Made by a program: the position numbers and the translations under genes | Assembly: GCA_902562875.1 (NCBI GenBank) | Contig: CACEVB010000001.1 | Location: 124,001-188,000, forward strand | Reading direction: 5' to 3' | DNA length: 64,000 nt | Source of the DNA: an uncultured Pelagibacteraceae bacterium | GTDB lineage: Bacteria > Pseudomonadota > Alphaproteobacteria > Pelagibacterales > Pelagibacteraceae | Shown: in pieces, positions 1 to 64,000 of the stretch | Position numbering within the stretch: position 1 is the first letter of the stretch | Layout: each line of letters opens with the position of its first letter | The notes under the pieces: generated by a model | Database searches by the model: none | What the model was told of the DNA's origin: nothing | What the model saw: only the letters and a program-made list of their open reading frames with translations

Positions 1-231
1 TATATTTTTAGATGGTTTATTGGAAGTTCCCGAGAAAATCACATCTTCCATACCTGAACCCCTCATACTTTTTGCTGAGGTCTCACCCATGCACCATCTT
101 AAAGACTCTACTATATTAGATTTACCACATCCATTAGGGCCAACTATTCCTGTTAGGCCATCTTCAATTAAAACATTAGTTTTTTCAGCAAAAGATTTAA
201 ATCCATTTAATTGAATTTTTTTAAATTTCAT
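1..231 (-). CDS. smc: Chromosome segregation ATPase SMC (N-terminal 77 residues; runs off the window)
   Basis: SMC proteins are ABC-type ATPases with a long coiled coil that compact and segregate chromosomes. Only the first 77 codons lie here and the reading frame stays open to base 1. The translation has the SMC N-terminal signature: start [14 protein letters not shown], Walker [10 protein letters not shown] at residues 31-39, then WCMGE and [14 protein letters not shown]. The ATG at 229-231 is the only sensible start. It lies 8 nt after the dsbA-like stop, so dciA, dsbA and smc read as one minus-strand operon. The hinge and C-terminal head are outside the window. Confidence 0.95.
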
Positions 232-239
232 TAAATTCT

Positions 240-818
240 TTATATCATTTTTTTAATAATTTTTTTTATATTTTTAAAATTAATAGTTTTGTCGAATTTT
301 TCACCATTTATTATTAATGTAGGCGTGCCCTCTATTTCATATTTTTTGTGACCATCGATTCGTTCTTCTAAAACGAAATCCTCAATTTTCTTATTGTTAA
401 TGCATTCCTCAAAATTAATCTTGAAATTTGAATTTTCTAAAGTTTTTTTTAAATTGTTATTCACTTCTAAAATATTTTTACCCTTTGCCCAACTCTTTTG
501 ATTATAATATAAATAGTGAAGAATCTTTGAATCACCGTCGTTCATACAATGAGCAAGTTTTGATGCATTTAACGCTGCCAAATCTAATGGAAAATTTTTA
601 AACTCAATGTTAATTATGCCTTTATCTATAAATTCCTTCTTTAGCTTAGGGTATATATCTTTGTGAAATTTTGCACAGCTAGGACAGGTTAAGGATTCAT
701 AAATTATAAGATTTATTTTAGCATCCTTGTTTCCATCAATAATATGAACTATTTCATTAGAAAATGAATTAGTTTGAGAGATAAAAAAAATTGTAATTAT
801 AAATAAAATTTTTCTCAT
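240..818 (-). CDS. DsbA-family thiol-disulfide oxidoreductase (periplasmic)
   Basis: Likely introduces or isomerises disulfides in exported proteins. A cleavable signal peptide is visible at residues 1-20 (basic MRK, then a hydrophobic stretch). The thioredoxin-fold active site is C45-P-S-C48, following YESLT, and the conserved cis-proline is in [10 protein letters not shown] near residue 170. At 192 aa it has normal DsbA length with a helical insertion between the two halves. The dipeptide PS differs from the PH of enterobacterial DsbA and occurs in alphaproteobacterial members. Its start overlaps the dciA stop by 4 nt, which suggests translational coupling. The partner DsbB is not in the window. 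Confidence 0.88.
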
Positions 819-1294
819 TTTTCTTTATATACTTTACTCATTTGCATTAACGAATTTTTAATATTTGAATTATTAATTTCTGAAATTTTTTTCGCAAACT
901 TACTTTTTGTCACATAATTATTTTTATGATCAACTTCTTCCTTTATTTCGTTTTCAAAAGTATAAATTTTTATTGTTTGAATAACGTCATAACCAAAAAA
1001 ATAATTTATTTTGTCTATAATGATCTTTCTTGAATATTCCAAATCAACTTCATGACCTCTTTTGACCATGATATTTAAACATTTACCTCTCAAATTATTT
1101 TTTTTAAATGATCTGGGAAAACAAACCTGAAACAAATCTTCACCAACTAAAAATTTCCAATTATCTAAAGTTTTTGAGTAAATCTCACCTTTTTTTATTA
1201 TAATTTTTCTAGCTTTTGTGGGTAAAGTATTTTTAAAAGATCTTAATCCTTGAATAGATTTATATCTCTGCATAGTATTGTTTTTTATCTTCAT
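815..1294 (-). CDS. dciA: DciA-like protein (DUF721), probable replicative helicase loader
   Basis: DUF721/DciA proteins load the DnaB helicase in bacteria that lack DnaC. This 159-aa protein has the compact KH-like core near residues 20-105 (NWKFLVGEDLFQVCFP followed by LNIMVKRGHEVDLEY), then a lysine-rich tail. The ATG at 1292-1294 abuts the mutY ATG with no base between them. A second in-frame ATG eight codons in (1273) would leave some leader room. Placement upstream of a dsbA-like gene and smc, next to mutY, is a familiar alphaproteobacterial neighbourhood. Assignment rests on the domain pattern and context; the sequence is divergent. Confidence 0.75.
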   Translation of the reverse strand: MKIKNNTMQRYKSIQGLRSFKNTLPTKARKIIIKKGEIYSKTLDNWKFLVGEDLFQVCFPRSFKKNNLRGKCLNIMVKRGHEVDLEYSRKIIIDKINYFFGYDVIQTIKIYTFENEIKEEVDHKNNYVTKSKFAKKISEINNSNIKNSLMQMSKVYKEK

Positions 1295-2281
1295 ATGAAT
1301 AATCAGAACATATCAAATAAAATTTTATTTTGGTATGATAATAACAAGCGTGAACTACCTTGGAGAAAAAGAACATCAACTAAGAATAGAGAATATTATA
1401 CATTAGTAAGCGAATTTATGCTTCAGCAAACTCAAGTAAAAACAGTAGTGCCTTATTTTATAAATTTTATAAATAAATTTCCGAATTTAAGAAAACTCGC
1501 TTACTCTAATGAAAGAAAAATATTAAAAAATTGGGAGGGTCTTGGATATTATTCTAGAGCAAGAAATTTAAAAAAAACTGCCATTAAGTTACTAAAAGAA
1601 TTTAATGGCAAACTGCCTAAAGATATTGAAAAACTAAAATCTCTTCCTGGAATTGGCGAGTATACTTCTAGCTCAATTTTAGCAATTGCTCATAATAAAC
1701 CTTTTATACCAATGGACGGCAATGTTGAAAGAATTCTCAAGAGATTATTTTTACTTAAAAACAAAAACGAGGTTTCGAGGGAAAATCTTAATATAAAAAA
1801 ATCTTTCTTTGGTTTTTCAAAAAGATCCAGTGATTATGCTCAAGCCATTATGGAAATGGGAGCGTTAATTTGTAAACCCATTTTACCTTTATGTTCTCAT
1901 TGTCCATTGGTAGAAAATTGTAAGGCATTTAAAAAAAAAGATTTTGTGATTAAATCTAAAAATAAATATAACAAAGTTAAATATTTTGAAGCAAATGTTT
2001 TTAGAAAAAAAAATAAATATTTACTTATTAAAAACAAGAAATTTGGTTTTTTAAGAAATTTAGTAATTTTTCCAATGACCGAAATAAATAAAAAACAATT
2101 CAATTCTTTAGATTTTAAAAAAATAAATGTAAAAATGTCAAATATGAATATGAAAATTGTTTTGAATGATTATAAAAAAATTAAAAAAATAAGTAATAGT
2201 TTATTATTGGATAAATCGAATATAAATAAATATATTTTGCCATCATTTACAAAAAAAATATTTAGCTCTTTATCACATTGA
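1295..2281 (+). CDS. mutY: A/G-specific adenine DNA glycosylase MutY
   Basis: Removes adenine mispaired with 8-oxoguanine. The 328-aa protein has the catalytic glutamate E40 in SEFMLQQTQV, the helix-hairpin-helix LPGIGEYTSS at about 117-126, the catalytic aspartate D141 in PMDGNVERIL, and the four cluster ligands C193, C200, C203 and C209 (C-x6-C-x2-C-x5-C). A C-terminal NUDIX-like region follows but is weakly conserved. I use the ATG at 1295 rather than the in-frame ATG at 1250, because family proteins start about here and the earlier one lies deep in dciA. The FAD monooxygenase ATG is one base after its stop. Confidence 0.95.
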   Translation: MNNQNISNKILFWYDNNKRELPWRKRTSTKNREYYTLVSEFMLQQTQVKTVVPYFINFINKFPNLRKLAYSNERKILKNWEGLGYYSRARNLKKTAIKLLKEFNGKLPKDIEKLKSLPGIGEYTSSSILAIAHNKPFIPMDGNVERILKRLFLLKNKNEVSRENLNIKKSFFGFSKRSSDYAQAIMEMGALICKPILPLCSHCPLVENCKAFKKKDFVIKSKNKYNKVKYFEANVFRKKNKYLLIKNKKFGFLRNLVIFPMTEINKKQFNSLDFKKINVKMSNMNMKIVLNDYKKIKKISNSLLLDKSNINKYILPSFTKKIFSSLSH

Positions 2282-2282
2282 A

Positions 2283-3416
2283 ATGAAAAATATTGCAATT
2301 ATTGGAGCTGGTATATCAGGTTTGTTTCTTGCAAATCTATTAGAGAAAAATGATTTTTTTTCTTATAAAATTTTTGAAAAAAAAAATTTTTTAGATTTGA
2401 AAGATGGATATGGAATACAATTATCTGTTAATAGCATAAATCTTTTAAATTTAATTGGTTTTAAAAATATGAATGCAAGTGACATATATTTTCCAAAAAA
2501 GGTAAATTTTTTTGAGGCAAAAAATCTTAAAAAAATTTGCGACATTGATCTTGCACAATTTAATTTTGAAAATAACAGATACACTACACTAAAAAGATCT
2601 AAACTTATTGAATTTTTATTAAAAAATATTCCCAAAGATAAGATAATTTTAAATTCTGACTTAACAGATATTAAATGCAAAGAAAAATTAAAATTATACT
2701 TCGGAGATAATAAATTAGAAGAATTTAATTATTTAGTAGCTGCTGATGGTGTATACTCTAAAGCAAAAGAAATTTTGTTTAACAAAGCTGGTTCACCTAA
2801 ATATTTTAATTCAATAGCAATAAGAGGTAATATAAACAATTTTAATGATAGTGATATTTCAATTTATTTAGGCCCAAATTTCCACTTTGTCATCTATCCT
2901 ATTAACCAGAATAATGAATACAATTTTATATCAATAATAAGAAAAGAATTAATTGATAACGAGTTTAAAAACAAAGAATTTTTTAGAGATAAAGAACTTA
3001 TAAATAATTTAATTAATCATATTTCCTCTAAGTCTGATTTAAATTTGGTTGACATAGTCAAAGAGATTAAATGTTTCCCAATATTTGTTAGTAAAAACAT
3101 TAAAATTCCTGATAATAAAAATATTTTTTTGACTGGAGATGCATTCTATTCATTCCCACCTTCATTTGCCCAAGGTGCATCTCAATCTATTGAAGGTGCT
3201 AATGAAATATTCAATGATTTAAAAGATAAATCTTCAAATTATTATAAGATTCGAACTTCAAAAACAAAAAAAATAAACAATAGATCTTCAATAAATCATT
3301 TTGCATTTCATCTATCGAACCCATTTAATACTTTTATTAGAAATTTTATTTTAAAAAAATTAACCAAAAATAAAAAATTTTTAGAAAATTATTTGGGTAG
3401 TATTTACAATATTTAG
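2283..3416 (+). CDS. FAD-dependent aromatic-ring monooxygenase family protein
   Basis: Flavoprotein of the PHBH/salicylate-hydroxylase/UbiH superfamily. At the N-terminus is the dinucleotide-binding fold GAGISGLFLA at residues 8-17. Mid-protein is the DG motif AADGVYSKAK, lacking the usual arginine at its end. Near residue 285 is the FAD ribityl motif GDAFYSFPPSFAQGASQSIE. The last motif resembles salicylate or kynurenine hydroxylases more than UbiH. The substrate is unknown; ubiquinone ring hydroxylation is possible because SAR11 genomes carry few such enzymes. It is co-directional with mutY at one-base spacing, and its stop is shared tail-to-tail with ccrM (bases 3413-3416). Confidence 0.8.
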   Translation: MKNIAIIGAGISGLFLANLLEKNDFFSYKIFEKKNFLDLKDGYGIQLSVNSINLLNLIGFKNMNASDIYFPKKVNFFEAKNLKKICDIDLAQFNFENNRYTTLKRSKLIEFLLKNIPKDKIILNSDLTDIKCKEKLKLYFGDNKLEEFNYLVAADGVYSKAKEILFNKAGSPKYFNSIAIRGNINNFNDSDISIYLGPNFHFVIYPINQNNEYNFISIIRKELIDNEFKNKEFFRDKELINNLINHISSKSDLNLVDIVKEIKCFPIFVSKNIKIPDNKNIFLTGDAFYSFPPSFAQGASQSIEGANEIFNDLKDKSSNYYKIRTSKTKKINNRSSINHFAFHLSNPFNTFIRNFILKKLTKNKKFLENYLGSIYNI

Positions 3417-4483
3417 ATTTGTGGTTTTAGACGTTGTCTAAGTTCATCAATTGGTTTTAATACTTTACCAGCCTGATAGTGCCAATATGTCCAACCGTTA
3501 CAACTTTCAGCACCTAAAATTTGTGCAGCAACTTTATGAATTGAACCCGCGTTATCTTTATGCTTAATGCTTCCATCAACCATAACTTTTGCAAAAAATT
3601 TTTTCTTCTGGTCGTAAATTTCTGAACCTGGTTTTATTACTCCCAATTCTATCAATGATCCAAAAGGTATTCTAGGTCTTGACTTATTATTTTGAATTAC
3701 ATCTAAATATTCGTCTTTAATGGTATAAGAATTTTTAATTCTTTTGTTTGCAGACTCAAAATACTTTTTCTCTTTCTCTATTCCAAAAAATAAACGTCCT
3801 AATTTTTTTGAAACTACCGCACTAGTTCCAGATCCTAAAAAAGGATCTAAAATAAAATCTTTTTTATTTGAGGATGCCAATATAATTCTATGAAGTAACG
3901 CTTCAGGCTTTTGAGTTGAGTGAACTTTTACTCCTTTAAATTTTAGTCTTTCTTTACCATTACATATTGGTAGATTCCAGGTTGATCTCATTTGTAAATC
4001 ATCATTAAAAGCTTTCATCGACTGATAATTGAAAGTATATTTCGACTTTTTGTCTTTTGATGCCCAAATTAAAGTTTCGTGAGCATTTGTAAATCTTGTG
4101 CCTCTAAAATTAGGCATTGGATTATTTTTATTCCATATTACATCATTCAAAATCCAAAAACCAAGATCTTGAATTATTTTTCCAACTCTAAAAATATTAT
4201 GATAGCTTCCAATTACCCAAATAGATCCATCTTTCTTAAGTAGTCTTTTACATTGTTTTAACCACTTATATGTAAACTGGTCATAAGATGTAAAATCTTT
4301 GAATTTATCCCATTTGTCATTTACCGCATCGACTTTTGATGCGTCTGGCCTAAACAGTTTATTCTTTAATTGTAAATTATATGGTGGATCTGCAAATATT
4401 AAATCAAATGTGCCATTAGGAATTTTTTTTAATTCTTCTAAACTATCACCGTTTATAATTTTGTTATGAAAGTTTTTAATCAT
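3413..4483 (-). CDS. ccrM: CcrM-type adenine-specific DNA methyltransferase (GANTC)
   Basis: Beta-class N6-adenine methyltransferase: the catalytic DPPY motif (residues 32-35) precedes the SAM-binding motif FLGSGT (215-220). The C-terminal RAMA-like extension from about residue 272 (FGSLIELGVIKPG to GWTYWHYQAG) marks the CcrM group, which methylates GANTC and times the alphaproteobacterial cell cycle. At 356 aa the length matches Caulobacter CcrM. No restriction partner is present, consistent with an orphan regulatory enzyme. A promoter candidate lies just upstream with a GANTC overlapping its -10 (described separately). The stop overlaps the preceding plus-strand gene by 4 nt. Confidence 0.95.
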   Translation of the reverse strand: MIKNFHNKIINGDSLEELKKIPNGTFDLIFADPPYNLQLKNKLFRPDASKVDAVNDKWDKFKDFTSYDQFTYKWLKQCKRLLKKDGSIWVIGSYHNIFRVGKIIQDLGFWILNDVIWNKNNPMPNFRGTRFTNAHETLIWASKDKKSKYTFNYQSMKAFNDDLQMRSTWNLPICNGKERLKFKGVKVHSTQKPEALLHRIILASSNKKDFILDPFLGSGTSAVVSKKLGRLFFGIEKEKKYFESANKRIKNSYTIKDEYLDVIQNNKSRPRIPFGSLIELGVIKPGSEIYDQKKKFFAKVMVDGSIKHKDNAGSIHKVAAQILGAESCNGWTYWHYQAGKVLKPIDELRQRLKPQI

Positions 4484-4495
4484 TTTTAAGAAACG

Positions 4496-4524
4496 ATTAG
4501 ACTCCAGTGTGTATTCTACGTCAA
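4496..4524 (-). promoter_or_regulatory. Predicted ccrM promoter with a GANTC site overlapping the -10
   Basis: On the minus strand, TTGACG (4524-4519) and TCTAAT (4501-4496) are separated by 17 nt. A GAGTC (GANTC) site at 4504-4500 overlaps the first two bases of the -10 hexamer. A second GANTC lies upstream at 4572-4576, in the last codons of rnhB. The -10 ends 12 nt before the ATG, implying a very short leader. This is a motif-based prediction. Confidence 0.45.
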
Positions 4525-4563
4525 CCAGAGATTGAAAAAAAAGAGCTAGAATTGTTGTACAAT

Positions 4564-5136
4564 TTATTTTGGACTCAATATGTTGTGTACAGGATTAAAA
4601 TTTTTTCTATGATGTTTAGTTACTCCAAATTTCTTAATTGCTTCAATATGTTCTTTAGTTCCATAGCCTGCATTTTTAGCCCAAGCATATCTTTTGAAAT
4701 TTTTGGACATTTTTGTAATAATTCGATCTCTAGTGACTTTTGCGATAATAGAAGCTGCAGAAATTTCCGAAATTTTTTGATCTCCTTTGATCATCGATTT
4801 AAGTTTGTATCCAGATATTGTGGGTAATTTATTACCATCTATAAAAGTCAAAGTTGGTTTAATTTTAAGTTTTTTTATACATCTTTTCATAGCTAGCAAG
4901 CTTGCGTTTAGTATATTTAACTTTTCAATTTCTTCTAATGAGGCTGACCCTATGCTCCAAATAGAATTTTTCTTTATATACTTTTCTAAATTATCTCTTT
5001 TTTCTTTTGTAAGCTTCTTAGAGTCGCGTATTTTTTTTTTATTGATTTTATTTTTAAAGACAACAGCTGCCGCATAAACGGGGCCAACTAAACTTCCTCT
5101 TCCAACTTCATCCACACCCGCTGTGATTTTTTTCAT
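4564..5136 (-). CDS. rnhB: Ribonuclease HII
   Basis: Cleaves RNA in RNA-DNA hybrids, including single ribonucleotides in DNA. The 190-aa protein carries the DEDD active site: D9 and E10 in AGVDEVGRG, D100 in TFIDGNKLP and D119 in IKGDQKISE. It also has the family motif SAASIIAKVTRDR at 127-139. It reads in the same direction as, and just upstream of, ccrM, and follows the udg stop after 2 nt. The same rnhB-ccrM adjacency occurs in other Alphaproteobacteria, so they may share transcription even though ccrM has its own candidate promoter. Confidence 0.96.
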   Translation of the reverse strand: MKKITAGVDEVGRGSLVGPVYAAAVVFKNKINKKKIRDSKKLTKEKRDNLEKYIKKNSIWSIGSASLEEIEKLNILNASLLAMKRCIKKLKIKPTLTFIDGNKLPTISGYKLKSMIKGDQKISEISAASIIAKVTRDRIITKMSKNFKRYAWAKNAGYGTKEHIEAIKKFGVTKHHRKNFNPVHNILSPK

Positions 5137-5138
5137 AA

Positions 5139-5825
5139 TTAATTTTTACTAATGATATCTATTTCTTTTTTAATTTTTTTTAGATCTTCCCAAGAAAATC
5201 TCTTTTGATCAGGTTGTCTTAATAGATAAGCTGGGTGAAAAGTAATTATTGTTTTAAAAAGTTTATTATTAATAATTAAGTTTTGCCATTCACCACGTGA
5301 TTTTGATATTTTTATTTTTTTACCAAAAAGAGCCTCCATTGCTGTGCTGCCCATTAAAACTAAAATTTTGGGATTAATTATACATATATGCTCTTTTAAA
5401 AATTCTGCATATTTTAAAATTTCATTAGTTTCAGGTTTTCTATTGCCTGGTGGCCTATAATTAACAACATTAGTAATATAAATGTCTTTTCTTTTTAAAT
5501 TTATTGCATTAAGCATTTTGTTTAGAAGTAATCCCGCATCACCAACAAAAGGTTTCCCAATTTCATCTTCTCTTTGACCAGGGCCCTCACCTACAAACAT
5601 AATATGACTATTTTCATTACCATCATTAAAAACTATTTTGTTAGCCTTTTTTTTTAATTCACAGTCTTCGATCATCTCGATTTTCTCTCTCAAATTTTCA
5701 AGCTTTTTTAATTTATCTACAACTTCGGGTACAGTTTTAATCCTATTTATTGGTTTTTTGTTATAGGACTGATTAATACCAAATATTTTAAATATCTCAT
5801 TTTGATTTTTTATCTTTATGGTCAT
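5139..5825 (-). CDS. Uracil-DNA glycosylase, family 4-like, apparently lacking its Fe-S ligands
   Basis: Removes uracil from DNA. The core is family 4: motif A GEGPGQREDEIGKPFVG at about residues 80-96, the NYRPPGNRKP loop, and the C-terminal motif FHPAYLLRQPDQKR. Family-4 enzymes normally bind a [4Fe-4S] cluster with C-x2-C near the N-terminus, a Cys just before RPP and another about 15 residues later. Here only one Cys is in the N-terminal region (DCELKK), Asn-Tyr precedes RPP, and no Cys follows at the expected spacing. The 228-aa protein begins 10 nt from the divergent TPR gene, so the two transcripts must start very close together. Confidence 0.88.
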   Translation of the reverse strand: MTIKIKNQNEIFKIFGINQSYNKKPINRIKTVPEVVDKLKKLENLREKIEMIEDCELKKKANKIVFNDGNENSHIMFVGEGPGQREDEIGKPFVGDAGLLLNKMLNAINLKRKDIYITNVVNYRPPGNRKPETNEILKYAEFLKEHICIINPKILVLMGSTAMEALFGKKIKISKSRGEWQNLIINNKLFKTIITFHPAYLLRQPDQKRFSWEDLKKIKKEIDIISKN

Positions 5826-5835
5826 AATATATTAA

Positions 5836-7515
5836 ATGATAAAAAAAATTTTATTTATATTAATTATCGTATTATATCAAAATAATTTATATTCTAAAAC
5901 AAATGAAAATAAATTTTTCAACCAGAGATATCTATATAATTATTTTTCAGCATTATTATCTTTTAGCAATCAAGATAGCAAAAAAACGATTAAATTTTTT
6001 GAGTCTAACAAAAAAATAATAAATAAAAGCGAAAATTTAATTAAAAAATATATTCTATCATTATCGGTTGAAGGCAAAATAGAGAAAGCTATAAAATATA
6101 TTGAAAGAAATGAGGGAAATAATAAATTCGAATTTCTAGAAGCAAATTTACTATTATACTCTAGGGCTATTGTTGAAAAAGATTTCCTTAAAGCAAAAAA
6201 CCATATTTCAAAAATAAAGAAATTTGAGGATGAAGGAACATTTGAAATGATCATTTCAAAAGCTATTCAAAGTTACAACCATCTTTTTTTGAATTCTGAA
6301 ATTAAACAAAACGATTATAATTTAGGTAAATTAGGTTTGGTGAATAGAGCTTTTCAAGAGTGTTACATTGGATCTGGAAAAGAACAAAACTTTTTTTTAA
6401 ATCTCATAAATTCTGAAGATGGTGATTATTCTAGGTATATCTTTTTTTATTTAAACATTTTAATAAATAACGAGGATATTATTACAGCTAAAAGCTTAGC
6501 TAGTACAATAAATGAGCTAGAGGGCAATCTTTTAATATTGCAGTCAAAAAGATGGATTGAAAGAGAGGAATATAAAAATTTTAGTCAATATTTTTCATGT
6601 AAAAGTGAAGCTGACTTAATCTCAGAATTTTTCTTTATCATAGCTAACTTGTATAGTTCACAAGAGCAATACGAGAAGTCAAATTTTTATTTAAGTATTT
6701 CAAATTACCTAAATAAAAAATTTATTTTTAATAATTCTTTAGTTGCAGAAAATTTTTTTCTAATCGAAGAATATGATAAAGCAAAATACATATTAAATAA
6801 GTTCGATAAAAAATTCGATATATATTTTTGGTATAAAATTAAAAAAATTGGACAAATTATTTCTTTTAATAAAAATAATACTGAACCAATAAACTTTATA
6901 GAGGACAACTTTATCAAAATTAGAGATCCAAGCTTCAAAATTATTTACGATTATGCAAATATTCAAAAAAATTTCGGAAATTATAAAAAATCTATAGAAT
7001 TTTATAATAAAGTAATCAATTTTGTAAAAAATGATAATACTTCTTTATCTGAAATTTTTTATAGAAGAGGTAGCAGTTATGAGAGAATAGGTGATTATAA
7101 AAACTCTGATAAAGATCTACTTAAATCTTTAGAACTAGTGCCAAATGATCCATATGTTTTAAATTATTTAGCTTACAGTTGGTTGGAAAGAAATATTAAA
7201 ATTAATATTGCGATTAATATGTTGGAGAAAGCTTATGACAAAACAGAAAATGACCCTTACATAACTGACTCACTCGGATGGGCTTACTTTTTGAATAAAG
7301 AGTATTTGAAGGCTGAAAAATATTTAAATTTAGCTATACAAATAAAACCTGATGACCCAGTAATTATGGATCATTATGGAGACTCACTCTGGATGATTGG
7401 AAGAAAACTTCAAGCAAGTTATTTTTGGAAAAGAGTCTTAACTAGCAAAAATTTAGAGGATATTGATGTAGAAAAATTAAAAAGTAAAATTATAGTCGGA
7501 ATTAATAATACATGA
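5836..7515 (+). CDS. Exported tetratricopeptide-repeat protein of unknown function
   Basis: A 559-aa protein with a signal peptide (residues 1-20, basic MIKK then a hydrophobic core), so probably periplasmic or membrane-attached. The C-terminal third has clear TPR units: YRRGSSYERIGDYKNSDKDL, YVLNYLAYSWLERN, ITDSLGWAYFLNKEYLKAEK and MDHYGDSLWMIGRKLQASYF. The N-terminal two thirds is helical, lysine-rich and weakly repeat-like. TPR arrays usually scaffold protein complexes; the partner is unknown. The TGA overlaps the ispE ATG (ATGA), so the two are probably translated together. Similar large TPR proteins precede ispE in other Alphaproteobacteria. I assign no specific function. Confidence 0.85.
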   Translation: MIKKILFILIIVLYQNNLYSKTNENKFFNQRYLYNYFSALLSFSNQDSKKTIKFFESNKKIINKSENLIKKYILSLSVEGKIEKAIKYIERNEGNNKFEFLEANLLLYSRAIVEKDFLKAKNHISKIKKFEDEGTFEMIISKAIQSYNHLFLNSEIKQNDYNLGKLGLVNRAFQECYIGSGKEQNFFLNLINSEDGDYSRYIFFYLNILINNEDIITAKSLASTINELEGNLLILQSKRWIEREEYKNFSQYFSCKSEADLISEFFFIIANLYSSQEQYEKSNFYLSISNYLNKKFIFNNSLVAENFFLIEEYDKAKYILNKFDKKFDIYFWYKIKKIGQIISFNKNNTEPINFIEDNFIKIRDPSFKIIYDYANIQKNFGNYKKSIEFYNKVINFVKNDNTSLSEIFYRRGSSYERIGDYKNSDKDLLKSLELVPNDPYVLNYLAYSWLERNIKINIAINMLEKAYDKTENDPYITDSLGWAYFLNKEYLKAEKYLNLAIQIKPDDPVIMDHYGDSLWMIGRKLQASYFWKRVLTSKNLEDIDVEKLKSKIIVGINNT

Positions 7516-8351
7516 GTCTAGGACATTTTATTAAGTCTTACTCAAAAATAAATATTCACTTAGGTGTTGTAAAAAAAGAAAAAAATGATTTTCATAGTAT
7601 TGAGACTTTAGTTTCAAATATAGATTTATATGATGTTATATATATAAAACAAATACAAAATAAAAAAAATAAAATTGTTTTTACTGGAAACTATGCAAAG
7701 GGTATTGGCCGTAATAATACAATTTCGAAATTACTGAATTTGTTAGAGGACCAAAAAATTATAAAAAAAAAATATTTAATTAAAATTAAAAAAAACATTC
7801 CTTTAAAATCTGGTATGGGTGGTGGATCAATGAACGCTGCCAGTCTATTGAATTTTTTTAACAAAAATAATAAATTAAACTTAAGTAAAAAAAAAATGGT
7901 TTATTTATGCACAAAAATTGGTTCTGACGTGCGATTAGGATTAAATAATTATTCAAAAATAATGTTCGGGAGTGGTGAGGTAAAAAGCATTAAAAAATTT
8001 AAGTCCTATTTAATAATTGTAATGCCAAACTTTGGTTGTAGCACAAAAAGAATATATCAAAATGTAAAAAAATATTCTAAAAATCACATAAAAATATCAA
8101 AAAAATACAATTTAAATAATTGCCATAGATTGTACAATGATCTTGAAAAACCAGCTTTTAAACTCTATCCAAAATTAGCAGATATTAAAAAAACCTTACA
8201 AAATTTACCCAATATAAAATTTGCTAGAATGACAGGGTCAGGATCAGCAATGATTGGTTATTTCTTAAGAAAGAAAGACGCCTTTCATGGGACAAAAATA
8301 TTAAAAAAAAAATATAAAAACTATTGGTGTATTACATCTAAAACTATATAA
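7512..8351 (+). CDS. ispE: 4-diphosphocytidyl-2-C-methyl-D-erythritol kinase
   Basis: GHMP-family kinase that phosphorylates CDP-ME in the MEP isoprenoid pathway. Three family motifs are in order: SYSKINIHLGVVKKE at the N-terminus with the catalytic Lys and Asn, the glycine-rich ATP loop PLKSGMGGGSMNAASL near residues 96-111, and the C-terminal MTGSGSAMIGYF. The length of 279 aa is typical. It feeds the same pathway as dxs, ispA and ispB elsewhere in the window. The start overlaps the upstream TPR gene by 4 nt. A T-rich stretch and the tRNA-Gln gene follow. Confidence 0.94.
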   Translation: MSLGHFIKSYSKINIHLGVVKKEKNDFHSIETLVSNIDLYDVIYIKQIQNKKNKIVFTGNYAKGIGRNNTISKLLNLLEDQKIIKKKYLIKIKKNIPLKSGMGGGSMNAASLLNFFNKNNKLNLSKKKMVYLCTKIGSDVRLGLNNYSKIMFGSGEVKSIKKFKSYLIIVMPNFGCSTKRIYQNVKKYSKNHIKISKKYNLNNCHRLYNDLEKPAFKLYPKLADIKKTLQNLPNIKFARMTGSGSAMIGYFLRKKDAFHGTKILKKKYKNYWCITSKTI

Positions 8352-8384
8352 ATTTTTTTTTTTATGTTATAGAAAAAATAAGTT

Positions 8385-8459
8385 TGGGGCGTAGCCAAGT
8401 GGTAAGGCAGCGGTTTTTGGTACCGCCATTCCTAGGTTCGAATCCTAGCGCCCCAGCCA
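8385..8459 (+). tRNA. tRNA-Gln (anticodon TTG), CCA encoded
   Basis: A cloverleaf can be drawn: acceptor TGGGGCG (8385-8391) pairs with CGCCCCA (8449-8455), discriminator G at 8456, genomic CCA at 8457-8459. The anticodon stem GCGGT/ACCGC encloses the loop TTTTGGT with anticodon TTG, and the T-loop is TTCGAAT. A weak -10 candidate (TATAGA, 8368-8373) precedes it. The ATG of the CCA-adding enzyme follows the encoded CCA by only 3 nt. Confidence 0.96.
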
Positions 8460-8462
8460 ATT

Positions 8463-9737
8463 ATGAAAAACATATTAAAAAAAATTTTTTTTAGAGAAGA
8501 AAATAACTCTTTAATAAGTAAAAGTTTTTCAAAATTAAAAAATTACCCTGGAGTAATAAAAATCTTCCAAGCATTTGAAAATTTTGACAAAGATATAGAA
8601 ATTCGTTTTGTAGGTGGTTGTGTAAGAAAAATTTTAAATAAAGATGATTTTGACGATATTGACCTTGCTGTAAATATTGAGCCTATAAAAGTAAAATCAA
8701 TTTTAATTCAAAACAAAATAAATTATTATGAAAGCGGTATTGAGCATGGAACAATTACTGCAATAATTAATAAAAAAAAGTTTGAAATAACATCCTTAAG
8801 AAAAGATGTATCGACCGACGGAAGACATGCAGTTGTAGAGTTTTCAAACGATTGGGAGCAGGATGCATATAGAAGAGATTTTACTATTAACAGTATTTAT
8901 TCAGATATCGATGGTAACTTATTCGATCCTTTTGATGGAAAAAAAGACTTAAGTTCAGGTCTGTTAAAATTTATAGGTTCTGCAGAGAAAAGAATACAAG
9001 AAGATTATTTAAGAATTCTTAGATATTTAAGGTTTTTCTTAATTTACAGTAAAATTAATCATACGGTAAAGATTAAAACTGCAATACTGAAGAATATAGC
9101 CGGGATAAAAAAAGTTTCAAAGGAAAGATTGTTAGATGAATTAAAAAAAATTTTTTTAAATTGTAATTTAGAAAAACTTTCTAATGATAAATTTTGTTCT
9201 GAAGTAATGCTTCTCATTTTTCCAGAATTTAAAAATTTACATATTTTTAAAAGTTTAAATGATGAAGCTCTAGAAATAATAAAAAAAAAAGATTTTACAT
9301 TTATATTATCTTTATTAATTATTGATGAGACTGATAATGCTGACTATTTTTTATTTAAATATAATTTACCCAAACAATCGAGAGAAAAGGTAATATTTTT
9401 AAAAAATAACTTTCAAAACATATTTTCTAATAATTATTTTAATGAGACCAATTTAAAGAAAATATATTATGAGACAAATAAACATTATTTAGAGGATCTA
9501 ATAGATTTTAAAATATTTAAAACAAAAAAAATATCAAAAAAAATTATAGATCTCAAAAATTTTTTTTCTCATTTTCCAAAACCAATTTTTCCAATTAAGG
9601 CTAAATATTTAATAGATAATTATAATTTAAAAGAAGGTGTTGCTTTAGGACAAAAGTTAAACAAACTTGAGAAAATGTGGATAAACAATAACTTTAAAAT
9701 ATCAAATAAAGAGATTGAAATAATCGCAAGAGACTAA
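8463..9737 (+). CDS. CCA tRNA nucleotidyltransferase / poly(A) polymerase family
   Basis: Class II nucleotidyltransferase. The head domain has RFVGGCVRK, then DFDDIDLAV with the metal-binding Asp pair, then [19 protein letters not shown] with the RRDFTIN nucleotide-binding motif, and later RILRYLRFF. This family adds or repairs the tRNA 3' CCA, and in some lineages polyadenylates RNA; sequence alone does not separate the two (cca versus pcnB). The 424-aa length fits alphaproteobacterial members. The gene starts 3 nt after tRNA-Gln, so a transcript entering from the tRNA promoter must be cut to release both. Its stop shares the CTAA double stop with greA. Confidence 0.92.
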
Positions 9738-10210
9738 ATATATTTAACATCTATGATTTCAAAATTTTTTATTCCTGAGGGAGTTTTTATCTCTACTAAA
9801 TCCGATTTATTTTTGCCAATAAGACCTTTGCCAATTGGTGATAAATAGAATATTAGTTTTTTACTAATGTCAGCTTCATCTTGGCCTACAATTTTATAAT
9901 CAATTCTATCTTTTGTATCCAAATTTTGTAATAAGACCGTTGATCCAAATATAACTTTACCATTATTATTAATTTTAGTTACATCAATAACGTTTGCTCT
10001 GGCAATTAAGTCTTCAATTTCTTGAATTCTTCCCTCGTTATGAGCTTGTTGTTCCTTTGCAGCATGATATTCTGCATTTTCTTTTAAATCACCGTGTGAT
10101 CTAGCTTCTGAGATTGCAGACACAATTTCAGGTCTTTTATTTTCCTTTAAAAATTTTAATTCAGATTTAATTTTTTCCAAACCATTTAATGTTATCGGCT
10201 CTTTTTCCAT
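9734..10210 (-). CDS. greA: Transcription elongation factor GreA
   Basis: Rescues backtracked RNA polymerase by stimulating transcript cleavage. The N-terminal coiled coil carries [15 protein letters not shown] and the tip motif [20 protein letters not shown] with the acidic residues that enter the polymerase channel. The C-terminal FKBP-like domain ends with [14 protein letters not shown] take the ATG at 10208-10210 (MEKEPITL), one base after the hemF stop. An in-frame TTG at 10228 lies inside hemF and adds six residues that family members lack. The product is 158 aa, the standard GreA length. Confidence 0.96.
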
Positions 10211-10211
10211 T

Positions 10212-11039
10212 TTATTTCCATTTAGCAATTGGAGGTAAAGACATTAATATACCATCTACATTTCCACCAGTTTTTAATCCAAATTTAGTTCCTCGATCAT
10301 AAAGTAAATTAAATTCGACATATCTCCCTCTTTTAATATATTGAATTTCTTTATCTTTTTTTTTCCAAGCATTTTTTCTTTTTTTATTAATTATTTCTCT
10401 AAATATATTTTTAAAACTTAAACCCACATCTTGAACAAATTCAAAATCTTTATTGAAATTTTTATCTTTGTAGTCAAAAAATATTCCTCCTATTCCTCTT
10501 GCTTCATTTCTATGTGGTAAGTAGAAATAATTATCACACCATTTTTTATATTTTTGATAATAATTTTTGTTATGTCTATTACACGTTTTTTTTAATTCAT
10601 TATGGAACCAATCTTTAAGTTTATTATCTTTAAAACACGGTGTAACATCCATACCACCCCCAAACCATCCATAAGACGTAAATATATATCTTGTATTGAA
10701 GTGCATTGCTGGTATGTGCGGATTTTTCATGTGCATTACAACTGATATACCGGAGGCCCAAAAATTTCCGTTTCTATCTGCACCTGGTATATTTTTTCTA
10801 AATTCTCTTGAGAATTTTCCGTAAACTTCTGAAAAGTTAACACCTACTTTTTCAAAAATTTTACCATTTTCAAAAATTCTAAACTGACCACCACCTTCAT
10901 CTTTATGTTTATTTCTTTGCCATGCTTTAGAAATAAATATTTTTTTTTTATTTTCTATTTCTTCAATCTCATTGCACAATGTATCTTGTAATATTTTAAA
11001 CCAATTTTTTGTTAAAGTTTTTTTTAGATTGGTGTCCAT
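10212..11039 (-). CDS. hemF: Oxygen-dependent coproporphyrinogen III oxidase
   Basis: Catalyses the aerobic decarboxylation of coproporphyrinogen III to protoporphyrinogen IX in heme synthesis. Family motifs include [37 protein letters not shown], the glycine-rich [12 protein letters not shown], and the C-terminal [20 protein letters not shown]. At 275 aa it is slightly shorter than E. coli HemF (about 300). The ATG follows the trmL TAA with no gap and greA follows one base after the stop. Together with the downstream bc1 genes it fits an obligately aerobic lifestyle. Confidence 0.97.
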
Positions 11040-11510
11040 TTAATGTCCAGTTTGTCTTAAATTTTCTGCCAATGTAATTGAAACTGAAGTTGATAGATTT
11101 AAAGATCTTTTGCTTTTAACCATAGGTATCATCAGCTTATGTTTAATTTTTTCATGAAAATTTTCAGGTACCCCGGAACTTTCTCTTCCAAAAAGTAGAG
11201 TATCGCCTAATTCAAATTTAAAATCAGTATATATTTTTTTTCCTTTAGTAGTCATCAAAATTATTCTTTTTCCAATTTTGGCATTAAAAAAATCTATATC
11301 ATCTTTATAGAATTTAATTTGCGATATTTCCATATAGTCCATAACGACTCGTTTAAACTTTTTGTCAGATAAAAAAAAACCGCAAGGTTTTATAATTTCA
11401 AGGGAAGCACCCAAACATGCACAGGTTCTAGCTATAGAGGCAGTATTTTGCGGTATATCTGGCTGATATAATGCGATAATTGCCCTGTTTTTAGGTGCTT
11501 TATGTGTCAT
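11040..11510 (-). CDS. trmL: tRNA (cytidine/uridine-34 2'-O)-methyltransferase, TrmL family
   Basis: SPOUT-fold methyltransferase modifying the wobble base of leucine tRNAs. The 156-aa protein has the trefoil-knot motifs: IALYQPDIPQNTASIARTCA near the N-terminus, LLFGRESSGVP near residue 108 and MIPMVKSKRSLNLSTSVSI near 128. This is the single-domain arrangement of TrmL rather than the longer TrmH. It is first in a minus-strand unit trmL-hemF-greA with zero or one-base spacings. The 66-nt region to the divergent petA must hold promoters for both directions. Confidence 0.9.
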   Translation of the reverse strand: MTHKAPKNRAIIALYQPDIPQNTASIARTCACLGASLEIIKPCGFFLSDKKFKRVVMDYMEISQIKFYKDDIDFFNAKIGKRIILMTTKGKKIYTDFKFELGDTLLFGRESSGVPENFHEKIKHKLMIPMVKSKRSLNLSTSVSITLAENLRQTGH

Positions 11511-11576
11511 TCTTGCTATGGAAAATAATCTCTTTTCTCATATATAGACTTTATATAAGAAAGATTTAATTTACAA

Positions 11577-12098
11577 ATGTCGGAAAAAGATAAAAAAAAA
11601 CCTAATAGAAGAGACTTTATTTTAACAGCGACCACTGCCGCTGGTGCCGTAGGGGTTGGTGCAGCTGTTTGGCCATTAGTTGATCAAATGAATCCTGATG
11701 CATCAGTTAAGGCTTTGGCAAGCACAGAGGTTGATATAAGCAGTGTACAGCCAGGACAGGCAATTACAGTTTTATGGAGAGGTAAGCCAGTTTTTATTAA
11801 ACACAGAACACAAGAGGAAATTGAAGAAGCAAGAAAAGTTAGTTTAAAAGAATTGAAACATCCTGAGAAAGATGAAGATCGAGCAAAAAAGCCTGAGTGG
11901 TTGGTTACACTAGGAATTTGTACTCATTTAGGATGTGTACCTTTAACGAACAAAGGTGATTTCGTAGGGGGATGGTTTTGTCCATGTCATGGTTCGCATT
12001 ATGATACTTCAGGCAGAATTAGAAGTGGTCCTGCTCCCACTAACTTGGAGATTCCGGAATATACTTTTGTTGATAATAATACAATTAAGATTGGATAA
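11577..12098 (+). CDS. petA: Ubiquinol-cytochrome c reductase Rieske iron-sulfur subunit
   Basis: Carries electrons from ubiquinol to cytochrome c1 in the bc1 complex. The N-terminus has a twin-arginine signal (R11-R12-D-F-I) followed by a hydrophobic anchor at about 15-33, typical of Tat-inserted Rieske proteins. The 2Fe-2S ligands are C115 and H117 in CTHLGC, and C135 and H138 in CPCHGS, with C120 and C137 positioned for the stabilising disulfide. Length is 173 aa. It opens the petABC operon, 2 nt before petB. Confidence 0.98.
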
Positions 12099-12100
12099 TT

Positions 12101-13369
12101 ATGAGTTCACACGAATACACTCCTAGTTCAAAGTTTGGAAAATGGTTTAATGACAGACTGCCATTATTGACTCTAGCAAATCATCTTACTGATTATCCTA
12201 CACCAAAGAATTTGAATTATTGGTGGACATTTGGAGGTATTTTAACTTTCTGTTTAATTACCCAGATTGTAACTGGATTAGTACTCGCAATGCACTATGT
12301 TGCTCACGCTGACTTGGCCTTCGAGAGTGTTGAACACATAATGCGAGATGTAAATTATGGGTGGTTAATAAGATATGTACATGCAAATGGTGCATCAATG
12401 TTTTTTTTAGCTGTGTATATTCATATATTTAGAGCATTGTACTACGGATCGTATAAATCCCCTAGAGAAGTGATATGGATCATTGGTATGTTAATTTATT
12501 TTTTAATGATGGCTACAGCATTTTTGGGATATGTTTTACCGTGGGGTCAAATGAGTTTTTGGGGGGCAACAGTTATCACAAATTTATTCAGTGCCATACC
12601 ATTAATTGGTGAAAGTGTAACTCATTGGTTATGGGGAGGATATTCGGTTGATAATCCTACCTTAACAAGATTTTTTAGCTTGCATTACTTATTTCCTTTT
12701 TTAATTTTAGGTTTGGTGATACTTCATATTTGGGCTCTACATGTTCCAGGTAACAATAACCCAATTGGTATAGATATAAAAAAACCCTCAAATGATACAG
12801 TACCATTTCATCCTTACATTGTTATAAAAGATTTGTTCGCATTATTAATTTTCTTAATTATTTTTGCTTTTTTTGTTTTCTTTTCGCCTAATATTCTTGG
12901 TCATTCGGATAATTATATTGAAGCGAACCCTCTAGTAACCCCTGCACACATTGTGCCAGAATGGTATCTTCTACCTTTTTATGCAATTTTAAGATCGGTA
13001 CCAGATAAACTTTTGGGAGTAATAGCAATGTTTGCTTCAATATTTGTTTTAGTAATCTTGCCTTGGTTAGATACATCAAAAGTTAGATCTGCATTATTTA
13101 GACCAATTTATAAACAGTTTTATTGGTTCTTGGTTGCTGATGTTTTAATTCTCGGTTATATGGGTGCAATGCCAGCCGAGGGAAACTATTTACTAATAGC
13201 AAGAATAGCTACAGCTTATTATTTTATTCATTTTTTAATAATTCTTCCTCTATTGAGCAAAAAAGAAAAAACACTTGATATTCCATTAAGTATTACTGAG
13301 CCAGTTTTAGGAGGAATGCCAAATCCAGCTATTGCAAAAGAGGATTTTAAACTAAAAAGCTTAGGCTAA
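12101..13369 (+). CDS. petB: Ubiquinol-cytochrome c reductase cytochrome b subunit
   Basis: Integral membrane subunit with two b hemes and the Qo and Qi sites. The 422-aa sequence shows eight or so hydrophobic helices, paired heme histidines in [10 protein letters not shown] and [12 protein letters not shown], and in [10 protein letters not shown] and ILHIWALH. The conserved [14 protein letters not shown] and the [14 protein letters not shown] motif of the Qo site are present. Its C-terminal segment after the last helix is longer than mitochondrial cytochrome b, as in other Alphaproteobacteria. Three bases separate it from petC in frame terms. Confidence 0.98.
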
Positions 13370-13375
13370 ATTGTG

Positions 13376-14155
13376 ATGAAAATTGTAAAATTATTTACTC
13401 TATTTCTAACAATACTTACCCATACTAGTTTATCATTTGCAGCAGGCGAAAACCCTACTTTAATGAAGCCGGGTTGGTCATTTCAGAGTTTTTTCGGGAA
13501 ATTTGATAGAGCATCTCTGCAAAGAGGATATCAAGTTTATACGGAGGTTTGTGCATCATGCCACTCAATGAAGTATTTATCTTACAGAAATTTGGCTGAG
13601 GAGGGGGGCCCAGAATTCTCTTTAGAGCAAGCCAAAGCTATTGCTGGAAATTTCGAGGTAGTAGATGGTCCAAATAGTGATGGAGAGATGTTCACACGTC
13701 CTGCAAAATTGTCTGATAAGTTTGTAATGCCGTATGCTAACGAGCAAGAGGCCAAGGTTTCAAATGGTGGTGCATATCCACCAGATATGTCAGTTTTGGT
13801 TAAAGCAAGAGCTGGGGGTGCAGACTATATATACTCTGTAATACTAGGATATGAAGATCCACCTGTGGGTATGAAATTAGATGACGGAGTTTATTACAAT
13901 AAATATATGTACGGTAATAAGATTAAAATGCCCCCACAACTTTATGATGACCTCGTTACTTATGCCGACGGGACAACAGCAACACCTGAACAAATGGCCA
14001 AAGATGTGACAACGTTTTTAGCTTGGACAGCAGAGCCAAAATTAGAGGAGAGGCACAAATTTGGTTTTAGAGCAATACTTTATTTAATCATACTAACAAT
14101 ATTGGTTTATTTCAGCATGAAAAAAATATGGTCACGTATTGAAACGAAAATTTAA
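13376..14155 (+). CDS. petC: Ubiquinol-cytochrome c reductase cytochrome c1 subunit
   Basis: Heme-c subunit passing electrons to soluble cytochrome c. The 259-aa precursor has a signal peptide ending near SFAAGE, the covalent heme motif CASCH at about residues 59-63, the axial methionine region near PPVGM or KMPPQL, and a C-terminal anchor helix (ILYLIILTILVYF). I start at the ATG at 13376; a GTG one codon earlier is also possible. The last 24 nt overlap the convergent ychF gene, so its C-terminal residues are encoded on both strands' coding DNA. Confidence 0.97.
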   Translation: MKIVKLFTLFLTILTHTSLSFAAGENPTLMKPGWSFQSFFGKFDRASLQRGYQVYTEVCASCHSMKYLSYRNLAEEGGPEFSLEQAKAIAGNFEVVDGPNSDGEMFTRPAKLSDKFVMPYANEQEAKVSNGGAYPPDMSVLVKARAGGADYIYSVILGYEDPPVGMKLDDGVYYNKYMYGNKIKMPPQLYDDLVTYADGTTATPEQMAKDVTTFLAWTAEPKLEERHKFGFRAILYLIILTILVYFSMKKIWSRIETKI

Positions 14156-15205
14156 TATGTCTCCGTCTTTGACAATATAATCTTTTCCCTCCAACCTCAT
14201 TTTCCCTCTATTTCTTGACTCCGGCCAACCTTTGCATTCAATAAAGTCAGAATAAGAAACTGTTTCAGCTCTTATGAATCCTTTTTCAAAGTCTGAGTGT
14301 ATTTCACCCGCCGCCTTAGGAGCTAAACATTTTTTTTTTATCGTCCAAGCTCTACTTTCCTCTGGGCCAGATGTAAAAAAAGTATCTAATTCAAGTATTT
14401 CATAACCTTTTTTTATCAAATTATTGAGCCCAGTATCTTTAATTTTTATTAATTCCATGTAGCTTTTTTTTTCATAATTATCTAATTGATTCATTTGATT
14501 TTCAATTTCTGCAGAAATTATAATTGTTTTTTCTTTACCAAACCTTTCAATTACTTGATCAGTATAACTATTACCTTTTGCAATGCTATTTTCATCAACA
14601 TTACAAACAAATATTTTTGGTTTGATTGATAATAACCCTGATGATTTTAAATCTTTTAACTCAAATTCTTCAAGGATTTTATTTATGTTTTCTCCATCAT
14701 TAATTATATCAGATGCTATTTCTAATATTTTTAATTGTTTTTCGTCCATGTTTTTTCTATTTTTTTTATCTAACCTTTTATCAATTGATTCTAAATCAGC
14801 TAATTTCATTTCTGTCTCTATGGTTTCAAAATCTTTTAAAGGATCTATATTTTGGTTTACGTTTTGAATTTTTTCGGAGTCAAAACATCTTATCATATGA
14901 ATAACAGCGTCTACCTCTCTAATATGAGATAAAAATTTATTACCTAATCCTTCGCCTTTAGAGGCACCTTTTACCAAACCTGCAATATCAATAAAAGATA
15001 TTGTTGTATAAATCTTTTTTTTTGATTCCGATATTTCTGAAAGTTTGTCCAATCTTTTATCTGGAACTGGAACAACCCCAATATTTGGTTCAATTGTACA
15101 AAAAGGAAAATTTTCGGCTTGCGCCTTACTCGAATTTGTTAGTGCATTAAATAAAGTAGATTTGCCAACATTAGGCAATCCAACGATACCACATTTAAAA
15201 CTCAT
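14132..15205 (-). CDS. ychF: Redox-regulated ATPase YchF (Obg family)
   Basis: P-loop protein that binds ribosomes and prefers ATP to GTP. The G1 loop GLPNVGKST is at residues 8-16, FIDIAGLVKGASKGEGLGN forms G3, and CNVDE replaces the NKxD specificity motif, as expected for YchF. A coiled-coil insert lies near 125-190 and a TGS domain closes the protein (FFTSGPEESRAWTI to KDGDILNFRF). The 357 aa are close to the usual 363. It overlaps petC tail-to-tail by 24 nt, and its ATG overlaps the pth stop by one base. Confidence 0.97.
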   Translation of the reverse strand: MSFKCGIVGLPNVGKSTLFNALTNSSKAQAENFPFCTIEPNIGVVPVPDKRLDKLSEISESKKKIYTTISFIDIAGLVKGASKGEGLGNKFLSHIREVDAVIHMIRCFDSEKIQNVNQNIDPLKDFETIETEMKLADLESIDKRLDKKNRKNMDEKQLKILEIASDIINDGENINKILEEFELKDLKSSGLLSIKPKIFVCNVDENSIAKGNSYTDQVIERFGKEKTIIISAEIENQMNQLDNYEKKSYMELIKIKDTGLNNLIKKGYEILELDTFFTSGPEESRAWTIKKKCLAPKAAGEIHSDFEKGFIRAETVSYSDFIECKGWPESRNRGKMRLEGKDYIVKDGDILNFRFNT

Positions 15206-15765
15206 TACTTATTATTAACTGTGCTTGAAAATAGATCTAGTTTTTTGTCCAATAGAATTGATATAGACTCTGTAATATTAAATGTAATGGTATTTAAAAT
15301 CTCTACCTCGTCATCATTAAAATCCATAAGTACAAAGTCAGATATAGATATCTTTGGATCTGGTCTTCCTATACCAATCCTTACTCTAGAATAGTCTTTA
15401 CCTATAAATTTATCAATTGATGCGATGCCGTTATGCCCTGCATTAGAACCGCCAATCTTAGCTTTAATTTTACCAAGGTCAATATCCAGATCATCATGAA
15501 ATACAATTACATCCTCAGCATTTATCTTAAAATATTCAATTAGTTCCCTTATACAAATTCCTGAATTGTTCATAAATGTAAGAGGTTTTATTGCGTAAAC
15601 TTTTCTACCTGAAATATTTCCAGTTGTTAAAAGACCTTTAAATTTAGGTTTTTGTTTTGATAGATTAAACTTTTGATTTAATGCATCTATAATTTTAAAA
15701 CCTATGTTATGCCTGTTATTTTGACTATCTGGAGTGGGGTTTCCAAGACCTACAAATAATAGCAT
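15205..15765 (-). CDS. pth: Peptidyl-tRNA hydrolase
   Basis: Releases tRNA from stalled peptidyl-tRNA. Active-site elements are present: GLGNP (6-10, Asn10), the catalytic H19 in NNRHNIG, LTFMNNSG with the conserved Asn, VFHDDLDIDLGKIK with the catalytic-dyad Asp, and GGSNAGHNGI. At 186 aa it is standard length. It sits between rplY and ychF, the common rplY-pth-ychF order of Proteobacteria, and all three read in the same direction with minimal spacing. Confidence 0.97.
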   Translation of the reverse strand: MLLFVGLGNPTPDSQNNRHNIGFKIIDALNQKFNLSKQKPKFKGLLTTGNISGRKVYAIKPLTFMNNSGICIRELIEYFKINAEDVIVFHDDLDIDLGKIKAKIGGSNAGHNGIASIDKFIGKDYSRVRIGIGRPDPKISISDFVLMDFNDDEVEILNTITFNITESISILLDKKLDLFSSTVNNK

Positions 15766-15792
15766 AATTTCTATATCAAATTTTGGATAATC

Positions 15793-16533
15793 TTATTTTT
15801 TATCAGATGTAGTTTTTTGATCTTCTTTTTTATCTCCATCCTTAGATTTTTCACCTTCGGGATTATCTTTACCTTTTTCTTTTTCATCACCTGTAGCGGA
15901 AGCACTATCTGCACTAGCCTCTGAGGTTACTTCTCCATCTTCATTTGTTTCAGCTTGTTTTTCAGGTTCTTTCACAACTGTAGGTGCTGCAACTGTTGCG
16001 ATAACAAAATCTCGGTCACTGATTGTTGGTTTTACATTTTCAGGTAAATTTACAAAGGAAATTTTTATACTTGATCCAATATCTAGATTATTTAAATCAA
16101 CTATTATTTCTTTTGGTATATTTTCAGTAGGGCAATTCAGCTCCACTTTTCTTCTAACTATGTTTAGTACTCCCCCCCTTTTTAAACCAGGACTTTTGTC
16201 GTGATTTATAAATTTTACTGGGATATCCAAATTTATTTGTGAACCAGTAACTATTCTTAAAAAATCTATATGTATTGGCTCATCACTTACAGTATCAAAA
16301 GTTATCTCTCTTGGTAAAACTGGGTATTCTTTTCCATTTAGCTTTAAAGTAATTACATCAGAAGAAAAATTTTCTTTTTCAATCAAAATTTTTACTTGTT
16401 TTTTTGTTATTGAAATTTTTGCATTTTCTTCTTTACCACCATAAACTATTGCAGGCACATCACCCTTTTCTCTTAGGTTTGAAAGCTGACCTTTTGTTTT
16501 TGTATCTCTTAAAGTTGCATCTATTATATTCAT
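15793..16533 (-). CDS. rplY: 50S ribosomal protein L25 (CTC form) with a charged C-terminal tail
   Basis: Binds 5S rRNA. Residues 1-95 form the L25 RNA-binding domain (VPAIVYGG near 26-33, LPREITFDTVSDEPIHIDFLR), and about 96-187 is the beta-rich CTC domain (GGVLNIVRRKVELNCP). From residue 188 to 246 runs a low-complexity tail rich in Glu, Lys, Asp and Ser with no predicted fold, encoded at 15793-15972. Acidic tails occur on some alphaproteobacterial L25 proteins, but in this compact genome the tail is striking. It is co-directional with prs upstream and pth downstream. Confidence 0.95.
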   Translation of the reverse strand: MNIIDATLRDTKTKGQLSNLREKGDVPAIVYGGKEENAKISITKKQVKILIEKENFSSDVITLKLNGKEYPVLPREITFDTVSDEPIHIDFLRIVTGSQINLDIPVKFINHDKSPGLKRGGVLNIVRRKVELNCPTENIPKEIIVDLNNLDIGSSIKISFVNLPENVKPTISDRDFVIATVAAPTVVKEPEKQAETNEDGEVTSEASADSASATGDEKEKGKDNPEGEKSKDGDKKEDQKTTSDKK

Positions 16534-16575
16534 AGAAGTTGGCCTTTTATATCATGTGAGACAAATTTACAAGAG

Positions 16576-17508
16576 TTAATTAAATAGATCTGACACAGAT
16601 GTTGAATTTGAAATTCTTTTTATTGCTTCACCCACTAGATTTGATATGGATAATATCTCTATATTCTTTACTTTTTTTATCTTTTTCGAGTTGTCAATCG
16701 TATCTGTAATAACTAGGTTTTTAATTTTAGATTTTTTAATTTTTTCAACTGCATTTCCACTTAGTACACCATGGGAAACGTAAACATGAACATCTTTTGC
16801 TCCTTTCTCTTTTAAAATTTTTGCTGCATTTACGATTGTACCCCCTGAGTCTATTATGTCGTCAACAATTATACATGTTTTATTACTAACATCACCAATA
16901 ACATTCATTACTTCAGATTTTCCAGGTGATGCCCTTCTCTTATCGACTATAGCTAGTCCAATGTTCAACATTTTTCCTAGAGCCCTCGCTCTTGCAGTTC
17001 CTCCTACATCAGGAGCCACGCAAATTAAATTATTAGTTTTAATTTTTTTTTTAATATGTCTTGCAAATATTGGAGTAGCAAATAGATTATCAACTGGTAT
17101 GTCAAAAAAACCTTGAATTTGTCCAGAGTGTAAATCTAAAGTTACAACTCTATCAGCACCAGCTTTTGTGATAAGATTAGAAACCATTTTTGCAGATATC
17201 GAAGTTCTTGGTACAACTTTCCTATCTTGTCGAGCATATCCAAAATAAGGTACTACCGCCGTAATATTTTTTGCAGATGATCTTTTCAAAGCATCTATAC
17301 AAAGCAAAAGCTCCATTAAATTGTCATTTGCTGGCGATGAAATTGATTGAATAATAAATATACTATTTCCTCTTATATTTTCATGTATTTCGATATAAAT
17401 TTCACCATCACTAAATTTTTTGATACTTGAGTTTATAAGTTTATTCTTTAAAAATTTTGAAATTTTTATACTTAAATTTATATTACTGTTTCCAGTTAAC
17501 AATTTCAT
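16576..17508 (-). CDS. prs: Ribose-phosphate pyrophosphokinase
   Basis: Makes PRPP from ribose-5-phosphate and ATP for nucleotide, histidine and tryptophan synthesis. Key motifs: FSDGEIYIEIHENIRG near the N-terminus, YFGYARQDRK (ATP-binding flexible loop), VVTLDLHSGQIQGFF (metal-binding Asp and His), and the PRPP loop CIIVDDIIDSGGTIVNA near residue 213. The length of 310 aa is typical of class I enzymes. An AGGA motif lies about 10 nt before the ATG. The prs-rplY order is conserved in Alphaproteobacteria. Confidence 0.98.
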   Translation of the reverse strand: MKLLTGNSNINLSIKISKFLKNKLINSSIKKFSDGEIYIEIHENIRGNSIFIIQSISSPANDNLMELLLCIDALKRSSAKNITAVVPYFGYARQDRKVVPRTSISAKMVSNLITKAGADRVVTLDLHSGQIQGFFDIPVDNLFATPIFARHIKKKIKTNNLICVAPDVGGTARARALGKMLNIGLAIVDKRRASPGKSEVMNVIGDVSNKTCIIVDDIIDSGGTIVNAAKILKEKGAKDVHVYVSHGVLSGNAVEKIKKSKIKNLVITDTIDNSKKIKKVKNIEILSISNLVGEAIKRISNSTSVSDLFN

Positions 17509-17533
17509 TTTGAGATATCCTATTTAATCATAA

Positions 17534-18274
17534 TTACAGATATATTTCTACCATAATCATCAAATTTTTTTTTTTCGAATATCTTGAGCTAAAAAAATTA
17601 TTTTTTACATCGAAAGTATCTTTTTTTATAACTTCAACAGTCTTAATACCATTTTTAAACATTTGAAACTTTATAAAACGAGTTAAATCAAAAAAAATCT
17701 TATTATTTTTATATTTGAAAAAACGGTAATTTTTTTTATTTTTAGAAGTAAATTTTTTAACAAAGGGACTTTTAACCTCATAGCTATTTATTTTAATACA
17801 GGGTCCTATAATTCCAATCAAATTCTTTTTTTTTGAACCTTTTACGAAAAATTCTTTGATTAGTTTATTAATTATATTTTTATAAGCACCTTTCCAACCA
17901 GCATGAACTGCACCAATCGTATTAAGTTTTTTATCAAATAAAAAAATTGGGGCACAGTCAGCTGTTAAAATACATAATGCCACTTTTCTTTTTTGAGTAA
18001 ATATTCCATCTCCTCTTAACTTTTTAAGCAAAGGCTTCTTAACCTCAAAAATTTTGTTACTATGTAATTGATTCAAAATAACTAAATTTTTCTTTTCACA
18101 TCCTATTTTTTTTACAACAATATTAAGATTTTTTTTGATATTATTTTTACTGTCTTTTGAGCCATATCCACAATTTAAACTGCTATAAATATTTTTAGAT
18201 ACTCCACCTTTTTTATTAAAGAAGCCGTGAGAAATATTTTTATATTTTTTTAAAATTTTAGATGTTAAAATCAA
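17534..18274 (-). CDS. pgeF: Laccase-domain protein / peptidoglycan editing factor PgeF (YfiH family)
   Basis: Multicopper-oxidase-like fold; E. coli YfiH corrects amino-acid errors in peptidoglycan precursors. Metal-site residues are visible: NQLHSNKIF (His), TADCAPIFLFD (Cys) and GAVHAGWKGAYKNI (His). GFFNKKGGVS lies near the N-terminus. No in-frame ATG exists at the start. I choose the TTG at 18274, one base after the midA TAG, which places GFF at the usual distance. Another TTG at 18316 would overlap midA by 41 nt. The protein is about 246 aa. Confidence 0.88.
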   Translation of the reverse strand: MILTSKILKKYKNISHGFFNKKGGVSKNIYSSLNCGYGSKDSKNNIKKNLNIVVKKIGCEKKNLVILNQLHSNKIFEVKKPLLKKLRGDGIFTQKRKVALCILTADCAPIFLFDKKLNTIGAVHAGWKGAYKNIINKLIKEFFVKGSKKKNLIGIIGPCIKINSYEVKSPFVKKFTSKNKKNYRFFKYKNNKIFFDLTRFIKFQMFKNGIKTVEVIKKDTFDVKNNFFSSRYSKKKNLMIMVEIYL

Positions 18275-18275
18275 A

Positions 18276-19310
18276 CTAAAAACCCTTTTTAAATTTGATA
18301 GATTTATGAGAAGCAAATATTACTTTAAAAAGATCACCCATCTCTTTTTTATCTATAATTCTTTTTAATCTATTATACAAATTAACTTTATATGAAAAAA
18401 TTTTATTTTTAGACAATAATTCAGCTCTCTCAATTATTCCCATCTTTCTCAAAAAATTCCCTTGGGTGGTAATACCATTAACATTCAGACCATTATCATT
18501 TAAAATCTTCTTCAAAAAATAAAAATTAATTAAATGTGTAATATCGACCTCTCCTTTATCTAAAAGAATATTATATTTTTTGTGGCCTTTAACACCTTGT
18601 AACGAATTTATCATACTTTTTTTCAAATAACCGTAATCGATAAATAAAACACCACCATAGCACTTTTTAACATGTATACTTAATTTTTTTATAAAGTTTA
18701 TTAAGCTAGGAGAAAATTCTATAAAATTTTTATTTTTTATAAATTCAATTCCTAAGATGTTATGGTATTTTTTAATATTAATTTTTTTATTATTTATAGT
18801 TCTACTTTCATAATACTCATGAACATACTTCTCATACCATGTGTTTTTAATTTTTTGTAATTGCTTTATAGGAAAAGCATCTAAAAATTCATTACCTAAA
18901 AATAAACATTTATTTTTCGATTTGAATTTATTAATATTATTTATCCATTTAATTTTGAATTTATATAACTTTTTTTTTTGGACTTTTTTTAAATAATCAC
19001 TTTTTTCAATAATATAAAAATTTATAGCATTATTAAAATCAGAAAATATCTTACTTGTGTTAATTATTTGAAACATCATTTCACCATTTCCTGCTCCAAG
19101 TTCTATTAGATCAAATTTTTTTGGCCTGCCTATATTTTGCCAATACATTATTATCCATATTGTTATAATTTCTGAAAATAATACTGAAATGTTTGGGCTA
19201 GTTATAAAATCTCCATGTTTATCAAAAGATATATTTTTCGTATAATAACCTTTTTTTTTCTCGTAAAGGGCCTGGTATATAAATTTATCTAAAGTTATTA
19301 TTTTTTTCAT
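18276..19310 (-). CDS. SAM-dependent methyltransferase, MidA/NDUFAF7 family
   Basis: Relative of mitochondrial NDUFAF7, which methylates an arginine of complex I subunit NDUFS2; in bacteria the target is less certain. The 344-aa protein begins ITLDKFIYQALYEKKKGYYTK, as in the family, then GDFITSPNISVLFSEII and the SAM-binding motif DLIELGAGNGEMM near residue 66, with LGNEFLDAFPIKQ further on. The start overlaps the lgt end by 26 nt. The lgt-midA-pgeF order recurs across Alphaproteobacteria, which supports the assignment. Confidence 0.92.
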   Translation of the reverse strand: MKKIITLDKFIYQALYEKKKGYYTKNISFDKHGDFITSPNISVLFSEIITIWIIMYWQNIGRPKKFDLIELGAGNGEMMFQIINTSKIFSDFNNAINFYIIEKSDYLKKVQKKKLYKFKIKWINNINKFKSKNKCLFLGNEFLDAFPIKQLQKIKNTWYEKYVHEYYESRTINNKKINIKKYHNILGIEFIKNKNFIEFSPSLINFIKKLSIHVKKCYGGVLFIDYGYLKKSMINSLQGVKGHKKYNILLDKGEVDITHLINFYFLKKILNDNGLNVNGITTQGNFLRKMGIIERAELLSKNKIFSYKVNLYNRLKRIIDKKEMGDLFKVIFASHKSIKFKKGF

Positions 19311-20064
19311 TTTTTAATAAGAATAGTATTGTTCCAAACATTAAAGTTACAATACTTATAATTTGACCTACGGACAAATTATAAATTAGACCAATTTGTA
19401 AATCTGGCTCTCGAGTAAATTCAGATAAAAATCTAAATATAGAATAGAAAATTAAAAAATATGACGAAATGACTCCAATTTTATCAATTTTTTTTATTAA
19501 TATAAAGTTTAATAAAAAAAATAATACTACACCTTCCAGAACTGCCTCATAAATTTGAGAGGGATGTCTAGTTAGATTATCAACTTTTATAAACCTAACT
19601 GCCCATGGTAAATCTGTAACTTTCCCAATAAGTTCAGAATTAACAAAATTTGATAAACGTCCAAAAAATATTCCTATTGGGGCAGCTAAAGATACTAAAT
19701 CTAAATATATGAAACAATTAATCTTTTTTACTTTTGAGAAAATTAAACTTGAAGCAATTACACCAATTAATCCACCATGGAAGGACATGCCTCCTTCCCA
19801 AATGAAAATTATCTCTTTTAAATTTTGTAAATAATATTGAAAGTTGTAAATTATTACATAACCCAACCTTCCACCTATTATTATGCCTATTATTAAGTAT
19901 GAAATATAATCAGAAAAAAGCTTTTTATCTTCAATGGTTTTTAAAAACCTATTATTTATATATGTCCAACCAAATAAAATACCAAATATATATGACAGTG
20001 AATACCATCTGATCTCAAAACTAAATAAACTTATTGCTACAGGGTCAAAATTATTTATAAACAT
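19285..20064 (-). CDS. lgt: Prolipoprotein diacylglyceryl transferase
   Basis: Transfers diacylglycerol from phosphatidylglycerol to the lipobox cysteine of prolipoproteins; Pal in this window is a clear substrate. The 259-aa protein has about seven hydrophobic helices and the signatures GGRLGYVI, HGGLIGV, the Lgt signature around RLSNFVNSELIGKVTDLPWA, and RHPSQIYEA with catalytic-region His, Arg and Tyr. It overlaps midA by 26 nt at its 3' end. The next plus-strand gene starts 34 nt away, so the short divergent gap must hold its promoter. Confidence 0.97.
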   Translation of the reverse strand: MFINNFDPVAISLFSFEIRWYSLSYIFGILFGWTYINNRFLKTIEDKKLFSDYISYLIIGIIIGGRLGYVIIYNFQYYLQNLKEIIFIWEGGMSFHGGLIGVIASSLIFSKVKKINCFIYLDLVSLAAPIGIFFGRLSNFVNSELIGKVTDLPWAVRFIKVDNLTRHPSQIYEAVLEGVVLFFLLNFILIKKIDKIGVISSYFLIFYSIFRFLSEFTREPDLQIGLIYNLSVGQIISIVTLMFGTILFLLKNEKNNNFR

Positions 20065-20098
20065 TTGTATTATTTAAATTATTATTTAAATTAATATT

Positions 20099-20344
20099 AT
20101 GGCTAAATCTAGTGAAGTATTCGAAAAAATTGGAAAGTTTTTAGAAAATGGTATTTTAAACTATAAGGATCTAAGTTCGGAAATCCTAAATATTTGTAAA
20201 TCAAAAAGAGATGAATTCATATTTAAAATGAAAATTGTAAGTAAAGATGAATTTGAAATCCAAAAAAAAAGGATAGAAAAATTAGAGAAACAAATTTTTG
20301 AAATGAAAAATAAAAAAAAAATTAAAAAGGTAAAAAAACCCTAA
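20099..20344 (+). CDS. UbiK/BMFP-family small coiled-coil protein
   Basis: An 81-aa protein matching the COG2960 pattern: an N-terminal amphipathic helix, then VSKDEFEIQKKRIEKLEKQI, the coiled coil that trimerises, and a lysine-rich tail. UbiK of this family assists the ubiquinone-synthesis complex. The basic tail and lack of a signal peptide fit a cytoplasmic, membrane-touching factor. The last 23 nt overlap the convergent histidine kinase. The gene stands alone, divergent from lgt. The family call rests on the C-terminal motif and length only. Confidence 0.75.
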   Translation: MAKSSEVFEKIGKFLENGILNYKDLSSEILNICKSKRDEFIFKMKIVSKDEFEIQKKRIEKLEKQIFEMKNKKKIKKVKKP

Positions 20345-21635
20345 GTTTCAATCCTCCCATTCTCGACTTATCAAATCTAATTTTGCCCCCATGAGAATTA
20401 ATTATATCTTGTGAAATTGATAAACCTAAACCAACACTATTTTTTGCTTCTGACCTACTTTTATCAATTTTATAAAAAGGTTTAAAAACATTCGAGTATT
20501 CATCTTTGGGTATTCCAGGACCATTATCATGGAAATCAATTATGATTTCTTTTCTCAATTTTTTAATCTCAATTTCAACTTTATTTCCATATTTTAAAGA
20601 ATTGTCTAAAAAATTATTGAAACATCTTTTTAAAAGATTTTTTCTTCCATCAAATAAAATTTTCTCTATTTTTACGAATTTGATATCTTCATTTTTGTAT
20701 TTAGAAATGATATTTAAAATTAGCTCATCTAAATTAAATTTGCTAGAAATCTCCTCTGCTCCTGTTCTAGAAAATTCTAAATATTCATTTAACATTTTTT
20801 CCATTTCATTTACATCATCAGATAATTCTGTAACGATTTTGTGATCTTTAATAAAAGCAAGTTGTAATTTTATTCTAGTTAAGGGAGTTCTTAAATCATG
20901 ACTAATACCTGATAACATGTCAGATCTGTGACTCAAATGACTTTTTATCCTACGTCTCATTCTATCAAATTCAAATCCAGCTTTTCTTATTTCCATTGCT
21001 CCTGATGGTCTAAACTCCCCTATTTCTTCACCTTTACCAAATTTTTCTGAGGCTTCCGCTAACCTAATTATAGGTCTAGTTTGATTTTTTAAAAATATCA
21101 TCGCTATGGATATTACTAAAATTGCAGGGAGTGTTATCCACAATGCAAAAATTCTTGCGGAGGAGCTAGCTAATCTTTGTTTTGGAATAAAAAATTGAAA
21201 GTGTCCGTCTTTGTATTCGATTTTTAAATAAACTAATTCTTTATATGAGGTGGTATCAAACCAATAATTTAAATTTTTGAGTTTTAGTTCCCTTCTTAAA
21301 GACCTATCAATAGGACTGAACCACCTATCATCAATATGATTTGGAATAACAACTTTTTCTATATACTTAATATCTAAATCAAAATTTTTTTTATAAAGCT
21401 GGAGTATAAAATCTTTATTTGTTTCTTGGTTGTCATAAACATCAATAAACGTTTTTATTTCAGATATCAATGCCCTTGTCATGCCCTTGTTAGTTTTGAT
21501 CCAAAGACTATCAAAAAAAACCAAACTAATTGTAATTTGAAGGATTATTACAGGTGTAGCAACTATTAATAAACCTCTATAAAAAAGTTGCTTTGGTAGT
21601 AAAGATTTTATAACCCTATTTAATCCATAAAACAT
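20322..21635 (-). CDS. EnvZ-like sensor histidine kinase
   Basis: Inner-membrane kinase: TM1 about residues 21-43, periplasmic sensor 44-160, TM2 161-183, HAMP about 184-238. The dimerisation box is SGISHDLRTPL with phospho-acceptor H246. The ATPase domain has N box FLDNSLKYG, G1 DNGPGIP and G2 SVGLGLSISQDI. Length is 437 aa. Its start overlaps the response-regulator gene by 20 nt, so kinase and regulator are surely a pair. The sensed signal is unknown; by family analogy it may be osmotic or envelope stress. Confidence 0.95.
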   Translation of the reverse strand: MFYGLNRVIKSLLPKQLFYRGLLIVATPVIILQITISLVFFDSLWIKTNKGMTRALISEIKTFIDVYDNQETNKDFILQLYKKNFDLDIKYIEKVVIPNHIDDRWFSPIDRSLRRELKLKNLNYWFDTTSYKELVYLKIEYKDGHFQFFIPKQRLASSSARIFALWITLPAILVISIAMIFLKNQTRPIIRLAEASEKFGKGEEIGEFRPSGAMEIRKAGFEFDRMRRRIKSHLSHRSDMLSGISHDLRTPLTRIKLQLAFIKDHKIVTELSDDVNEMEKMLNEYLEFSRTGAEEISSKFNLDELILNIISKYKNEDIKFVKIEKILFDGRKNLLKRCFNNFLDNSLKYGNKVEIEIKKLRKEIIIDFHDNGPGIPKDEYSNVFKPFYKIDKSRSEAKNSVGLGLSISQDIINSHGGKIRFDKSRMGGLKLRVFLPF

Positions 21636-22290
21636 ATCCCTGTCCCCTTATAGTTTGAAGATATTTTGGATTTTTCGGATCATCTTCGATTTTTTTTCGC
21701 AATCTAGTTATTATTACATCTATTGATCTTTCTTTATCTATTTTAATAAGTTTACCAATTTCCTCTCTAGAGTGTATCTCACCTGGAGTATTTATCATTT
21801 TTTCTAAAATAATTCTTTCAGTGTTGTTAATTTTATATTGCTTACCATCTTTTGTTATAAATAGTCTGTTTATATCAATAACGACTGATTCAAACTCAAT
21901 TACTCTTTTAAGGTTTTTTCTCTTTGTTCTATGTAATATACTTTTAATTCTTAAAGTTAATTCTTTTGGTTCAAAAGGCTTAGGCAAGTAATCATCTGCA
22001 CCTATTTCTAGACCGATTACTCTTTCATTGACTTCACCTTTAGCTGTTAATAAAATTATAGGTGTTTTAATTTTGTTTTTATTCTCCGAAATAAATTCAA
22101 GACCACTTTTACCTGGCATCATCACATCTAAAACAATTAAATCAAATTTTATATTGCTAATTTTATTATTTGCATCTTCTGCACAATCGGATGTAGTTAC
22201 TATATAGTTTTCTTGTATCAAAAGTTGCTTTACTAGATTTCTGATACCATCGTCATCGTCAACTACTAAAATATGTCCAAATTTATTCAT
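21616..22290 (-). CDS. OmpR/PetR-like response regulator
   Basis: Two-domain transcription factor of 224 aa. The receiver has the acidic pocket D11-D13, phospho-acceptor D55 in LIVLDVMMPG, and the conserved Thr and Lys in LLTAKGE and YLPKPFEP. The C-terminal winged helix has the OmpR-type ERSIDVIITRLRKKIEDDPKNPKYLQTIRGQGY pattern in short stretches. Its start overlaps the upstream MarR gene by 8 nt. A MarR gene immediately before an OmpR-type regulator matches petP-petR of Rhodobacter, which controls petABC; whether it does so here is inference. Confidence 0.94.
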   Translation of the reverse strand: MNKFGHILVVDDDDGIRNLVKQLLIQENYIVTTSDCAEDANNKISNIKFDLIVLDVMMPGKSGLEFISENKNKIKTPIILLTAKGEVNERVIGLEIGADDYLPKPFEPKELTLRIKSILHRTKRKNLKRVIEFESVVIDINRLFITKDGKQYKINNTERIILEKMINTPGEIHSREEIGKLIKIDKERSIDVIITRLRKKIEDDPKNPKYLQTIRGQGYVLWIK

Positions 22291-22720
22291 TAATAATTTT
22301 ATTTAAAATATTGTTAAAATGTATCACCTCCGAAGAGGATGAACTTAAAAAAGCTTTATAGATTCTTTTTTTTTGAATTGAAAATATTTCGTCGAAAATA
22401 CTTTCCCCCTTTTCTGTCAAATGGACATGTTTTAATCTAGTATCTACATTGTCTTTTTCAAAAGTTATTGCATTAATCTTAATAAGATCATTAAGTACTC
22501 TGTTAAGACTTTGTTTTGTTATTTTTAGTTTTTTTAACAGTTGCGATATAGTTATACCTTTATACAAAGAGAGAAGATGAAGAACTTTGTGATGAGCGAT
22601 GCCAATCTTATAATTTTCTAGTACTTTTTTGGCATCTGTGAATGTTTCTCGATAACCTATAAACAATTTCTCAATAAATTGTTTTAATTGTTCATCTTTT
22701 AAGTATAGAAGTTGTCTCAT
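22283..22720 (-). CDS. MarR-family transcriptional regulator (PetP-like)
   Basis: A 145-aa winged-helix protein: N-terminal helices with HHKVLHLLSLYKGITISQLL, recognition region LKITKQSLNRVLNDLIK, and the wing around DTRLKHVHLTEKGE. It heads the marR-ompR-envZ minus-strand operon. A near-consensus promoter (TTAACA-17-TATAAT) lies upstream and interleaves with the ilvE promoter, so the protein may regulate its own and ilvE expression. PetP of Rhodobacter has the same gene neighbour; identity is suggested by context rather than shown. Confidence 0.9.
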   Translation of the reverse strand: MRQLLYLKDEQLKQFIEKLFIGYRETFTDAKKVLENYKIGIAHHKVLHLLSLYKGITISQLLKKLKITKQSLNRVLNDLIKINAITFEKDNVDTRLKHVHLTEKGESIFDEIFSIQKKRIYKAFLSSSSSEVIHFNNILNKIINE

Positions 22721-22734
22721 ATTGGTAAGTTATA

Positions 22735-22763
22735 TTGACATATTATACATACAAAGATATTTT
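22735..22763 (+). promoter_or_regulatory. Predicted ilvE promoter
   Basis: Plus-strand TTGACA (22735-22740), a 17-nt spacer and TATTTT (22758-22763) place a transcription start near 22770, about 10 nt before the ilvE ATG at 22780. The elements are interleaved with the opposing marR promoter. Confidence 0.5.
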
Positions 22764-22770
22764 TTGTTAA
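22742..22770 (-). promoter_or_regulatory. Predicted promoter for the marR-ompR-envZ operon
   Basis: On the minus strand, TTAACA (22770-22765), a 17-nt spacer and a perfect TATAAT (22747-22742) lie 21 nt before the marR ATG at 22720. Its -10 is 1 nt from the ilvE -35 on the other strand, so the two polymerases cannot bind together. Confidence 0.55.
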
Positions 22771-22779
22771 TAAAATCTG

Positions 22780-23661
22780 ATGATACCCTACGATAAAAGA
22801 AAAGGAAAAATTTGGTACAATAATGAACTTGTTGATTGGCAAGATGTTAAACTTCATGTTTTGAGCCACGGATTACATTATGCAAGCTGCATATTTGAAG
22901 GTGAAAGGGTTTATGACGGTGACATATTTAAACTCGAAGAACATACGTCAAGATTTTTTCACTCTGCAAGAAGAATGGGATTTGAAATTCCATATTCTGA
23001 AGAAGAAATTAACGAATCCTCAAAAAAAATTGTTTTAGCACAGAATGTGAAAAATGGTTATGTAAGACCTGTGGCTTGGAGGGGAAGTGAGATGATGGCA
23101 ATTTCTGCTCAACAAACTAAAATACACGTTGCTATAGCTACATGGGAATGGGGATCATATTTTGATCCAAAATTAAAACTAGAGGGAATTAAGTTAAACA
23201 TATCAAATTGGAGGCGACCTGCTCCAAATAGTATCCCATGGGATACTAAAGCTGCTGGACTATACATGATATGTACCCTATCTAAACACGAGGCTGAAAA
23301 ACAAGGTTATACAGACTCATTGATGTTAGATCACGAGGGGAATATAGCAGAAGCCACAGGTGCAAATATTTTTTTTAAAGATAAAAATGGCATCTTGCAT
23401 ACGCCGATACCAGATTCTTTTTTAGATGGAATAACTCGAAGGACTGTAATAGAAATAGCAGTATCTAAAAATATTAAAGTGAATGAGAGAAAAATTAAAC
23501 CAGAAGAACTAAAAGACTTTGTTGGATGTTTTTTAACTGGTACTGCAGCAGAAGTTACTCCAGTATCTCAAATAGACAAATTTAATTTTAAAGTATGTAA
23601 TACTATTATTGAATTATCCGAGAGCTATCAGCAGAAAGTTCGAAAAAAAAAAGCAGCTTAA
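22780..23661 (+). CDS. ilvE: Branched-chain amino acid aminotransferase
   Basis: PLP-dependent class IV transaminase for the last step of Val, Leu and Ile synthesis. Signatures: HVLSHGLHYASCIFEGER near residue 30, the PLP lysine in PWDTKAAGLYM near residue 159, the class IV pattern EATGANIFFKDKNG, and FLTGTAAEVTPV near residue 250. The length of 293 aa is slightly short of E. coli IlvE (309) but normal for SAR11-like genomes. It has its own promoter candidate and stands alone on plus; its stop is shared with pgsA (TTAA, 23658-23661). Confidence 0.96.
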   Translation: MIPYDKRKGKIWYNNELVDWQDVKLHVLSHGLHYASCIFEGERVYDGDIFKLEEHTSRFFHSARRMGFEIPYSEEEINESSKKIVLAQNVKNGYVRPVAWRGSEMMAISAQQTKIHVAIATWEWGSYFDPKLKLEGIKLNISNWRRPAPNSIPWDTKAAGLYMICTLSKHEAEKQGYTDSLMLDHEGNIAEATGANIFFKDKNGILHTPIPDSFLDGITRRTVIEIAVSKNIKVNERKIKPEELKDFVGCFLTGTAAEVTPVSQIDKFNFKVCNTIIELSESYQQKVRKKKAA

Positions 23662-24242
23662 TTTTTTTCATCTTCAGAAATTGCGTGGTCAATTCCTTTC
23701 CTTAGATAGTCATAACCAGTATATAATGTTAAAAAAGCAGATAACCATAATAAAATTATTCCAATGGTTTGGGCATTATAGCTTTGAAAATTTATAATTT
23801 TATTTCCAGTTTCACCTAAAAGTAAAATTGATATTGCAAACATTTGCAGAAAAGTTTTTAATTTAGCTAAACTAGAAACAGGCATATTAACTTTACCTTT
23901 GGCCAAAAATTCTCGCAATCCTGAGATCAATATTTCACGTGTAAGAATAATTATCGCAGCAATAACCTCAAAACTTTTTATTGTCCCGTCCATAACAAGC
24001 AAAATTAAAGCTGTTGCGACAATAATTTTATCTGCAATGGGGTCTAATAATTCACCTAACTTAGATTCCTCTTTATACATTCTTGCTAAAAGTCCATCTA
24101 AAAAGTCTGTGAAAGAAGCTATTACAAATAAAGCGAAAGGAATTATGTCGCCATAAAAACCAGGAAGATAAAATGTTATTACGAAAAATGGAACAATTAT
24201 AATTCGTCCTATTGTAAGGTAATTAGGAATTTTAATTTTCAT
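23658..24242 (-). CDS. pgsA: CDP-diacylglycerol-glycerol-3-phosphate 3-phosphatidyltransferase
   Basis: Makes phosphatidylglycerol phosphate, the committed step to PG, which Lgt consumes. The CDP-alcohol phosphotransferase motif is complete: DFLDGLLAR then [12 protein letters not shown], giving D-x2-D-G-x2-A-R-x8-G-x3-D-x3-D near residues 42-64. About five hydrophobic helices fit an inner-membrane enzyme of 194 aa. It is the last gene of the tkt-to-pgsA minus-strand run, with its ATG overlapping the uvrC stop by 4 nt. The uvrC-pgsA adjacency is ancient and widespread in Proteobacteria. Confidence 0.96.
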
Positions 24243-26074
24243 TCGTGGAAGTAATTGTATATTTTTTTGGCTACTTTTTCTTCAATACCTTCTACAGTCC
24301 TTATTTCTTCTAAACTAGCCGACTCAACAGCTCTTGCAGATCCAAAATGATTTAATAAAGCTCTCTTTCTAATACCGCCTATACCATTTATTTGATCTAG
24401 TAAAGACTTACTTATGGCCCTTTTTCTCTTTGCTCTATGAGCACTTATCGCAAATCTATGAGCTTCATCTCTTATTCTTTGTAAAAAAAATAAAGTTGGG
24501 TCATTTTTTGAAAATTTATAATCTTTTCCATTATGAAAAAAAGTTTCATTACCACTATTTCGAAATTTGCCTTTAGCAATCGATATAATGGGGATTTCAT
24601 TTAAACCTAGATCATTCATTGTTTCTCTACCAGACGAATATTGACCTTTGCCTCCATCTAATAATATCAAATCTGGAAAAGATAGATATTTGCCCTTCTC
24701 TTGTATGGCCCTCTTAAATCGTCTACTTAGAACTTCTCTTATCATTCCATAGTCGTCTTGTTTAAAATCATCATTTTTAATATTAAATTTCCTATACCTT
24801 TTTTTTATAAAACCCTCTTCACCGTAAGTAATTAATGCACCAACACTATTTGTGCCCTGGATATGACTATTATCATACACTTCAATTAAACTAATACTAT
24901 TTTCAATGTTAAACTTTTTACTAATACTATCTAAAAGATCGCGATTATTTTGACTTTCATAAAGTTTTCTATTCAAACTATTTTTCGCATTTTTTATTGC
25001 TAAACTAATAATTCTTAAACGAGATCCCTTTTTAGCATTTGATATTTTGATATTTTTTTTCTCTTTATTTGACAAAGTTTTTTCAATTAAATTTTTTTCT
25101 TTAATATCCTCACTAACTATTATTTGTCTAGGTACTGCTTTATTTTCATAAAATTGAGAAATGAATGAATTTAAGATATCTTTTAATTTTTCATCCGGGT
25201 CGTGTTTAGGAAAAAAAGCTTGATTACCCCAATTTTGTTTTGACCTGTAAAAAAAAACTTGAATACAAGTTTTTCCAGATTCTTTATATCCTGCAATCAC
25301 ATCAGCTTCGATTAAATTTGCCTCACTTACAGTTAATGAAGATTGTATAATATTTAAGGATTTTATCTTATCTCTTAAAATTGCAGCTTTTTCGAAATCT
25401 AAATCTTCACTGGCTTTTTCCATTTGAGAAGAAAGAGTTTTTTGAATTTTTCTAGATTTACCTTTACTTAAAAATTCATCTGTAGCCTCAACCAACTTTG
25501 CATATTGTTCAACACTTATTTTCCCTCCGCATGGTCCAGAACATCTTTTTAAAAAATAATTAAAACAGGTTTTTTGACCATCCTCAATTTGCTTGTCTGT
25601 ACACGATCTAAGCAAAAATATTCTCTGAATAGTTTTAATTGCACTATTCACAGCTAGAGAACTCGCAAAAGGCCCGTAGTATTTTCCTGGTCTGTTCTTT
25701 GCTCCTCTATGCCTCTCAATTCTTGGGAATTTATGATCCGAGATAAAAATATAAGGAAAAGATTTATCGTCTTTTAACAAAATATTAAATTTTGGTTTGA
25801 ATTTTTTAATTAAATTAGCTTCTAAGAGTAATGCCTCACTCTCATTAACAGTTGTGGTTATTTCTAATTTTCTAGTTTGAGATAACATTCTTTCAGTTCT
25901 GATAATATGATTTTTTTCTGAGACATAACTTTTAAGCCTATTGGGCAAATTTTTGGCTTTTCCTATATATAATATTTCATTATTTGAGTTTAGCATCCTA
26001 TAAACTCCAGGCAATTTAGGGATTAAATTTAATTCCCGTCTAATTATATCTTTTCCAATTTCTGGGCTAAGCAT
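24239..26074 (-). CDS. uvrC: UvrABC excinuclease subunit C
   Basis: Makes both incisions in nucleotide-excision repair. The domains run in order: GIY-YIG nuclease at about 18-96 ([20 protein letters not shown]), a Cys-rich segment (C-x-C-type region near KRCSGPCGG), the UVR helix pair near 200-235 ([13 protein letters not shown]), an RNase-H-like endonuclease ([15 protein letters not shown] and LLDGGKGQ), and tandem helix-hairpin-helix motifs at the C-terminus ([17 protein letters not shown]). At 611 aa it is complete. It overlaps folB by 8 nt and pgsA by 4 nt. Confidence 0.97.
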
Positions 26075-26486
26075 AATCTCTTTTTTTTGATATTTGAATC
26101 CCTACAGATGAGCAGTCTTTTAATATCTCTAATTTTTCAATTTTCAAGACTATTTTATCTATTCTTCTATCTTTAAATAATATATCAAAAATATCTTCTG
26201 CTAGTGTTTCTAAAAAATTATAATGCTTATTTTTCACCAATTTTTTAATTAACTTAACTAGTTTATCGTAATTCACTATAGATTTTAAATCTTTATCGTT
26301 CGTAGGTTTTTTATCTCTATAATTTACCTCTAGACTAAATTTAACTTTTTGTGGTTTATCTTTTTCAAATTCATAATATCCAAGTTTTATATTCATTATT
26401 AGTTCTTTAATTAGAACTTTCTTTTCATAATTAAATAAATTTTTAGATTTATCTAATTTTACGATTTTTAAATTATTTTTTTTCAT
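26067..26486 (-). CDS. folB: Dihydroneopterin aldolase family protein (FolB)
   Basis: Acts in folate synthesis, cleaving dihydroneopterin to hydroxymethyl-dihydropterin. The 139-aa sequence has the FolB pattern: a variant of the IGYYEFEK substrate region ([13 protein letters not shown]), [11 protein letters not shown], and [14 protein letters not shown] with the conserved Glu. A lysine-rich N-terminal extension of about 20 residues precedes the domain. DHPS (folP) of the same pathway is at 43543. Its ATG shares one base with the thiE stop and its end overlaps uvrC. Confidence 0.85.
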
Positions 26487-27100
26487 TATTTAATTAATTT
26501 AATTGCATCAGACGGATTTAAATTTTTATTCTTCCAAATGTAACCCGAAATTGCAATAAAGTCTGCACCATTTAATAACAGTTTTTCATAGTTTTTATAA
26601 TTTATTCCACCAATAGCAACAACAGGTTTATTAGTTAATTTTTTAACTTTTTTAATTAAATTTATATTTGATTTATATTTTGCTCTTTTTGTTTTAGAGT
26701 TAAAAAAAGCTCCTAAAGCAATATAAGATGCATTACCATGAACAGCCTCTCTCGCCAACTTAATAGAATTATGGCAAGTAATACCAATTATTTTTTTACC
26801 CAATATTTTTCTTGCTTTATCAAGATTCATATCAGACTGCCCTAAATGGCATCCATCTGCACCTAATTTTTTTGTTAAAAAAACATCGTCATTTATAATA
26901 AATTTAACTCTAAATTTTTTACAAATTTGTTTAACTTTTTTTCCTATAATCTCTTTATTTTTATAATTATATTTTTTAAGCCTTAATTGAAATACAGAAA
27001 TATTCTTAAATTTAAAAATACTTACTAAGTCTTTGTAAAAGTTTTTTTCTATTTTATTTGGGGATAAAAGATATAAAAACTTTCTTTTATTTTTTCTCAA
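26486..27100 (-). CDS. thiE: Thiamine-phosphate synthase family protein
   Basis: Joins HMP-pyrophosphate and thiazole phosphate to make thiamine phosphate. TIM-barrel motifs: FIINDDVFLTKKLGADGCHLGQ (diphosphate and Mg binding), IIGITCHNSIKLA, and PVVAIGGINYKNYEKLLLNGAD near the C-terminus. No ATG is available; the start is a TTG at 27100, 14 nt inside the fba end. The 204 aa are standard. With thiD at 45923 it fits the partial thiamine pathway known for SAR11 cells that import the HMP moiety; the rest of the pathway is not in view. Confidence 0.88.
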   Translation of the reverse strand: MRKNKRKFLYLLSPNKIEKNFYKDLVSIFKFKNISVFQLRLKKYNYKNKEIIGKKVKQICKKFRVKFIINDDVFLTKKLGADGCHLGQSDMNLDKARKILGKKIIGITCHNSIKLAREAVHGNASYIALGAFFNSKTKRAKYKSNINLIKKVKKLTNKPVVAIGGINYKNYEKLLLNGADFIAISGYIWKNKNLNPSDAIKLIK

Positions 27101-28094
27101 TTTCCTTAGACCATTTTCCTTGAGCTGCTAAAGTATTCATTTGCGCTCTATGATTAAATATTTTTTGTGTACCCTCAATATCTTTTAGATCTTTAGACCA
27201 ATGTTTAAGAGCGCCTTGTTGTAAGGCACGACCATATGAATAAGTCATTATAAATTTAGTAGTATTAAATTTATTTATCAAATGAAGATTTTCAGTTGCC
27301 TCTATCTCTGACTGACCCCCGGATAGAAATGCTATACCTGGTACTTCTTTTGGTACTGATTTTTTTAAACATTCTATTGTTAATTTAGCAACCTCTTCGC
27401 CAGAAATTTTTTTCTTAGATTTGTTGCCTGCAAGTATCATGTTAGGTTTCAAGATAATTCCAGTTAAATCAACTTTATTTAGGATTAACTCTTCAAAACA
27501 TTTTTTTATAACATCAGATGTCTTATTATAACATTCTTTAGCCGAGTGTTCACCATCCATAAGGACTTCAGGTTCTATAATAGGGACCATATTTGCTTCT
27601 TGAACAAGTGCAGCGTAGCGTGCTAATGCATGAGAGTTTGAGTGTATTGCTAGTTTACTCGGATATTCATTTGAAATAATATAAACACCTCTCCACTTTG
27701 TAAATTTTGCGCCTAAGTCGCTGTAAATTTTTAATCTTTCTCTTAACCCATCCAATCCTTCGGTAACCTTTTCTTCTTCTGAACCTGCGATAGTTTTTGC
27801 ACCTGTATCAACTTTTATGCCTGGAAATGATCCTTGATCTGAAATGATTTCTGGAATTTTTTTATTTTTTGATTTCTGATTGATAGTTTCATCGTATAAG
27901 ATTACTCCACCAATACAATTTGACATACTGTCTGCGGTAAAAAGAGTTTCTCTAAAAGATAGTCTGTTTTGAGCAGAGGACTCAATGCCTACATTTTCAA
28001 GCCTTTTCGACATTGTCCCTGTGCTTTCATCCGCCGCTAATATTCCTTTTCCATCAGAAATAATTTGCAAAGCTATGTTATTTAATTCTGACAT
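27087..28094 (-). CDS. fba: Class I fructose-bisphosphate aldolase
   Basis: Interconverts fructose-1,6-bisphosphate with two triose phosphates. It is the Schiff-base type, resembling eukaryotic aldolase: GKGILAADESTGTMSKRL at the N-terminus, FTKWRGVY, IIEPEVLMDGEH, the active lysine in ILKPNMILAG near residue 214, and FLSGGQSEIEATENL. The 335 aa lack the flexible C-terminal tyrosine tail of animal enzymes. It sits in a tkt-gap-pgk-fba cluster, suited to gluconeogenesis and the pentose-phosphate pathway. It is one base after pgk and overlaps thiE by 14 nt. Confidence 0.95.
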   Translation of the reverse strand: MSELNNIALQIISDGKGILAADESTGTMSKRLENVGIESSAQNRLSFRETLFTADSMSNCIGGVILYDETINQKSKNKKIPEIISDQGSFPGIKVDTGAKTIAGSEEEKVTEGLDGLRERLKIYSDLGAKFTKWRGVYIISNEYPSKLAIHSNSHALARYAALVQEANMVPIIEPEVLMDGEHSAKECYNKTSDVIKKCFEELILNKVDLTGIILKPNMILAGNKSKKKISGEEVAKLTIECLKKSVPKEVPGIAFLSGGQSEIEATENLHLINKFNTTKFIMTYSYGRALQQGALKHWSKDLKDIEGTQKIFNHRAQMNTLAAQGKWSKEIEKK

Positions 28095-28095
28095 T

Positions 28096-29274
28096 TTAGT
28101 TTAATGCTTTTATACCAGGTAGTTCTTTTCCTTCAAGATATTCTAAAAATGCTCCACCAGCAGTTGAAACAAAATTAAAATTATTTAGATATCCAATTTT
28201 ATTAATTACAGCAATAGTATCACCACCACCCACAACAGAATAAAGATAATTTTCTTTTGATCGATTATCTATAATCTTAGCAATTTCTGAACTACCATTT
28301 GCAAAATTTGTATTTTCAAAATAACCAGCGGGCCCATTCCAAAAAACAGTTTTGCTTTTACAAAGAATTTTATTAATATTTTCTATAGTTTTAGGTCCAA
28401 TATCTAATATCATATCTTCATCAGATATTTCATTAAGACTTTTTACCTGAGAAACACTGTCAAAATTTTTTCCTACACTTACATCTTCTGGATAATAAAT
28501 TTTACACGAATTTATATCTGCATTATTAAAAATATCATTTATTGTATCCTCACAATTTTCTTCTTTTAAAGATTTACCAGTTTCAAAACCTTTAAAATTT
28601 AAAATATTATTTGCCATACCACCAACAAAAATTAAATTATCTAATTTAAAAGTTAGATTTTTAATCAGACCTATTTTAGTTGAAATTTTTGAACCACCAA
28701 TAATGCAAGTTGATGGTTTTTTGATTTCAGTAGTTATTTTTTTTAAAGCATTTATTTCAGATTGTAATTGTAAACCAGCATAAGATGGTAAAAACTCTGT
28801 AATTCTAGAAACAGATGCGTGATGTCTGTGGGAACATGAAAAAGCATCATTAACATATAAATCCCCCAAACTAGCTAGATGTTTGGCAAAGTTTATATCG
28901 TTAGCTTCCTCATCTTTATAAAATCTTATATTTTCTAAAAAAATTACCTCTTTTTTTTTGTCTGTAAACAACTTATCTTTTTTCAGCTCATGCAAATCAG
29001 TTGTTATAAGTTTTATTTTTTTATTAATTTTTTTTTCTAAATTTAAACAAATCGGTTTTAGAGAAAAATCAGAATTCTTTTTACCATTTGGTCTACCTAC
29101 ATGAGATATAATTAAAATTTTAGCGTTATTATCAAGTAAAAAATTGATTATCGGAATAATTTTATCAATTCTAGTTTCATCAATAACATTATTATTTTTA
29201 AGTGGTACGTTTAAGTCAAGTCTTAATAATACTATTTTTCCAGCAAGATTTTCTTGATCTCTAATATTTTTCAT
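28096..29274 (-). CDS. pgk: Phosphoglycerate kinase
   Basis: Transfers phosphate between 1,3-bisphosphoglycerate and ADP. Family signature RLDLNVPLKNNNVIDETRI is near residue 18, HVGRPNG near 55, then LENIRFYKDEEAND, NDAFSCSHRHHAS, and the C-terminal nucleotide motif FWNGPAGYFE and VGGGDTIAVI. Length is 392 aa, complete. It follows gap by 2 nt and precedes fba by one base, so all three are surely co-transcribed. Confidence 0.97.
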   Translation of the reverse strand: MKNIRDQENLAGKIVLLRLDLNVPLKNNNVIDETRIDKIIPIINFLLDNNAKILIISHVGRPNGKKNSDFSLKPICLNLEKKINKKIKLITTDLHELKKDKLFTDKKKEVIFLENIRFYKDEEANDINFAKHLASLGDLYVNDAFSCSHRHHASVSRITEFLPSYAGLQLQSEINALKKITTEIKKPSTCIIGGSKISTKIGLIKNLTFKLDNLIFVGGMANNILNFKGFETGKSLKEENCEDTINDIFNNADINSCKIYYPEDVSVGKNFDSVSQVKSLNEISDEDMILDIGPKTIENINKILCKSKTVFWNGPAGYFENTNFANGSSEIAKIIDNRSKENYLYSVVGGGDTIAVINKIGYLNNFNFVSTAGGAFLEYLEGKELPGIKALN

Positions 29275-29276
29275 TA

Positions 29277-30281
29277 TTATTTTTTATGAATAAATTCTGC
29301 TATATCTATCATTCTATTAGAAAAGCCCCATTCATTATCATACCATGCTGAAACCTTCCCCATATACCGCCCAATCACTTTGGTTAAAGATGCATCTACA
29401 ACGGCGGAAGCCGGATTATGATTGAAGTCAATTGATACTAATTTTTCATTATTAATATCTAAAATTTTTTTTTGACTCATTTTACTAAATTTCTTAAATG
29501 ATAAGTTAATTGCATCTGAGTTTAAAATTTTTTTAGTGCAAAATACGAACTCGATTAATGAAACATTCGGTGTGGGGACTCTCATAGCAACACCTTCTAA
29601 CCGTCCTTTTAATGAAGGGATAATTTCACCTATAGCCTTTGATGCACCTGTTGAGGTTGGTACAATCGATAGACTTGCTGATCGAGCTCTTCTAGGATCT
29701 TTATGAGAGTTATCAAGAATCCTTTGATCAGATGTAAAGGCATGTATAGTGGTCATAAAACCTTTTTCTATTTTAAAATCTTTATGAAGAACGTGAACCA
29801 CAGGAGCAAGACAATTTGTTGTGCACGAACCTGCAGATATAATCTTATCAGTTTTGCTTATATCGCGTTCATTTACTCCAAATACGATTGTTTTATCTGC
29901 TTTTTTACATGGTGCTGAAACCACAACCTTTTTTGCTCCATTTTTTAAATGTGGAAGTAATTTGTCTTTTGAATTAAATTTTCCTGTACATTCCAAAACA
30001 ATATCTACGCCTGATTTTTTCCAATTAATTTTATTAATATCAGTTTCTTGACTAAAAAAAATATTTTTTTTATTTATTATTAAGCAATCTTTTTTAAAAC
30101 TAACATCTGCATTAAACCTTCCATGTATCGAGTCGTATTTTATCAACTTTGAACATTGTTCTGAGCTTGTTCTATTATTTATATGTTTTATCTCAAGATT
30201 TCTATTTTTAGTTTCTATAATTGAACGAACTATCATCCTTCCAATTCTGCCCATCCCGTTTATACCAATTTTTATTCTCAT
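29277..30281 (-). CDS. gap: Glyceraldehyde-3-phosphate dehydrogenase, type I
   Basis: Oxidises glyceraldehyde-3-phosphate with phosphate and NAD(P). Rossmann start INGMGRIGRMIVR, catalytic cysteine motif SAGSCTTNCLAP near residue 150, catalytic His in FMTTIHAFTSDQR, and WYDNEWGFSNRM at the C-terminus. Length is 334 aa. The Rossmann acidic residue after beta-2 is not evident here (HINNRTSSEQ), so NADP use is possible. Its ATG overlaps the tkt stop by 4 nt. Confidence 0.96.
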   Translation of the reverse strand: MRIKIGINGMGRIGRMIVRSIIETKNRNLEIKHINNRTSSEQCSKLIKYDSIHGRFNADVSFKKDCLIINKKNIFFSQETDINKINWKKSGVDIVLECTGKFNSKDKLLPHLKNGAKKVVVSAPCKKADKTIVFGVNERDISKTDKIISAGSCTTNCLAPVVHVLHKDFKIEKGFMTTIHAFTSDQRILDNSHKDPRRARSASLSIVPTSTGASKAIGEIIPSLKGRLEGVAMRVPTPNVSLIEFVFCTKKILNSDAINLSFKKFSKMSQKKILDINNEKLVSIDFNHNPASAVVDASLTKVIGRYMGKVSAWYDNEWGFSNRMIDIAEFIHKK

Positions 30282-32221
30282 AATTTTTTTTTAATTCTTT
30301 TTATAATCTCGTTAGAGTTTAATCCAAAATAATCGTATATTTTTTTATATGGGGCGCTTCGACCAAAACTATTAATTCCAAAATTTAATCCTTTATCTCC
30401 AGTGTATTTTTTCCAATAACTGGTTTCTGATGCCTCTAACGTAACTACCAAGGAAGTTTCATTCAATATTTTTTTTTTATATTTTTCACTTTGCATATCA
30501 AACAATTCTTGACATGGCATTGATATAACTTTTGAATAAATATTTTCTGTGGCTAATTTATGACTAAGTTCACAGGCTAAACTAGTCTCAGATCCAGAGG
30601 ACAAAATAGTAAGTTTAATACGATTTGACGATCTAAATACTTCGTAGGCTCCAAGGGAACTTTTATTTAATTTATCCAACTTTGTTCTTACTGGATTTAT
30701 ACTTTGTCTAGTTAATGCAATAACGCTTGGTGTTTCTTTATTTTTTAATGCTAATTCCCAACATTCAAATGTTTCAATTAAATCTGCTGGCCTAAATACA
30801 TTTAAATTTGGAATTGATCTAAGACTAGTTAATTGTTCAATTGGTTGATGAGTTGGTCCATCTTCTCCCAAACCAATAGAGTCGTGGGATAAAACATATA
30901 TAACTCTTCGCTGCATCATTGCAGCCAATCTAATTGATGGTTTACAATAATCACTAAAAATTAGAAAAGTTCCTCCGTAAGGAATTAAATTGCTATGGAG
31001 TGATAGACCATTCATTATTCCACACATAGCGTGTTCTCTAACTCCATAATGAATATAATTTCCAGCAAAGTTACCTGGTCTAATAATTTTATGACTTTTT
31101 GTTTTAGTATTATTCGATCCCGCTAAATCAGCAGAACCTCCTATTAATAATTTTGAATTAGAAATAATATTTAAAAACATCTCTGAACATTTTCTTGTTG
31201 CTAGAGGTTTTAATATTTTTAAATATTCCATTTTATATCTTTTAATTAAATGCATACTTTGTTTTACTAGATCATTTTCTTTAAAAATTTTTTTATTTCT
31301 CTTTTGTTCTTTGATAGCTCTGTTAGAGGATTTTTTTCCGATCTTTCTCCATTCTTGAAGTATTGAATTTGGAATTACGAAACTGCTATATTTCCAATTT
31401 AATTTTTTTCTTACTAATTTTACCTCATCTTCTCCAAGTGGGCTTCCATGCGCTGAAGCTAAACCACTTTTGTTTGGTGAGCCATACCCAATTTTAGTTT
31501 TACATGAAATTGCAACTGGTTTTTTTGAGTTTTGAGCTTTTTTTAATGCTTTATTTATTTCATAAAAGTTATGACCATTTATATTTATGTAGTCCCAACC
31601 ATAACTATGAAATCTCTTTTGATAATTATCAGACACTGCTAAACTCGTTGGACCGTCAATTGATACTGAATTATTGTCAAACAACAAAATTAGATTTTTA
31701 AGTTTTAAATGACCAGCAAGACTCAAAGACTCATGGCTTATACCCTCCATTAAACACCCATCGCCTGCTAACACGTATGTTTTATGATTAATTTTTTTTT
31801 TACCATATCTAGATTTCAATATTTCTTCAGCTAAAGCAAAACCTACTGCATTTGAAATTCCCTGACCAAGTGGACCAGTTGTAGTTTCTATGCCGCTATT
31901 TTTTTCAAATTCAGGATGACCAGCGCATATGGAATTTAACTGTCTAAAATTTTTAATATCTTTTAATGATACGCTTTTGTATCCAGTTAAATACAGTAAA
32001 GCATATAGCAACATTGAGCCATGTCCTGCAGATAAAATAAATCTATCTCTATTTATCCAACCTGGGTTTTTTGGATCAAATTTTAGAAAATTTTTATATA
32101 ATATTGTAACGACGTCTGCCATGCCCATTGGCATGCCTGGATGACCTGAATTAGCTTTTTCAACTGCATCTATGGATAAAAATCTAATTGCATTTGCTAG
32201 ATCTTTATTAATATTTTTCAA
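30278..32221 (-). CDS. tkt: Transketolase
   Basis: Thiamine-diphosphate enzyme of the non-oxidative pentose-phosphate pathway. N-terminal LANAIRFLSIDAVEKANSGH, TTGPLGQGISNAVG, the TPP motif GDGCLMEGISHE (near residue 155), pyrimidine-domain GVREHAMCGIMNG with the catalytic Glu, and SHDSIGLGEDGPTHQPIEQL. At 647 aa it is complete. The start is a TTG at 32221: no ATG is available before the conserved N-terminus. It leads an eight-gene run down to pgsA with no gaps. Confidence 0.96.
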   Translation of the reverse strand: MKNINKDLANAIRFLSIDAVEKANSGHPGMPMGMADVVTILYKNFLKFDPKNPGWINRDRFILSAGHGSMLLYALLYLTGYKSVSLKDIKNFRQLNSICAGHPEFEKNSGIETTTGPLGQGISNAVGFALAEEILKSRYGKKKINHKTYVLAGDGCLMEGISHESLSLAGHLKLKNLILLFDNNSVSIDGPTSLAVSDNYQKRFHSYGWDYININGHNFYEINKALKKAQNSKKPVAISCKTKIGYGSPNKSGLASAHGSPLGEDEVKLVRKKLNWKYSSFVIPNSILQEWRKIGKKSSNRAIKEQKRNKKIFKENDLVKQSMHLIKRYKMEYLKILKPLATRKCSEMFLNIISNSKLLIGGSADLAGSNNTKTKSHKIIRPGNFAGNYIHYGVREHAMCGIMNGLSLHSNLIPYGGTFLIFSDYCKPSIRLAAMMQRRVIYVLSHDSIGLGEDGPTHQPIEQLTSLRSIPNLNVFRPADLIETFECWELALKNKETPSVIALTRQSINPVRTKLDKLNKSSLGAYEVFRSSNRIKLTILSSGSETSLACELSHKLATENIYSKVISMPCQELFDMQSEKYKKKILNETSLVVTLEASETSYWKKYTGDKGLNFGINSFGRSAPYKKIYDYFGLNSNEIIKRIKKKL

Positions 32222-32273
32222 AAATTATCCTGTATAGACTTCGACGACTCAATTTAATAATATAAATTTATAT

Positions 32274-32588
32274 ATGAATCCTTTTAATGAAAAAGAAAAA
32301 AAACTTCAAGACGCATTAGAAAAATTAATTAGTTTAGATCTCCAAAAAAGTACTAAATTTCAAATTCTAGAGGATCAAAAAAATCAATTACAAATTGAAA
32401 AAGACGAACTTCAAATTAGATTTTCTAATCTCGAAAAAAAATATGAGGATTTAAAATCAAAGATTACTCATCTTGAGAAACAAAATATCAGCGAAATTGA
32501 TAAGGTTTCAAATTTCGAGGAAAAAATTGATGAATTAAATCAAGAAACAGATAATTTAATAGATGAAATAGATAAATGGGAAATGTAA
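32274..32588 (+). CDS. ZauP-like coiled-coil protein upstream of zapA
   Basis: A 104-aa protein that is almost entirely predicted coiled coil (heptads rich in Leu, Lys and Glu from residue 8 to 95), with no signal or membrane segment. In Caulobacter the gene directly upstream of zapA encodes ZauP, a coiled-coil partner that helps ZapA focus the Z ring. Position, size and composition agree here, although coiled-coil similarity alone is weak evidence. It overlaps zapA by 13 nt and is divergent from tkt across a 52-nt region containing a GANTC site at 32246-32250. Confidence 0.65.
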   Translation: MNPFNEKEKKLQDALEKLISLDLQKSTKFQILEDQKNQLQIEKDELQIRFSNLEKKYEDLKSKITHLEKQNISEIDKVSNFEEKIDELNQETDNLIDEIDKWEM

Positions 32589-33019
32589 ATGTAAAATTTA
32601 ACGGAAAAGATTTTTTACTCTCGTGTGAAGACGGTCAAGAAGAACATCTTGAAGAATTATCTATCACACTAGATAAAAAATTTAATAGTTTAAAAGAAAA
32701 ACTTGGAAATATTGGTGAGAACAAACTTTTATTGATTACAACTATATCAGTCATAGATGAATATTTTGAAACAAAAAAAAATTTAAATTCAAAAAAAAAT
32801 GAAATTGAAAATATTAAAAAAAAATTTGTAGAGTTAAAATCTTTAGTTCTAGATTACAAAAAAGAAAAAGACGTTCAAATTGAAAGCTTAAAAAATAATT
32901 TATCCTCTTTAAGCGACGAGTTTAAAAAAAACATTAATAATTACGACTCTTTAATCGATTCTACAGCTGAAAAAATTGAAAAATTTATAAAAAAAAATGA
33001 TGAAAATTCAATACAATAG
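32576..33019 (+). CDS. zapA: Cell division protein ZapA with an extended coiled coil
   Basis: Bundles FtsZ filaments at the division site. The N-terminal globular part (NVKFNGKDFLLSCEDGQEEHL, then LSITLDKKFNSLK) and KLLLITTISVIDEYFE match ZapA. The C-terminal coiled coil is longer than in most relatives, giving 147 aa versus about 100-110. The overlap with the upstream coiled-coil gene implies coupled translation. The next gene, 5-FCL (ygfA), follows as in many Proteobacteria, but there is no room for the 6S RNA that often lies between them. Confidence 0.88.
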   Translation: MGNVNVKFNGKDFLLSCEDGQEEHLEELSITLDKKFNSLKEKLGNIGENKLLLITTISVIDEYFETKKNLNSKKNEIENIKKKFVELKSLVLDYKKEKDVQIESLKNNLSSLSDEFKKNINNYDSLIDSTAEKIEKFIKKNDENSIQ

Positions 33020-33024
33020 TTCAA

Positions 33025-33564
33025 GTGTTAAAAGTAAATCTTAGAAAAAAATTTTTAAAAATAAGAAAAAAAAATTTTGATAGGAATATTAAAATTAACT
33101 ACCATAATTTTATCAAACCATTTTTTAAAGATAAAAAAAAAATTGTAGGTGGGTATTTCCCTGTCAATTATGAGATAGATTGTTTAAACATTTTAAGAGT
33201 ACTCGAGAAAAAAAAATTTAAAATTGCTTTACCAATAATTAAAAAAAAAAATTTGATGGAATTTTATCAATATTCATTTAAGGATCCTTTAAAAGTTAAC
33301 AAATATGGGATCCCAGAACCTATATCAAAAAAGATTATTAACCCAGATTATCTAATTGTGCCGTTAGTTGCTTTCGATAAAAACCTTTACAGACTTGGTT
33401 ATGGAGGTGGGTACTATGATAGATATCTAAAGAATGCAAAAAAACGAAAAAAAATTTTATCTATTGGATTTGCGTTTTCTTTTCAGAAATTTGATAAGTT
33501 GCCAATCGATACTTTTGATCAAAAGTTAGATGTAATAATTACAGAAAGAAAAATTTATAAATGA
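33025..33564 (+). CDS. 5-formyltetrahydrofolate cyclo-ligase
   Basis: Converts 5-formyl-THF to methenyl-THF, recovering folate one-carbon units. The C-terminal signature YGGGYYDRYLKNAKKRKK and the substrate motif VAFDKNLYRLGYGG are clear, with LRKKFLKIRKK at the N-terminus binding the nucleotide. The 179 aa are normal. Translation starts at a GTG at 33025, 5 nt after the zapA stop, with no ATG nearby in frame. The stop overlaps the ymdB-like ATG by 4 nt. Confidence 0.92.
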   Translation: MLKVNLRKKFLKIRKKNFDRNIKINYHNFIKPFFKDKKKIVGGYFPVNYEIDCLNILRVLEKKKFKIALPIIKKKNLMEFYQYSFKDPLKVNKYGIPEPISKKIINPDYLIVPLVAFDKNLYRLGYGGGYYDRYLKNAKKRKKILSIGFAFSFQKFDKLPIDTFDQKLDVIITERKIYK

Positions 33565-34346
33565 GATTGTTATTCTTAGGTGATATTGTAGGCAATGCTG
33601 GATGTAATGCTATTAAAAAAAACTTAAAAAAAATTTTACAATCTAATGAAATTGATTTTGTTGTAGCCAATGGAGAAAATTCATATTCATCTGGGGTAGG
33701 AATTTCTGAAAATATTACTAATGAAATGTTTTCATGCGGCATAGATGTTATTACAACAGGAAATCATGTTTGGGATCAAAAAGAAACATTAGAACATATA
33801 AAAAAAGAAAATAGATTATTAAGACCACTTAATATGAGTAATGAGTTACCTGGACAAGGATTTAATATTTATAAATCAAATAATGGATTTAGAGTTGGTG
33901 TATTGAATTTGATTGGAAACGTATTCATGAAAAAAAGTGATAATGTCTTTGAAACATCTAAAAAATTTTTATCTAGTAATAAATTAAAAGAAAATTTTGA
34001 TTTCTTGATAGTTGATTTTCATGGTGAAACAACAAGTGAAAAAATGGCAATAGGACATTTTTTTGATGGTAATGCAACGCTTGTAGTCGGTACACATACC
34101 CACGTTCCCACTAATGATAGTAGAGTTTTGGAAAAAGGAACTGCGTACCAAACAGATGCTGGCATGTGTGGAGTCTATGATTCAGTTATAGGGATGAATA
34201 AAGAGATATCCTTAAAAAGATTCTTGAATATCTCATCTGAAAAATGGTTGCCTGCTAGAGGGGAGGCTACAATATGCGGAGTAATTGTTGATGCAAATGC
34301 AGACACAGGTCTTGCAATCAATATTAAAAGTTTTATTTATGGTTGA
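33561..34346 (+). CDS. YmdB-type metallophosphoesterase (TIGR00282)
   Basis: Calcineurin-like phosphodiesterase; the Bacillus member cleaves cyclic nucleotides and affects biofilm formation. The metal-site motifs are GDIVGNAGCNA (Asp), NGENSYSSGVGI (Asn), TGNHVWDQKE (Asn-His) and the paired histidines in VGTHTHVPTND. The 261-aa protein is full length with no signal peptide. Placed between 5-FCL and yebC, the usual alphaproteobacterial order. Physiological substrate here is unknown. Confidence 0.93.
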   Translation: MRLLFLGDIVGNAGCNAIKKNLKKILQSNEIDFVVANGENSYSSGVGISENITNEMFSCGIDVITTGNHVWDQKETLEHIKKENRLLRPLNMSNELPGQGFNIYKSNNGFRVGVLNLIGNVFMKKSDNVFETSKKFLSSNKLKENFDFLIVDFHGETTSEKMAIGHFFDGNATLVVGTHTHVPTNDSRVLEKGTAYQTDAGMCGVYDSVIGMNKEISLKRFLNISSEKWLPARGEATICGVIVDANADTGLAINIKSFIYG

Positions 34347-34369
34347 AAAATTAATAGAAGAAAATAAAA

Positions 34370-35092
34370 ATGGCCGGACACTCGCATTGGGCAGGAATTA
34401 AACATAAAAAAGATAGAACTGATAAAATAAGATCTAAAATATTTTCTAAACTTTCCAGGGAAATAACTGTGGCAGCAAAACTTGGAGACAAAGATCCAGA
34501 GGTTAACCCACGCTTAAGGTCAGCAATTCAATCAGCAAAATCTGCCAATATGCCAAAAGAAAACATTTCAAGAGCTATAGAAAAATCTAGAATGTCAAAT
34601 TTTTCGAACTATGAGGAAATAAGATATGAAGGTTTTGGTCCTTATAACGTCGCTTTCATTCTTATTGCGCTTACCGATAATAAAAATAGAACTGCATCTT
34701 TTATCAGAACGGCTTTTCAGAAAATTGGCGGGACATTAGGTACCCAAGGTTCAGTTTCCTATAATTTTAATCAACTTGGTATAATTAGAATTGACTCAAA
34801 AGAGATTGATGAACATAATTTATTCGAACATGTGATAGAATTTGAAGCTGACGATTGTATTGTTTATGAAAATTTATATGAAATTCGCTGTAAAAAAGAC
34901 AAGATTTATGAAGTAAAAAAAAAATTAGAAAAAAAAATTAAAAATTTTATATCCACAGACTTAGAATGGGTCCCAATAAATAAATTGTCATTAAATAAGT
35001 CACAAGAGGAAGAAGTTATGAATTTTTTTGAAACTTTAAACGAAAATGATGATATACAAAAAGTTTATACAAACCTACATAATGCAAAATAA
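34370..35092 (+). CDS. yebC: YebC/PmpR family protein (DUF28)
   Basis: Members act as transcriptional regulators, and recent work links some to ribosome stalling relief. The sequence starts AGHSHWAGIKHKKDRTDK, followed by GDKDPEVNPRLRSAI and ANMPKENISRAIEK, then TDNKNRTASFIRTAF and GTLGTQGSVSYNF, covering all three family domains. The 240 aa are standard. It lies immediately upstream of a ruvC-like gene, as in most Proteobacteria, with 8 nt between them. Confidence 0.96.
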   Translation: MAGHSHWAGIKHKKDRTDKIRSKIFSKLSREITVAAKLGDKDPEVNPRLRSAIQSAKSANMPKENISRAIEKSRMSNFSNYEEIRYEGFGPYNVAFILIALTDNKNRTASFIRTAFQKIGGTLGTQGSVSYNFNQLGIIRIDSKEIDEHNLFEHVIEFEADDCIVYENLYEIRCKKDKIYEVKKKLEKKIKNFISTDLEWVPINKLSLNKSQEEEVMNFFETLNENDDIQKVYTNLHNAK

Positions 35093-35100
35093 TTTTTAAA

Positions 35101-35598
35101 ATGTTTGTAATTGGTATAGACCCAGGCATTACAGGAGCTATATGCTTTTTAAACAATGGACAAGTGATTGACGTAATTGATATGCCCAATATGACTGATG
35201 GGAAAAAAAATAAAAAACAAGTAAATGCTTCACAAATATTTAATGAAATTAATGAAAGAATAAAAAATATCAAAAATTCTGAAAAAGTTTACGTTGTAAT
35301 AGAACAGGTTTCAGCTATGCCTGGTCAAGGCGTTACAAGCATGTTTAACTTTGGTCAATCTTTTGGAGTATTAAAAGGTATATGTGCATCTATGAAATTA
35401 TCTATGTATCTTGTTAGACCAGTAAAATGGAAGAAATATTTTAATTTAATTAAAACTGAGAAAGAAGCAAGTAGAACTAAAGTAATAGAAATTTTTCCCG
35501 AAATATCCTCTAAGTTGTCAAAAAAAAAAGACGTTAATAAAGCAGATGCAATTTTAATTGCTAGTTTTTTTAACAATACTTATACAAAGGCAGATTAA
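35101..35598 (+). CDS. RuvC-like Holliday-junction nuclease, divergent and short
   Basis: RNase-H-fold resolvase of 165 aa. Likely catalytic acids: D7 in GIDPGITGA, E68 in VVIEQVSAMPGQG, and D144 and D149 in the C-terminal helix (KADAILIAS). The motif MFNFGQSFGVLKGI and the length resemble phage and mitochondrial-type RuvC-like proteins more than the canonical enzyme. Its slot between yebC and tolQ is normally filled by ruvC-ruvA-ruvB, but ruvA and ruvB are absent here. Enzymatic identity as a resolvase is likely but not proven. Confidence 0.8.
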   Translation: MFVIGIDPGITGAICFLNNGQVIDVIDMPNMTDGKKNKKQVNASQIFNEINERIKNIKNSEKVYVVIEQVSAMPGQGVTSMFNFGQSFGVLKGICASMKLSMYLVRPVKWKKYFNLIKTEKEASRTKVIEIFPEISSKLSKKKDVNKADAILIASFFNNTYTKAD

Positions 35599-35649
35599 TC
35601 AAATTTATTTAGTCAAATTGATGACACAATTTAGTGTGAAAGGTTTAAA

Positions 35650-36321
35650 ATGGAAACTGAAATAACCTCGCAAGCAGTCGGACTATCAAGCACAGATTTT
35701 TCAATTATTAAACTTTTTGTTAGGGCTGATATAATAGTAAAAAGTGTTATAATAATTTTGATTGCGTCTTCAATTTACTCTTGGGCAATAATATTTGATA
35801 AATATAAATTGTTTAAAAAAATAAATAAATCATCGGAGGAATTTGAAGAAAAATTTTGGAAATCAAAATCTGCAGAAACTTTTTTCAATAACCTACCAGT
35901 AAATGTGGACGATCCTATGGCTAAAGTATTTAGAAACTCAATGCAAAGCGTAATAAAAACTAGGTCTAAGTCAAATTTAGATGAGAGACTAGGAGGTGCA
36001 CTACAATCTAATATTGAACAACAAATGAATATTATAGAAAAAAATTATACTTTTCTAGCCACTGTTGGATCAACAGCACCGTTCATTGGATTATTTGGAA
36101 CTGTTTGGGGAATCATGAATTCTTTTCAGTCCATAGCAATATCAAGAAATACTAGTTTAGCAATTGTTGCTCCTGGAATAGCCGAGGCTTTATTCGCTAC
36201 TGCTTTAGGCTTGCTAGCAGCAATACCGGCAGTTATTGCTTATAATAAATTTAGCAATGACTCAAAAAAATATTTTCAAAAGTTAGAAAATTTTTCTAAA
36301 CGATTTATATCAATAGTTTAG
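35650..36321 (+). CDS. tolQ: Tol-Pal system proton channel subunit TolQ
   Basis: Inner-membrane motor subunit related to MotA and ExbB. Hydrophobic helices lie near residues 28-50 (IIVKSVIIILIASSIYSW), 135-160 (TVGSTAPFIGLFGTVWGIM) and 175-205 (APGIAEALFATALGLLAAIPAVI). The motif GLFGTVWGIM is the family signature. At 223 aa it is complete. It opens tolQRAB-pal-cpoB, 51 nt after ruvC-like. No thioesterase ybgC gene is next to it, unlike in E. coli. Confidence 0.96.
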   Translation: METEITSQAVGLSSTDFSIIKLFVRADIIVKSVIIILIASSIYSWAIIFDKYKLFKKINKSSEEFEEKFWKSKSAETFFNNLPVNVDDPMAKVFRNSMQSVIKTRSKSNLDERLGGALQSNIEQQMNIIEKNYTFLATVGSTAPFIGLFGTVWGIMNSFQSIAISRNTSLAIVAPGIAEALFATALGLLAAIPAVIAYNKFSNDSKKYFQKLENFSKRFISIV

Positions 36322-36322
36322 T

Positions 36323-36739
36323 ATGGCCTTTAAACTAAAAAGATCTTCTAGGGAGCCATTAAGTGAAATAAATGTTACTCCATTCGTAGATGTCATGTTG
36401 GTATTATTGATTATATTTATGGTAACAGCACCACTATTGACCGTTGGAGTACAGGTTGACCTTCCAGAAAGCTCAGCAGACTCTTTACCCGAGGAACAAG
36501 AACCATTAACATTATCTATAAATTCCAAAGGGGAAATTTTTATACAAGAGTCAAAAGTCGAATATGAAAATATTATACCAAAAATCTTGGCTGTATCAAA
36601 AAACAGAACAGATACTAGAATTTATGTCAGGGGAGACAAAACAATAAATTACGGAAGAGTATTAGAAATTATGGGAATGTTATCTGGATCAGGTTTTACT
36701 AAAGTTGCATTGATATCTGAGCCATTTAAGGAGAGATAG
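36323..36739 (+). CDS. tolR: Tol-Pal system subunit TolR
   Basis: Single-pass partner of TolQ. The 138-aa protein has the motif INVTPFVDVMLVLLIIFMVTAPL, which includes the channel aspartate in FVDV near residue 22, and a periplasmic domain with VYVRGD-like sequence (IYVRGDKTINYGRVLEIM). It begins one base after tolQ and ends 2 nt before tolA. The order and length match the ExbD/TolR family. Confidence 0.96.
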   Translation: MAFKLKRSSREPLSEINVTPFVDVMLVLLIIFMVTAPLLTVGVQVDLPESSADSLPEEQEPLTLSINSKGEIFIQESKVEYENIIPKILAVSKNRTDTRIYVRGDKTINYGRVLEIMGMLSGSGFTKVALISEPFKER

Positions 36740-36741
36740 AA

Positions 36742-37548
36742 ATGTATAGAAGTATTTTTATTTCTACTGCTTTTCATCTCCTAATTATTATTACGACGAT
36801 TTTTAGTCTGCCATTTATCGCAAAAAAACCTCTGGATCTTCCTCCTATTATATCTGTCGAGCTAATTCAAATTACTGATAAAACTAATATTCCATTTGCT
36901 CCGAAAGCACAAAAAATTATAGATAAAGCAAAAGAGGAAGAACAAAAACTTGTTTCTGAACAGGCTCCTCCAAAAAATGTTAAGAAAATAAAACCAGAGG
37001 CCATCCCTTTACCAGACCAAAAAGTTGATAAAATTAAAAAGACTGAAGATAAACAAAATCCAGAGGTAGATGATAATAAAGTAAAGCAAGTTTCAGAATT
37101 CGAAAAAAAAGAAATTTTTGATCCAACAGATATTGCAGCGCTTATAGATAAATCCAAAGAAAATTTGGCAGAAACAAACATCAAATCTAATAAAGTTACA
37201 CAATCACAAGATAAGTCTATGAACTTATCTGGCTTAACACTTAGTGAAGAAGATGCTTTAAAAGCACAAATCTTTGGTTGTTGGAGCATTCCTTTAGGCT
37301 TACCTTATAATGAGAATTTGCTTGTAAGAATAAAACTAAAACTCAAGCCTGATGGCACTATTATCGATTCTGAAATTTTGGACCATGCCAGAATGAACAA
37401 GCCTGGACAAAGTTTTTATAAAGTACTTGCAGAAAGTGCTTTAAGAGCTATACAATTATGTCAACCTTTAAGAGTTCCTACAACAGGCTACGAAAAATGG
37501 AAAAATTTACAATTAAATTTCGATGCAAGAGAGATGTTAGAAGGATGA
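36742..37548 (+). CDS. tolA: Tol-Pal system protein TolA
   Basis: Spans the periplasm between TolQR and Pal/TolB. A membrane anchor is at residues 4-25, followed by a lysine- and glutamate-rich region of about 130 residues (shorter than the E. coli helical domain). The C-terminal globular domain has the TolA-type [18 protein letters not shown] and GTIIDSEIL pattern near residues 180-268. A good Shine-Dalgarno (AAGGAG, 36728-36733) precedes the ATG. It overlaps tolB by 4 nt (ATGA). Sequence outside the C-terminal domain is low-complexity. Confidence 0.9.
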
Positions 37549-38891
37549 TCAAAATACATAAAATTTTAATATTAGCATTATTTTTTTGTTCATCTAAAAG
37601 TTTTGCGTTAATAGAGGTTGATATAACTAGAGGTAATTTAAATCCACTACCTATAGCTGTATCTCCGCTTTTTTCAGATAAGAAATCAAATACGGATCTC
37701 AAAACCGATTTAAATATTGAAAATATTGGTGAAGAAATATCTACTGTGGTTGAAAATAATTTAAAAAGAACTGGACTTTTCAATCCACTTGAAAAGAAAG
37801 CGTTTTTACAAAATCCTGACCTAGCGCACTTAAAACCTAGATTTGAAGATTGGTCCTTAATTAAAGCACAAGCGTTGGTAACAGGACAAGTTAAATTTGA
37901 AAATGAAAAGTTAAGAGTTGAATTTAGACTATGGGACGTTTTAGCAGCAAAAGAAATGATGGCATTAGCATTCACAACAGTTCCAAATAATTGGAGGAGA
38001 GTAGGACATATAATATCTGATAAAATTTATGAAAGATTAACAGGTGAACAAGGCTACTTTGATACAAGAATAATTTACGTATCTGAGCAAGGACCTAAAA
38101 CAAAAAGAATAAAAAAATTAGCAATAATGGATCAAGATAGTGTAAATACTAAGTATTTAACCTTAGGGAATGAATTAGTTCTAACTCCTAGATTTAATCC
38201 TACAAATCAGATGGTTACATATCTATCTTACTTTAAAAATTTACCAAGAGTTTATCTTCTTGACATAGAAACAGGTATACAAGAAGTAGTAGGCGATTTT
38301 CCAGGAATGACCTTTGCGCCTCGTTTCTCTCCAGATGGAAAAAAAATAATAATGAGTTTCGCGAAAGATGGAAATTCAGATATCTATACAATGAATTTAG
38401 AAAGTAGAATTGTAGAAAGAATAACAAATCATCCATCAATAGACACTTCTCCCTCTTATTCTCCTGATGGAAAATTTATAACTTTTAACTCTGATCGTAG
38501 TGGTTTCCAGCAAATATATGTTATGAAAAGTGATGGGACAAATGTAAAAAGGATATCTTTTGGCAAAGGATTATACGGTACTCCAGTTTGGTCTCCAAGA
38601 GGAGACCTAATAGCATTTACTAAATTTCGTAAAGGTAAATTTTTTATAGGTGTAATGAGAGTTGATGGTTCTGGGGAGAGGCTACTTACTGAAAATTATT
38701 ACCAAGAAGCACCGTCTTGGTCTCCAAACGGTAGGGTTTTGATATTTTATAGAGAAACTAAATCGAATGACAAAGGAGAGGGATTTTCTGCCAAACTATG
38801 GTCAATTGACCTAACTGGCTACAATGAAAGACAGGTTCCAACAGAAACAGATGGTTCAGATCCTTCCTGGTCATCATTATTAAGCAATTAA
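37545..38891 (+). CDS. tolB: Tol-Pal system beta-propeller protein TolB
   Basis: Periplasmic protein binding Pal. The ATG at 37545 gives a signal peptide ([21 protein letters not shown]) and a 4-nt overlap with tolA; an upstream ATG at 37458 lies within tolA and is not needed. The N-terminal domain has [17 protein letters not shown]-like sequence, and the propeller has repeated [25 protein letters not shown] and [10 protein letters not shown] blades. Length from this start is 448 aa. Confidence 0.96.
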
Positions 38892-38925
38892 TCTCAATTT
38901 AGACTTAAAAACTTAACTTAATTCG

Positions 38926-38954
38926 TTGATTTTTATGCTTGAAAGATCTATTTA
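38926..38954 (+). promoter_or_regulatory. Predicted pal promoter
   Basis: TTGATT (38926-38931), a 17-nt spacer and TATTTA (38949-38954) lie in the 106-nt gap between tolB and pal, implying an extra start inside the tol operon. An AAGGAG ribosome site at 38988-38993 is 4 nt before the pal ATG. This is by motif only. Confidence 0.35.
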
Positions 38955-38997
38955 GTTGTGAAAAACTTTAAAAAATTAGTTAAATTTAAGGAGCAGT

Positions 38998-39480
38998 ATG
39001 ATTTCTAATAAAATTTTTAAAAACATTTTCTTGGCATTTTTATTGAGTTTTGTGTTGTCTGCATGTGCAACTCAAACCAAAAAAGTAGACTCGCAAATGC
39101 AAGGCGATGTTTACACAGGTACAGATACGGTCGAATATCTAGCAACTGGTGTGCCAGATAGAGTGTTCTTTGCAACAAATGAGTCAGTTTTAACAACTGC
39201 TTCCAGAGACACTTTGAGAAAACAAGCATCATGGATGAGAAAAAATTCTGATGTTACAGTTGTGCTTGAAGGTCACGCTGATGAAAGAGGCACAAGAGAG
39301 TATAACCTCGCTTTGGGAGAAAGAAGAGCAAATTCAGCAAAAGATTATTTAATGACATATGGTATCTCATCAAACAGAATTTCAGTTATAAGTTACGGCA
39401 AGGAAAGACCAGTAGACTCAGGATCAAACCCTTTAGCATGGTCTAAAAATAGAAGATCAGTAACTGTTAAAGCTAATTAA
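38998..39480 (+). CDS. pal: Peptidoglycan-associated lipoprotein Pal
   Basis: Outer-membrane lipoprotein that binds peptidoglycan and TolB. Signal peptide and lipobox LSACA place the lipidated Cys near residue 23. The OmpA-like domain has VVLEGHADERGTREYNLALG and the residues ADERGTREYN that hold diaminopimelate. Length is 160 aa. The strong AAGGAG site and its own promoter candidate suggest high expression, as for Pal in other bacteria. A clear hairpin terminator follows, separating it from cpoB. Confidence 0.97.
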   Translation: MISNKIFKNIFLAFLLSFVLSACATQTKKVDSQMQGDVYTGTDTVEYLATGVPDRVFFATNESVLTTASRDTLRKQASWMRKNSDVTVVLEGHADERGTREYNLALGERRANSAKDYLMTYGISSNRISVISYGKERPVDSGSNPLAWSKNRRSVTVKAN

Positions 39481-39504
39481 TATTAAATTCATTAAAAAAA
39501 CTTT

Positions 39505-39541
39505 AGACCTCGGTGATTATAAAAGCCGAGGTCTTTTTTTT
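39505..39541 (+). terminator. Intrinsic terminator between pal and cpoB
   Basis: A 9-bp stem AGACCTCGG (39505-39513) / CCGAGGTCT (39526-39534), with a 12-nt loop, is followed by T-rich sequence (39534-39541). It is the only strong hairpin plus T-run terminator I found in the window. Confidence 0.85.
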
Positions 39542-39569
39542 GCCATTTTTATTCTTACAACTATAATTT

Positions 39570-40574
39570 ATGAACAAATTAAGTATTAAACTAATTTTTA
39601 AATTTACTTTTTTTTTTTTATTAATAACTAGTTCCTCACATTCAGATAGCCATAATATTAGAGAAATACTAGAGTTAATACAAAAAGACATAAAAACCTT
39701 AGAAAGAGCAGTTTATTCAAATTCTATAGGTTTAAACGATGATGGCACAGATATTATAGATTCAAATACTTTAGATCAAAATTCAGAGGATGTACTTACA
39801 AGACATTTATTAAAATTAACAGAAATTGAAAAACAATTCCAAAGTTTGACTAACAGATTTGAGGAAATCAATTTCAAAATTGATAAACTGTCCTCAAGAC
39901 TATCAAAAGTTCAATCAGATAATCAATTGCGTTTTCAACAGCTGGAAAACTCTGCAAATAAAACTGTGAATAGTCAAAATAAAGAAAATATTTTAACATC
40001 TAAAAAAATTGAAAATGAAAATATTTTACCAGGATCCAGTAAACCTCAAGATCTTGGTACAGTTTCTTATAAAGATATGACCCCAAAAAATAATACACAA
40101 AAAACACAATCTATCGATACTACTTCGACAGTAGTTACCGAAAACTTTATTTTAGAGGAAAAAATTTTACCTAAAACAACTCCTGAAAAACAGTACGAGT
40201 TTGCAACAAGTTTTCTTAAAGTTGGAGATTACAATACTGCGGAGAGAGCTTTTAGAGAGTTCGTAATTACTAATCCTAAACATAATTTAGCAGGAAATGC
40301 TCAGTATTGGTATGCTGAAACTTTTAGAATAAGACAATTGTATACTGACGCTGCATCTGCTTATCTGGAGGGTTATCAAAATTATCCAAAAAGTGATAAA
40401 GCACCTATAAATTTACTTAAACTTGGAGTATCTTTAGTTCAGATTGGAGAAAAAGATCAAGGTTGTCTTATGATATTAGGAGTTAAGAAACAATATCCAG
40501 AAGCAAAAGACTCAGTTATCCAAAAAGCTAAATATGAAGAAAAAAAGTTTGAATGTAAAGACAGTAAATCCTAA
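39570..40574 (+). CDS. cpoB: Tol-Pal system accessory protein CpoB (YbgF)
   Basis: Coordinates peptidoglycan synthesis with outer-membrane constriction. Signal peptide at about 1-25, a coiled coil at about 65-125 (ITRHLLKLTEIEKQF and onward), then a disordered linker and C-terminal TPR units of the YbgF type: YEFATSFLKVGDYNTAERAF, AQYWYAETFRIRQLYTDAAS and LLKLGVSLVQIGEKDQG. At 334 aa it is somewhat long. It lies after the pal terminator, so it either has its own promoter or depends on read-through. The end overlaps tilS by 41 nt. Confidence 0.93.
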   Translation: MNKLSIKLIFKFTFFFLLITSSSHSDSHNIREILELIQKDIKTLERAVYSNSIGLNDDGTDIIDSNTLDQNSEDVLTRHLLKLTEIEKQFQSLTNRFEEINFKIDKLSSRLSKVQSDNQLRFQQLENSANKTVNSQNKENILTSKKIENENILPGSSKPQDLGTVSYKDMTPKNNTQKTQSIDTTSTVVTENFILEEKILPKTTPEKQYEFATSFLKVGDYNTAERAFREFVITNPKHNLAGNAQYWYAETFRIRQLYTDAASAYLEGYQNYPKSDKAPINLLKLGVSLVQIGEKDQGCLMILGVKKQYPEAKDSVIQKAKYEEKKFECKDSKS

Positions 40575-41589
40575 AATTAAAATTTTATACCATCTAAAAG
40601 ATAAAAAAATTAATAAAATTTATAATATATTTAAATTTAATTCTAAAATTGATTTTAAAGATAGTAAAATTGCCGTAGGAGTTTCTGGAGGAGTAGATAG
40701 CCTGGCTTTGGCTTTTTTTTTAAAGTGTTTAAGTTTAGAGAAAAAACTAAAAATTTATTATTTTCACGTAAATCATCATCTTAGGATAGATTCTAGTAAT
40801 CAAGCTAAATATTTATCAAAATTTTTAATAAAATTCGGTATTAAAATCCAAATTCTAAAATGGAAAGGACCTAAGCCCATTAGCAATATTCAAAAAATTG
40901 CTCGTGAAAAAAGGTATGAACTTATTTTCAATAAAATGGATAAATACAATATAAAAAATTTATTTATAGCTCATCATAAAGGTGATTTAATGGAAAATTT
41001 TATAATAAGATTAATTAGAGGCTCAGGATTAGATGGTCTTACTTCGTTTAATAATATTCATACTCAGCATAGGGATAAAAATATTTTTAGACCTCTAATA
41101 AATATTAATAAACAAAATTTAAATTATATTTCAAATAAAGTTTTTAAATTTTATATAAGTGATAGTTCTAATTATGAAAATAAGTTTCAGAGGACAAGAG
41201 TTAGAAATATTTTAAAAAATTTGAAAAAAGAAGGTCTTGATATTTCAAAAATGAATCTAACTATTAAAAATTTAACTTATTCTAATTTATCTATAAATTT
41301 TTTAGTAAGAAATAATATTGAAACTAATTGCCACTTAAATTGCAAAAAAAATATTGCGTTATTCAATAATGATTTCTTAAATAAACCTGAGGAGATTGTA
41401 TTTAGATCTATTTCACAAATTTTAAGTAAAATAAACAGAAATTATTACCCTCCGAGAGGCAAAAAGATAATTAGATTAATTAACGACTTAAAAGGTATAA
41501 AATTTAAAAAAACAACTTTAGCAATGTGTGTAATTGAAAAATATGGAAATACTTATATAATAACTAGAGAAAACGGGAAAAAAAAGTAA
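40534..41589 (+). CDS. tilS: tRNA(Ile)-lysidine synthase
   Basis: Adds lysine to C34 of tRNA-Ile(CAU), converting it to read AUA. The N-terminal PP-loop is VGVSGGVDSLALAFF near residue 51, and YFHVNHHLRIDSSNQ follows, with LFIAHHKGDLMENFIIRL and GLDGL further on. The 351 aa end earlier than E. coli TilS (432), so the last C-terminal domain is reduced. The ATG at 40534 overlaps cpoB by 41 nt; there is no closer ATG, GTG or TTG after its stop. tilS-ftsH order is conserved. Confidence 0.93.
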   Translation: MKKKSLNVKTVNPKIKILYHLKDKKINKIYNIFKFNSKIDFKDSKIAVGVSGGVDSLALAFFLKCLSLEKKLKIYYFHVNHHLRIDSSNQAKYLSKFLIKFGIKIQILKWKGPKPISNIQKIAREKRYELIFNKMDKYNIKNLFIAHHKGDLMENFIIRLIRGSGLDGLTSFNNIHTQHRDKNIFRPLININKQNLNYISNKVFKFYISDSSNYENKFQRTRVRNILKNLKKEGLDISKMNLTIKNLTYSNLSINFLVRNNIETNCHLNCKKNIALFNNDFLNKPEEIVFRSISQILSKINRNYYPPRGKKIIRLINDLKGIKFKKTTLAMCVIEKYGNTYIITRENGKKK

Positions 41590-41642
41590 AATAAGTATAT
41601 TTTGCCACTTGTTTAATTCGTAATAATTCTTAATTTACATGT

Positions 41643-43538
41643 ATGAATTTTAGAAATCTAGCAATGTGGTCAGTTATTATTGTCTTAACTATAGGACTAT
41701 ATAACATGTTTAAAAACCCTCAGACTTCAAATTCCAGAGATAATACAATAATATTTTCAGAGTTTTTAACTGAAGTAGATAATGGTCGTGTAGTACAAGT
41801 TGAAATTCAAGGTAATAATATAAAAGGAATTTTGGCTGATGGAAATAATTTTATCACATACTCTCCAAACGATCCAAATTTAATTCAAAAACTAACTGAT
41901 AGGGGGGTAAGCATTTCCGCTGCTCCGTTAGATGAAAAAATGCCATCTCTTTTAGGCGTATTGTTGTCGTGGTTTCCAATGTTGTTGTTAATAGCAGTTT
42001 GGATATTTTTTATGAGGCAAATGCAAGGTGGAAGAGGCGGAGCAATGGGTTTTGGTAAATCAAAAGCAAAATTGATGAACGAAATTAAAGGCAAAGTAAC
42101 TTTTAATGATGTGGCAGGTGTAGAAGAAGCCAAAGAAGAAGTAGAAGAGGTTGTAGAATTTCTTAAAGACCCAAGGAAATTTAGTAGATTAGGTGGTAAA
42201 ATACCAAGAGGATGTCTTTTAGTTGGTCCTCCTGGGACTGGGAAAACACTATTAGCTAGAGCCATAGCAGGAGAGGCAGGAGTTCCTTTCTTCACAATCT
42301 CAGGATCAGACTTTGTTGAGATGTTTGTCGGAGTTGGAGCTTCAAGAGTTAGAGATATGTTTGAGCAAGGTAAAAAAAATTCACCGTGTATTATATTCAT
42401 TGATGAAATTGATGCAGTTGGAAGAAGTAGAGGGGCAGGTTTAGGTGGCGGTAATGATGAGCGTGAACAAACATTAAACCAATTATTAGTAGAGATGGAT
42501 GGATTTGATACTAATGAGGGTGTAATTATTATTGCGGCAACTAATAGACCAGACGTATTAGATCCAGCTTTACTTAGACCAGGAAGATTTGATAGACAAG
42601 TAGTTGTCTCTTTACCAGATATCATTGGAAGAGAAAAGATTTTAAAAGTTCATAGTAAAAAAATTTCAATGGCACCTGATGTTAACTTAAGAACTATTGC
42701 AAGAGGCACACCTGGATTCTCAGGCGCTGATTTAGCAAATTTAGTTAATGAAGCTGCACTTTTAGCTGCAAGAAAAAACAAAAGGATTGTTACTTACTTA
42801 GAATTCGAAGATGCTAAGGATAAGGTAATGATGGGTGCTGAGAGAAGATCAATGGTAATGACTGAAGACGAAAAAAAATTAACAGCCTATCATGAGGCGG
42901 GTCATGCAATTGTAACTATTAATGAAAAAGCTGCCTACCCTATACATAAGGCAACAATAATTCCAAGAGGCAGAGCATTAGGCATGGTTATGCAACTCCC
43001 AGAAAAAGATGAGGTATCACAAACTAGGGAGCAATTACATGCACAAATGGCAATTGCGATGGGAGGTAGAGTTGCTGAAGAATTAATTTTTGGAGAGGAT
43101 AAAGTAACGACTGGAGCAGTCAGTGATATTGAGCAAGCTACAAAGAGGGCAAGAGCAATGGTAATGCGAGCTGGCTTGAGCAAAGAACTTGGACCTATCG
43201 CATATGGAGAGAATGAAGAGGAAGTATTTTTAGGTAGATCTGTAGCAAGGCAACAAAATATGTCAGAGGAAACAGCGAAAAAAGTTGACTCTGAAATAAA
43301 AAAATTTGTAGAAAAAGGGTATGATAGAGCAAGAAAAGTTTTAACTGATAAAATTGATGATTTACACAAGATCGCTAAAGCTTTATTAACATATGAAACT
43401 CTTTCAGGAAGTGAAATTGAGGATATTGTAAATAAAAATATTTACCCTACAAATAAAGAGGATTTAAAAGTTGAAGATAAAAATGAAAAAGGTTCAGCTC
43501 TTGGATCAATAGGACTAAAACCAAAAATAGTACATTAA
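41643..43538 (+). CDS. ftsH: ATP-dependent zinc metalloprotease FtsH
   Basis: Membrane-anchored AAA+ protease. Two transmembrane segments (about 5-20 and 103-123) frame a periplasmic domain. Walker A is GPPGTGKT, Walker B is IIFIDEID, the second region of homology is [21 protein letters not shown], and the zinc motif is HEAGH with the third ligand downstream. Length is 631 aa. A weak promoter candidate (TTGCCA-16-TAATTC, 41602-41629) is upstream. The order tilS-ftsH-folP-glmM is the conserved proteobacterial one. Confidence 0.98.
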
Positions 43539-43542
43539 TTAA

Positions 43543-44592
43543 ATGGAAAAACATTACACAAGAGCGTGTAATTTTTTCTACGGTGCAATCTCAAAAAAAA
43601 AAATTAAATCAAAAGAAACATTACCCCTACATGGAAATACTGAAATTTCTTTCGATAGTGTTGAAATAATTACCAGAGATAAAATAAAAAAAATTAAAAT
43701 AAAAGAAATTAATAAAGTTAAACTAAAATTAAGAAAATATATTAGAAAGGATTTAAAAAATATAACAAAAAAAAAATCATTTAAAAAATTAAATTTTTCA
43801 AAGGCTCCTCTTCTAATGGGGGTCTTAAATGTCACCCCTGATAGTTTTTCTGATGGAGGACGTTTTAATTCTACAGAGAAAGCTTTTAATAGAGCAAAAA
43901 AACTTTTTTCAAGTGGTTGTGACATTCTCGATATAGGTGGTGAGTCAACAAGACCTGGATCTAAGTATATAAAATCAGATAAAGAATGGTTAAGGATTTC
44001 GGGACCATTAAAAAAAATTTCTGGATTGGGTAAATATATATCTATAGACACCAGAAAAGAATATGTAATGAGAAAAGCTAAAAAATATAAAATTAGCCTT
44101 ATAAATGATATATCTGGTTTATCATATGATCCATTAACTTTAAAATTTCTTAAGAAAACAGAAATTCCATTTGTTATTCACCACATTAAAGGTAACCCTA
44201 CAAATATGCAAAATAATCCAAGTTATAAAAATGTACTTTTAGATATTTACGATTATTTTGAAACAAAGTTAAAACTAGTAAAGTCAGAGGGTATTAAGCA
44301 TAATAACATAATTTTAGATCCTGGAATTGGATTTGGTAAAAATTTGAAACATAATATTACTATACTAAAGAATATTTCTATATTTCACTCGCTAGGCTAC
44401 CCTTTATTATTAGGCACATCTAGAAAAAGATTTATAAAAGATATTTCTGGAAGAAATGATAGTAAGTCGAGATTGGGAGGCACTATAGGATCCTGTATTT
44501 ACTTAAAATTACAGGGAGTCCAAATATTAAGAATACATGATATTAATGAGGTAAAACAAGGTTTAAAAATTTTTAAAACTTTTCAATTTTAA
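43543..44592 (+). CDS. folP: Dihydropteroate synthase with an N-terminal extension
   Basis: Condenses p-aminobenzoate with the pterin diphosphate. The TIM-barrel starts at about residue 88: LLMGVLNVTPDSFSDGG, then DIGGESTRPGS, ILDPGIGFGKN and PLLLGTSRKRFIK. The first 85 residues form an uncharacterised, lysine-rich extension (YTRACNFFYGAISKKK, then LPLHGNTEISFDSVE), so total length is 349 versus about 280. It ends in TAATG with glmM. The extension resembles the longer DHPS of some Alphaproteobacteria. Confidence 0.95.
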   Translation: MEKHYTRACNFFYGAISKKKIKSKETLPLHGNTEISFDSVEIITRDKIKKIKIKEINKVKLKLRKYIRKDLKNITKKKSFKKLNFSKAPLLMGVLNVTPDSFSDGGRFNSTEKAFNRAKKLFSSGCDILDIGGESTRPGSKYIKSDKEWLRISGPLKKISGLGKYISIDTRKEYVMRKAKKYKISLINDISGLSYDPLTLKFLKKTEIPFVIHHIKGNPTNMQNNPSYKNVLLDIYDYFETKLKLVKSEGIKHNNIILDPGIGFGKNLKHNITILKNISIFHSLGYPLLLGTSRKRFIKDISGRNDSKSRLGGTIGSCIYLKLQGVQILRIHDINEVKQGLKIFKTFQF

Positions 44593-45922
44593 TGAGTAAA
44601 AAATATTTTGGTACTGATGGGATTAGAGGCAAGGTAAACAAAAAAAATATTAACGGAGAAATGTTTTTTAAATTTGGTTTAGCTGCAGGTACTTATTTTA
44701 AAAACCTAAAAAAACAAAAACAAACCGCTATTATTGCAAAAGATACAAGATTGTCTGGTTATACATTGGAACCTGCACTTGTTTCTGGTCTTACATCTGC
44801 AGGCATGCATGTATACACATTAGGTCCTTTACCAACGAATGGGTTAGCAATGTTAACTAAAAAATTTAAAGCAAATCTAGGAATAATGATTACTGCATCT
44901 CACAATTTATATTATGATAATGGTCTGAAATTATTTGGTCCTGATGGTATGAAATTATCTGATAAAATAGAAAAAAAAATTGAAAAATTAATAGACTTAA
45001 ATATCAGACTGAACTTATCAAAACCAGAGTCTCTTGGGCGTGTAAAAAGATTAGAGACTGCAAATGAAGACTATATAAAAATTTTAAAAAACAATTATCC
45101 AAGTAATTTCTCGCTAAAAGGTATGAAAATAGCTATTGATTGTGCAAATGGGGCTGGCTATAAAGCTGGACCTTTGTTGTTAAAATCACTTGGGGCAAAG
45201 GTGTTTGTATACGGTGCATCACCAAATGGATTGAACATTAATCATAATTGTGGTTCTACAAATCCACAAAGTATAGGTAAAATTGTTAAAAAACATAAAG
45301 CAGATATTGGAATTGCATTAGATGGAGATGCTGACAGAATTATATTATCAGATTCTAATGGCAAGATTATAGATGGTGATCAAATTATAGCAACAATTGC
45401 TAAGAGTTGGAAGGAAAATAGACTGATAAAAAATGGTGTTGTAGGAACATTAATGTCTAACTTTGGACTTGAGAAATATCTTCATGATATGGGTGTTAAT
45501 TTTTTCAGATCAGATGTTGGAGATAGACACGTGAAAAGTCTTATGAAAAAAAAAAATATTAATCTTGGTGGTGAACAGTCTGGACATATAATTCTCGGTA
45601 AGTTTGCAACAACAGGAGATGGTTTGCTAGTTGCTTTAGAGATACTTTACTTAATGAGAAAAAAAACTAAATCGAGTGAACTATTAAATGAATTTATACC
45701 AACCCCACAACTACTTGAAAATATTACTGTAAAAAACAAAGAGATTATAGGATCAAAAAAATGTCAAAAAGCAATAAGCCAATCACTAAAATTAATTAAA
45801 AATAAAGGTAGGCTTTTGGTTAGAAAATCAGGTACAGAAAATAAAATAAGAGTAATGGTGGAAACTTTAGATAAAGATTTACTTAATAAAATCGTAAAAA
45901 TTATAAAGAGGTCTATAATTAA

Positions 45923-45926
<4 letters not shown>
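44592..45926 (+). CDS. glmM: Phosphoglucosamine mutase
   Basis: Interconverts glucosamine-6-P and glucosamine-1-P for peptidoglycan and lipopolysaccharide. Active-site serine S103 lies in TASHNLYYDNG, the metal-binding loop is LDGDADRII, and the sugar loop GGEQSGHII follows. C-terminal VRKSGTENKIRVMVE binds phosphate. Length is 444 aa, complete. The ATG shares an A with the folP stop, and the stop TGA is shared with the thiD TTG start. Confidence 0.97.
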
Positions 45927-48903
<2,977 letters not shown>

Positions 48904-48925
48904 TACGGTATTTATTTAGTAAAGT

Positions 48926-48955
48926 TTAATAATATTACAACTGTTTATTTGTCAA
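48926..48955 (-). promoter_or_regulatory. Predicted rpoH promoter
   Basis: Minus strand: perfect TTGACA (48955-48950, overlapping the rluD stop), 18-nt spacer, TATTAA (48931-48926), 22 nt before the rpoH ATG. A TATTAT at 15-nt spacing is an alternative -10. Motif-based. Confidence 0.5.
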
Positions 48956-49926
48956 GTATTTCTTAGTTTTTTTATAATTGTTTTTAATTCAAAAGGTAAA
49001 TCTGCCTCAAAAAAAATTTTTTTATTTTTTCTAGGATGAATAAAACCTAAGCTTTTAGCATGTAAAAACTGTCTATTTAAGTTATTTAAAACTTCGACAG
49101 TACCAATTTCAACATTTTTTATTTCTTTATATTTTTTTTTATAATGTTTATCACCTAAAATTGCATTTCCTTTATGTTTTAAATGTACTCTTATCTGATG
49201 TGTTCTTCCGGTTTCAAGCTTACACTCAACAAGGCTAAACGTTGGAGTTTTTTTACCCTCAAAAACTTCTAGTGTTTTATAATTCGTAATTGCTTTTTTT
49301 CCTTTTGAAATTCCAACTTCCATTAATTGTCTATTCTTTGAACTTCTTTTGATTAAAGTTTCAATTCTTCCAAATCGAGGTCTAATTTTCCCCCATACCA
49401 TTGCTAAGTATTTTCTATCAATCGAGTGGTCTTTAAATTGTTTCGATAAATTAAAATGTGTAAAATTATTTTTTGCTATTACGATTAAACCAGAGGTATC
49501 TTTATCTATCCTGTGAACTATACCTGGTCTAAATTTATCACCTATATTAGAAAGATTTTTCCCTTTATGTTTTATAAGAGCGTTTACAATCGTTTTATCA
49601 TAATTACCAGCACCAGGATGAATAGAAATTCCTGCTTTTTTGTTAATTATAATTAAATCTTTGTCCTCAAATACAATACTCAACTCATAATTAAATGGTT
49701 TTAAAGAAACTTCTTTGTCCTCTTCAATTTCTAAAGATATCTCGTCTCCATTTAATATTTTTTTTGAGGGATCTGTAATTATAGTTCCATTTATTTTAAG
49801 AAAATTCTTTTGAATTAAATTTTTAATTTTATTCCTGCTTAAATCCTTATATATTTGACTTAAATAATAATCTATACGTAATTTCTTTTGTAAATCTTTA
49901 ACAATAAATTTAATGATATTGTTCAT
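48952..49926 (-). CDS. rluD: Ribosomal large subunit pseudouridine synthase, RluD family
   Basis: Modifies 23S rRNA uridines (positions 1911, 1915 and 1917 in E. coli RluD). An S4-type RNA-binding domain at about 14-70 is followed by the catalytic motif GIVHRIDKDTSGLIVIAK with the active Asp near residue 140, and ETGRTHQIRVHLKHKGN near 240. The length of 324 aa is standard. The RluD versus RluC choice rests on conserved rluD-rpoH adjacency in Alphaproteobacteria. It is divergent from tRNA-Arg. Confidence 0.94.
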   Translation of the reverse strand: MNNIIKFIVKDLQKKLRIDYYLSQIYKDLSRNKIKNLIQKNFLKINGTIITDPSKKILNGDEISLEIEEDKEVSLKPFNYELSIVFEDKDLIIINKKAGISIHPGAGNYDKTIVNALIKHKGKNLSNIGDKFRPGIVHRIDKDTSGLIVIAKNNFTHFNLSKQFKDHSIDRKYLAMVWGKIRPRFGRIETLIKRSSKNRQLMEVGISKGKKAITNYKTLEVFEGKKTPTFSLVECKLETGRTHQIRVHLKHKGNAILGDKHYKKKYKEIKNVEIGTVEVLNNLNRQFLHAKSLGFIHPRKNKKIFFEADLPFELKTIIKKLRNT

Positions 49927-49949
49927 TTTTTATAATATTAATGCATTAC

Positions 49950-50026
49950 GCGTCTGTAGCTCAACTGGATAGAGCGCCAGATTTCGGCTCTGGAGGTTCA
50001 GGGTTCGACTCCTTGCAGGCGCGCCA
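49950..50026 (+). tRNA. tRNA-Arg (anticodon TCG), CCA encoded
   Basis: Acceptor GCGTCTG (49950-49956) pairs with CAGGCGC (50016-50022) using one G-T wobble; discriminator G at 50023, CCA at 50024-50026. Anticodon stem CCAGA/TCTGG holds the loop TTTCGGC with anticodon TCG. T-stem CAGGG/CCTTG and loop TTCGACT are normal. A TATAAT at 49931-49936 is a good -10. No integrase or att duplication is near. Confidence 0.96.
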
Positions 50027-50057
50027 AATAAAATATTATAAAAAATTTGCAAAAAAA

Positions 50058-50849
50058 TTATTCCCCCATGTTAACTAATGTGCCTTTTTTTCTTGCACCA
50101 TAAAAAGAATAATAAAACACACCAACAGCTATTGAAAAATAAATTATGTTTAATAATAAAGCATTAATTATATTTTCATAATTGACTATATTGTTGACTA
50201 ATATTGATCTAGCTTCCTCAAATATGTAAACTAAAGGTAAAAACTTAGAAATAATTTGTAGCCAGTCTGGCAAAATAGATAATGGATAATAAACACACCC
50301 TAGTGGTGCTAATAAAAAAAGTGATGACCAAGCGGTATTTTCAAAAGATGGTCCAAATCTTAATAGCCCAGATGTTACCAAAACCCCTAAAGTAATTCCA
50401 AAAACATACAAACTTAAAAAAAGTAAAATTAAAGAGGGACCCATATCCACAATAGAGACACCAAATAGTGGGCTCATCAATAAAACCGCAGGGACTATTC
50501 CAATTAACGTTCTTAATAACGCAGTACATGTTAATGCAATAATAATCTCACTTATTTTTAATGGTGCAACAAACAGATTAGTGAAATTCCTGCTCCAAAT
50601 CTCCTCTAAAAATAGCATATTAAAACTAATACTGGATCTGAAGAGAAAATCATAAAGTATTGCACAACTTAATATGACTCCCACTGTATTTGTGTAATAA
50701 TCACTGTACATTGTAAAAAATTTAGAGATAAAACCCCACAAAATTATTTGAATTGTTGGCCAGTAAATTAAATCTAAAATTCTGGGAAAAGAACCTTTAA
50801 TTAAATAAAGGTGTCTGATAGATAAAGCATACATTCGATTTAGGTTCAT
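50058..50849 (-). CDS. ABC-2 type transporter permease
   Basis: Membrane part of an exporter. The 263-aa sequence has six predicted helices and no large loop, as in ABC-2 permeases (YNF-type N-terminus with DLIYWPTIQIILWGF, then a terminal YYSFYGARKKG). Short helices and a conserved proline-rich loop near PLGCVYYPLSILPDWL match the family's polyol/polysaccharide or drug exporters. The substrate cannot be inferred. Encoded 2 nt after its ATPase partner. Confidence 0.88.
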   Translation of the reverse strand: MNLNRMYALSIRHLYLIKGSFPRILDLIYWPTIQIILWGFISKFFTMYSDYYTNTVGVILSCAILYDFLFRSSISFNMLFLEEIWSRNFTNLFVAPLKISEIIIALTCTALLRTLIGIVPAVLLMSPLFGVSIVDMGPSLILLFLSLYVFGITLGVLVTSGLLRFGPSFENTAWSSLFLLAPLGCVYYPLSILPDWLQIISKFLPLVYIFEEARSILVNNIVNYENIINALLLNIIYFSIAVGVFYYSFYGARKKGTLVNMGE

Positions 50850-50851
50850 AT

Positions 50852-51574
50852 TTATTCTCTTATAATTTTTAGAAAAGTTTCTTCAAGATTTAAACGTCCG
50901 TGTTTTATAATTAAGTCTTTACAAGTTCCTTCGTCAATAATTTTTCCACCTTTCATCATCATTACTTTTGAGCAAAGTCTCTCAACTTCATTCATGTTAT
51001 GAGAAGCAAGTAAAATAGTTGTATTATTTTTCTTTGCATAATTTTCTATGTAAGATCTTATGTAATCTCCTGTATCAGGATCAAGACTAGCAGTAGGCTC
51101 ATCTAGCAATAAAATTTCTGGGCTATTTATTAATGATTTTGCCAGAGAAACTCTATTTTTTTGACCTGAAGACAATTCTCCAGTTTTTTTTTTTTCAAAT
51201 TCACCAAGATGTAGTTCGTCTATTAAATTATTAATCTTATTTTTTAGATTTTTTACCTCGTACATTTTGCCATAAACAATCAAATTTTCCCTAACGGTAA
51301 GTTTTTTAGGTAATTCTACATATGGCGAAATAAAATTCATTTTTTCTAAAACTTCTATTCTATTTTTCTCTATTTCAACATTTTTACCTCTGACTAGAAT
51401 TTCACCACTGGTTGGTTTTATAAGTCCTAAAATCATCCCAATAGTTGTAGTTTTTCCACATCCATTTGGGCCCAATAATCCAATAATTGAACCAGTTTCA
51501 ATTTTAAAATCTAAATTTTTGACTGCTTTAAACTTTTCATAATTTTTATTTAAATTTTTTAGTTCAATGCTCAT
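50852..51574 (-). CDS. ABC transporter ATP-binding protein
   Basis: Nucleotide-binding subunit of the exporter with the adjacent permease. Walker A GPNGCGKTTT at residues 35-44, signature LSSGQKNRVSLAKSL, Walker B ILLLDEPTASLDPD, and the H-loop ASHNMNEVERL. Length is 240 aa. Its ATG overlaps the tsaC stop (ATGA). The three genes thus look like one minus-strand unit tsaC-ATPase-permease. Confidence 0.94.
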   Translation of the reverse strand: MSIELKNLNKNYEKFKAVKNLDFKIETGSIIGLLGPNGCGKTTTIGMILGLIKPTSGEILVRGKNVEIEKNRIEVLEKMNFISPYVELPKKLTVRENLIVYGKMYEVKNLKNKINNLIDELHLGEFEKKKTGELSSGQKNRVSLAKSLINSPEILLLDEPTASLDPDTGDYIRSYIENYAKKNNTTILLASHNMNEVERLCSKVMMMKGGKIIDEGTCKDLIIKHGRLNLEETFLKIIRE

Positions 51575-52500
51575 TTGTATGATGCTCTTTTCAATCTATC
51601 ATTAATTGTCTGTCCTATACCAATATTAGGAATTTTTTCGACCTCTATTAATTTGTATTTTTTTTTTTTTATTTCTCTAAGTGTTTTGTATAAATTTTTT
51701 CCAGCCTCAGTCAAATTTTTTTTTTTAGAAAGATAAAAAAAATTTAGATTTTTGGAATTTCTTTTATTTATTAATAAATAAGCACTATTTGTTTTTGGTT
51801 TTATTACATTTAATCTAATTGGAATTCCAGGAGAATAATGGAGTTTGCTTTGACCTGGCACCTTTATAAAAGATTTATTTATAAATTTTAATTTTAAATT
51901 AAGAACTTTATTAATTTTTTCTAGTTTCAATCCCCCCAATCTAACTATTTTTGGTCTATTGGTAAGATCTATAATTGTAGACTCCAGACCAATTATCGAT
52001 CTTCCTCCATCAAGTATATATTTTAATTTACTCCCGAATTCATCTTTTACATCGCTTTTAGTGACTGGGCTTATACTAGTAGAAATATTTGCACTAGGTG
52101 CTGCCAAAGGAAAATTAATCTTTTTTAATAGCGTTCTTGCCACTGGATGTTTTGGAAATCTTACTGCAAGTGAATTTTTATTATTTGTTACAATTCTTGA
52201 GACAGAACTTGTTTTTTTTAATTTAAGTATAAAAGTAATTGGCCCGGGACAAAATTTTTTAAACAACTTAATAAAAATATTATTTATATAACAATCTTTT
52301 TTTAACATTTTAAGATCAAAATAATGGACTATCAAAGGATTAAATTTTGGCCTTTTTTTTAACTTGTATATTTTTATTGTTGCAGTATTAGAATATGCGT
52401 TTGCAGCTAATCCATAAACTGTTTCTGTAGGCATTCCAATACATTCGTTTTTTTTTAAAAATTTTATTGATTTTTTAATACTGGAATTATTGATTTTCAT
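51571..52500 (-). CDS. tsaC: Threonylcarbamoyl-AMP synthase (Sua5/YrdC family)
   Basis: Makes the TC-AMP donor for t6A37 in tRNAs reading ANN codons. YrdC-domain motifs: GMPTETVYGLAANAY near residue 22, LKKRPKFNPLIVHY, PAAPSANIS-type sequence (APSANISTSISP) and LESTIIDLT. A C-terminal Sua5 extension from about 200 includes PGQSKLHYSPGIP, which gives 309 aa and identifies the two-domain Sua5 form. It heads the tsaC-ABC unit, divergent from xseB by 11 nt. Confidence 0.94.
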   Translation of the reverse strand: MKINNSSIKKSIKFLKKNECIGMPTETVYGLAANAYSNTATIKIYKLKKRPKFNPLIVHYFDLKMLKKDCYINNIFIKLFKKFCPGPITFILKLKKTSSVSRIVTNNKNSLAVRFPKHPVARTLLKKINFPLAAPSANISTSISPVTKSDVKDEFGSKLKYILDGGRSIIGLESTIIDLTNRPKIVRLGGLKLEKINKVLNLKLKFINKSFIKVPGQSKLHYSPGIPIRLNVIKPKTNSAYLLINKRNSKNLNFFYLSKKKNLTEAGKNLYKTLREIKKKKYKLIEVEKIPNIGIGQTINDRLKRASYK

Positions 52501-52511
52501 GTATTAATTAG

Positions 52512-52754
52512 ATGTTTAATATGAAAGACAAAAATTTACTAGATGATATTAGTAATAAATCTTTGAGCGAACTTACAGAATTAGTTAATAATTTGGTAAA
52601 TAAATTAGAAAAAGAAAAAAACTTGGAAAACTCTATTACAGATTATCAAAAAATAATTTCGATTAACAATTTAATACAAAAAAAATTCAAAAAAGCTTCA
52701 AGAGAAATATCAGATGTTACAAACAATAAAATAAAAAAAATTTTAAAAAAATGA
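52512..52754 (+). CDS. xseB: Exodeoxyribonuclease VII small subunit
   Basis: Small subunit that with XseA degrades single-stranded DNA. The 80-aa sequence has LSELTELVNNLVNKLEKEKN and the LENSITDYQK pattern of XseB, all alpha-helical. The ATG overlaps nothing and the stop overlaps the ispA ATG (ATGA). xseB-ispA-dxs is a common proteobacterial order and confirms the assignment of this short, divergent protein. xseA is not in the window. Confidence 0.82.
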   Translation: MFNMKDKNLLDDISNKSLSELTELVNNLVNKLEKEKNLENSITDYQKIISINNLIQKKFKKASREISDVTNNKIKKILKK

Positions 52755-53620
52755 AAAATAAGTTGTCTAAAGTTGCAAAGGATATTAATAATTATTTAAA
52801 AATTTTTTTGAGACAACAAAAAAATTCTGGTCTTTTACCCCCAATGAAATACGGATTGCTACCAGGAGGCAAAAAAATAAGATCAAAATTGTTAATTGAC
52901 GTGGGAAAAATTTTTAAAATTAAATATCAAACATTAATTAAGATAGGTGCAGCAGTCGAGTGCATACATGCATATTCTTTAATTCATGATGATTTACCTT
53001 GTATGGATGACGACACTATTAGACGAGGAAAATTGACTACACATAAAAAATTTGGTGAAGCTACCGCAATATTAGCTGGGAACTCTCTTTTAACTATCAG
53101 TTTTGAAATATTAAGTTCACCTAAATTAAATATATCCGAAAAATTAAAAAACCAAATTATTAATTTAATTTCTAAATGCTCAGGACATGTGGGTGTTGCA
53201 GGTGGACAGCTTCTAGATCTTAGTTATGAAAAAAAAAGAATTTCAAAAATTAAAATTATTGAAATGCAAAGAAAAAAAACAGGAATGCTTTTTCACTTTT
53301 GTTGCATAGCTCCTGTAATATTGTCAAAAAAAAAAAGATATTTAAATAAATTCGCAAATATCGGTTTAGACATTGGTTTACTATTTCAAATTACTGATGA
53401 TTTAATAGATTATAAGGGAATAAGTAAAATTGCAGGAAAAAAAACAGGAAAAGATAAAAAAAAAGGCAAAGCTACTTTAATAAGTTTACTTGGGTATAAA
53501 AATACTATTAATTACTTAGAATTGTTAAAAAATAAAATATTTAAGCAATTAAATAATTTCGGAGATAAATCTAAAGATTTAAAAGAGACTTTAGATTTTG
53601 TATTATCAAGATCAAAATGA
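52751..53620 (+). CDS. ispA: Farnesyl/geranylgeranyl diphosphate synthase
   Basis: Condenses IPP units to C15. The first Asp-rich motif [15 protein letters not shown] is near residue 80 and the second, DDLIDYKG, near 220; GKKIRSKL with the IPP-binding Arg is at the start and [13 protein letters not shown] follows. Length is 289 aa. The residues before the first motif (LIHDDL) fit short-chain products. Overlaps xseB and dxs by 4 nt each. Confidence 0.95.
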
Positions 53621-55530
53621 AAAAAAATTATAAGTATTTAAATGATATAAATTTTCCTTCTGATTTAAGAAAACTGAAAAAATTTGAATTAAAACATTTA
53701 GCAAATGAATTAAGAGAAGAAATGATAAGCGCTGTTGCAGAAACTGGTGGTCATTTAGGAGCTGGCTTAGGTGTGGTAGAGTTGACTGTAGCTTTGCACT
53801 ACATTTTTGATACTCCTACAGATAAATTAATCTGGGATGTAGGTCACCAGGCGTACCCTCATAAAATATTAACAGGAAGAAAAGATAAAATTAGGACACT
53901 GAGAAAAGGAAATGGTTTATCAGGTTTCACAAAACGATCAGAAAGTGAATATGATCCATTTGGAGCCGCTCATAGTTCAACCTCAATATCCTCTGGTTTA
54001 GGGATTGCAATTGCAAATAAATTATCTAATAAATCTAGTAATGTTATTTCAGTTATTGGAGACGGTGCAATAAGTGCAGGTATGGCTTATGAGGCCATGA
54101 ACAACGCAGGAGCAAGTAAAACTAAAATTATAGTTATTCTAAATGATAATGACATGTCAATCTCAAAGCCAGTAGGGGCAATGAGAGGATATCTAGCAAA
54201 AATTTTATCTGGTAAAATTTATTTTAGTTTTAGAGAGACAATTAAATTAATTATTTCTGCATTTTCAAAAAGATTTTCAAAAAAAGCAGGAAAGGCGGAG
54301 GATTTTTTAAGATCTGCTGTAACAGGTGGTACATTATTTAATTCGATGGGGTTTTACTATGTTGGACCAATTGATGGACATGATTTAGATGCTTTGTTAC
54401 CAGTATTACAAAATGCAAAAGAGGTAAATTACGATGGACCAATTATGATACATGTAAAAACACAAAAGGGAAAAGGTTATAGTTTTGCTGAAAAATCAGA
54501 GGATAAGTATCATGGAGTTTCGAAGTTTAATGTAAATACTGGTAAACAAGAAAAGTCAAATTCTAAAGTACCCTCTTATACTAAAGTGTTTGCTAACACA
54601 CTAATTCAACATGCTGAAAATGATAGCAAAGTTATCGGTATAACGGCTGCTATGCCTTCAGGAACTGGGATGGATATATTCGGTAATAAATTTCCTAATC
54701 GTATGTTTGACGTTGGTATTGCAGAGCAGCATGCCGTGACATTTGCAGCGGGACTAGCAACAGAAGGATACAAGCCTTACGCAGCTATATATTCAACATT
54801 TCTACAAAGAGCCTATGATCAGGTTGTTCATGACGTAGCAATTCAAAGTTTGCCAGTAAGGTTTGCAATAGATAGGGCAGGACTAGTGGGAGCAGACGGA
54901 CCAACTCATGCTGGATCATTTGATATAACTTATCTATCAACATTACCAAACTTTATTGTAATGGCTGCTAGCGATGAAGGTGAATTAGTTAAAATGATAA
55001 ATACTTCAATGGACATAAATGATAGACCTTGTGCTTTTAGATATCCAAGAGGAAATGGTTTAGGTGTAGATTTACCCACCATAGATGAGAAGTTAACAGT
55101 TGGAAAAGGACGTATAATAAAAGAGGGAAAAAAAGTTGCAGTTTTAAATTTTGGTGCAAGACTTAATGAAACACTGATAGCAAGAGAATATTTAGTGAAA
55201 AAAGGTATTTATTTGACTATAATTGATGCAAGGTTTGCGAAACCATTAGATGAGAAACTTATTTGGCAAATTGCAAATGATCATGAACTTTTAATTACAA
55301 TAGAAGAAGGTTCAATTGGTGGATTTGGTTCGCATGTAACCCAATTCTTATCTGAAAAAAATTTCCTAGATAGCAAATTAAAGTTTAGATCAATGATTTT
55401 TCCAGATAAGTTTATAGATCAAGATAAACCAGAGCATATGTATAAATTAGCTGGTTTAGATGCAAATAGTATTACAGAAAAAATTTTAAACGCTTTAAAC
55501 TCAAAAATTGTTTTAAAAAAAACAAATTAG
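53617..55530 (+). CDS. dxs: 1-deoxy-D-xylulose-5-phosphate synthase
   Basis: First enzyme of the MEP isoprenoid pathway, also used for thiamine and pyridoxal. TPP motif [18 protein letters not shown] near residue 150, the histidine [15 protein letters not shown] at the start, and C-terminal [14 protein letters not shown] with catalytic Glu, [15 protein letters not shown] and RFAKPLDEK. Length is 637 aa, complete. Its stop is shared with aroC (TTAG, 55527-55530). Confidence 0.97.
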
Positions 55531-56612
55531 ATTTTACATTGTGCATTATTCATCATTAAATGATCTAGCAATACACAATTCATCATCGCCTCACCTATTG
55601 GCACAGCTCTAATACCGACACAAGGATCATGCCTGCCTTTGACTGATATAGACGTATTTTTTCCAAATTTGTCTATAGTTTTTCTAGAAGTAAGAATAGA
55701 TGATGTTGGTTTAACCGCAAAGGATACTTTAATTTCTTGACCTGAGGATATTCCACCCAATATACCACCCGCATTATTAGAATTGAATTTAATTTTTTTA
55801 CCCTTGAGAAAAATTTCATCAGAATTTTCCTCTCCGGTCAATTGTGCAGAGTTCATTCCTGATCCAATGTTTACACCTTTAACTGCATTTATGCTCATCA
55901 TAGCTGCAGCTATATCCATATCTAATTTTGAATATACGGGTGCTCCCAGACCAATAGGTATTCCTCTGGCTCTAATTTCAATAACAGCTCCACAAGATGA
56001 ACCAGCCTTTCTTATACTAAGTAAGTATTTTTCCCATAATTTTAAAATTGATCTATCTGGACAAAATAATGCATTATTTCTTATGTAATTATCATTCCAA
56101 TTTTTAAGATTACATCCTAAAATACCAAGCTGGGTAACTGCACCAATTACTTTATATTTTCTTCCTAATTTATTTTGTAAAACTTTTTTTGCGATAGCTC
56201 CAGCTGCAACTCTAGATGCAGTTTCTCTAGCAGACTGTCGTCCACCTCCTCTATAATCTCTAATGCCGTATTTTTTAAAATACGTGAAATCTGCATGACC
56301 TGGTCTAAATTTATTTTTTATTGTTTCGTAATCTCTTGATTTCATATCTTGATTATAAATAATCATCGATATGGGTGTTCCTGTGGTTTTTCCCTCAAAT
56401 ACTCCAGATAAAATTTGAACTTTATCACTTTCTTTCCTTTGAGTGGTAAACTTTGATTGTCCAGGTTTTCTTTTGTTAAGCTCCAATTGAATATCTTGCT
56501 CTTTTATTGATATATTTGGAGGACACCCATCAACGACGCACCCTATTGCTGGACCATGCGATTCTCCCCATGTTGTAAAACGAAATATTTTTCCAAATGT
56601 GTTAAAAGACAT
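55527..56612 (-). CDS. aroC: Chorismate synthase
   Basis: Makes chorismate with reduced FMN. Signatures: [18 protein letters not shown] at residue 16, [37 protein letters not shown] near residue 105 in shorter pieces, and GISSGQEI and [18 protein letters not shown] near 330. The 361 aa are complete. Convergent with dxs with a 4-nt overlap and divergent from pdxH by 32 nt. Confidence 0.98.
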
Positions 56613-56644
56613 TAATATATTATATAAGTTATTTTGTTAAAATT

Positions 56645-57271
56645 ATGAATCAAAAAAATTCTTTAGGCCTTAATATTTGCTTTGGAGATATAGATAAACC
56701 TATAGATTTGTTCAAAGTTTGGTTTGAAGAGGCAAAAAAATCTGAAATTAACGACCCAAATGCAGTTGCATTGGCAACATCAGATCTTAATTCAGTTCCA
56801 ACTGTGAGAATGGTTTTATTAAAAGATTTCAACCTAGACGGTTTCGTTTTTTACACAAACTTAAATAGCAAAAAAAGCGATGATTTAAAAAACAATCCAC
56901 ATGCATCTATGTGCTTTCATTGGAAGACCTTATTAAGACAAATTAGAATAGTAGGAAAAATAAGTAGAGTAAATAGCAAGGATGCTGATGAATATTATAA
57001 CTCAAGAGCTTATGGAAGTAGAATTGGTGCTTGGGCATCAAATCAAAGTGTAACTCTTAAAAATAGAGATGAGCTTTATAGCAGAATAGAAGAATTTAAA
57101 AAAAAATATCCAGATGAAAATAAAGTTCCAAGACCTCCCTATTGGTCTGGATGGAATTTGAAACCAGATATAATTGAATTCTGGTTAGATGGGGAGAATA
57201 GAGTTCACGAAAGACTTCAGTATAAAAAAATTGACTCAGACAGTTGGGAAAAAAGTTTACTAAGTCCTTAA
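56645..57271 (+). CDS. pdxH: Pyridoxamine 5'-phosphate oxidase
   Basis: FMN enzyme that makes PLP. Motifs: VRMVLLKDFNLDGFVFYTNLNSKK near residue 53 in shorter pieces, FHWKTLLRQIRIVG, SRIGAWASNQS and the C-terminal PDIIEFWLDGENRVHER. Length is 208 aa. Note R-x-H-E-R near the C-terminus for PLP binding. Convergent with ispB with the shared TTAA stop. Provides PLP to ilvE and other transaminases. Confidence 0.97.
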   Translation: MNQKNSLGLNICFGDIDKPIDLFKVWFEEAKKSEINDPNAVALATSDLNSVPTVRMVLLKDFNLDGFVFYTNLNSKKSDDLKNNPHASMCFHWKTLLRQIRIVGKISRVNSKDADEYYNSRAYGSRIGAWASNQSVTLKNRDELYSRIEEFKKKYPDENKVPRPPYWSGWNLKPDIIEFWLDGENRVHERLQYKKIDSDSWEKSLLSP

Positions 57272-58281
57272 AAAGATCTTTCTAGACTAAAGTATGTAAG
57301 ATTCTTTAAAATTTTCTTCTCTTTGCTATCCTCAAATATATTTAATGAATTCGATGCAATATTTATAAAATATTCCGCTTTTTTATAACAATCATTGATT
57401 ACTTTATATTTATTTATCATGTCTAAGACTTTATTTAGATCATTTATGTTTCTTTCTGGTTTATTAAAAATAGTTAAGAGCTCTCTTTTTTCTTTATCAT
57501 TTATTTTTTGATAAAGTAATATTATTGGCAAAGTAACCTTTCCCTCAAAAAAATCGTTACCTATTTTTTTTCCAAAAATTTTTAAATCTGAATTGTAATC
57601 TAAAGTATCATCTGCAATTTGAAAAGTAAGTCCTAAATTTTTTCCGTAAGAGTATAGTGCATCTTTTGTTTTATTTTCCTTTCCAGACAAAATTGCACCT
57701 ACTTTAGTTGATGCAGCAAATAAAGAAGCTGTTTTCCATGAAATAATTTTTAAATAAGTTTCCTCTAAAATATCAATTTCTTTATTATGTTGTAATTGTA
57801 AAACCTCACCTTGTGAGATTTCTGCAGATGTTGATGATAAGAGCTTTAATATTTCTAAATCTCCGTCATCTACCATCATTTCAAAACATCTGCTTAATAA
57901 GTAGTCACCTACTAGTATCGATGATTGATTACCCCATATTTTATTTAATGTTTTTTTTCCTCGTCTAACTTCTCCATTATCTATAACATCGTCATGCATA
58001 AGAGTAGCAGCGTGAATTAATTCGACACAAGCTGAAAGATTTATATCTCTGCCTCCTTTATAATATCCACATAACTTAGCAGATCCTAATGTAAGCAAAG
58101 CTCTTATTCTTTTACCACCAGTATTAAGCTGGTATTTAGTCATTTCATCAACTAATTCTACTTTACTAGTCAATTTCTGTTTTATTCTTTCATCGACCAG
58201 GATTAATTTATCGTCTACCGAGTTTTTTAACTCAGAATAGGAGTCATTAATTTTGGTTTTTAATTGGACTACAGTACCCAT
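57268..58281 (-). CDS. ispB: Long-chain polyprenyl diphosphate synthase (octaprenyl/decaprenyl type)
   Basis: Makes the ubiquinone side chain. First Asp-rich motif LMHDDVIDNGEVRRG near residue 93 and second DDTLDYNSD near 220; GGKRIRALL is upstream. The 337 aa are standard for IspB and longer than IspA. Chain length cannot be read from the sequence, but alphaproteobacterial ubiquinone has ten units. A TATAAT lies 11 nt before its ATG. Confidence 0.93.
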   Translation of the reverse strand: MGTVVQLKTKINDSYSELKNSVDDKLILVDERIKQKLTSKVELVDEMTKYQLNTGGKRIRALLTLGSAKLCGYYKGGRDINLSACVELIHAATLMHDDVIDNGEVRRGKKTLNKIWGNQSSILVGDYLLSRCFEMMVDDGDLEILKLLSSTSAEISQGEVLQLQHNKEIDILEETYLKIISWKTASLFAASTKVGAILSGKENKTKDALYSYGKNLGLTFQIADDTLDYNSDLKIFGKKIGNDFFEGKVTLPIILLYQKINDKEKRELLTIFNKPERNINDLNKVLDMINKYKVINDCYKKAEYFINIASNSLNIFEDSKEKKILKNLTYFSLERSF

Positions 58282-58292
58282 TTTTTCAAAAT

Positions 58293-58323
58293 ATTATATT
58301 AATTTTATTAATATACTTATCAA
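58293..58323 (-). promoter_or_regulatory. Predicted ispB promoter
   Basis: Minus strand: TTGATA (58323-58318), 19-nt spacer, perfect TATAAT (58298-58293), 11 nt before the ATG at 58281. The -35 overlaps a TCAATTGA palindrome shared with the opposing sppA-side TTGACG at 58324-58329. The 109-nt intergenic region (58282-58390) holds nothing else that I can recognise. Confidence 0.4.
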
Positions 58324-58390
58324 TTGACGCACCTTAAACTTCAACTATTAGTAGACTTTATATTCCTTAAAAAATCTAATAAGCATATTT

Positions 58391-59197
58391 ATGTTTTCAT
58401 TATTCAAAAAAAAAAAAATTATTCCACATATTAAGCTTTATGGAGTTATTGGAAATGTTGGAAAATTTAAACAAGGTATAGATTTTTCTGGTCAAGAGGA
58501 AATAATTAAAAAAGCTTTTTCAATTAAAAAATCTCTTGCAGTTGCTATATCAATTAATTCTCCCGGTGGATCACCTGTTCAATCTCATCTTGTGCATGAT
58601 TTTATAAGATACCAAGCAAAGAAGAATAAAAAAAAAGTTATTGTTTTTGCAGAGGATGTTGCAGCATCAGGAGGTTATCTTATTTCGTGCGCTGGTGACG
58701 AGATTTATGCAAATCAAAGTTCAATAGTTGGATCCATAGGAGTTATATACTCATCCTTTGGATTTAAAGATTTAATTGAAAAAATAGGAGTTCAAAGAAG
58801 AGTATATACTGCTGGAAAAAATAAAAGTACATTAGACCCTTTTCTAGATGAAAAAAAAGAGGATATTGAGAGATTAAAAAATATTCAATTAGATCTCCAT
58901 AAAAATTTTATAGATGTTGTTGAAAAAAGTAGATCAGAAAAACTTAAAAAAGATATTGGCATCGAATTATTTAGTGGAGAATTTTGGTCAGGAAATAAAG
59001 CATTAGAATTAGGATTAATTGATGGGATTGGAAATGCAAATGATGTGCTTAGGGAAAAATATGGCGAGGATATAGTAATTAAAAATTTTGAAAAAAGTAA
59101 GAGCTGGTTAGCTAGAAAATTATCTTCAGAGTCAAATGCAGAAAAAATTATAAACACTATTGAAGAAAAATCTATCTGGCAAAAATATGGTTTTTAA
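58391..59197 (+). CDS. S49-family signal-peptide peptidase (SppA/SohB-like)
   Basis: Cleaves leftover signal peptides. The catalytic serine is in [18 protein letters not shown] near residue 95, followed by [18 protein letters not shown] and the general-base lysine region [11 protein letters not shown] near residue 145. At 268 aa it is a compact single-domain form, and the N-terminus lacks an obvious membrane helix (it begins FSLFKKKK). Overlaps glyQ by 11 nt. The 109-nt upstream region is described with the ispB promoter. Confidence 0.92.
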
Positions 59198-60056
59198 AAA
59201 AAAAGAACTTCTAACATTTCAATCATCAATCTTTAATCTTCAGAATTATTGGGGTAAACATGGTTGTATTATTTTACAACCCTATGATATGGAAGTTGGC
59301 GCAGGTACTTTCCATCCAGCTACGACTTTAAGATCTCTTGGACCGAAATCATGGAAAGCAGCATATGTACAACCATCGCGCAGACCTTCAGACGGTAGAT
59401 ACGGAGAAAATCCAAATAGGTTGCAACATTATTATCAATTTCAAACAATCATAAAACCATCTCCAGATAACATTAAAAAATTATTCCTGAATAGTTTGTC
59501 TGCGATTGGAATTGATCATAAAATTCATGATATTAGATTTATCGAGGATGATTGGGAGAGTCCAACATTGGGAGCTGCAGGATTAGGATGGGAAATTTGG
59601 TGTGATGGTATGGAAATTGCGCAATTTACTTATTTTCAACAAATGGCAGGATTTCAATGCAATCCAATTTCAGTGGAAATTACATATGGATTAGAGAGAA
59701 TTTGTATGTTTACCCAGAAAAAAAAGAATGTTTTTGATCTTATTTGGAACAGTGATGGGATAACTTATAAAGAAATATTCTATGAGTCTGAAAAAGAATT
59801 TTCAAAATACAATTTTGACTTAGCAAACACAAAAAGCTTATTTGTTACATTCGATATACTCGAAAAAGAGGCTAAAGATTTATTAGATAACAATCTGGCC
59901 CTTCCTGCATACGACCAATGTTTAAAAGCTAGCCATGTATTTAACATTTTAGATGCCAGGGGCGCTATTAGTATTGCTCAAAGGTCTGATTATATATCTA
60001 AAATAAGAGATATGGTTAAGGGAGTGGGCGAGCTGTGGTTAAAGGGTAACAATTAA
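59187..60056 (+). CDS. glyQ: Glycyl-tRNA synthetase alpha subunit
   Basis: Catalytic subunit of the bacterial alpha2-beta2 enzyme. Family sequence [19 protein letters not shown], then [23 protein letters not shown], and [18 protein letters not shown] and [10 protein letters not shown], in order. I take the ATG at 59187, giving 289 aa; the 27 nt upstream ORF region lies in sppA. The stop TAA is directly followed by the glyS GTG. Confidence 0.97.
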
Positions 60057-62129
60057 GTGTCAGAATTTTTATTAGAATTGTTTTCTGAGGAAATGCCTCC
60101 CAATCTTCAAATTTCAGCAAGAAATGATTTATTAAATATTTTGAAAAATTTTTTTGAAAACGAAAATATAAATTACGATAAAAATAATTTAGCACTTTCC
60201 ACTCCAAATAGATTAATTATTTATTTTAAGAATGTTCAAAAAGAGGTAATTAAAATTTCAAAGAATATAAGAGGTCCTAGTACTAATTCTTCAGAGGAGG
60301 CTTTAAAAGGTTTTCTAATATCAAATAAGATAGCAAAAAATAAAATTTACAAAAAAAAGCTGGATAATGGTGAATACTATTTTTTTAATACACCAAAAAA
60401 AAAAATCAAAACCAAGTTTCTCCTAGAGGAGAAAATTCCTGATTTATTATCTAAAATTAAGTGGAAAAAGTCCATGAGATGGGGATCATACGAATTATAC
60501 TGGGGAAGACCCTTAAAATCCATAATGGCTATATATGATGGAAATACTTTAGGATTCAATTATTATCATTTAAAGAGTTCAAACAAAACCGTTGTTGATA
60601 AAGATTTTGAAGAGAAAACAAAGGTAATTAAAGATTTTAAGTCTTACAAAAAATTCTTTAGTAAAGAGAGAATAATTATTGATCAAAACGAAAGAAAAAA
60701 ATTTATAGAAAAAAATCTAATCAATTCCTCAAAATCAAAAAATTATAAATTATTTATTAAAAATAAATTAATAGATGATGTTACCAATATATTAGATAGA
60801 CCAAAAATCATCTTGTGCTCATTTGACAAAAAATTTCTTAAAATGCCAAAAGAACTTATAGTAACTACTATAGAATATCACCAAAAATATTTTTTAGTTT
60901 ATGATCAAAGTTCAAAATTAACAAATATGTTTTATGTGGTTGCTGATTGTAATGACAATAAAGGGTTAATTAAAAAAGGCAACGAAAATGTTATAGAAGC
61001 AAGATTATCTGATGCAGAATATTTTTGGAACATAAATAAATCTAAGAATATGATCAAACAAGTATCGCTTCTGCAAAATGTAAACTACTTCAAAGGTCTT
61101 GGTAGTTATTTAGATAAAGTTCAAAGATTAAAAAAAATTTGTGGATTTTTGTCTGATGAATTTTTAATAAGTAAAGAGAAAGTGGAAATAGCATCAACCT
61201 TATCTAAGGTAGATTTATTGTCAGAATTAGTAAACGAATTTCCAGAATTACAAGGTATTCTAGGGGGATATTTTGCTGAAGCACAAGGATTTGACAAGGA
61301 AATATGTGACTCAATTAAAGATCAATATTTACCATTGGGAGCAGACAGCAGAATTCCCAAAAATATTTATAGTATTACACTTTCATTAGCCGATAAAATA
61401 GACACACTTGTGGGTTTTTTTGGAGTAAATATAACAACATCAAGTTCAAAAGATCCTTATGGGTTAAGAAGATTAACTTTAGGTTTAATAAAAATAATTA
61501 TTCACAATAATAAAAATATTAAATTAAATGAATTAATTAATTTTAATTGTCAAGTTTATGAAAGCCAATCGATAAAGTTTGATAATAAAGTTATTTTAGA
61601 TAAGTTATCAAATTTTATACTTGAAAGATTAAAGTATTTTATGAAAGATAAAGAAATAAGACAAGATATAATCGAAACCTCTTTAATAAATATAAATTTA
61701 AATAATTTACATGTAATTTATACAAAAGCATATAAATTAAATAAAATTATAAATAAAGAAGTTGGCAAAGATCTAATTAAGAATTACAAAAGAGCGTATA
61801 ATTTAATAAATTCCGATTTAAACAAAATTGAGTATGAAACTTTAAGTTCAGTAGATCCTGCTTTGTTTAAAAACGATTACGAAAAAAACCTTTATAAAAA
61901 ACTTCACGATATAAGAAAAAATTTTTATAACATTAAAATTGAGAATGACTATGATGCTCAATTGATGCTACTCGCCTCCATAAAACAAGATATAAATATT
62001 TTTTTTGAAAATGTTATAGTCAACGATAATGATGAAAGTATTAAAAAAAATAGATTATTATTATTAAAATTTTTATGTAAAACGTTCGATAATTATTTAA
62101 GTTTTGCTAAGATAGAAAATATTAAATGA
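60057..62129 (+). CDS. glyS: Glycyl-tRNA synthetase beta subunit
   Basis: The beta subunit recognises the tRNA. N-terminal SEFLLELFSEEMPPN, then IRGPSTNSSEEALKGF, MRWGSYELYWGRPLKSI, VIEARLSDAEYFW and ILGGYFAEAQGFDKEI match GlyS. Start is a GTG with no gap from the glyQ TAA. At 690 aa it is full length, with lysine- and asparagine-rich surface regions. The stop overlaps ppdK (ATGA). Confidence 0.96.
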   Translation: MSEFLLELFSEEMPPNLQISARNDLLNILKNFFENENINYDKNNLALSTPNRLIIYFKNVQKEVIKISKNIRGPSTNSSEEALKGFLISNKIAKNKIYKKKLDNGEYYFFNTPKKKIKTKFLLEEKIPDLLSKIKWKKSMRWGSYELYWGRPLKSIMAIYDGNTLGFNYYHLKSSNKTVVDKDFEEKTKVIKDFKSYKKFFSKERIIIDQNERKKFIEKNLINSSKSKNYKLFIKNKLIDDVTNILDRPKIILCSFDKKFLKMPKELIVTTIEYHQKYFLVYDQSSKLTNMFYVVADCNDNKGLIKKGNENVIEARLSDAEYFWNINKSKNMIKQVSLLQNVNYFKGLGSYLDKVQRLKKICGFLSDEFLISKEKVEIASTLSKVDLLSELVNEFPELQGILGGYFAEAQGFDKEICDSIKDQYLPLGADSRIPKNIYSITLSLADKIDTLVGFFGVNITTSSSKDPYGLRRLTLGLIKIIIHNNKNIKLNELINFNCQVYESQSIKFDNKVILDKLSNFILERLKYFMKDKEIRQDIIETSLININLNNLHVIYTKAYKLNKIINKEVGKDLIKNYKRAYNLINSDLNKIEYETLSSVDPALFKNDYEKNLYKKLHDIRKNFYNIKIENDYDAQLMLLASIKQDINIFFENVIVNDNDESIKKNRLLLLKFLCKTFDNYLSFAKIENIK

Positions 62130-64000
62130 AGAAAGTTGTATACAATTTTAAATCAAAATTAACAAAAAGATTAAAATTACCAAAAAATATTTTGGGAGGA
62201 AAAGGGTACAATCTAGCCGAGATGGGAAGAAAAGGGTTTCCTGTACCCTCAGGTTTTACTATATCTACAGAGGTTTGTGATTTATTCTATAGAAATAATA
62301 AAAAATTAAATAACAGTATTTTAAAACAAATAAGCAATGAGCTTAAAAATATTGAAAATGAAATTGGCAAAAAATTTGGAAATTTAAAGAATCCGTTATT
62401 ATTATCAGTTAGGTCTGGTGCCAGAGTATCAATGCCTGGAATGATGGATACTATATTAAATCTCGGTCTTAATGATAAAACCGTAAAATCTTTAGCAAAA
62501 GAAACCGAAAACAATAGGTTTGCAAATGACAGTTATAGAAGATTCATTCAAATGTACTCAAGTGTAGTCTTAAAAATAGAAAATTACAAATTTGAGGATT
62601 TAATTGAAAATTATAAATTAACAAAAGGGGTTTTGTTGGATACAGAATTAAACACTGATGATTGGGAAGCATTAATTTTTGACTTTAAGGAACTTGTTAA
62701 AAAAGAAACGAAAAAAGATTTTCCTCAAGATGTAAATGAACAACTTATTGGCGCAATTTACGCTGTATTTTTGTCATGGGAAAGCAAAAGAGCAATAACA
62801 TATAGAAAAATTAATCACATTCCGTCTAGCTGGGGAACTGCTGTGAACGTTCAATCAATGGTATTTGGAAATATGGGAGAGGATTGTGCAACTGGTGTTG
62901 TATTTACAAGAGATCCGTCAAATGGTGAGAATCATATTTATGGCGAATATTTAATTAATGCACAGGGAGAAGATGTTGTAGCTGGCACCAGAACACCTCA
63001 ATATATTACAAAAAAATCTAAGCAAAAATCTAAATCAAAACAAAAATCTTTAGAAGAAAAAATGCCAGCAGTTTTTAAGAAGCTAAAACAAATATTAAAA
63101 TCTCTGGAAATGTATTACAAAGATATGCAAGATGTAGAATTCACAGTTGAGAAAAAAAAATTATGGATACTACAAACAAGATCAGGAAAAAGAACCGCAA
63201 AATCAGCAATTAAAATTGCAGTCGATATGGTTAAAGAAAAATTAATTTCAAAAAAAGAAGCCTTAATGAGAATAGACCCAGGGTCGTTGGATAACCTATT
63301 ACATCCCTCAATTGATGAAAAAAGTGATATTAAAGTTATAGCAAATGGTTTACCGGCATCGCCAGGCGCTGCAAGTGGTAAAGTAGTATTTACGTCTGAA
63401 GAAGCAGAAAGATTAAATTCAATGATGCAAGATACAATTTTAGTCAGAGTTGAAACTTCTCCAGAGGATATAAATGGTATGCATGCTGCTAAAGGAATTT
63501 TAACTTCCAGAGGCGGTATGACAAGTCATGCTGCTGTTGTCGCAAGAGGAATGGGAAGACCCTGTATATCAGGATCTAGCGAATTAGAAATAGATTATAA
63601 AAACAAAAATTTTAAAACAAAAAATGAAACAATAAAAGAAGGTGAGTTAATTACCATAGATGGAACTTCGGGAAGAGTAATATTAGGAGAAGTAAAAACA
63701 ATCAAACCAGAAATAACTGGAGATTTTTTAAAAGTAATGAATTGGGCTGATAGTTATAGAAAGTTAAAGATAAGGACCAACTCAGAAACACTGGTAGACA
63801 CAAAAACAGCGCGTGATTTCGGTGCCGAAGGCATAGGATTATGCAGAACTGAGCATATGTTTTTTGATGAGGATAGAATTTTGTCTGTAAGAGAGATGAT
63901 ACTTTCAAAATCTAGAGAGGACAGAGACAAAGCTTTATTAAAATTGCTTCCCTATCAAAAAAAAGATTTTGTGGAAATATTTAAAATTATGAAAGGTTTA
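62126..64000 (+). CDS. ppdK: Pyruvate, phosphate dikinase (N-terminal 625 residues; runs off the window)
   Basis: Interconverts PEP and pyruvate with ATP and phosphate, useful for reversible glycolysis. N-terminal GGKGYNLAEMGRKGFPVPSGFTIS, then LLSVRSGARVSMPGMMDTILNLG, the linker GEDVVAGTRTPQ, and the phosphohistidine swivel TSRGGMTSHAAVVARGMG with H468. The PEP-binding domain begins (GAEGIGLCRTEHMF) and is cut at base 64000. An unusual Lys/Ser/Gln-rich insert sits at residues 296-308 (63011-63049). It follows glyS with a 4-nt overlap. Confidence 0.97.
   Translation, partial: MKKVVYNFKSKLTKRLKLPKNILGGKGYNLAEMGRKGFPVPSGFTISTEVCDLFYRNNKKLNNSILKQISNELKNIENEIGKKFGNLKNPLLLSVRSGARVSMPGMMDTILNLGLNDKTVKSLAKETENNRFANDSYRRFIQMYSSVVLKIENYKFEDLIENYKLTKGVLLDTELNTDDWEALIFDFKELVKKETKKDFPQDVNEQLIGAIYAVFLSWESKRAITYRKINHIPSSWGTAVNVQSMVFGNMGEDCATGVVFTRDPSNGENHIYGEYLINAQGEDVVAGTRTPQYITKKSKQKSKSKQKSLEEKMPAVFKKLKQILKSLEMYYKDMQDVEFTVEKKKLWILQTRSGKRTAKSAIKIAVDMVKEKLISKKEALMRIDPGSLDNLLHPSIDEKSDIKVIANGLPASPGAASGKVVFTSEEAERLNSMMQDTILVRVETSPEDINGMHAAKGILTSRGGMTSHAAVVARGMGRPCISGSSELEIDYKNKNFKTKNETIKEGELITIDGTSGRVILGEVKTIKPEITGDFLKVMNWADSYRKLKIRTNSETLVDTKTARDFGAEGIGLCRTEHMFFDEDRILSVREMILSKSREDRDKALLKLLPYQKKDFVEIFKIMKGL

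Follow-up and report, generated by a model that had tools for sequence, protein, structure and literature searches.

Control of ccrM in other Alphaproteobacteria

Methylation control of ccrM, the gene of the GANTC-type adenine methyltransferase, is an idea already known from Caulobacter, where it is tied to CtrA. The Caulobacter gene is driven by CtrA and is summarised, in a modelling paper, as being transcribed only from the hemimethylated chromosome (PMC2217572), and its promoter is described as containing two GANTC sites (PMC2217572, PMC10073500). A role of CtrA is also reported for Sinorhizobium, in which CtrA binds ccrM and ccrM falls upon CtrA depletion (PMC4433202), and CtrA control of ccrM has been suggested for Agrobacterium (PMC7003649). 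From the latter two organisms it follows that other controls of ccrM exist, and, in organisms with CtrA, the methylation site may be one of several inputs. Pelagibacter is reported to be without ctrA in a study in which GANTC was counted in 500-bp promoter windows (PMC2877005).

GcrA is the other regulator to be considered. In Caulobacter, methylation is reported to enhance both the binding of GcrA and its activation of promoters (PMC3667746, PMC7403470), and, where promoters are methylated, formation of the open complex is stimulated by GcrA (PMC7403470). Furthermore, Caulobacter promoters with a GANTC between the -35 and the -10 are described as being activated at 40–60 min (PMC4287350). An extended motif, YGAKTCG, has been quoted for activation by GcrA, and few GcrA targets were predicted in Pelagibacter in the same work (PMC7987155). 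For the gcrA promoter of Agrobacterium, full methylation has been proposed to hinder sigma recruitment (PMC11514494). As for the SAR11 group, 99.86% of the GANTC motifs of the isolate NP1 were reported to be fully methylated, and a cell-cycle role was suggested (PMC9516812). SAR11 is described as having a CcrM homologue, with GANTC being under-represented in the genomes and over-represented between genes (PMC3973325).

The CcrM-like enzyme and the layout of its predicted promoter

The window, i.e. the whole stretch of 64,000 nucleotides that was analysed, belongs to an assembly of an uncultured Pelagibacteraceae bacterium (1.07 Mb, 87% complete). It contains ccrM on the minus strand (3413..4483), encoding a predicted GANTC-type adenine methyltransferase with an N6_N4_Mtase domain and a C-terminal RAMA domain (Pfam scores of 225 and 64 bits, respectively). 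Residues 8–353 of the 356 of this protein align with Caulobacter CcrM (6PBD), and both Arg44 and Pro45, which belong to the GANTC recognition loop of the Caulobacter enzyme (PMC6787082), are kept in the alignment, the numbering being offset by hand. The NCBIfam CcrM model NF050803 (DnaMtaseCcrMCaul) scores 567 bits on the product, under its cut-off of 830 bits. As the name of this model points to Caulobacter-type proteins, the product is called CcrM-like and no more is claimed. Within the window's genus, five genomes that are 91–95% complete (G108, G117, G150, G156 and G164) gave no ccrM match, and in a sixth (G157) the ccrM reading frame is interrupted by internal stops; these six cases reflect either gaps in the assemblies or a genuine loss of the enzyme.

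Direct reading of the minus strand upstream of ccrM gives TTGACG at 4524–4519, followed by 17 bases and TCTAAT at 4501–4496. These are the predicted -35 and -10 elements, assigned by sequence and conservation alone. The CcrM-type site GAGTC at 4504–4500 overlaps the -10, the T and the C being common to the site and the TCTAAT hexamer. Both the predicted promoter sequence and the two shared bases had been pointed out in an earlier, sequence-only reading of this DNA and are borne out here. Twelve bases separate TCTAAT from the ATG of ccrM at 4483, and the promoter sits in the gap of 80 bp between ccrM and its co-directional upstream neighbour rnhB, encoding ribonuclease HII (4564..5136, minus strand; NCBIfam NF000595, 234 bits). 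A consensus promoter scan of 4300–5300 did not list the ccrM promoter; it requires A as the second base of the -10, and this base is C here. No terminator-like site was found in 4300–5300, and transcription of ccrM by read-through from rnhB is possible.

Two further places on the minus strand carry a GANTC in many related sequences and none in the window. The first is GAATA at 4512..4516, in the spacer between the -35 and the -10, where the window has probably lost its site, as judged from its relatives; one of two core-promoter GANTC sites is thereby kept. The second is TAGCT at 4544..4548, upstream of the -35. Between this place and the -35 lies a conserved box, TTCAATC (4530..4536, minus strand), with six of its seven columns invariant in the 81 sequences of the near-relative set described below. 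The box forms an imperfect inverted repeat with the GTTGAC of the -35 and is a possible regulator site.

The earlier reading had also pointed to a second GANTC, and had taken two such sites within 77 bp as suggestive. The site does exist, as GAGTC at 4572..4576 on the minus strand, but it is not a part of the core promoter: it lies in the last codons of rnhB, has a GANTC counterpart in 49 of the 81 sequences and is probably outside the ccrM promoter. As rnhB coding sequence, it was dropped as a candidate part of the loop. Neither is the pairing remarkable alone, since 11 of the 95 adjacent GANTC pairs in the window, the promoter/rnhB pair among them, are 72 bp or less apart. GANTC is depleted in the window, with 96 sites compared to 170.6 expected from shuffles, and occurs once per about 670 bp. 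The strict pattern TTGACN{15,17}GANTCTAAT has a single occurrence in the window's assembly, at the ccrM promoter. Across genomes, 29 matches were obtained in 28 genomes, counted by the pattern irrespective of adjacency to ccrM, and one of these (G014:C3) is clearly different from the others.

Conservation in near relatives

The near-relative set consisted of the window and the best 80 of 579 candidates, 74–86% identical, and is biased toward close kin by this choice of the best candidates. TTGAC and TCTAAT are each present in 81/81 sequences. A GANTC at the -10 is found in 80 of them, starting at +20 from the TTGAC start and giving TCTAAT, and it reads GAGTC in all 80. The spacer GANTC is present in 74 and the upstream GANTC in 56 of the 81 sequences, the window being without both. 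Pairwise identity in the three promoter blocks amounts to 0.99, 1.00 and 0.96; at the fourfold-degenerate sites of ccrM the mean pairwise identity is 0.445, with 0 of 62 columns being invariant.

The spacer as a whole has an identity of 0.446, close to the value at the fourfold sites, and thus drifts freely, yet the GANTC persists there. Two registers are used, by 46 and 28 sequences respectively, and the middle base is A in 37, C in 34 and T in three, GA and TC being constant. Column shuffling gave a mean of 15.5 spacer sites with a maximum of 31 in 2000 shuffles, compared to the 74 observed, and a mean of 33.4 upstream sites with a maximum of 41, compared to the 56 observed. It is this conservation, and not the pairing of sites, that is the evidence for what appears to be a real promoter design.

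Distribution in the order and the class

In the second family of the order, a GANTC is located at +19 from the TTGAC start in all 16 sampled genomes, and 14 of these have a further one at +8. Several genera of the window's own family deviate. A core-promoter GANTC is absent from both sampled genomes of genus g5, and both of genus g6 have the spacer GANTC only. Genus g7 is divided, with a GANTC at +20 in two of four genomes and none in the other two. In genus g8 the site is found at +25 in 12/12 genomes and at +9 in 10/12, and genus g9 (2/2) has a GANTC at +9 only. The -10 GANTC arrangement is therefore not universal in SAR11, and the deviation of g5, g6, part of g7, g8 and g9 indicates that the proposed loop either can be done without or has shifted its position.

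The class-wide sample comprised 143 genomes, 96 of which have a near full-length ccrM (E-value cut 1e-100; G000 and G061 left out). With the region of G310 dropped (48 bases only), 95 ccrM upstream regions were usable. A GANTC at +19 or +20 from the TTGAC start is present in 43 of these and absent from the other 52, compared to a mean of 0.175 and a maximum of 2 in 200 shuffles, and the 43 regions span 39 family codes. Counted in genomes, the offsets are +8 (22), +9 (14), +10 (8), +19 (39) and +20 (4), all others from +3 to +59 being represented by 6 genomes at most. Overall, GANTC is enriched in the ccrM upstream regions of the class (315 vs 112).

The base after the +19/+20 site is A in 43/43 regions, and the fifth place is T in 41 of the 42 that are readable; given the constant A, the last C of the site opens a (C)AnnnT -10. 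The -35 and the -10 are 17 bases apart in the 39 regions of the +19 type and 18 bases apart in the four of the +20 type. The middle base of the site is C in 32, A in nine and T in two. An additional GANTC 8–20 bases before TTGAC, most often 14–16 before, is found in 34 of the 43 regions, and 28 have all three GANTC sites. On this evidence, the predicted -10-GANTC design is wider than SAR11. An alignment of ccrM upstream regions from related genomes, as the sequence-only reading had suggested, thus finds the position of the GANTC kept in 80 of 81 near sequences, throughout the sampled second family and in 43 of 95 regions class-wide.

Occurrence of the pattern at other genes

The double pattern TTGACN{3,5}GANTCN{4,6}GANTC has 91 matches in the 143 genomes, compared to 13, by manual tally, for the reversed control; 33 of the 91 are found upstream of ccrM at a distance of no more than 300 bp, and the other 58 at different locations. 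A slightly wider double pattern is found in 95 of 119 genomes of the window's genus, once in 91 and twice in four. As judged by sequence, five of its matches are not of the ccrM type (G062, G164, G351, G334 and G381), and the window's genome has no match because its spacer site is absent. The pattern TTGACN{14,15}GANTCANNNT has 182 matches in the 143 genomes, compared to 75 for the reversed control, and is carried by 41 of the 95 ccrM regions.

A similar double-GANTC promoter was observed upstream of a DivIC (FtsB-like) septum gene in eight genomes (loci L184, L196, L206, L207, L301, L302, L303 and L304), each having TTGAC, a spacer GANTC and a second GANTC at +21. Pfam DivIC is above its cut-off in 8/8, for L303 over the first 120 residues only. 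DivIC is the one recurrent other gene that was recognised among the examined part of the 58 non-ccrM matches. In addition, three SAR11 genomes share a near-identical stretch (L296, L297 and L298), which reads TTGACCATTGATTCTACAGACTC in two and has three changes in the third; no ORF of 60 amino acids was found just downstream of it.

Proposed autoregulation of ccrM

The position, conservation and near-uniqueness of the -10 GANTC are observed directly, whereas its regulatory role and the sign of the effect are inferred. With the target site of the enzyme lying in the enzyme's own promoter and being kept in many relatives, CcrM probably controls its own production. On balance, it is probable that CcrM regulates its own synthesis by methylating the core promoter of its gene, which would be off when fully methylated, mainly through an effect on RNA polymerase.

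In such a loop, ccrM would have a sigma-70-type promoter with the -10 written through a CcrM site, and the state of this site would control production of the enzyme. With both strands methylated the promoter would be weak. Passage of the replication fork would render it hemimethylated, upon which CcrM would be made, and by restoring full methylation CcrM would then shut its own gene. The transcription start would be at about 4489, leaving a 5' leader of about 6 bases. The scheme further supposes that the -10 GANTC is methylated in the window's organism, that methylation alters promoter activity, and that full methylation has a negative effect, for the most part exerted on RNA polymerase and not via GcrA.

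The edge of the -10 at which the GANTC sits is a place of contact between sigma-70 and duplex DNA. Repression by full methylation is favoured because the site occupies this edge, because Caulobacter ccrM is described as being expressed from hemimethylated DNA only (PMC2217572), and because the -10 site seems to be GcrA-independent, as discussed below. By analogy with GcrA-activated promoters, the opposite sign, i.e. activation by methylation, could also apply (PMC4287350, PMC7403470).

Alternative explanations

That an AT-rich genome simply yields such overlaps of GANTC and -10 has next to no probability. The frequency of close GANTC pairs in the window would agree with it, and the co-occurrence of two sites is indeed not significant alone, but chance is refuted by the conservation in near relatives, in the second family and in the class. 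It is improbable, too, that methylation is incidental, the GANTC being present by coincidence in a sequence conserved solely for its role as a promoter or as a binding element of a protein. The constancy of GAGTC in all 80 near relatives that have the -10 site is what any fixed element would display; across the class, however, the middle base varies with GA and TC remaining fixed, and the spacer and upstream sites of SAR11 vary in the middle base as well, which is the pattern of methyltransferase recognition. Very improbable is a control of the Caulobacter type, in which ccrM would depend on a response regulator resembling CtrA, with the GANTC serving only to tune shut-off. Such a role of CtrA is reported for Caulobacter (PMC2217572) and Sinorhizobium (PMC4433202), and the window's genome encodes three proteins that have a DNA-binding domain of the OmpR type. 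However, the only CtrA model among the matches listed for these three regulators (for the one concerned and one other, the best 25 families) scores 121 of 350 bits on one of them, so that no CtrA-level match is among those listed for this 87%-complete assembly, and Pelagibacter is reported to be without ctrA (PMC2877005).

A larger, though still minor, probability is given to a reading in which GcrA together with sigma-70 reads the methylated core GANTC and speeds the opening of a weak -10, whereby methylation would turn ccrM on in a positive loop that is reset by dilution at replication; this is considered unlikely. It gains from the presence of GcrA in the window's genome (C9:14641-15078; PF07750 over cut-off, E 6.6e-32) and, counting this one, in 54 of 61 genomes examined for it. 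The first 50 residues of the window's GcrA are close to Caulobacter GcrA (7YE1, 5YIU), whereas the C-terminal part matches weakly; the NCBIfam GcrA model scores 94 of 280 bits. The near-relative -10 has C for A at the second place, and such a weak element might need an activator, for which the methylation-enhanced binding and activation reported in Caulobacter would provide a precedent (PMC3667746, PMC7403470). If GcrA were required, the site and GcrA should co-occur, but the association runs in the opposite direction, although not significantly: the -10 site is kept in 12 of the 18 ccrM genomes without GcrA above cut-off and in 31 of the 77 with it (Fisher p 0.064). A relaxed search of the 18 genomes (E<=10), in which the positive control G181 was found, gave none above cut-off, nine weaker matches and nine without any. 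Given these nine weak matches, divergent GcrA proteins may be missed; that in G180, one of the 12, has E 2.5e-4 and the eight others have E 0.03–1.9. Counting G180 as GcrA-bearing changes the proportions to 11/17 and 32/78. In the second family, G038 and G041 (99% and 93% complete) have no GcrA match and keep both GANTC sites, and GcrA is present in the other 22 searched genomes. Moreover, the flanks of the site in the window (GGAGTCT / AGACTCC) do not fit YGAKTCG, and few GcrA targets are predicted in Pelagibacter (PMC7987155). Taken together, GcrA seems not to be required for the -10 site.

Comparison with described promoters and implications

Repression of ccrM through full methylation of its own core promoter, the preferred reading, can be compared by description with three known cases. 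With the Caulobacter ccrM promoter it has in common a GANTC at the promoter, expression in Caulobacter being linked to hemimethylation. Unlike in Caulobacter, the GANTC is here part of the -10, relatives usually add a spacer site, and no CtrA is recognised among the matches listed for the 87%-complete assembly. Both GANTC sites of the Caulobacter ccrM promoter lie in the leader. The earlier reading had invoked Caulobacter as a model, but ccrM is driven by CtrA there (PMC2217572), as it is in Sinorhizobium (PMC4433202), and Pelagibacter is reported to be without ctrA (PMC2877005).

The promoters served by GcrA and sigma-70 (ctrA P1, mipZ and podJ) are described as likewise having a GANTC located between the two core elements (-35 and -10) of a sigma-70 promoter or in contact with them (PMC3667746, PMC4287350), and the presence of GcrA in the window's genome adds to the likeness. 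They differ in that YGAKTCG is unmatched here and in that genomes lacking a GcrA match above cut-off have the present promoter form as well. The Agrobacterium gcrA promoter shares the proposal that full methylation limits sigma recruitment (PMC11514494), but concerns another gene. The same loop on gcrA was rejected for the window's organism, as the 142 bases preceding the start of its gcrA are free of GANTC. The literature searched, a partial body with much subscription literature outside it, holds in the portions covered no statement of a GANTC overlapping the ccrM -10, and this absence is weak evidence of novelty.

More tentatively, and with a probability somewhat short of even, the ccrM promoter in much of the class may be an ancestral epigenetic switch, consisting of GANTC-AnnnT, usually accompanied by more GANTC within the spacer and ahead of the -35, in which methylation would act on sigma-70 directly without GcrA or CtrA and which streamlined SAR11 would have kept as a minimal replication-coupled loop. 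With the -10 site in 43 of 95 genomes and 39 family codes, the loop would, if true, be a widespread feature of the class. It would offer a direct test of the effect of N6-methyladenine in the -10 on RNA polymerase, and it would account for how methylation could be timed, in the absence of CtrA, by an abundant bacterium of the ocean.
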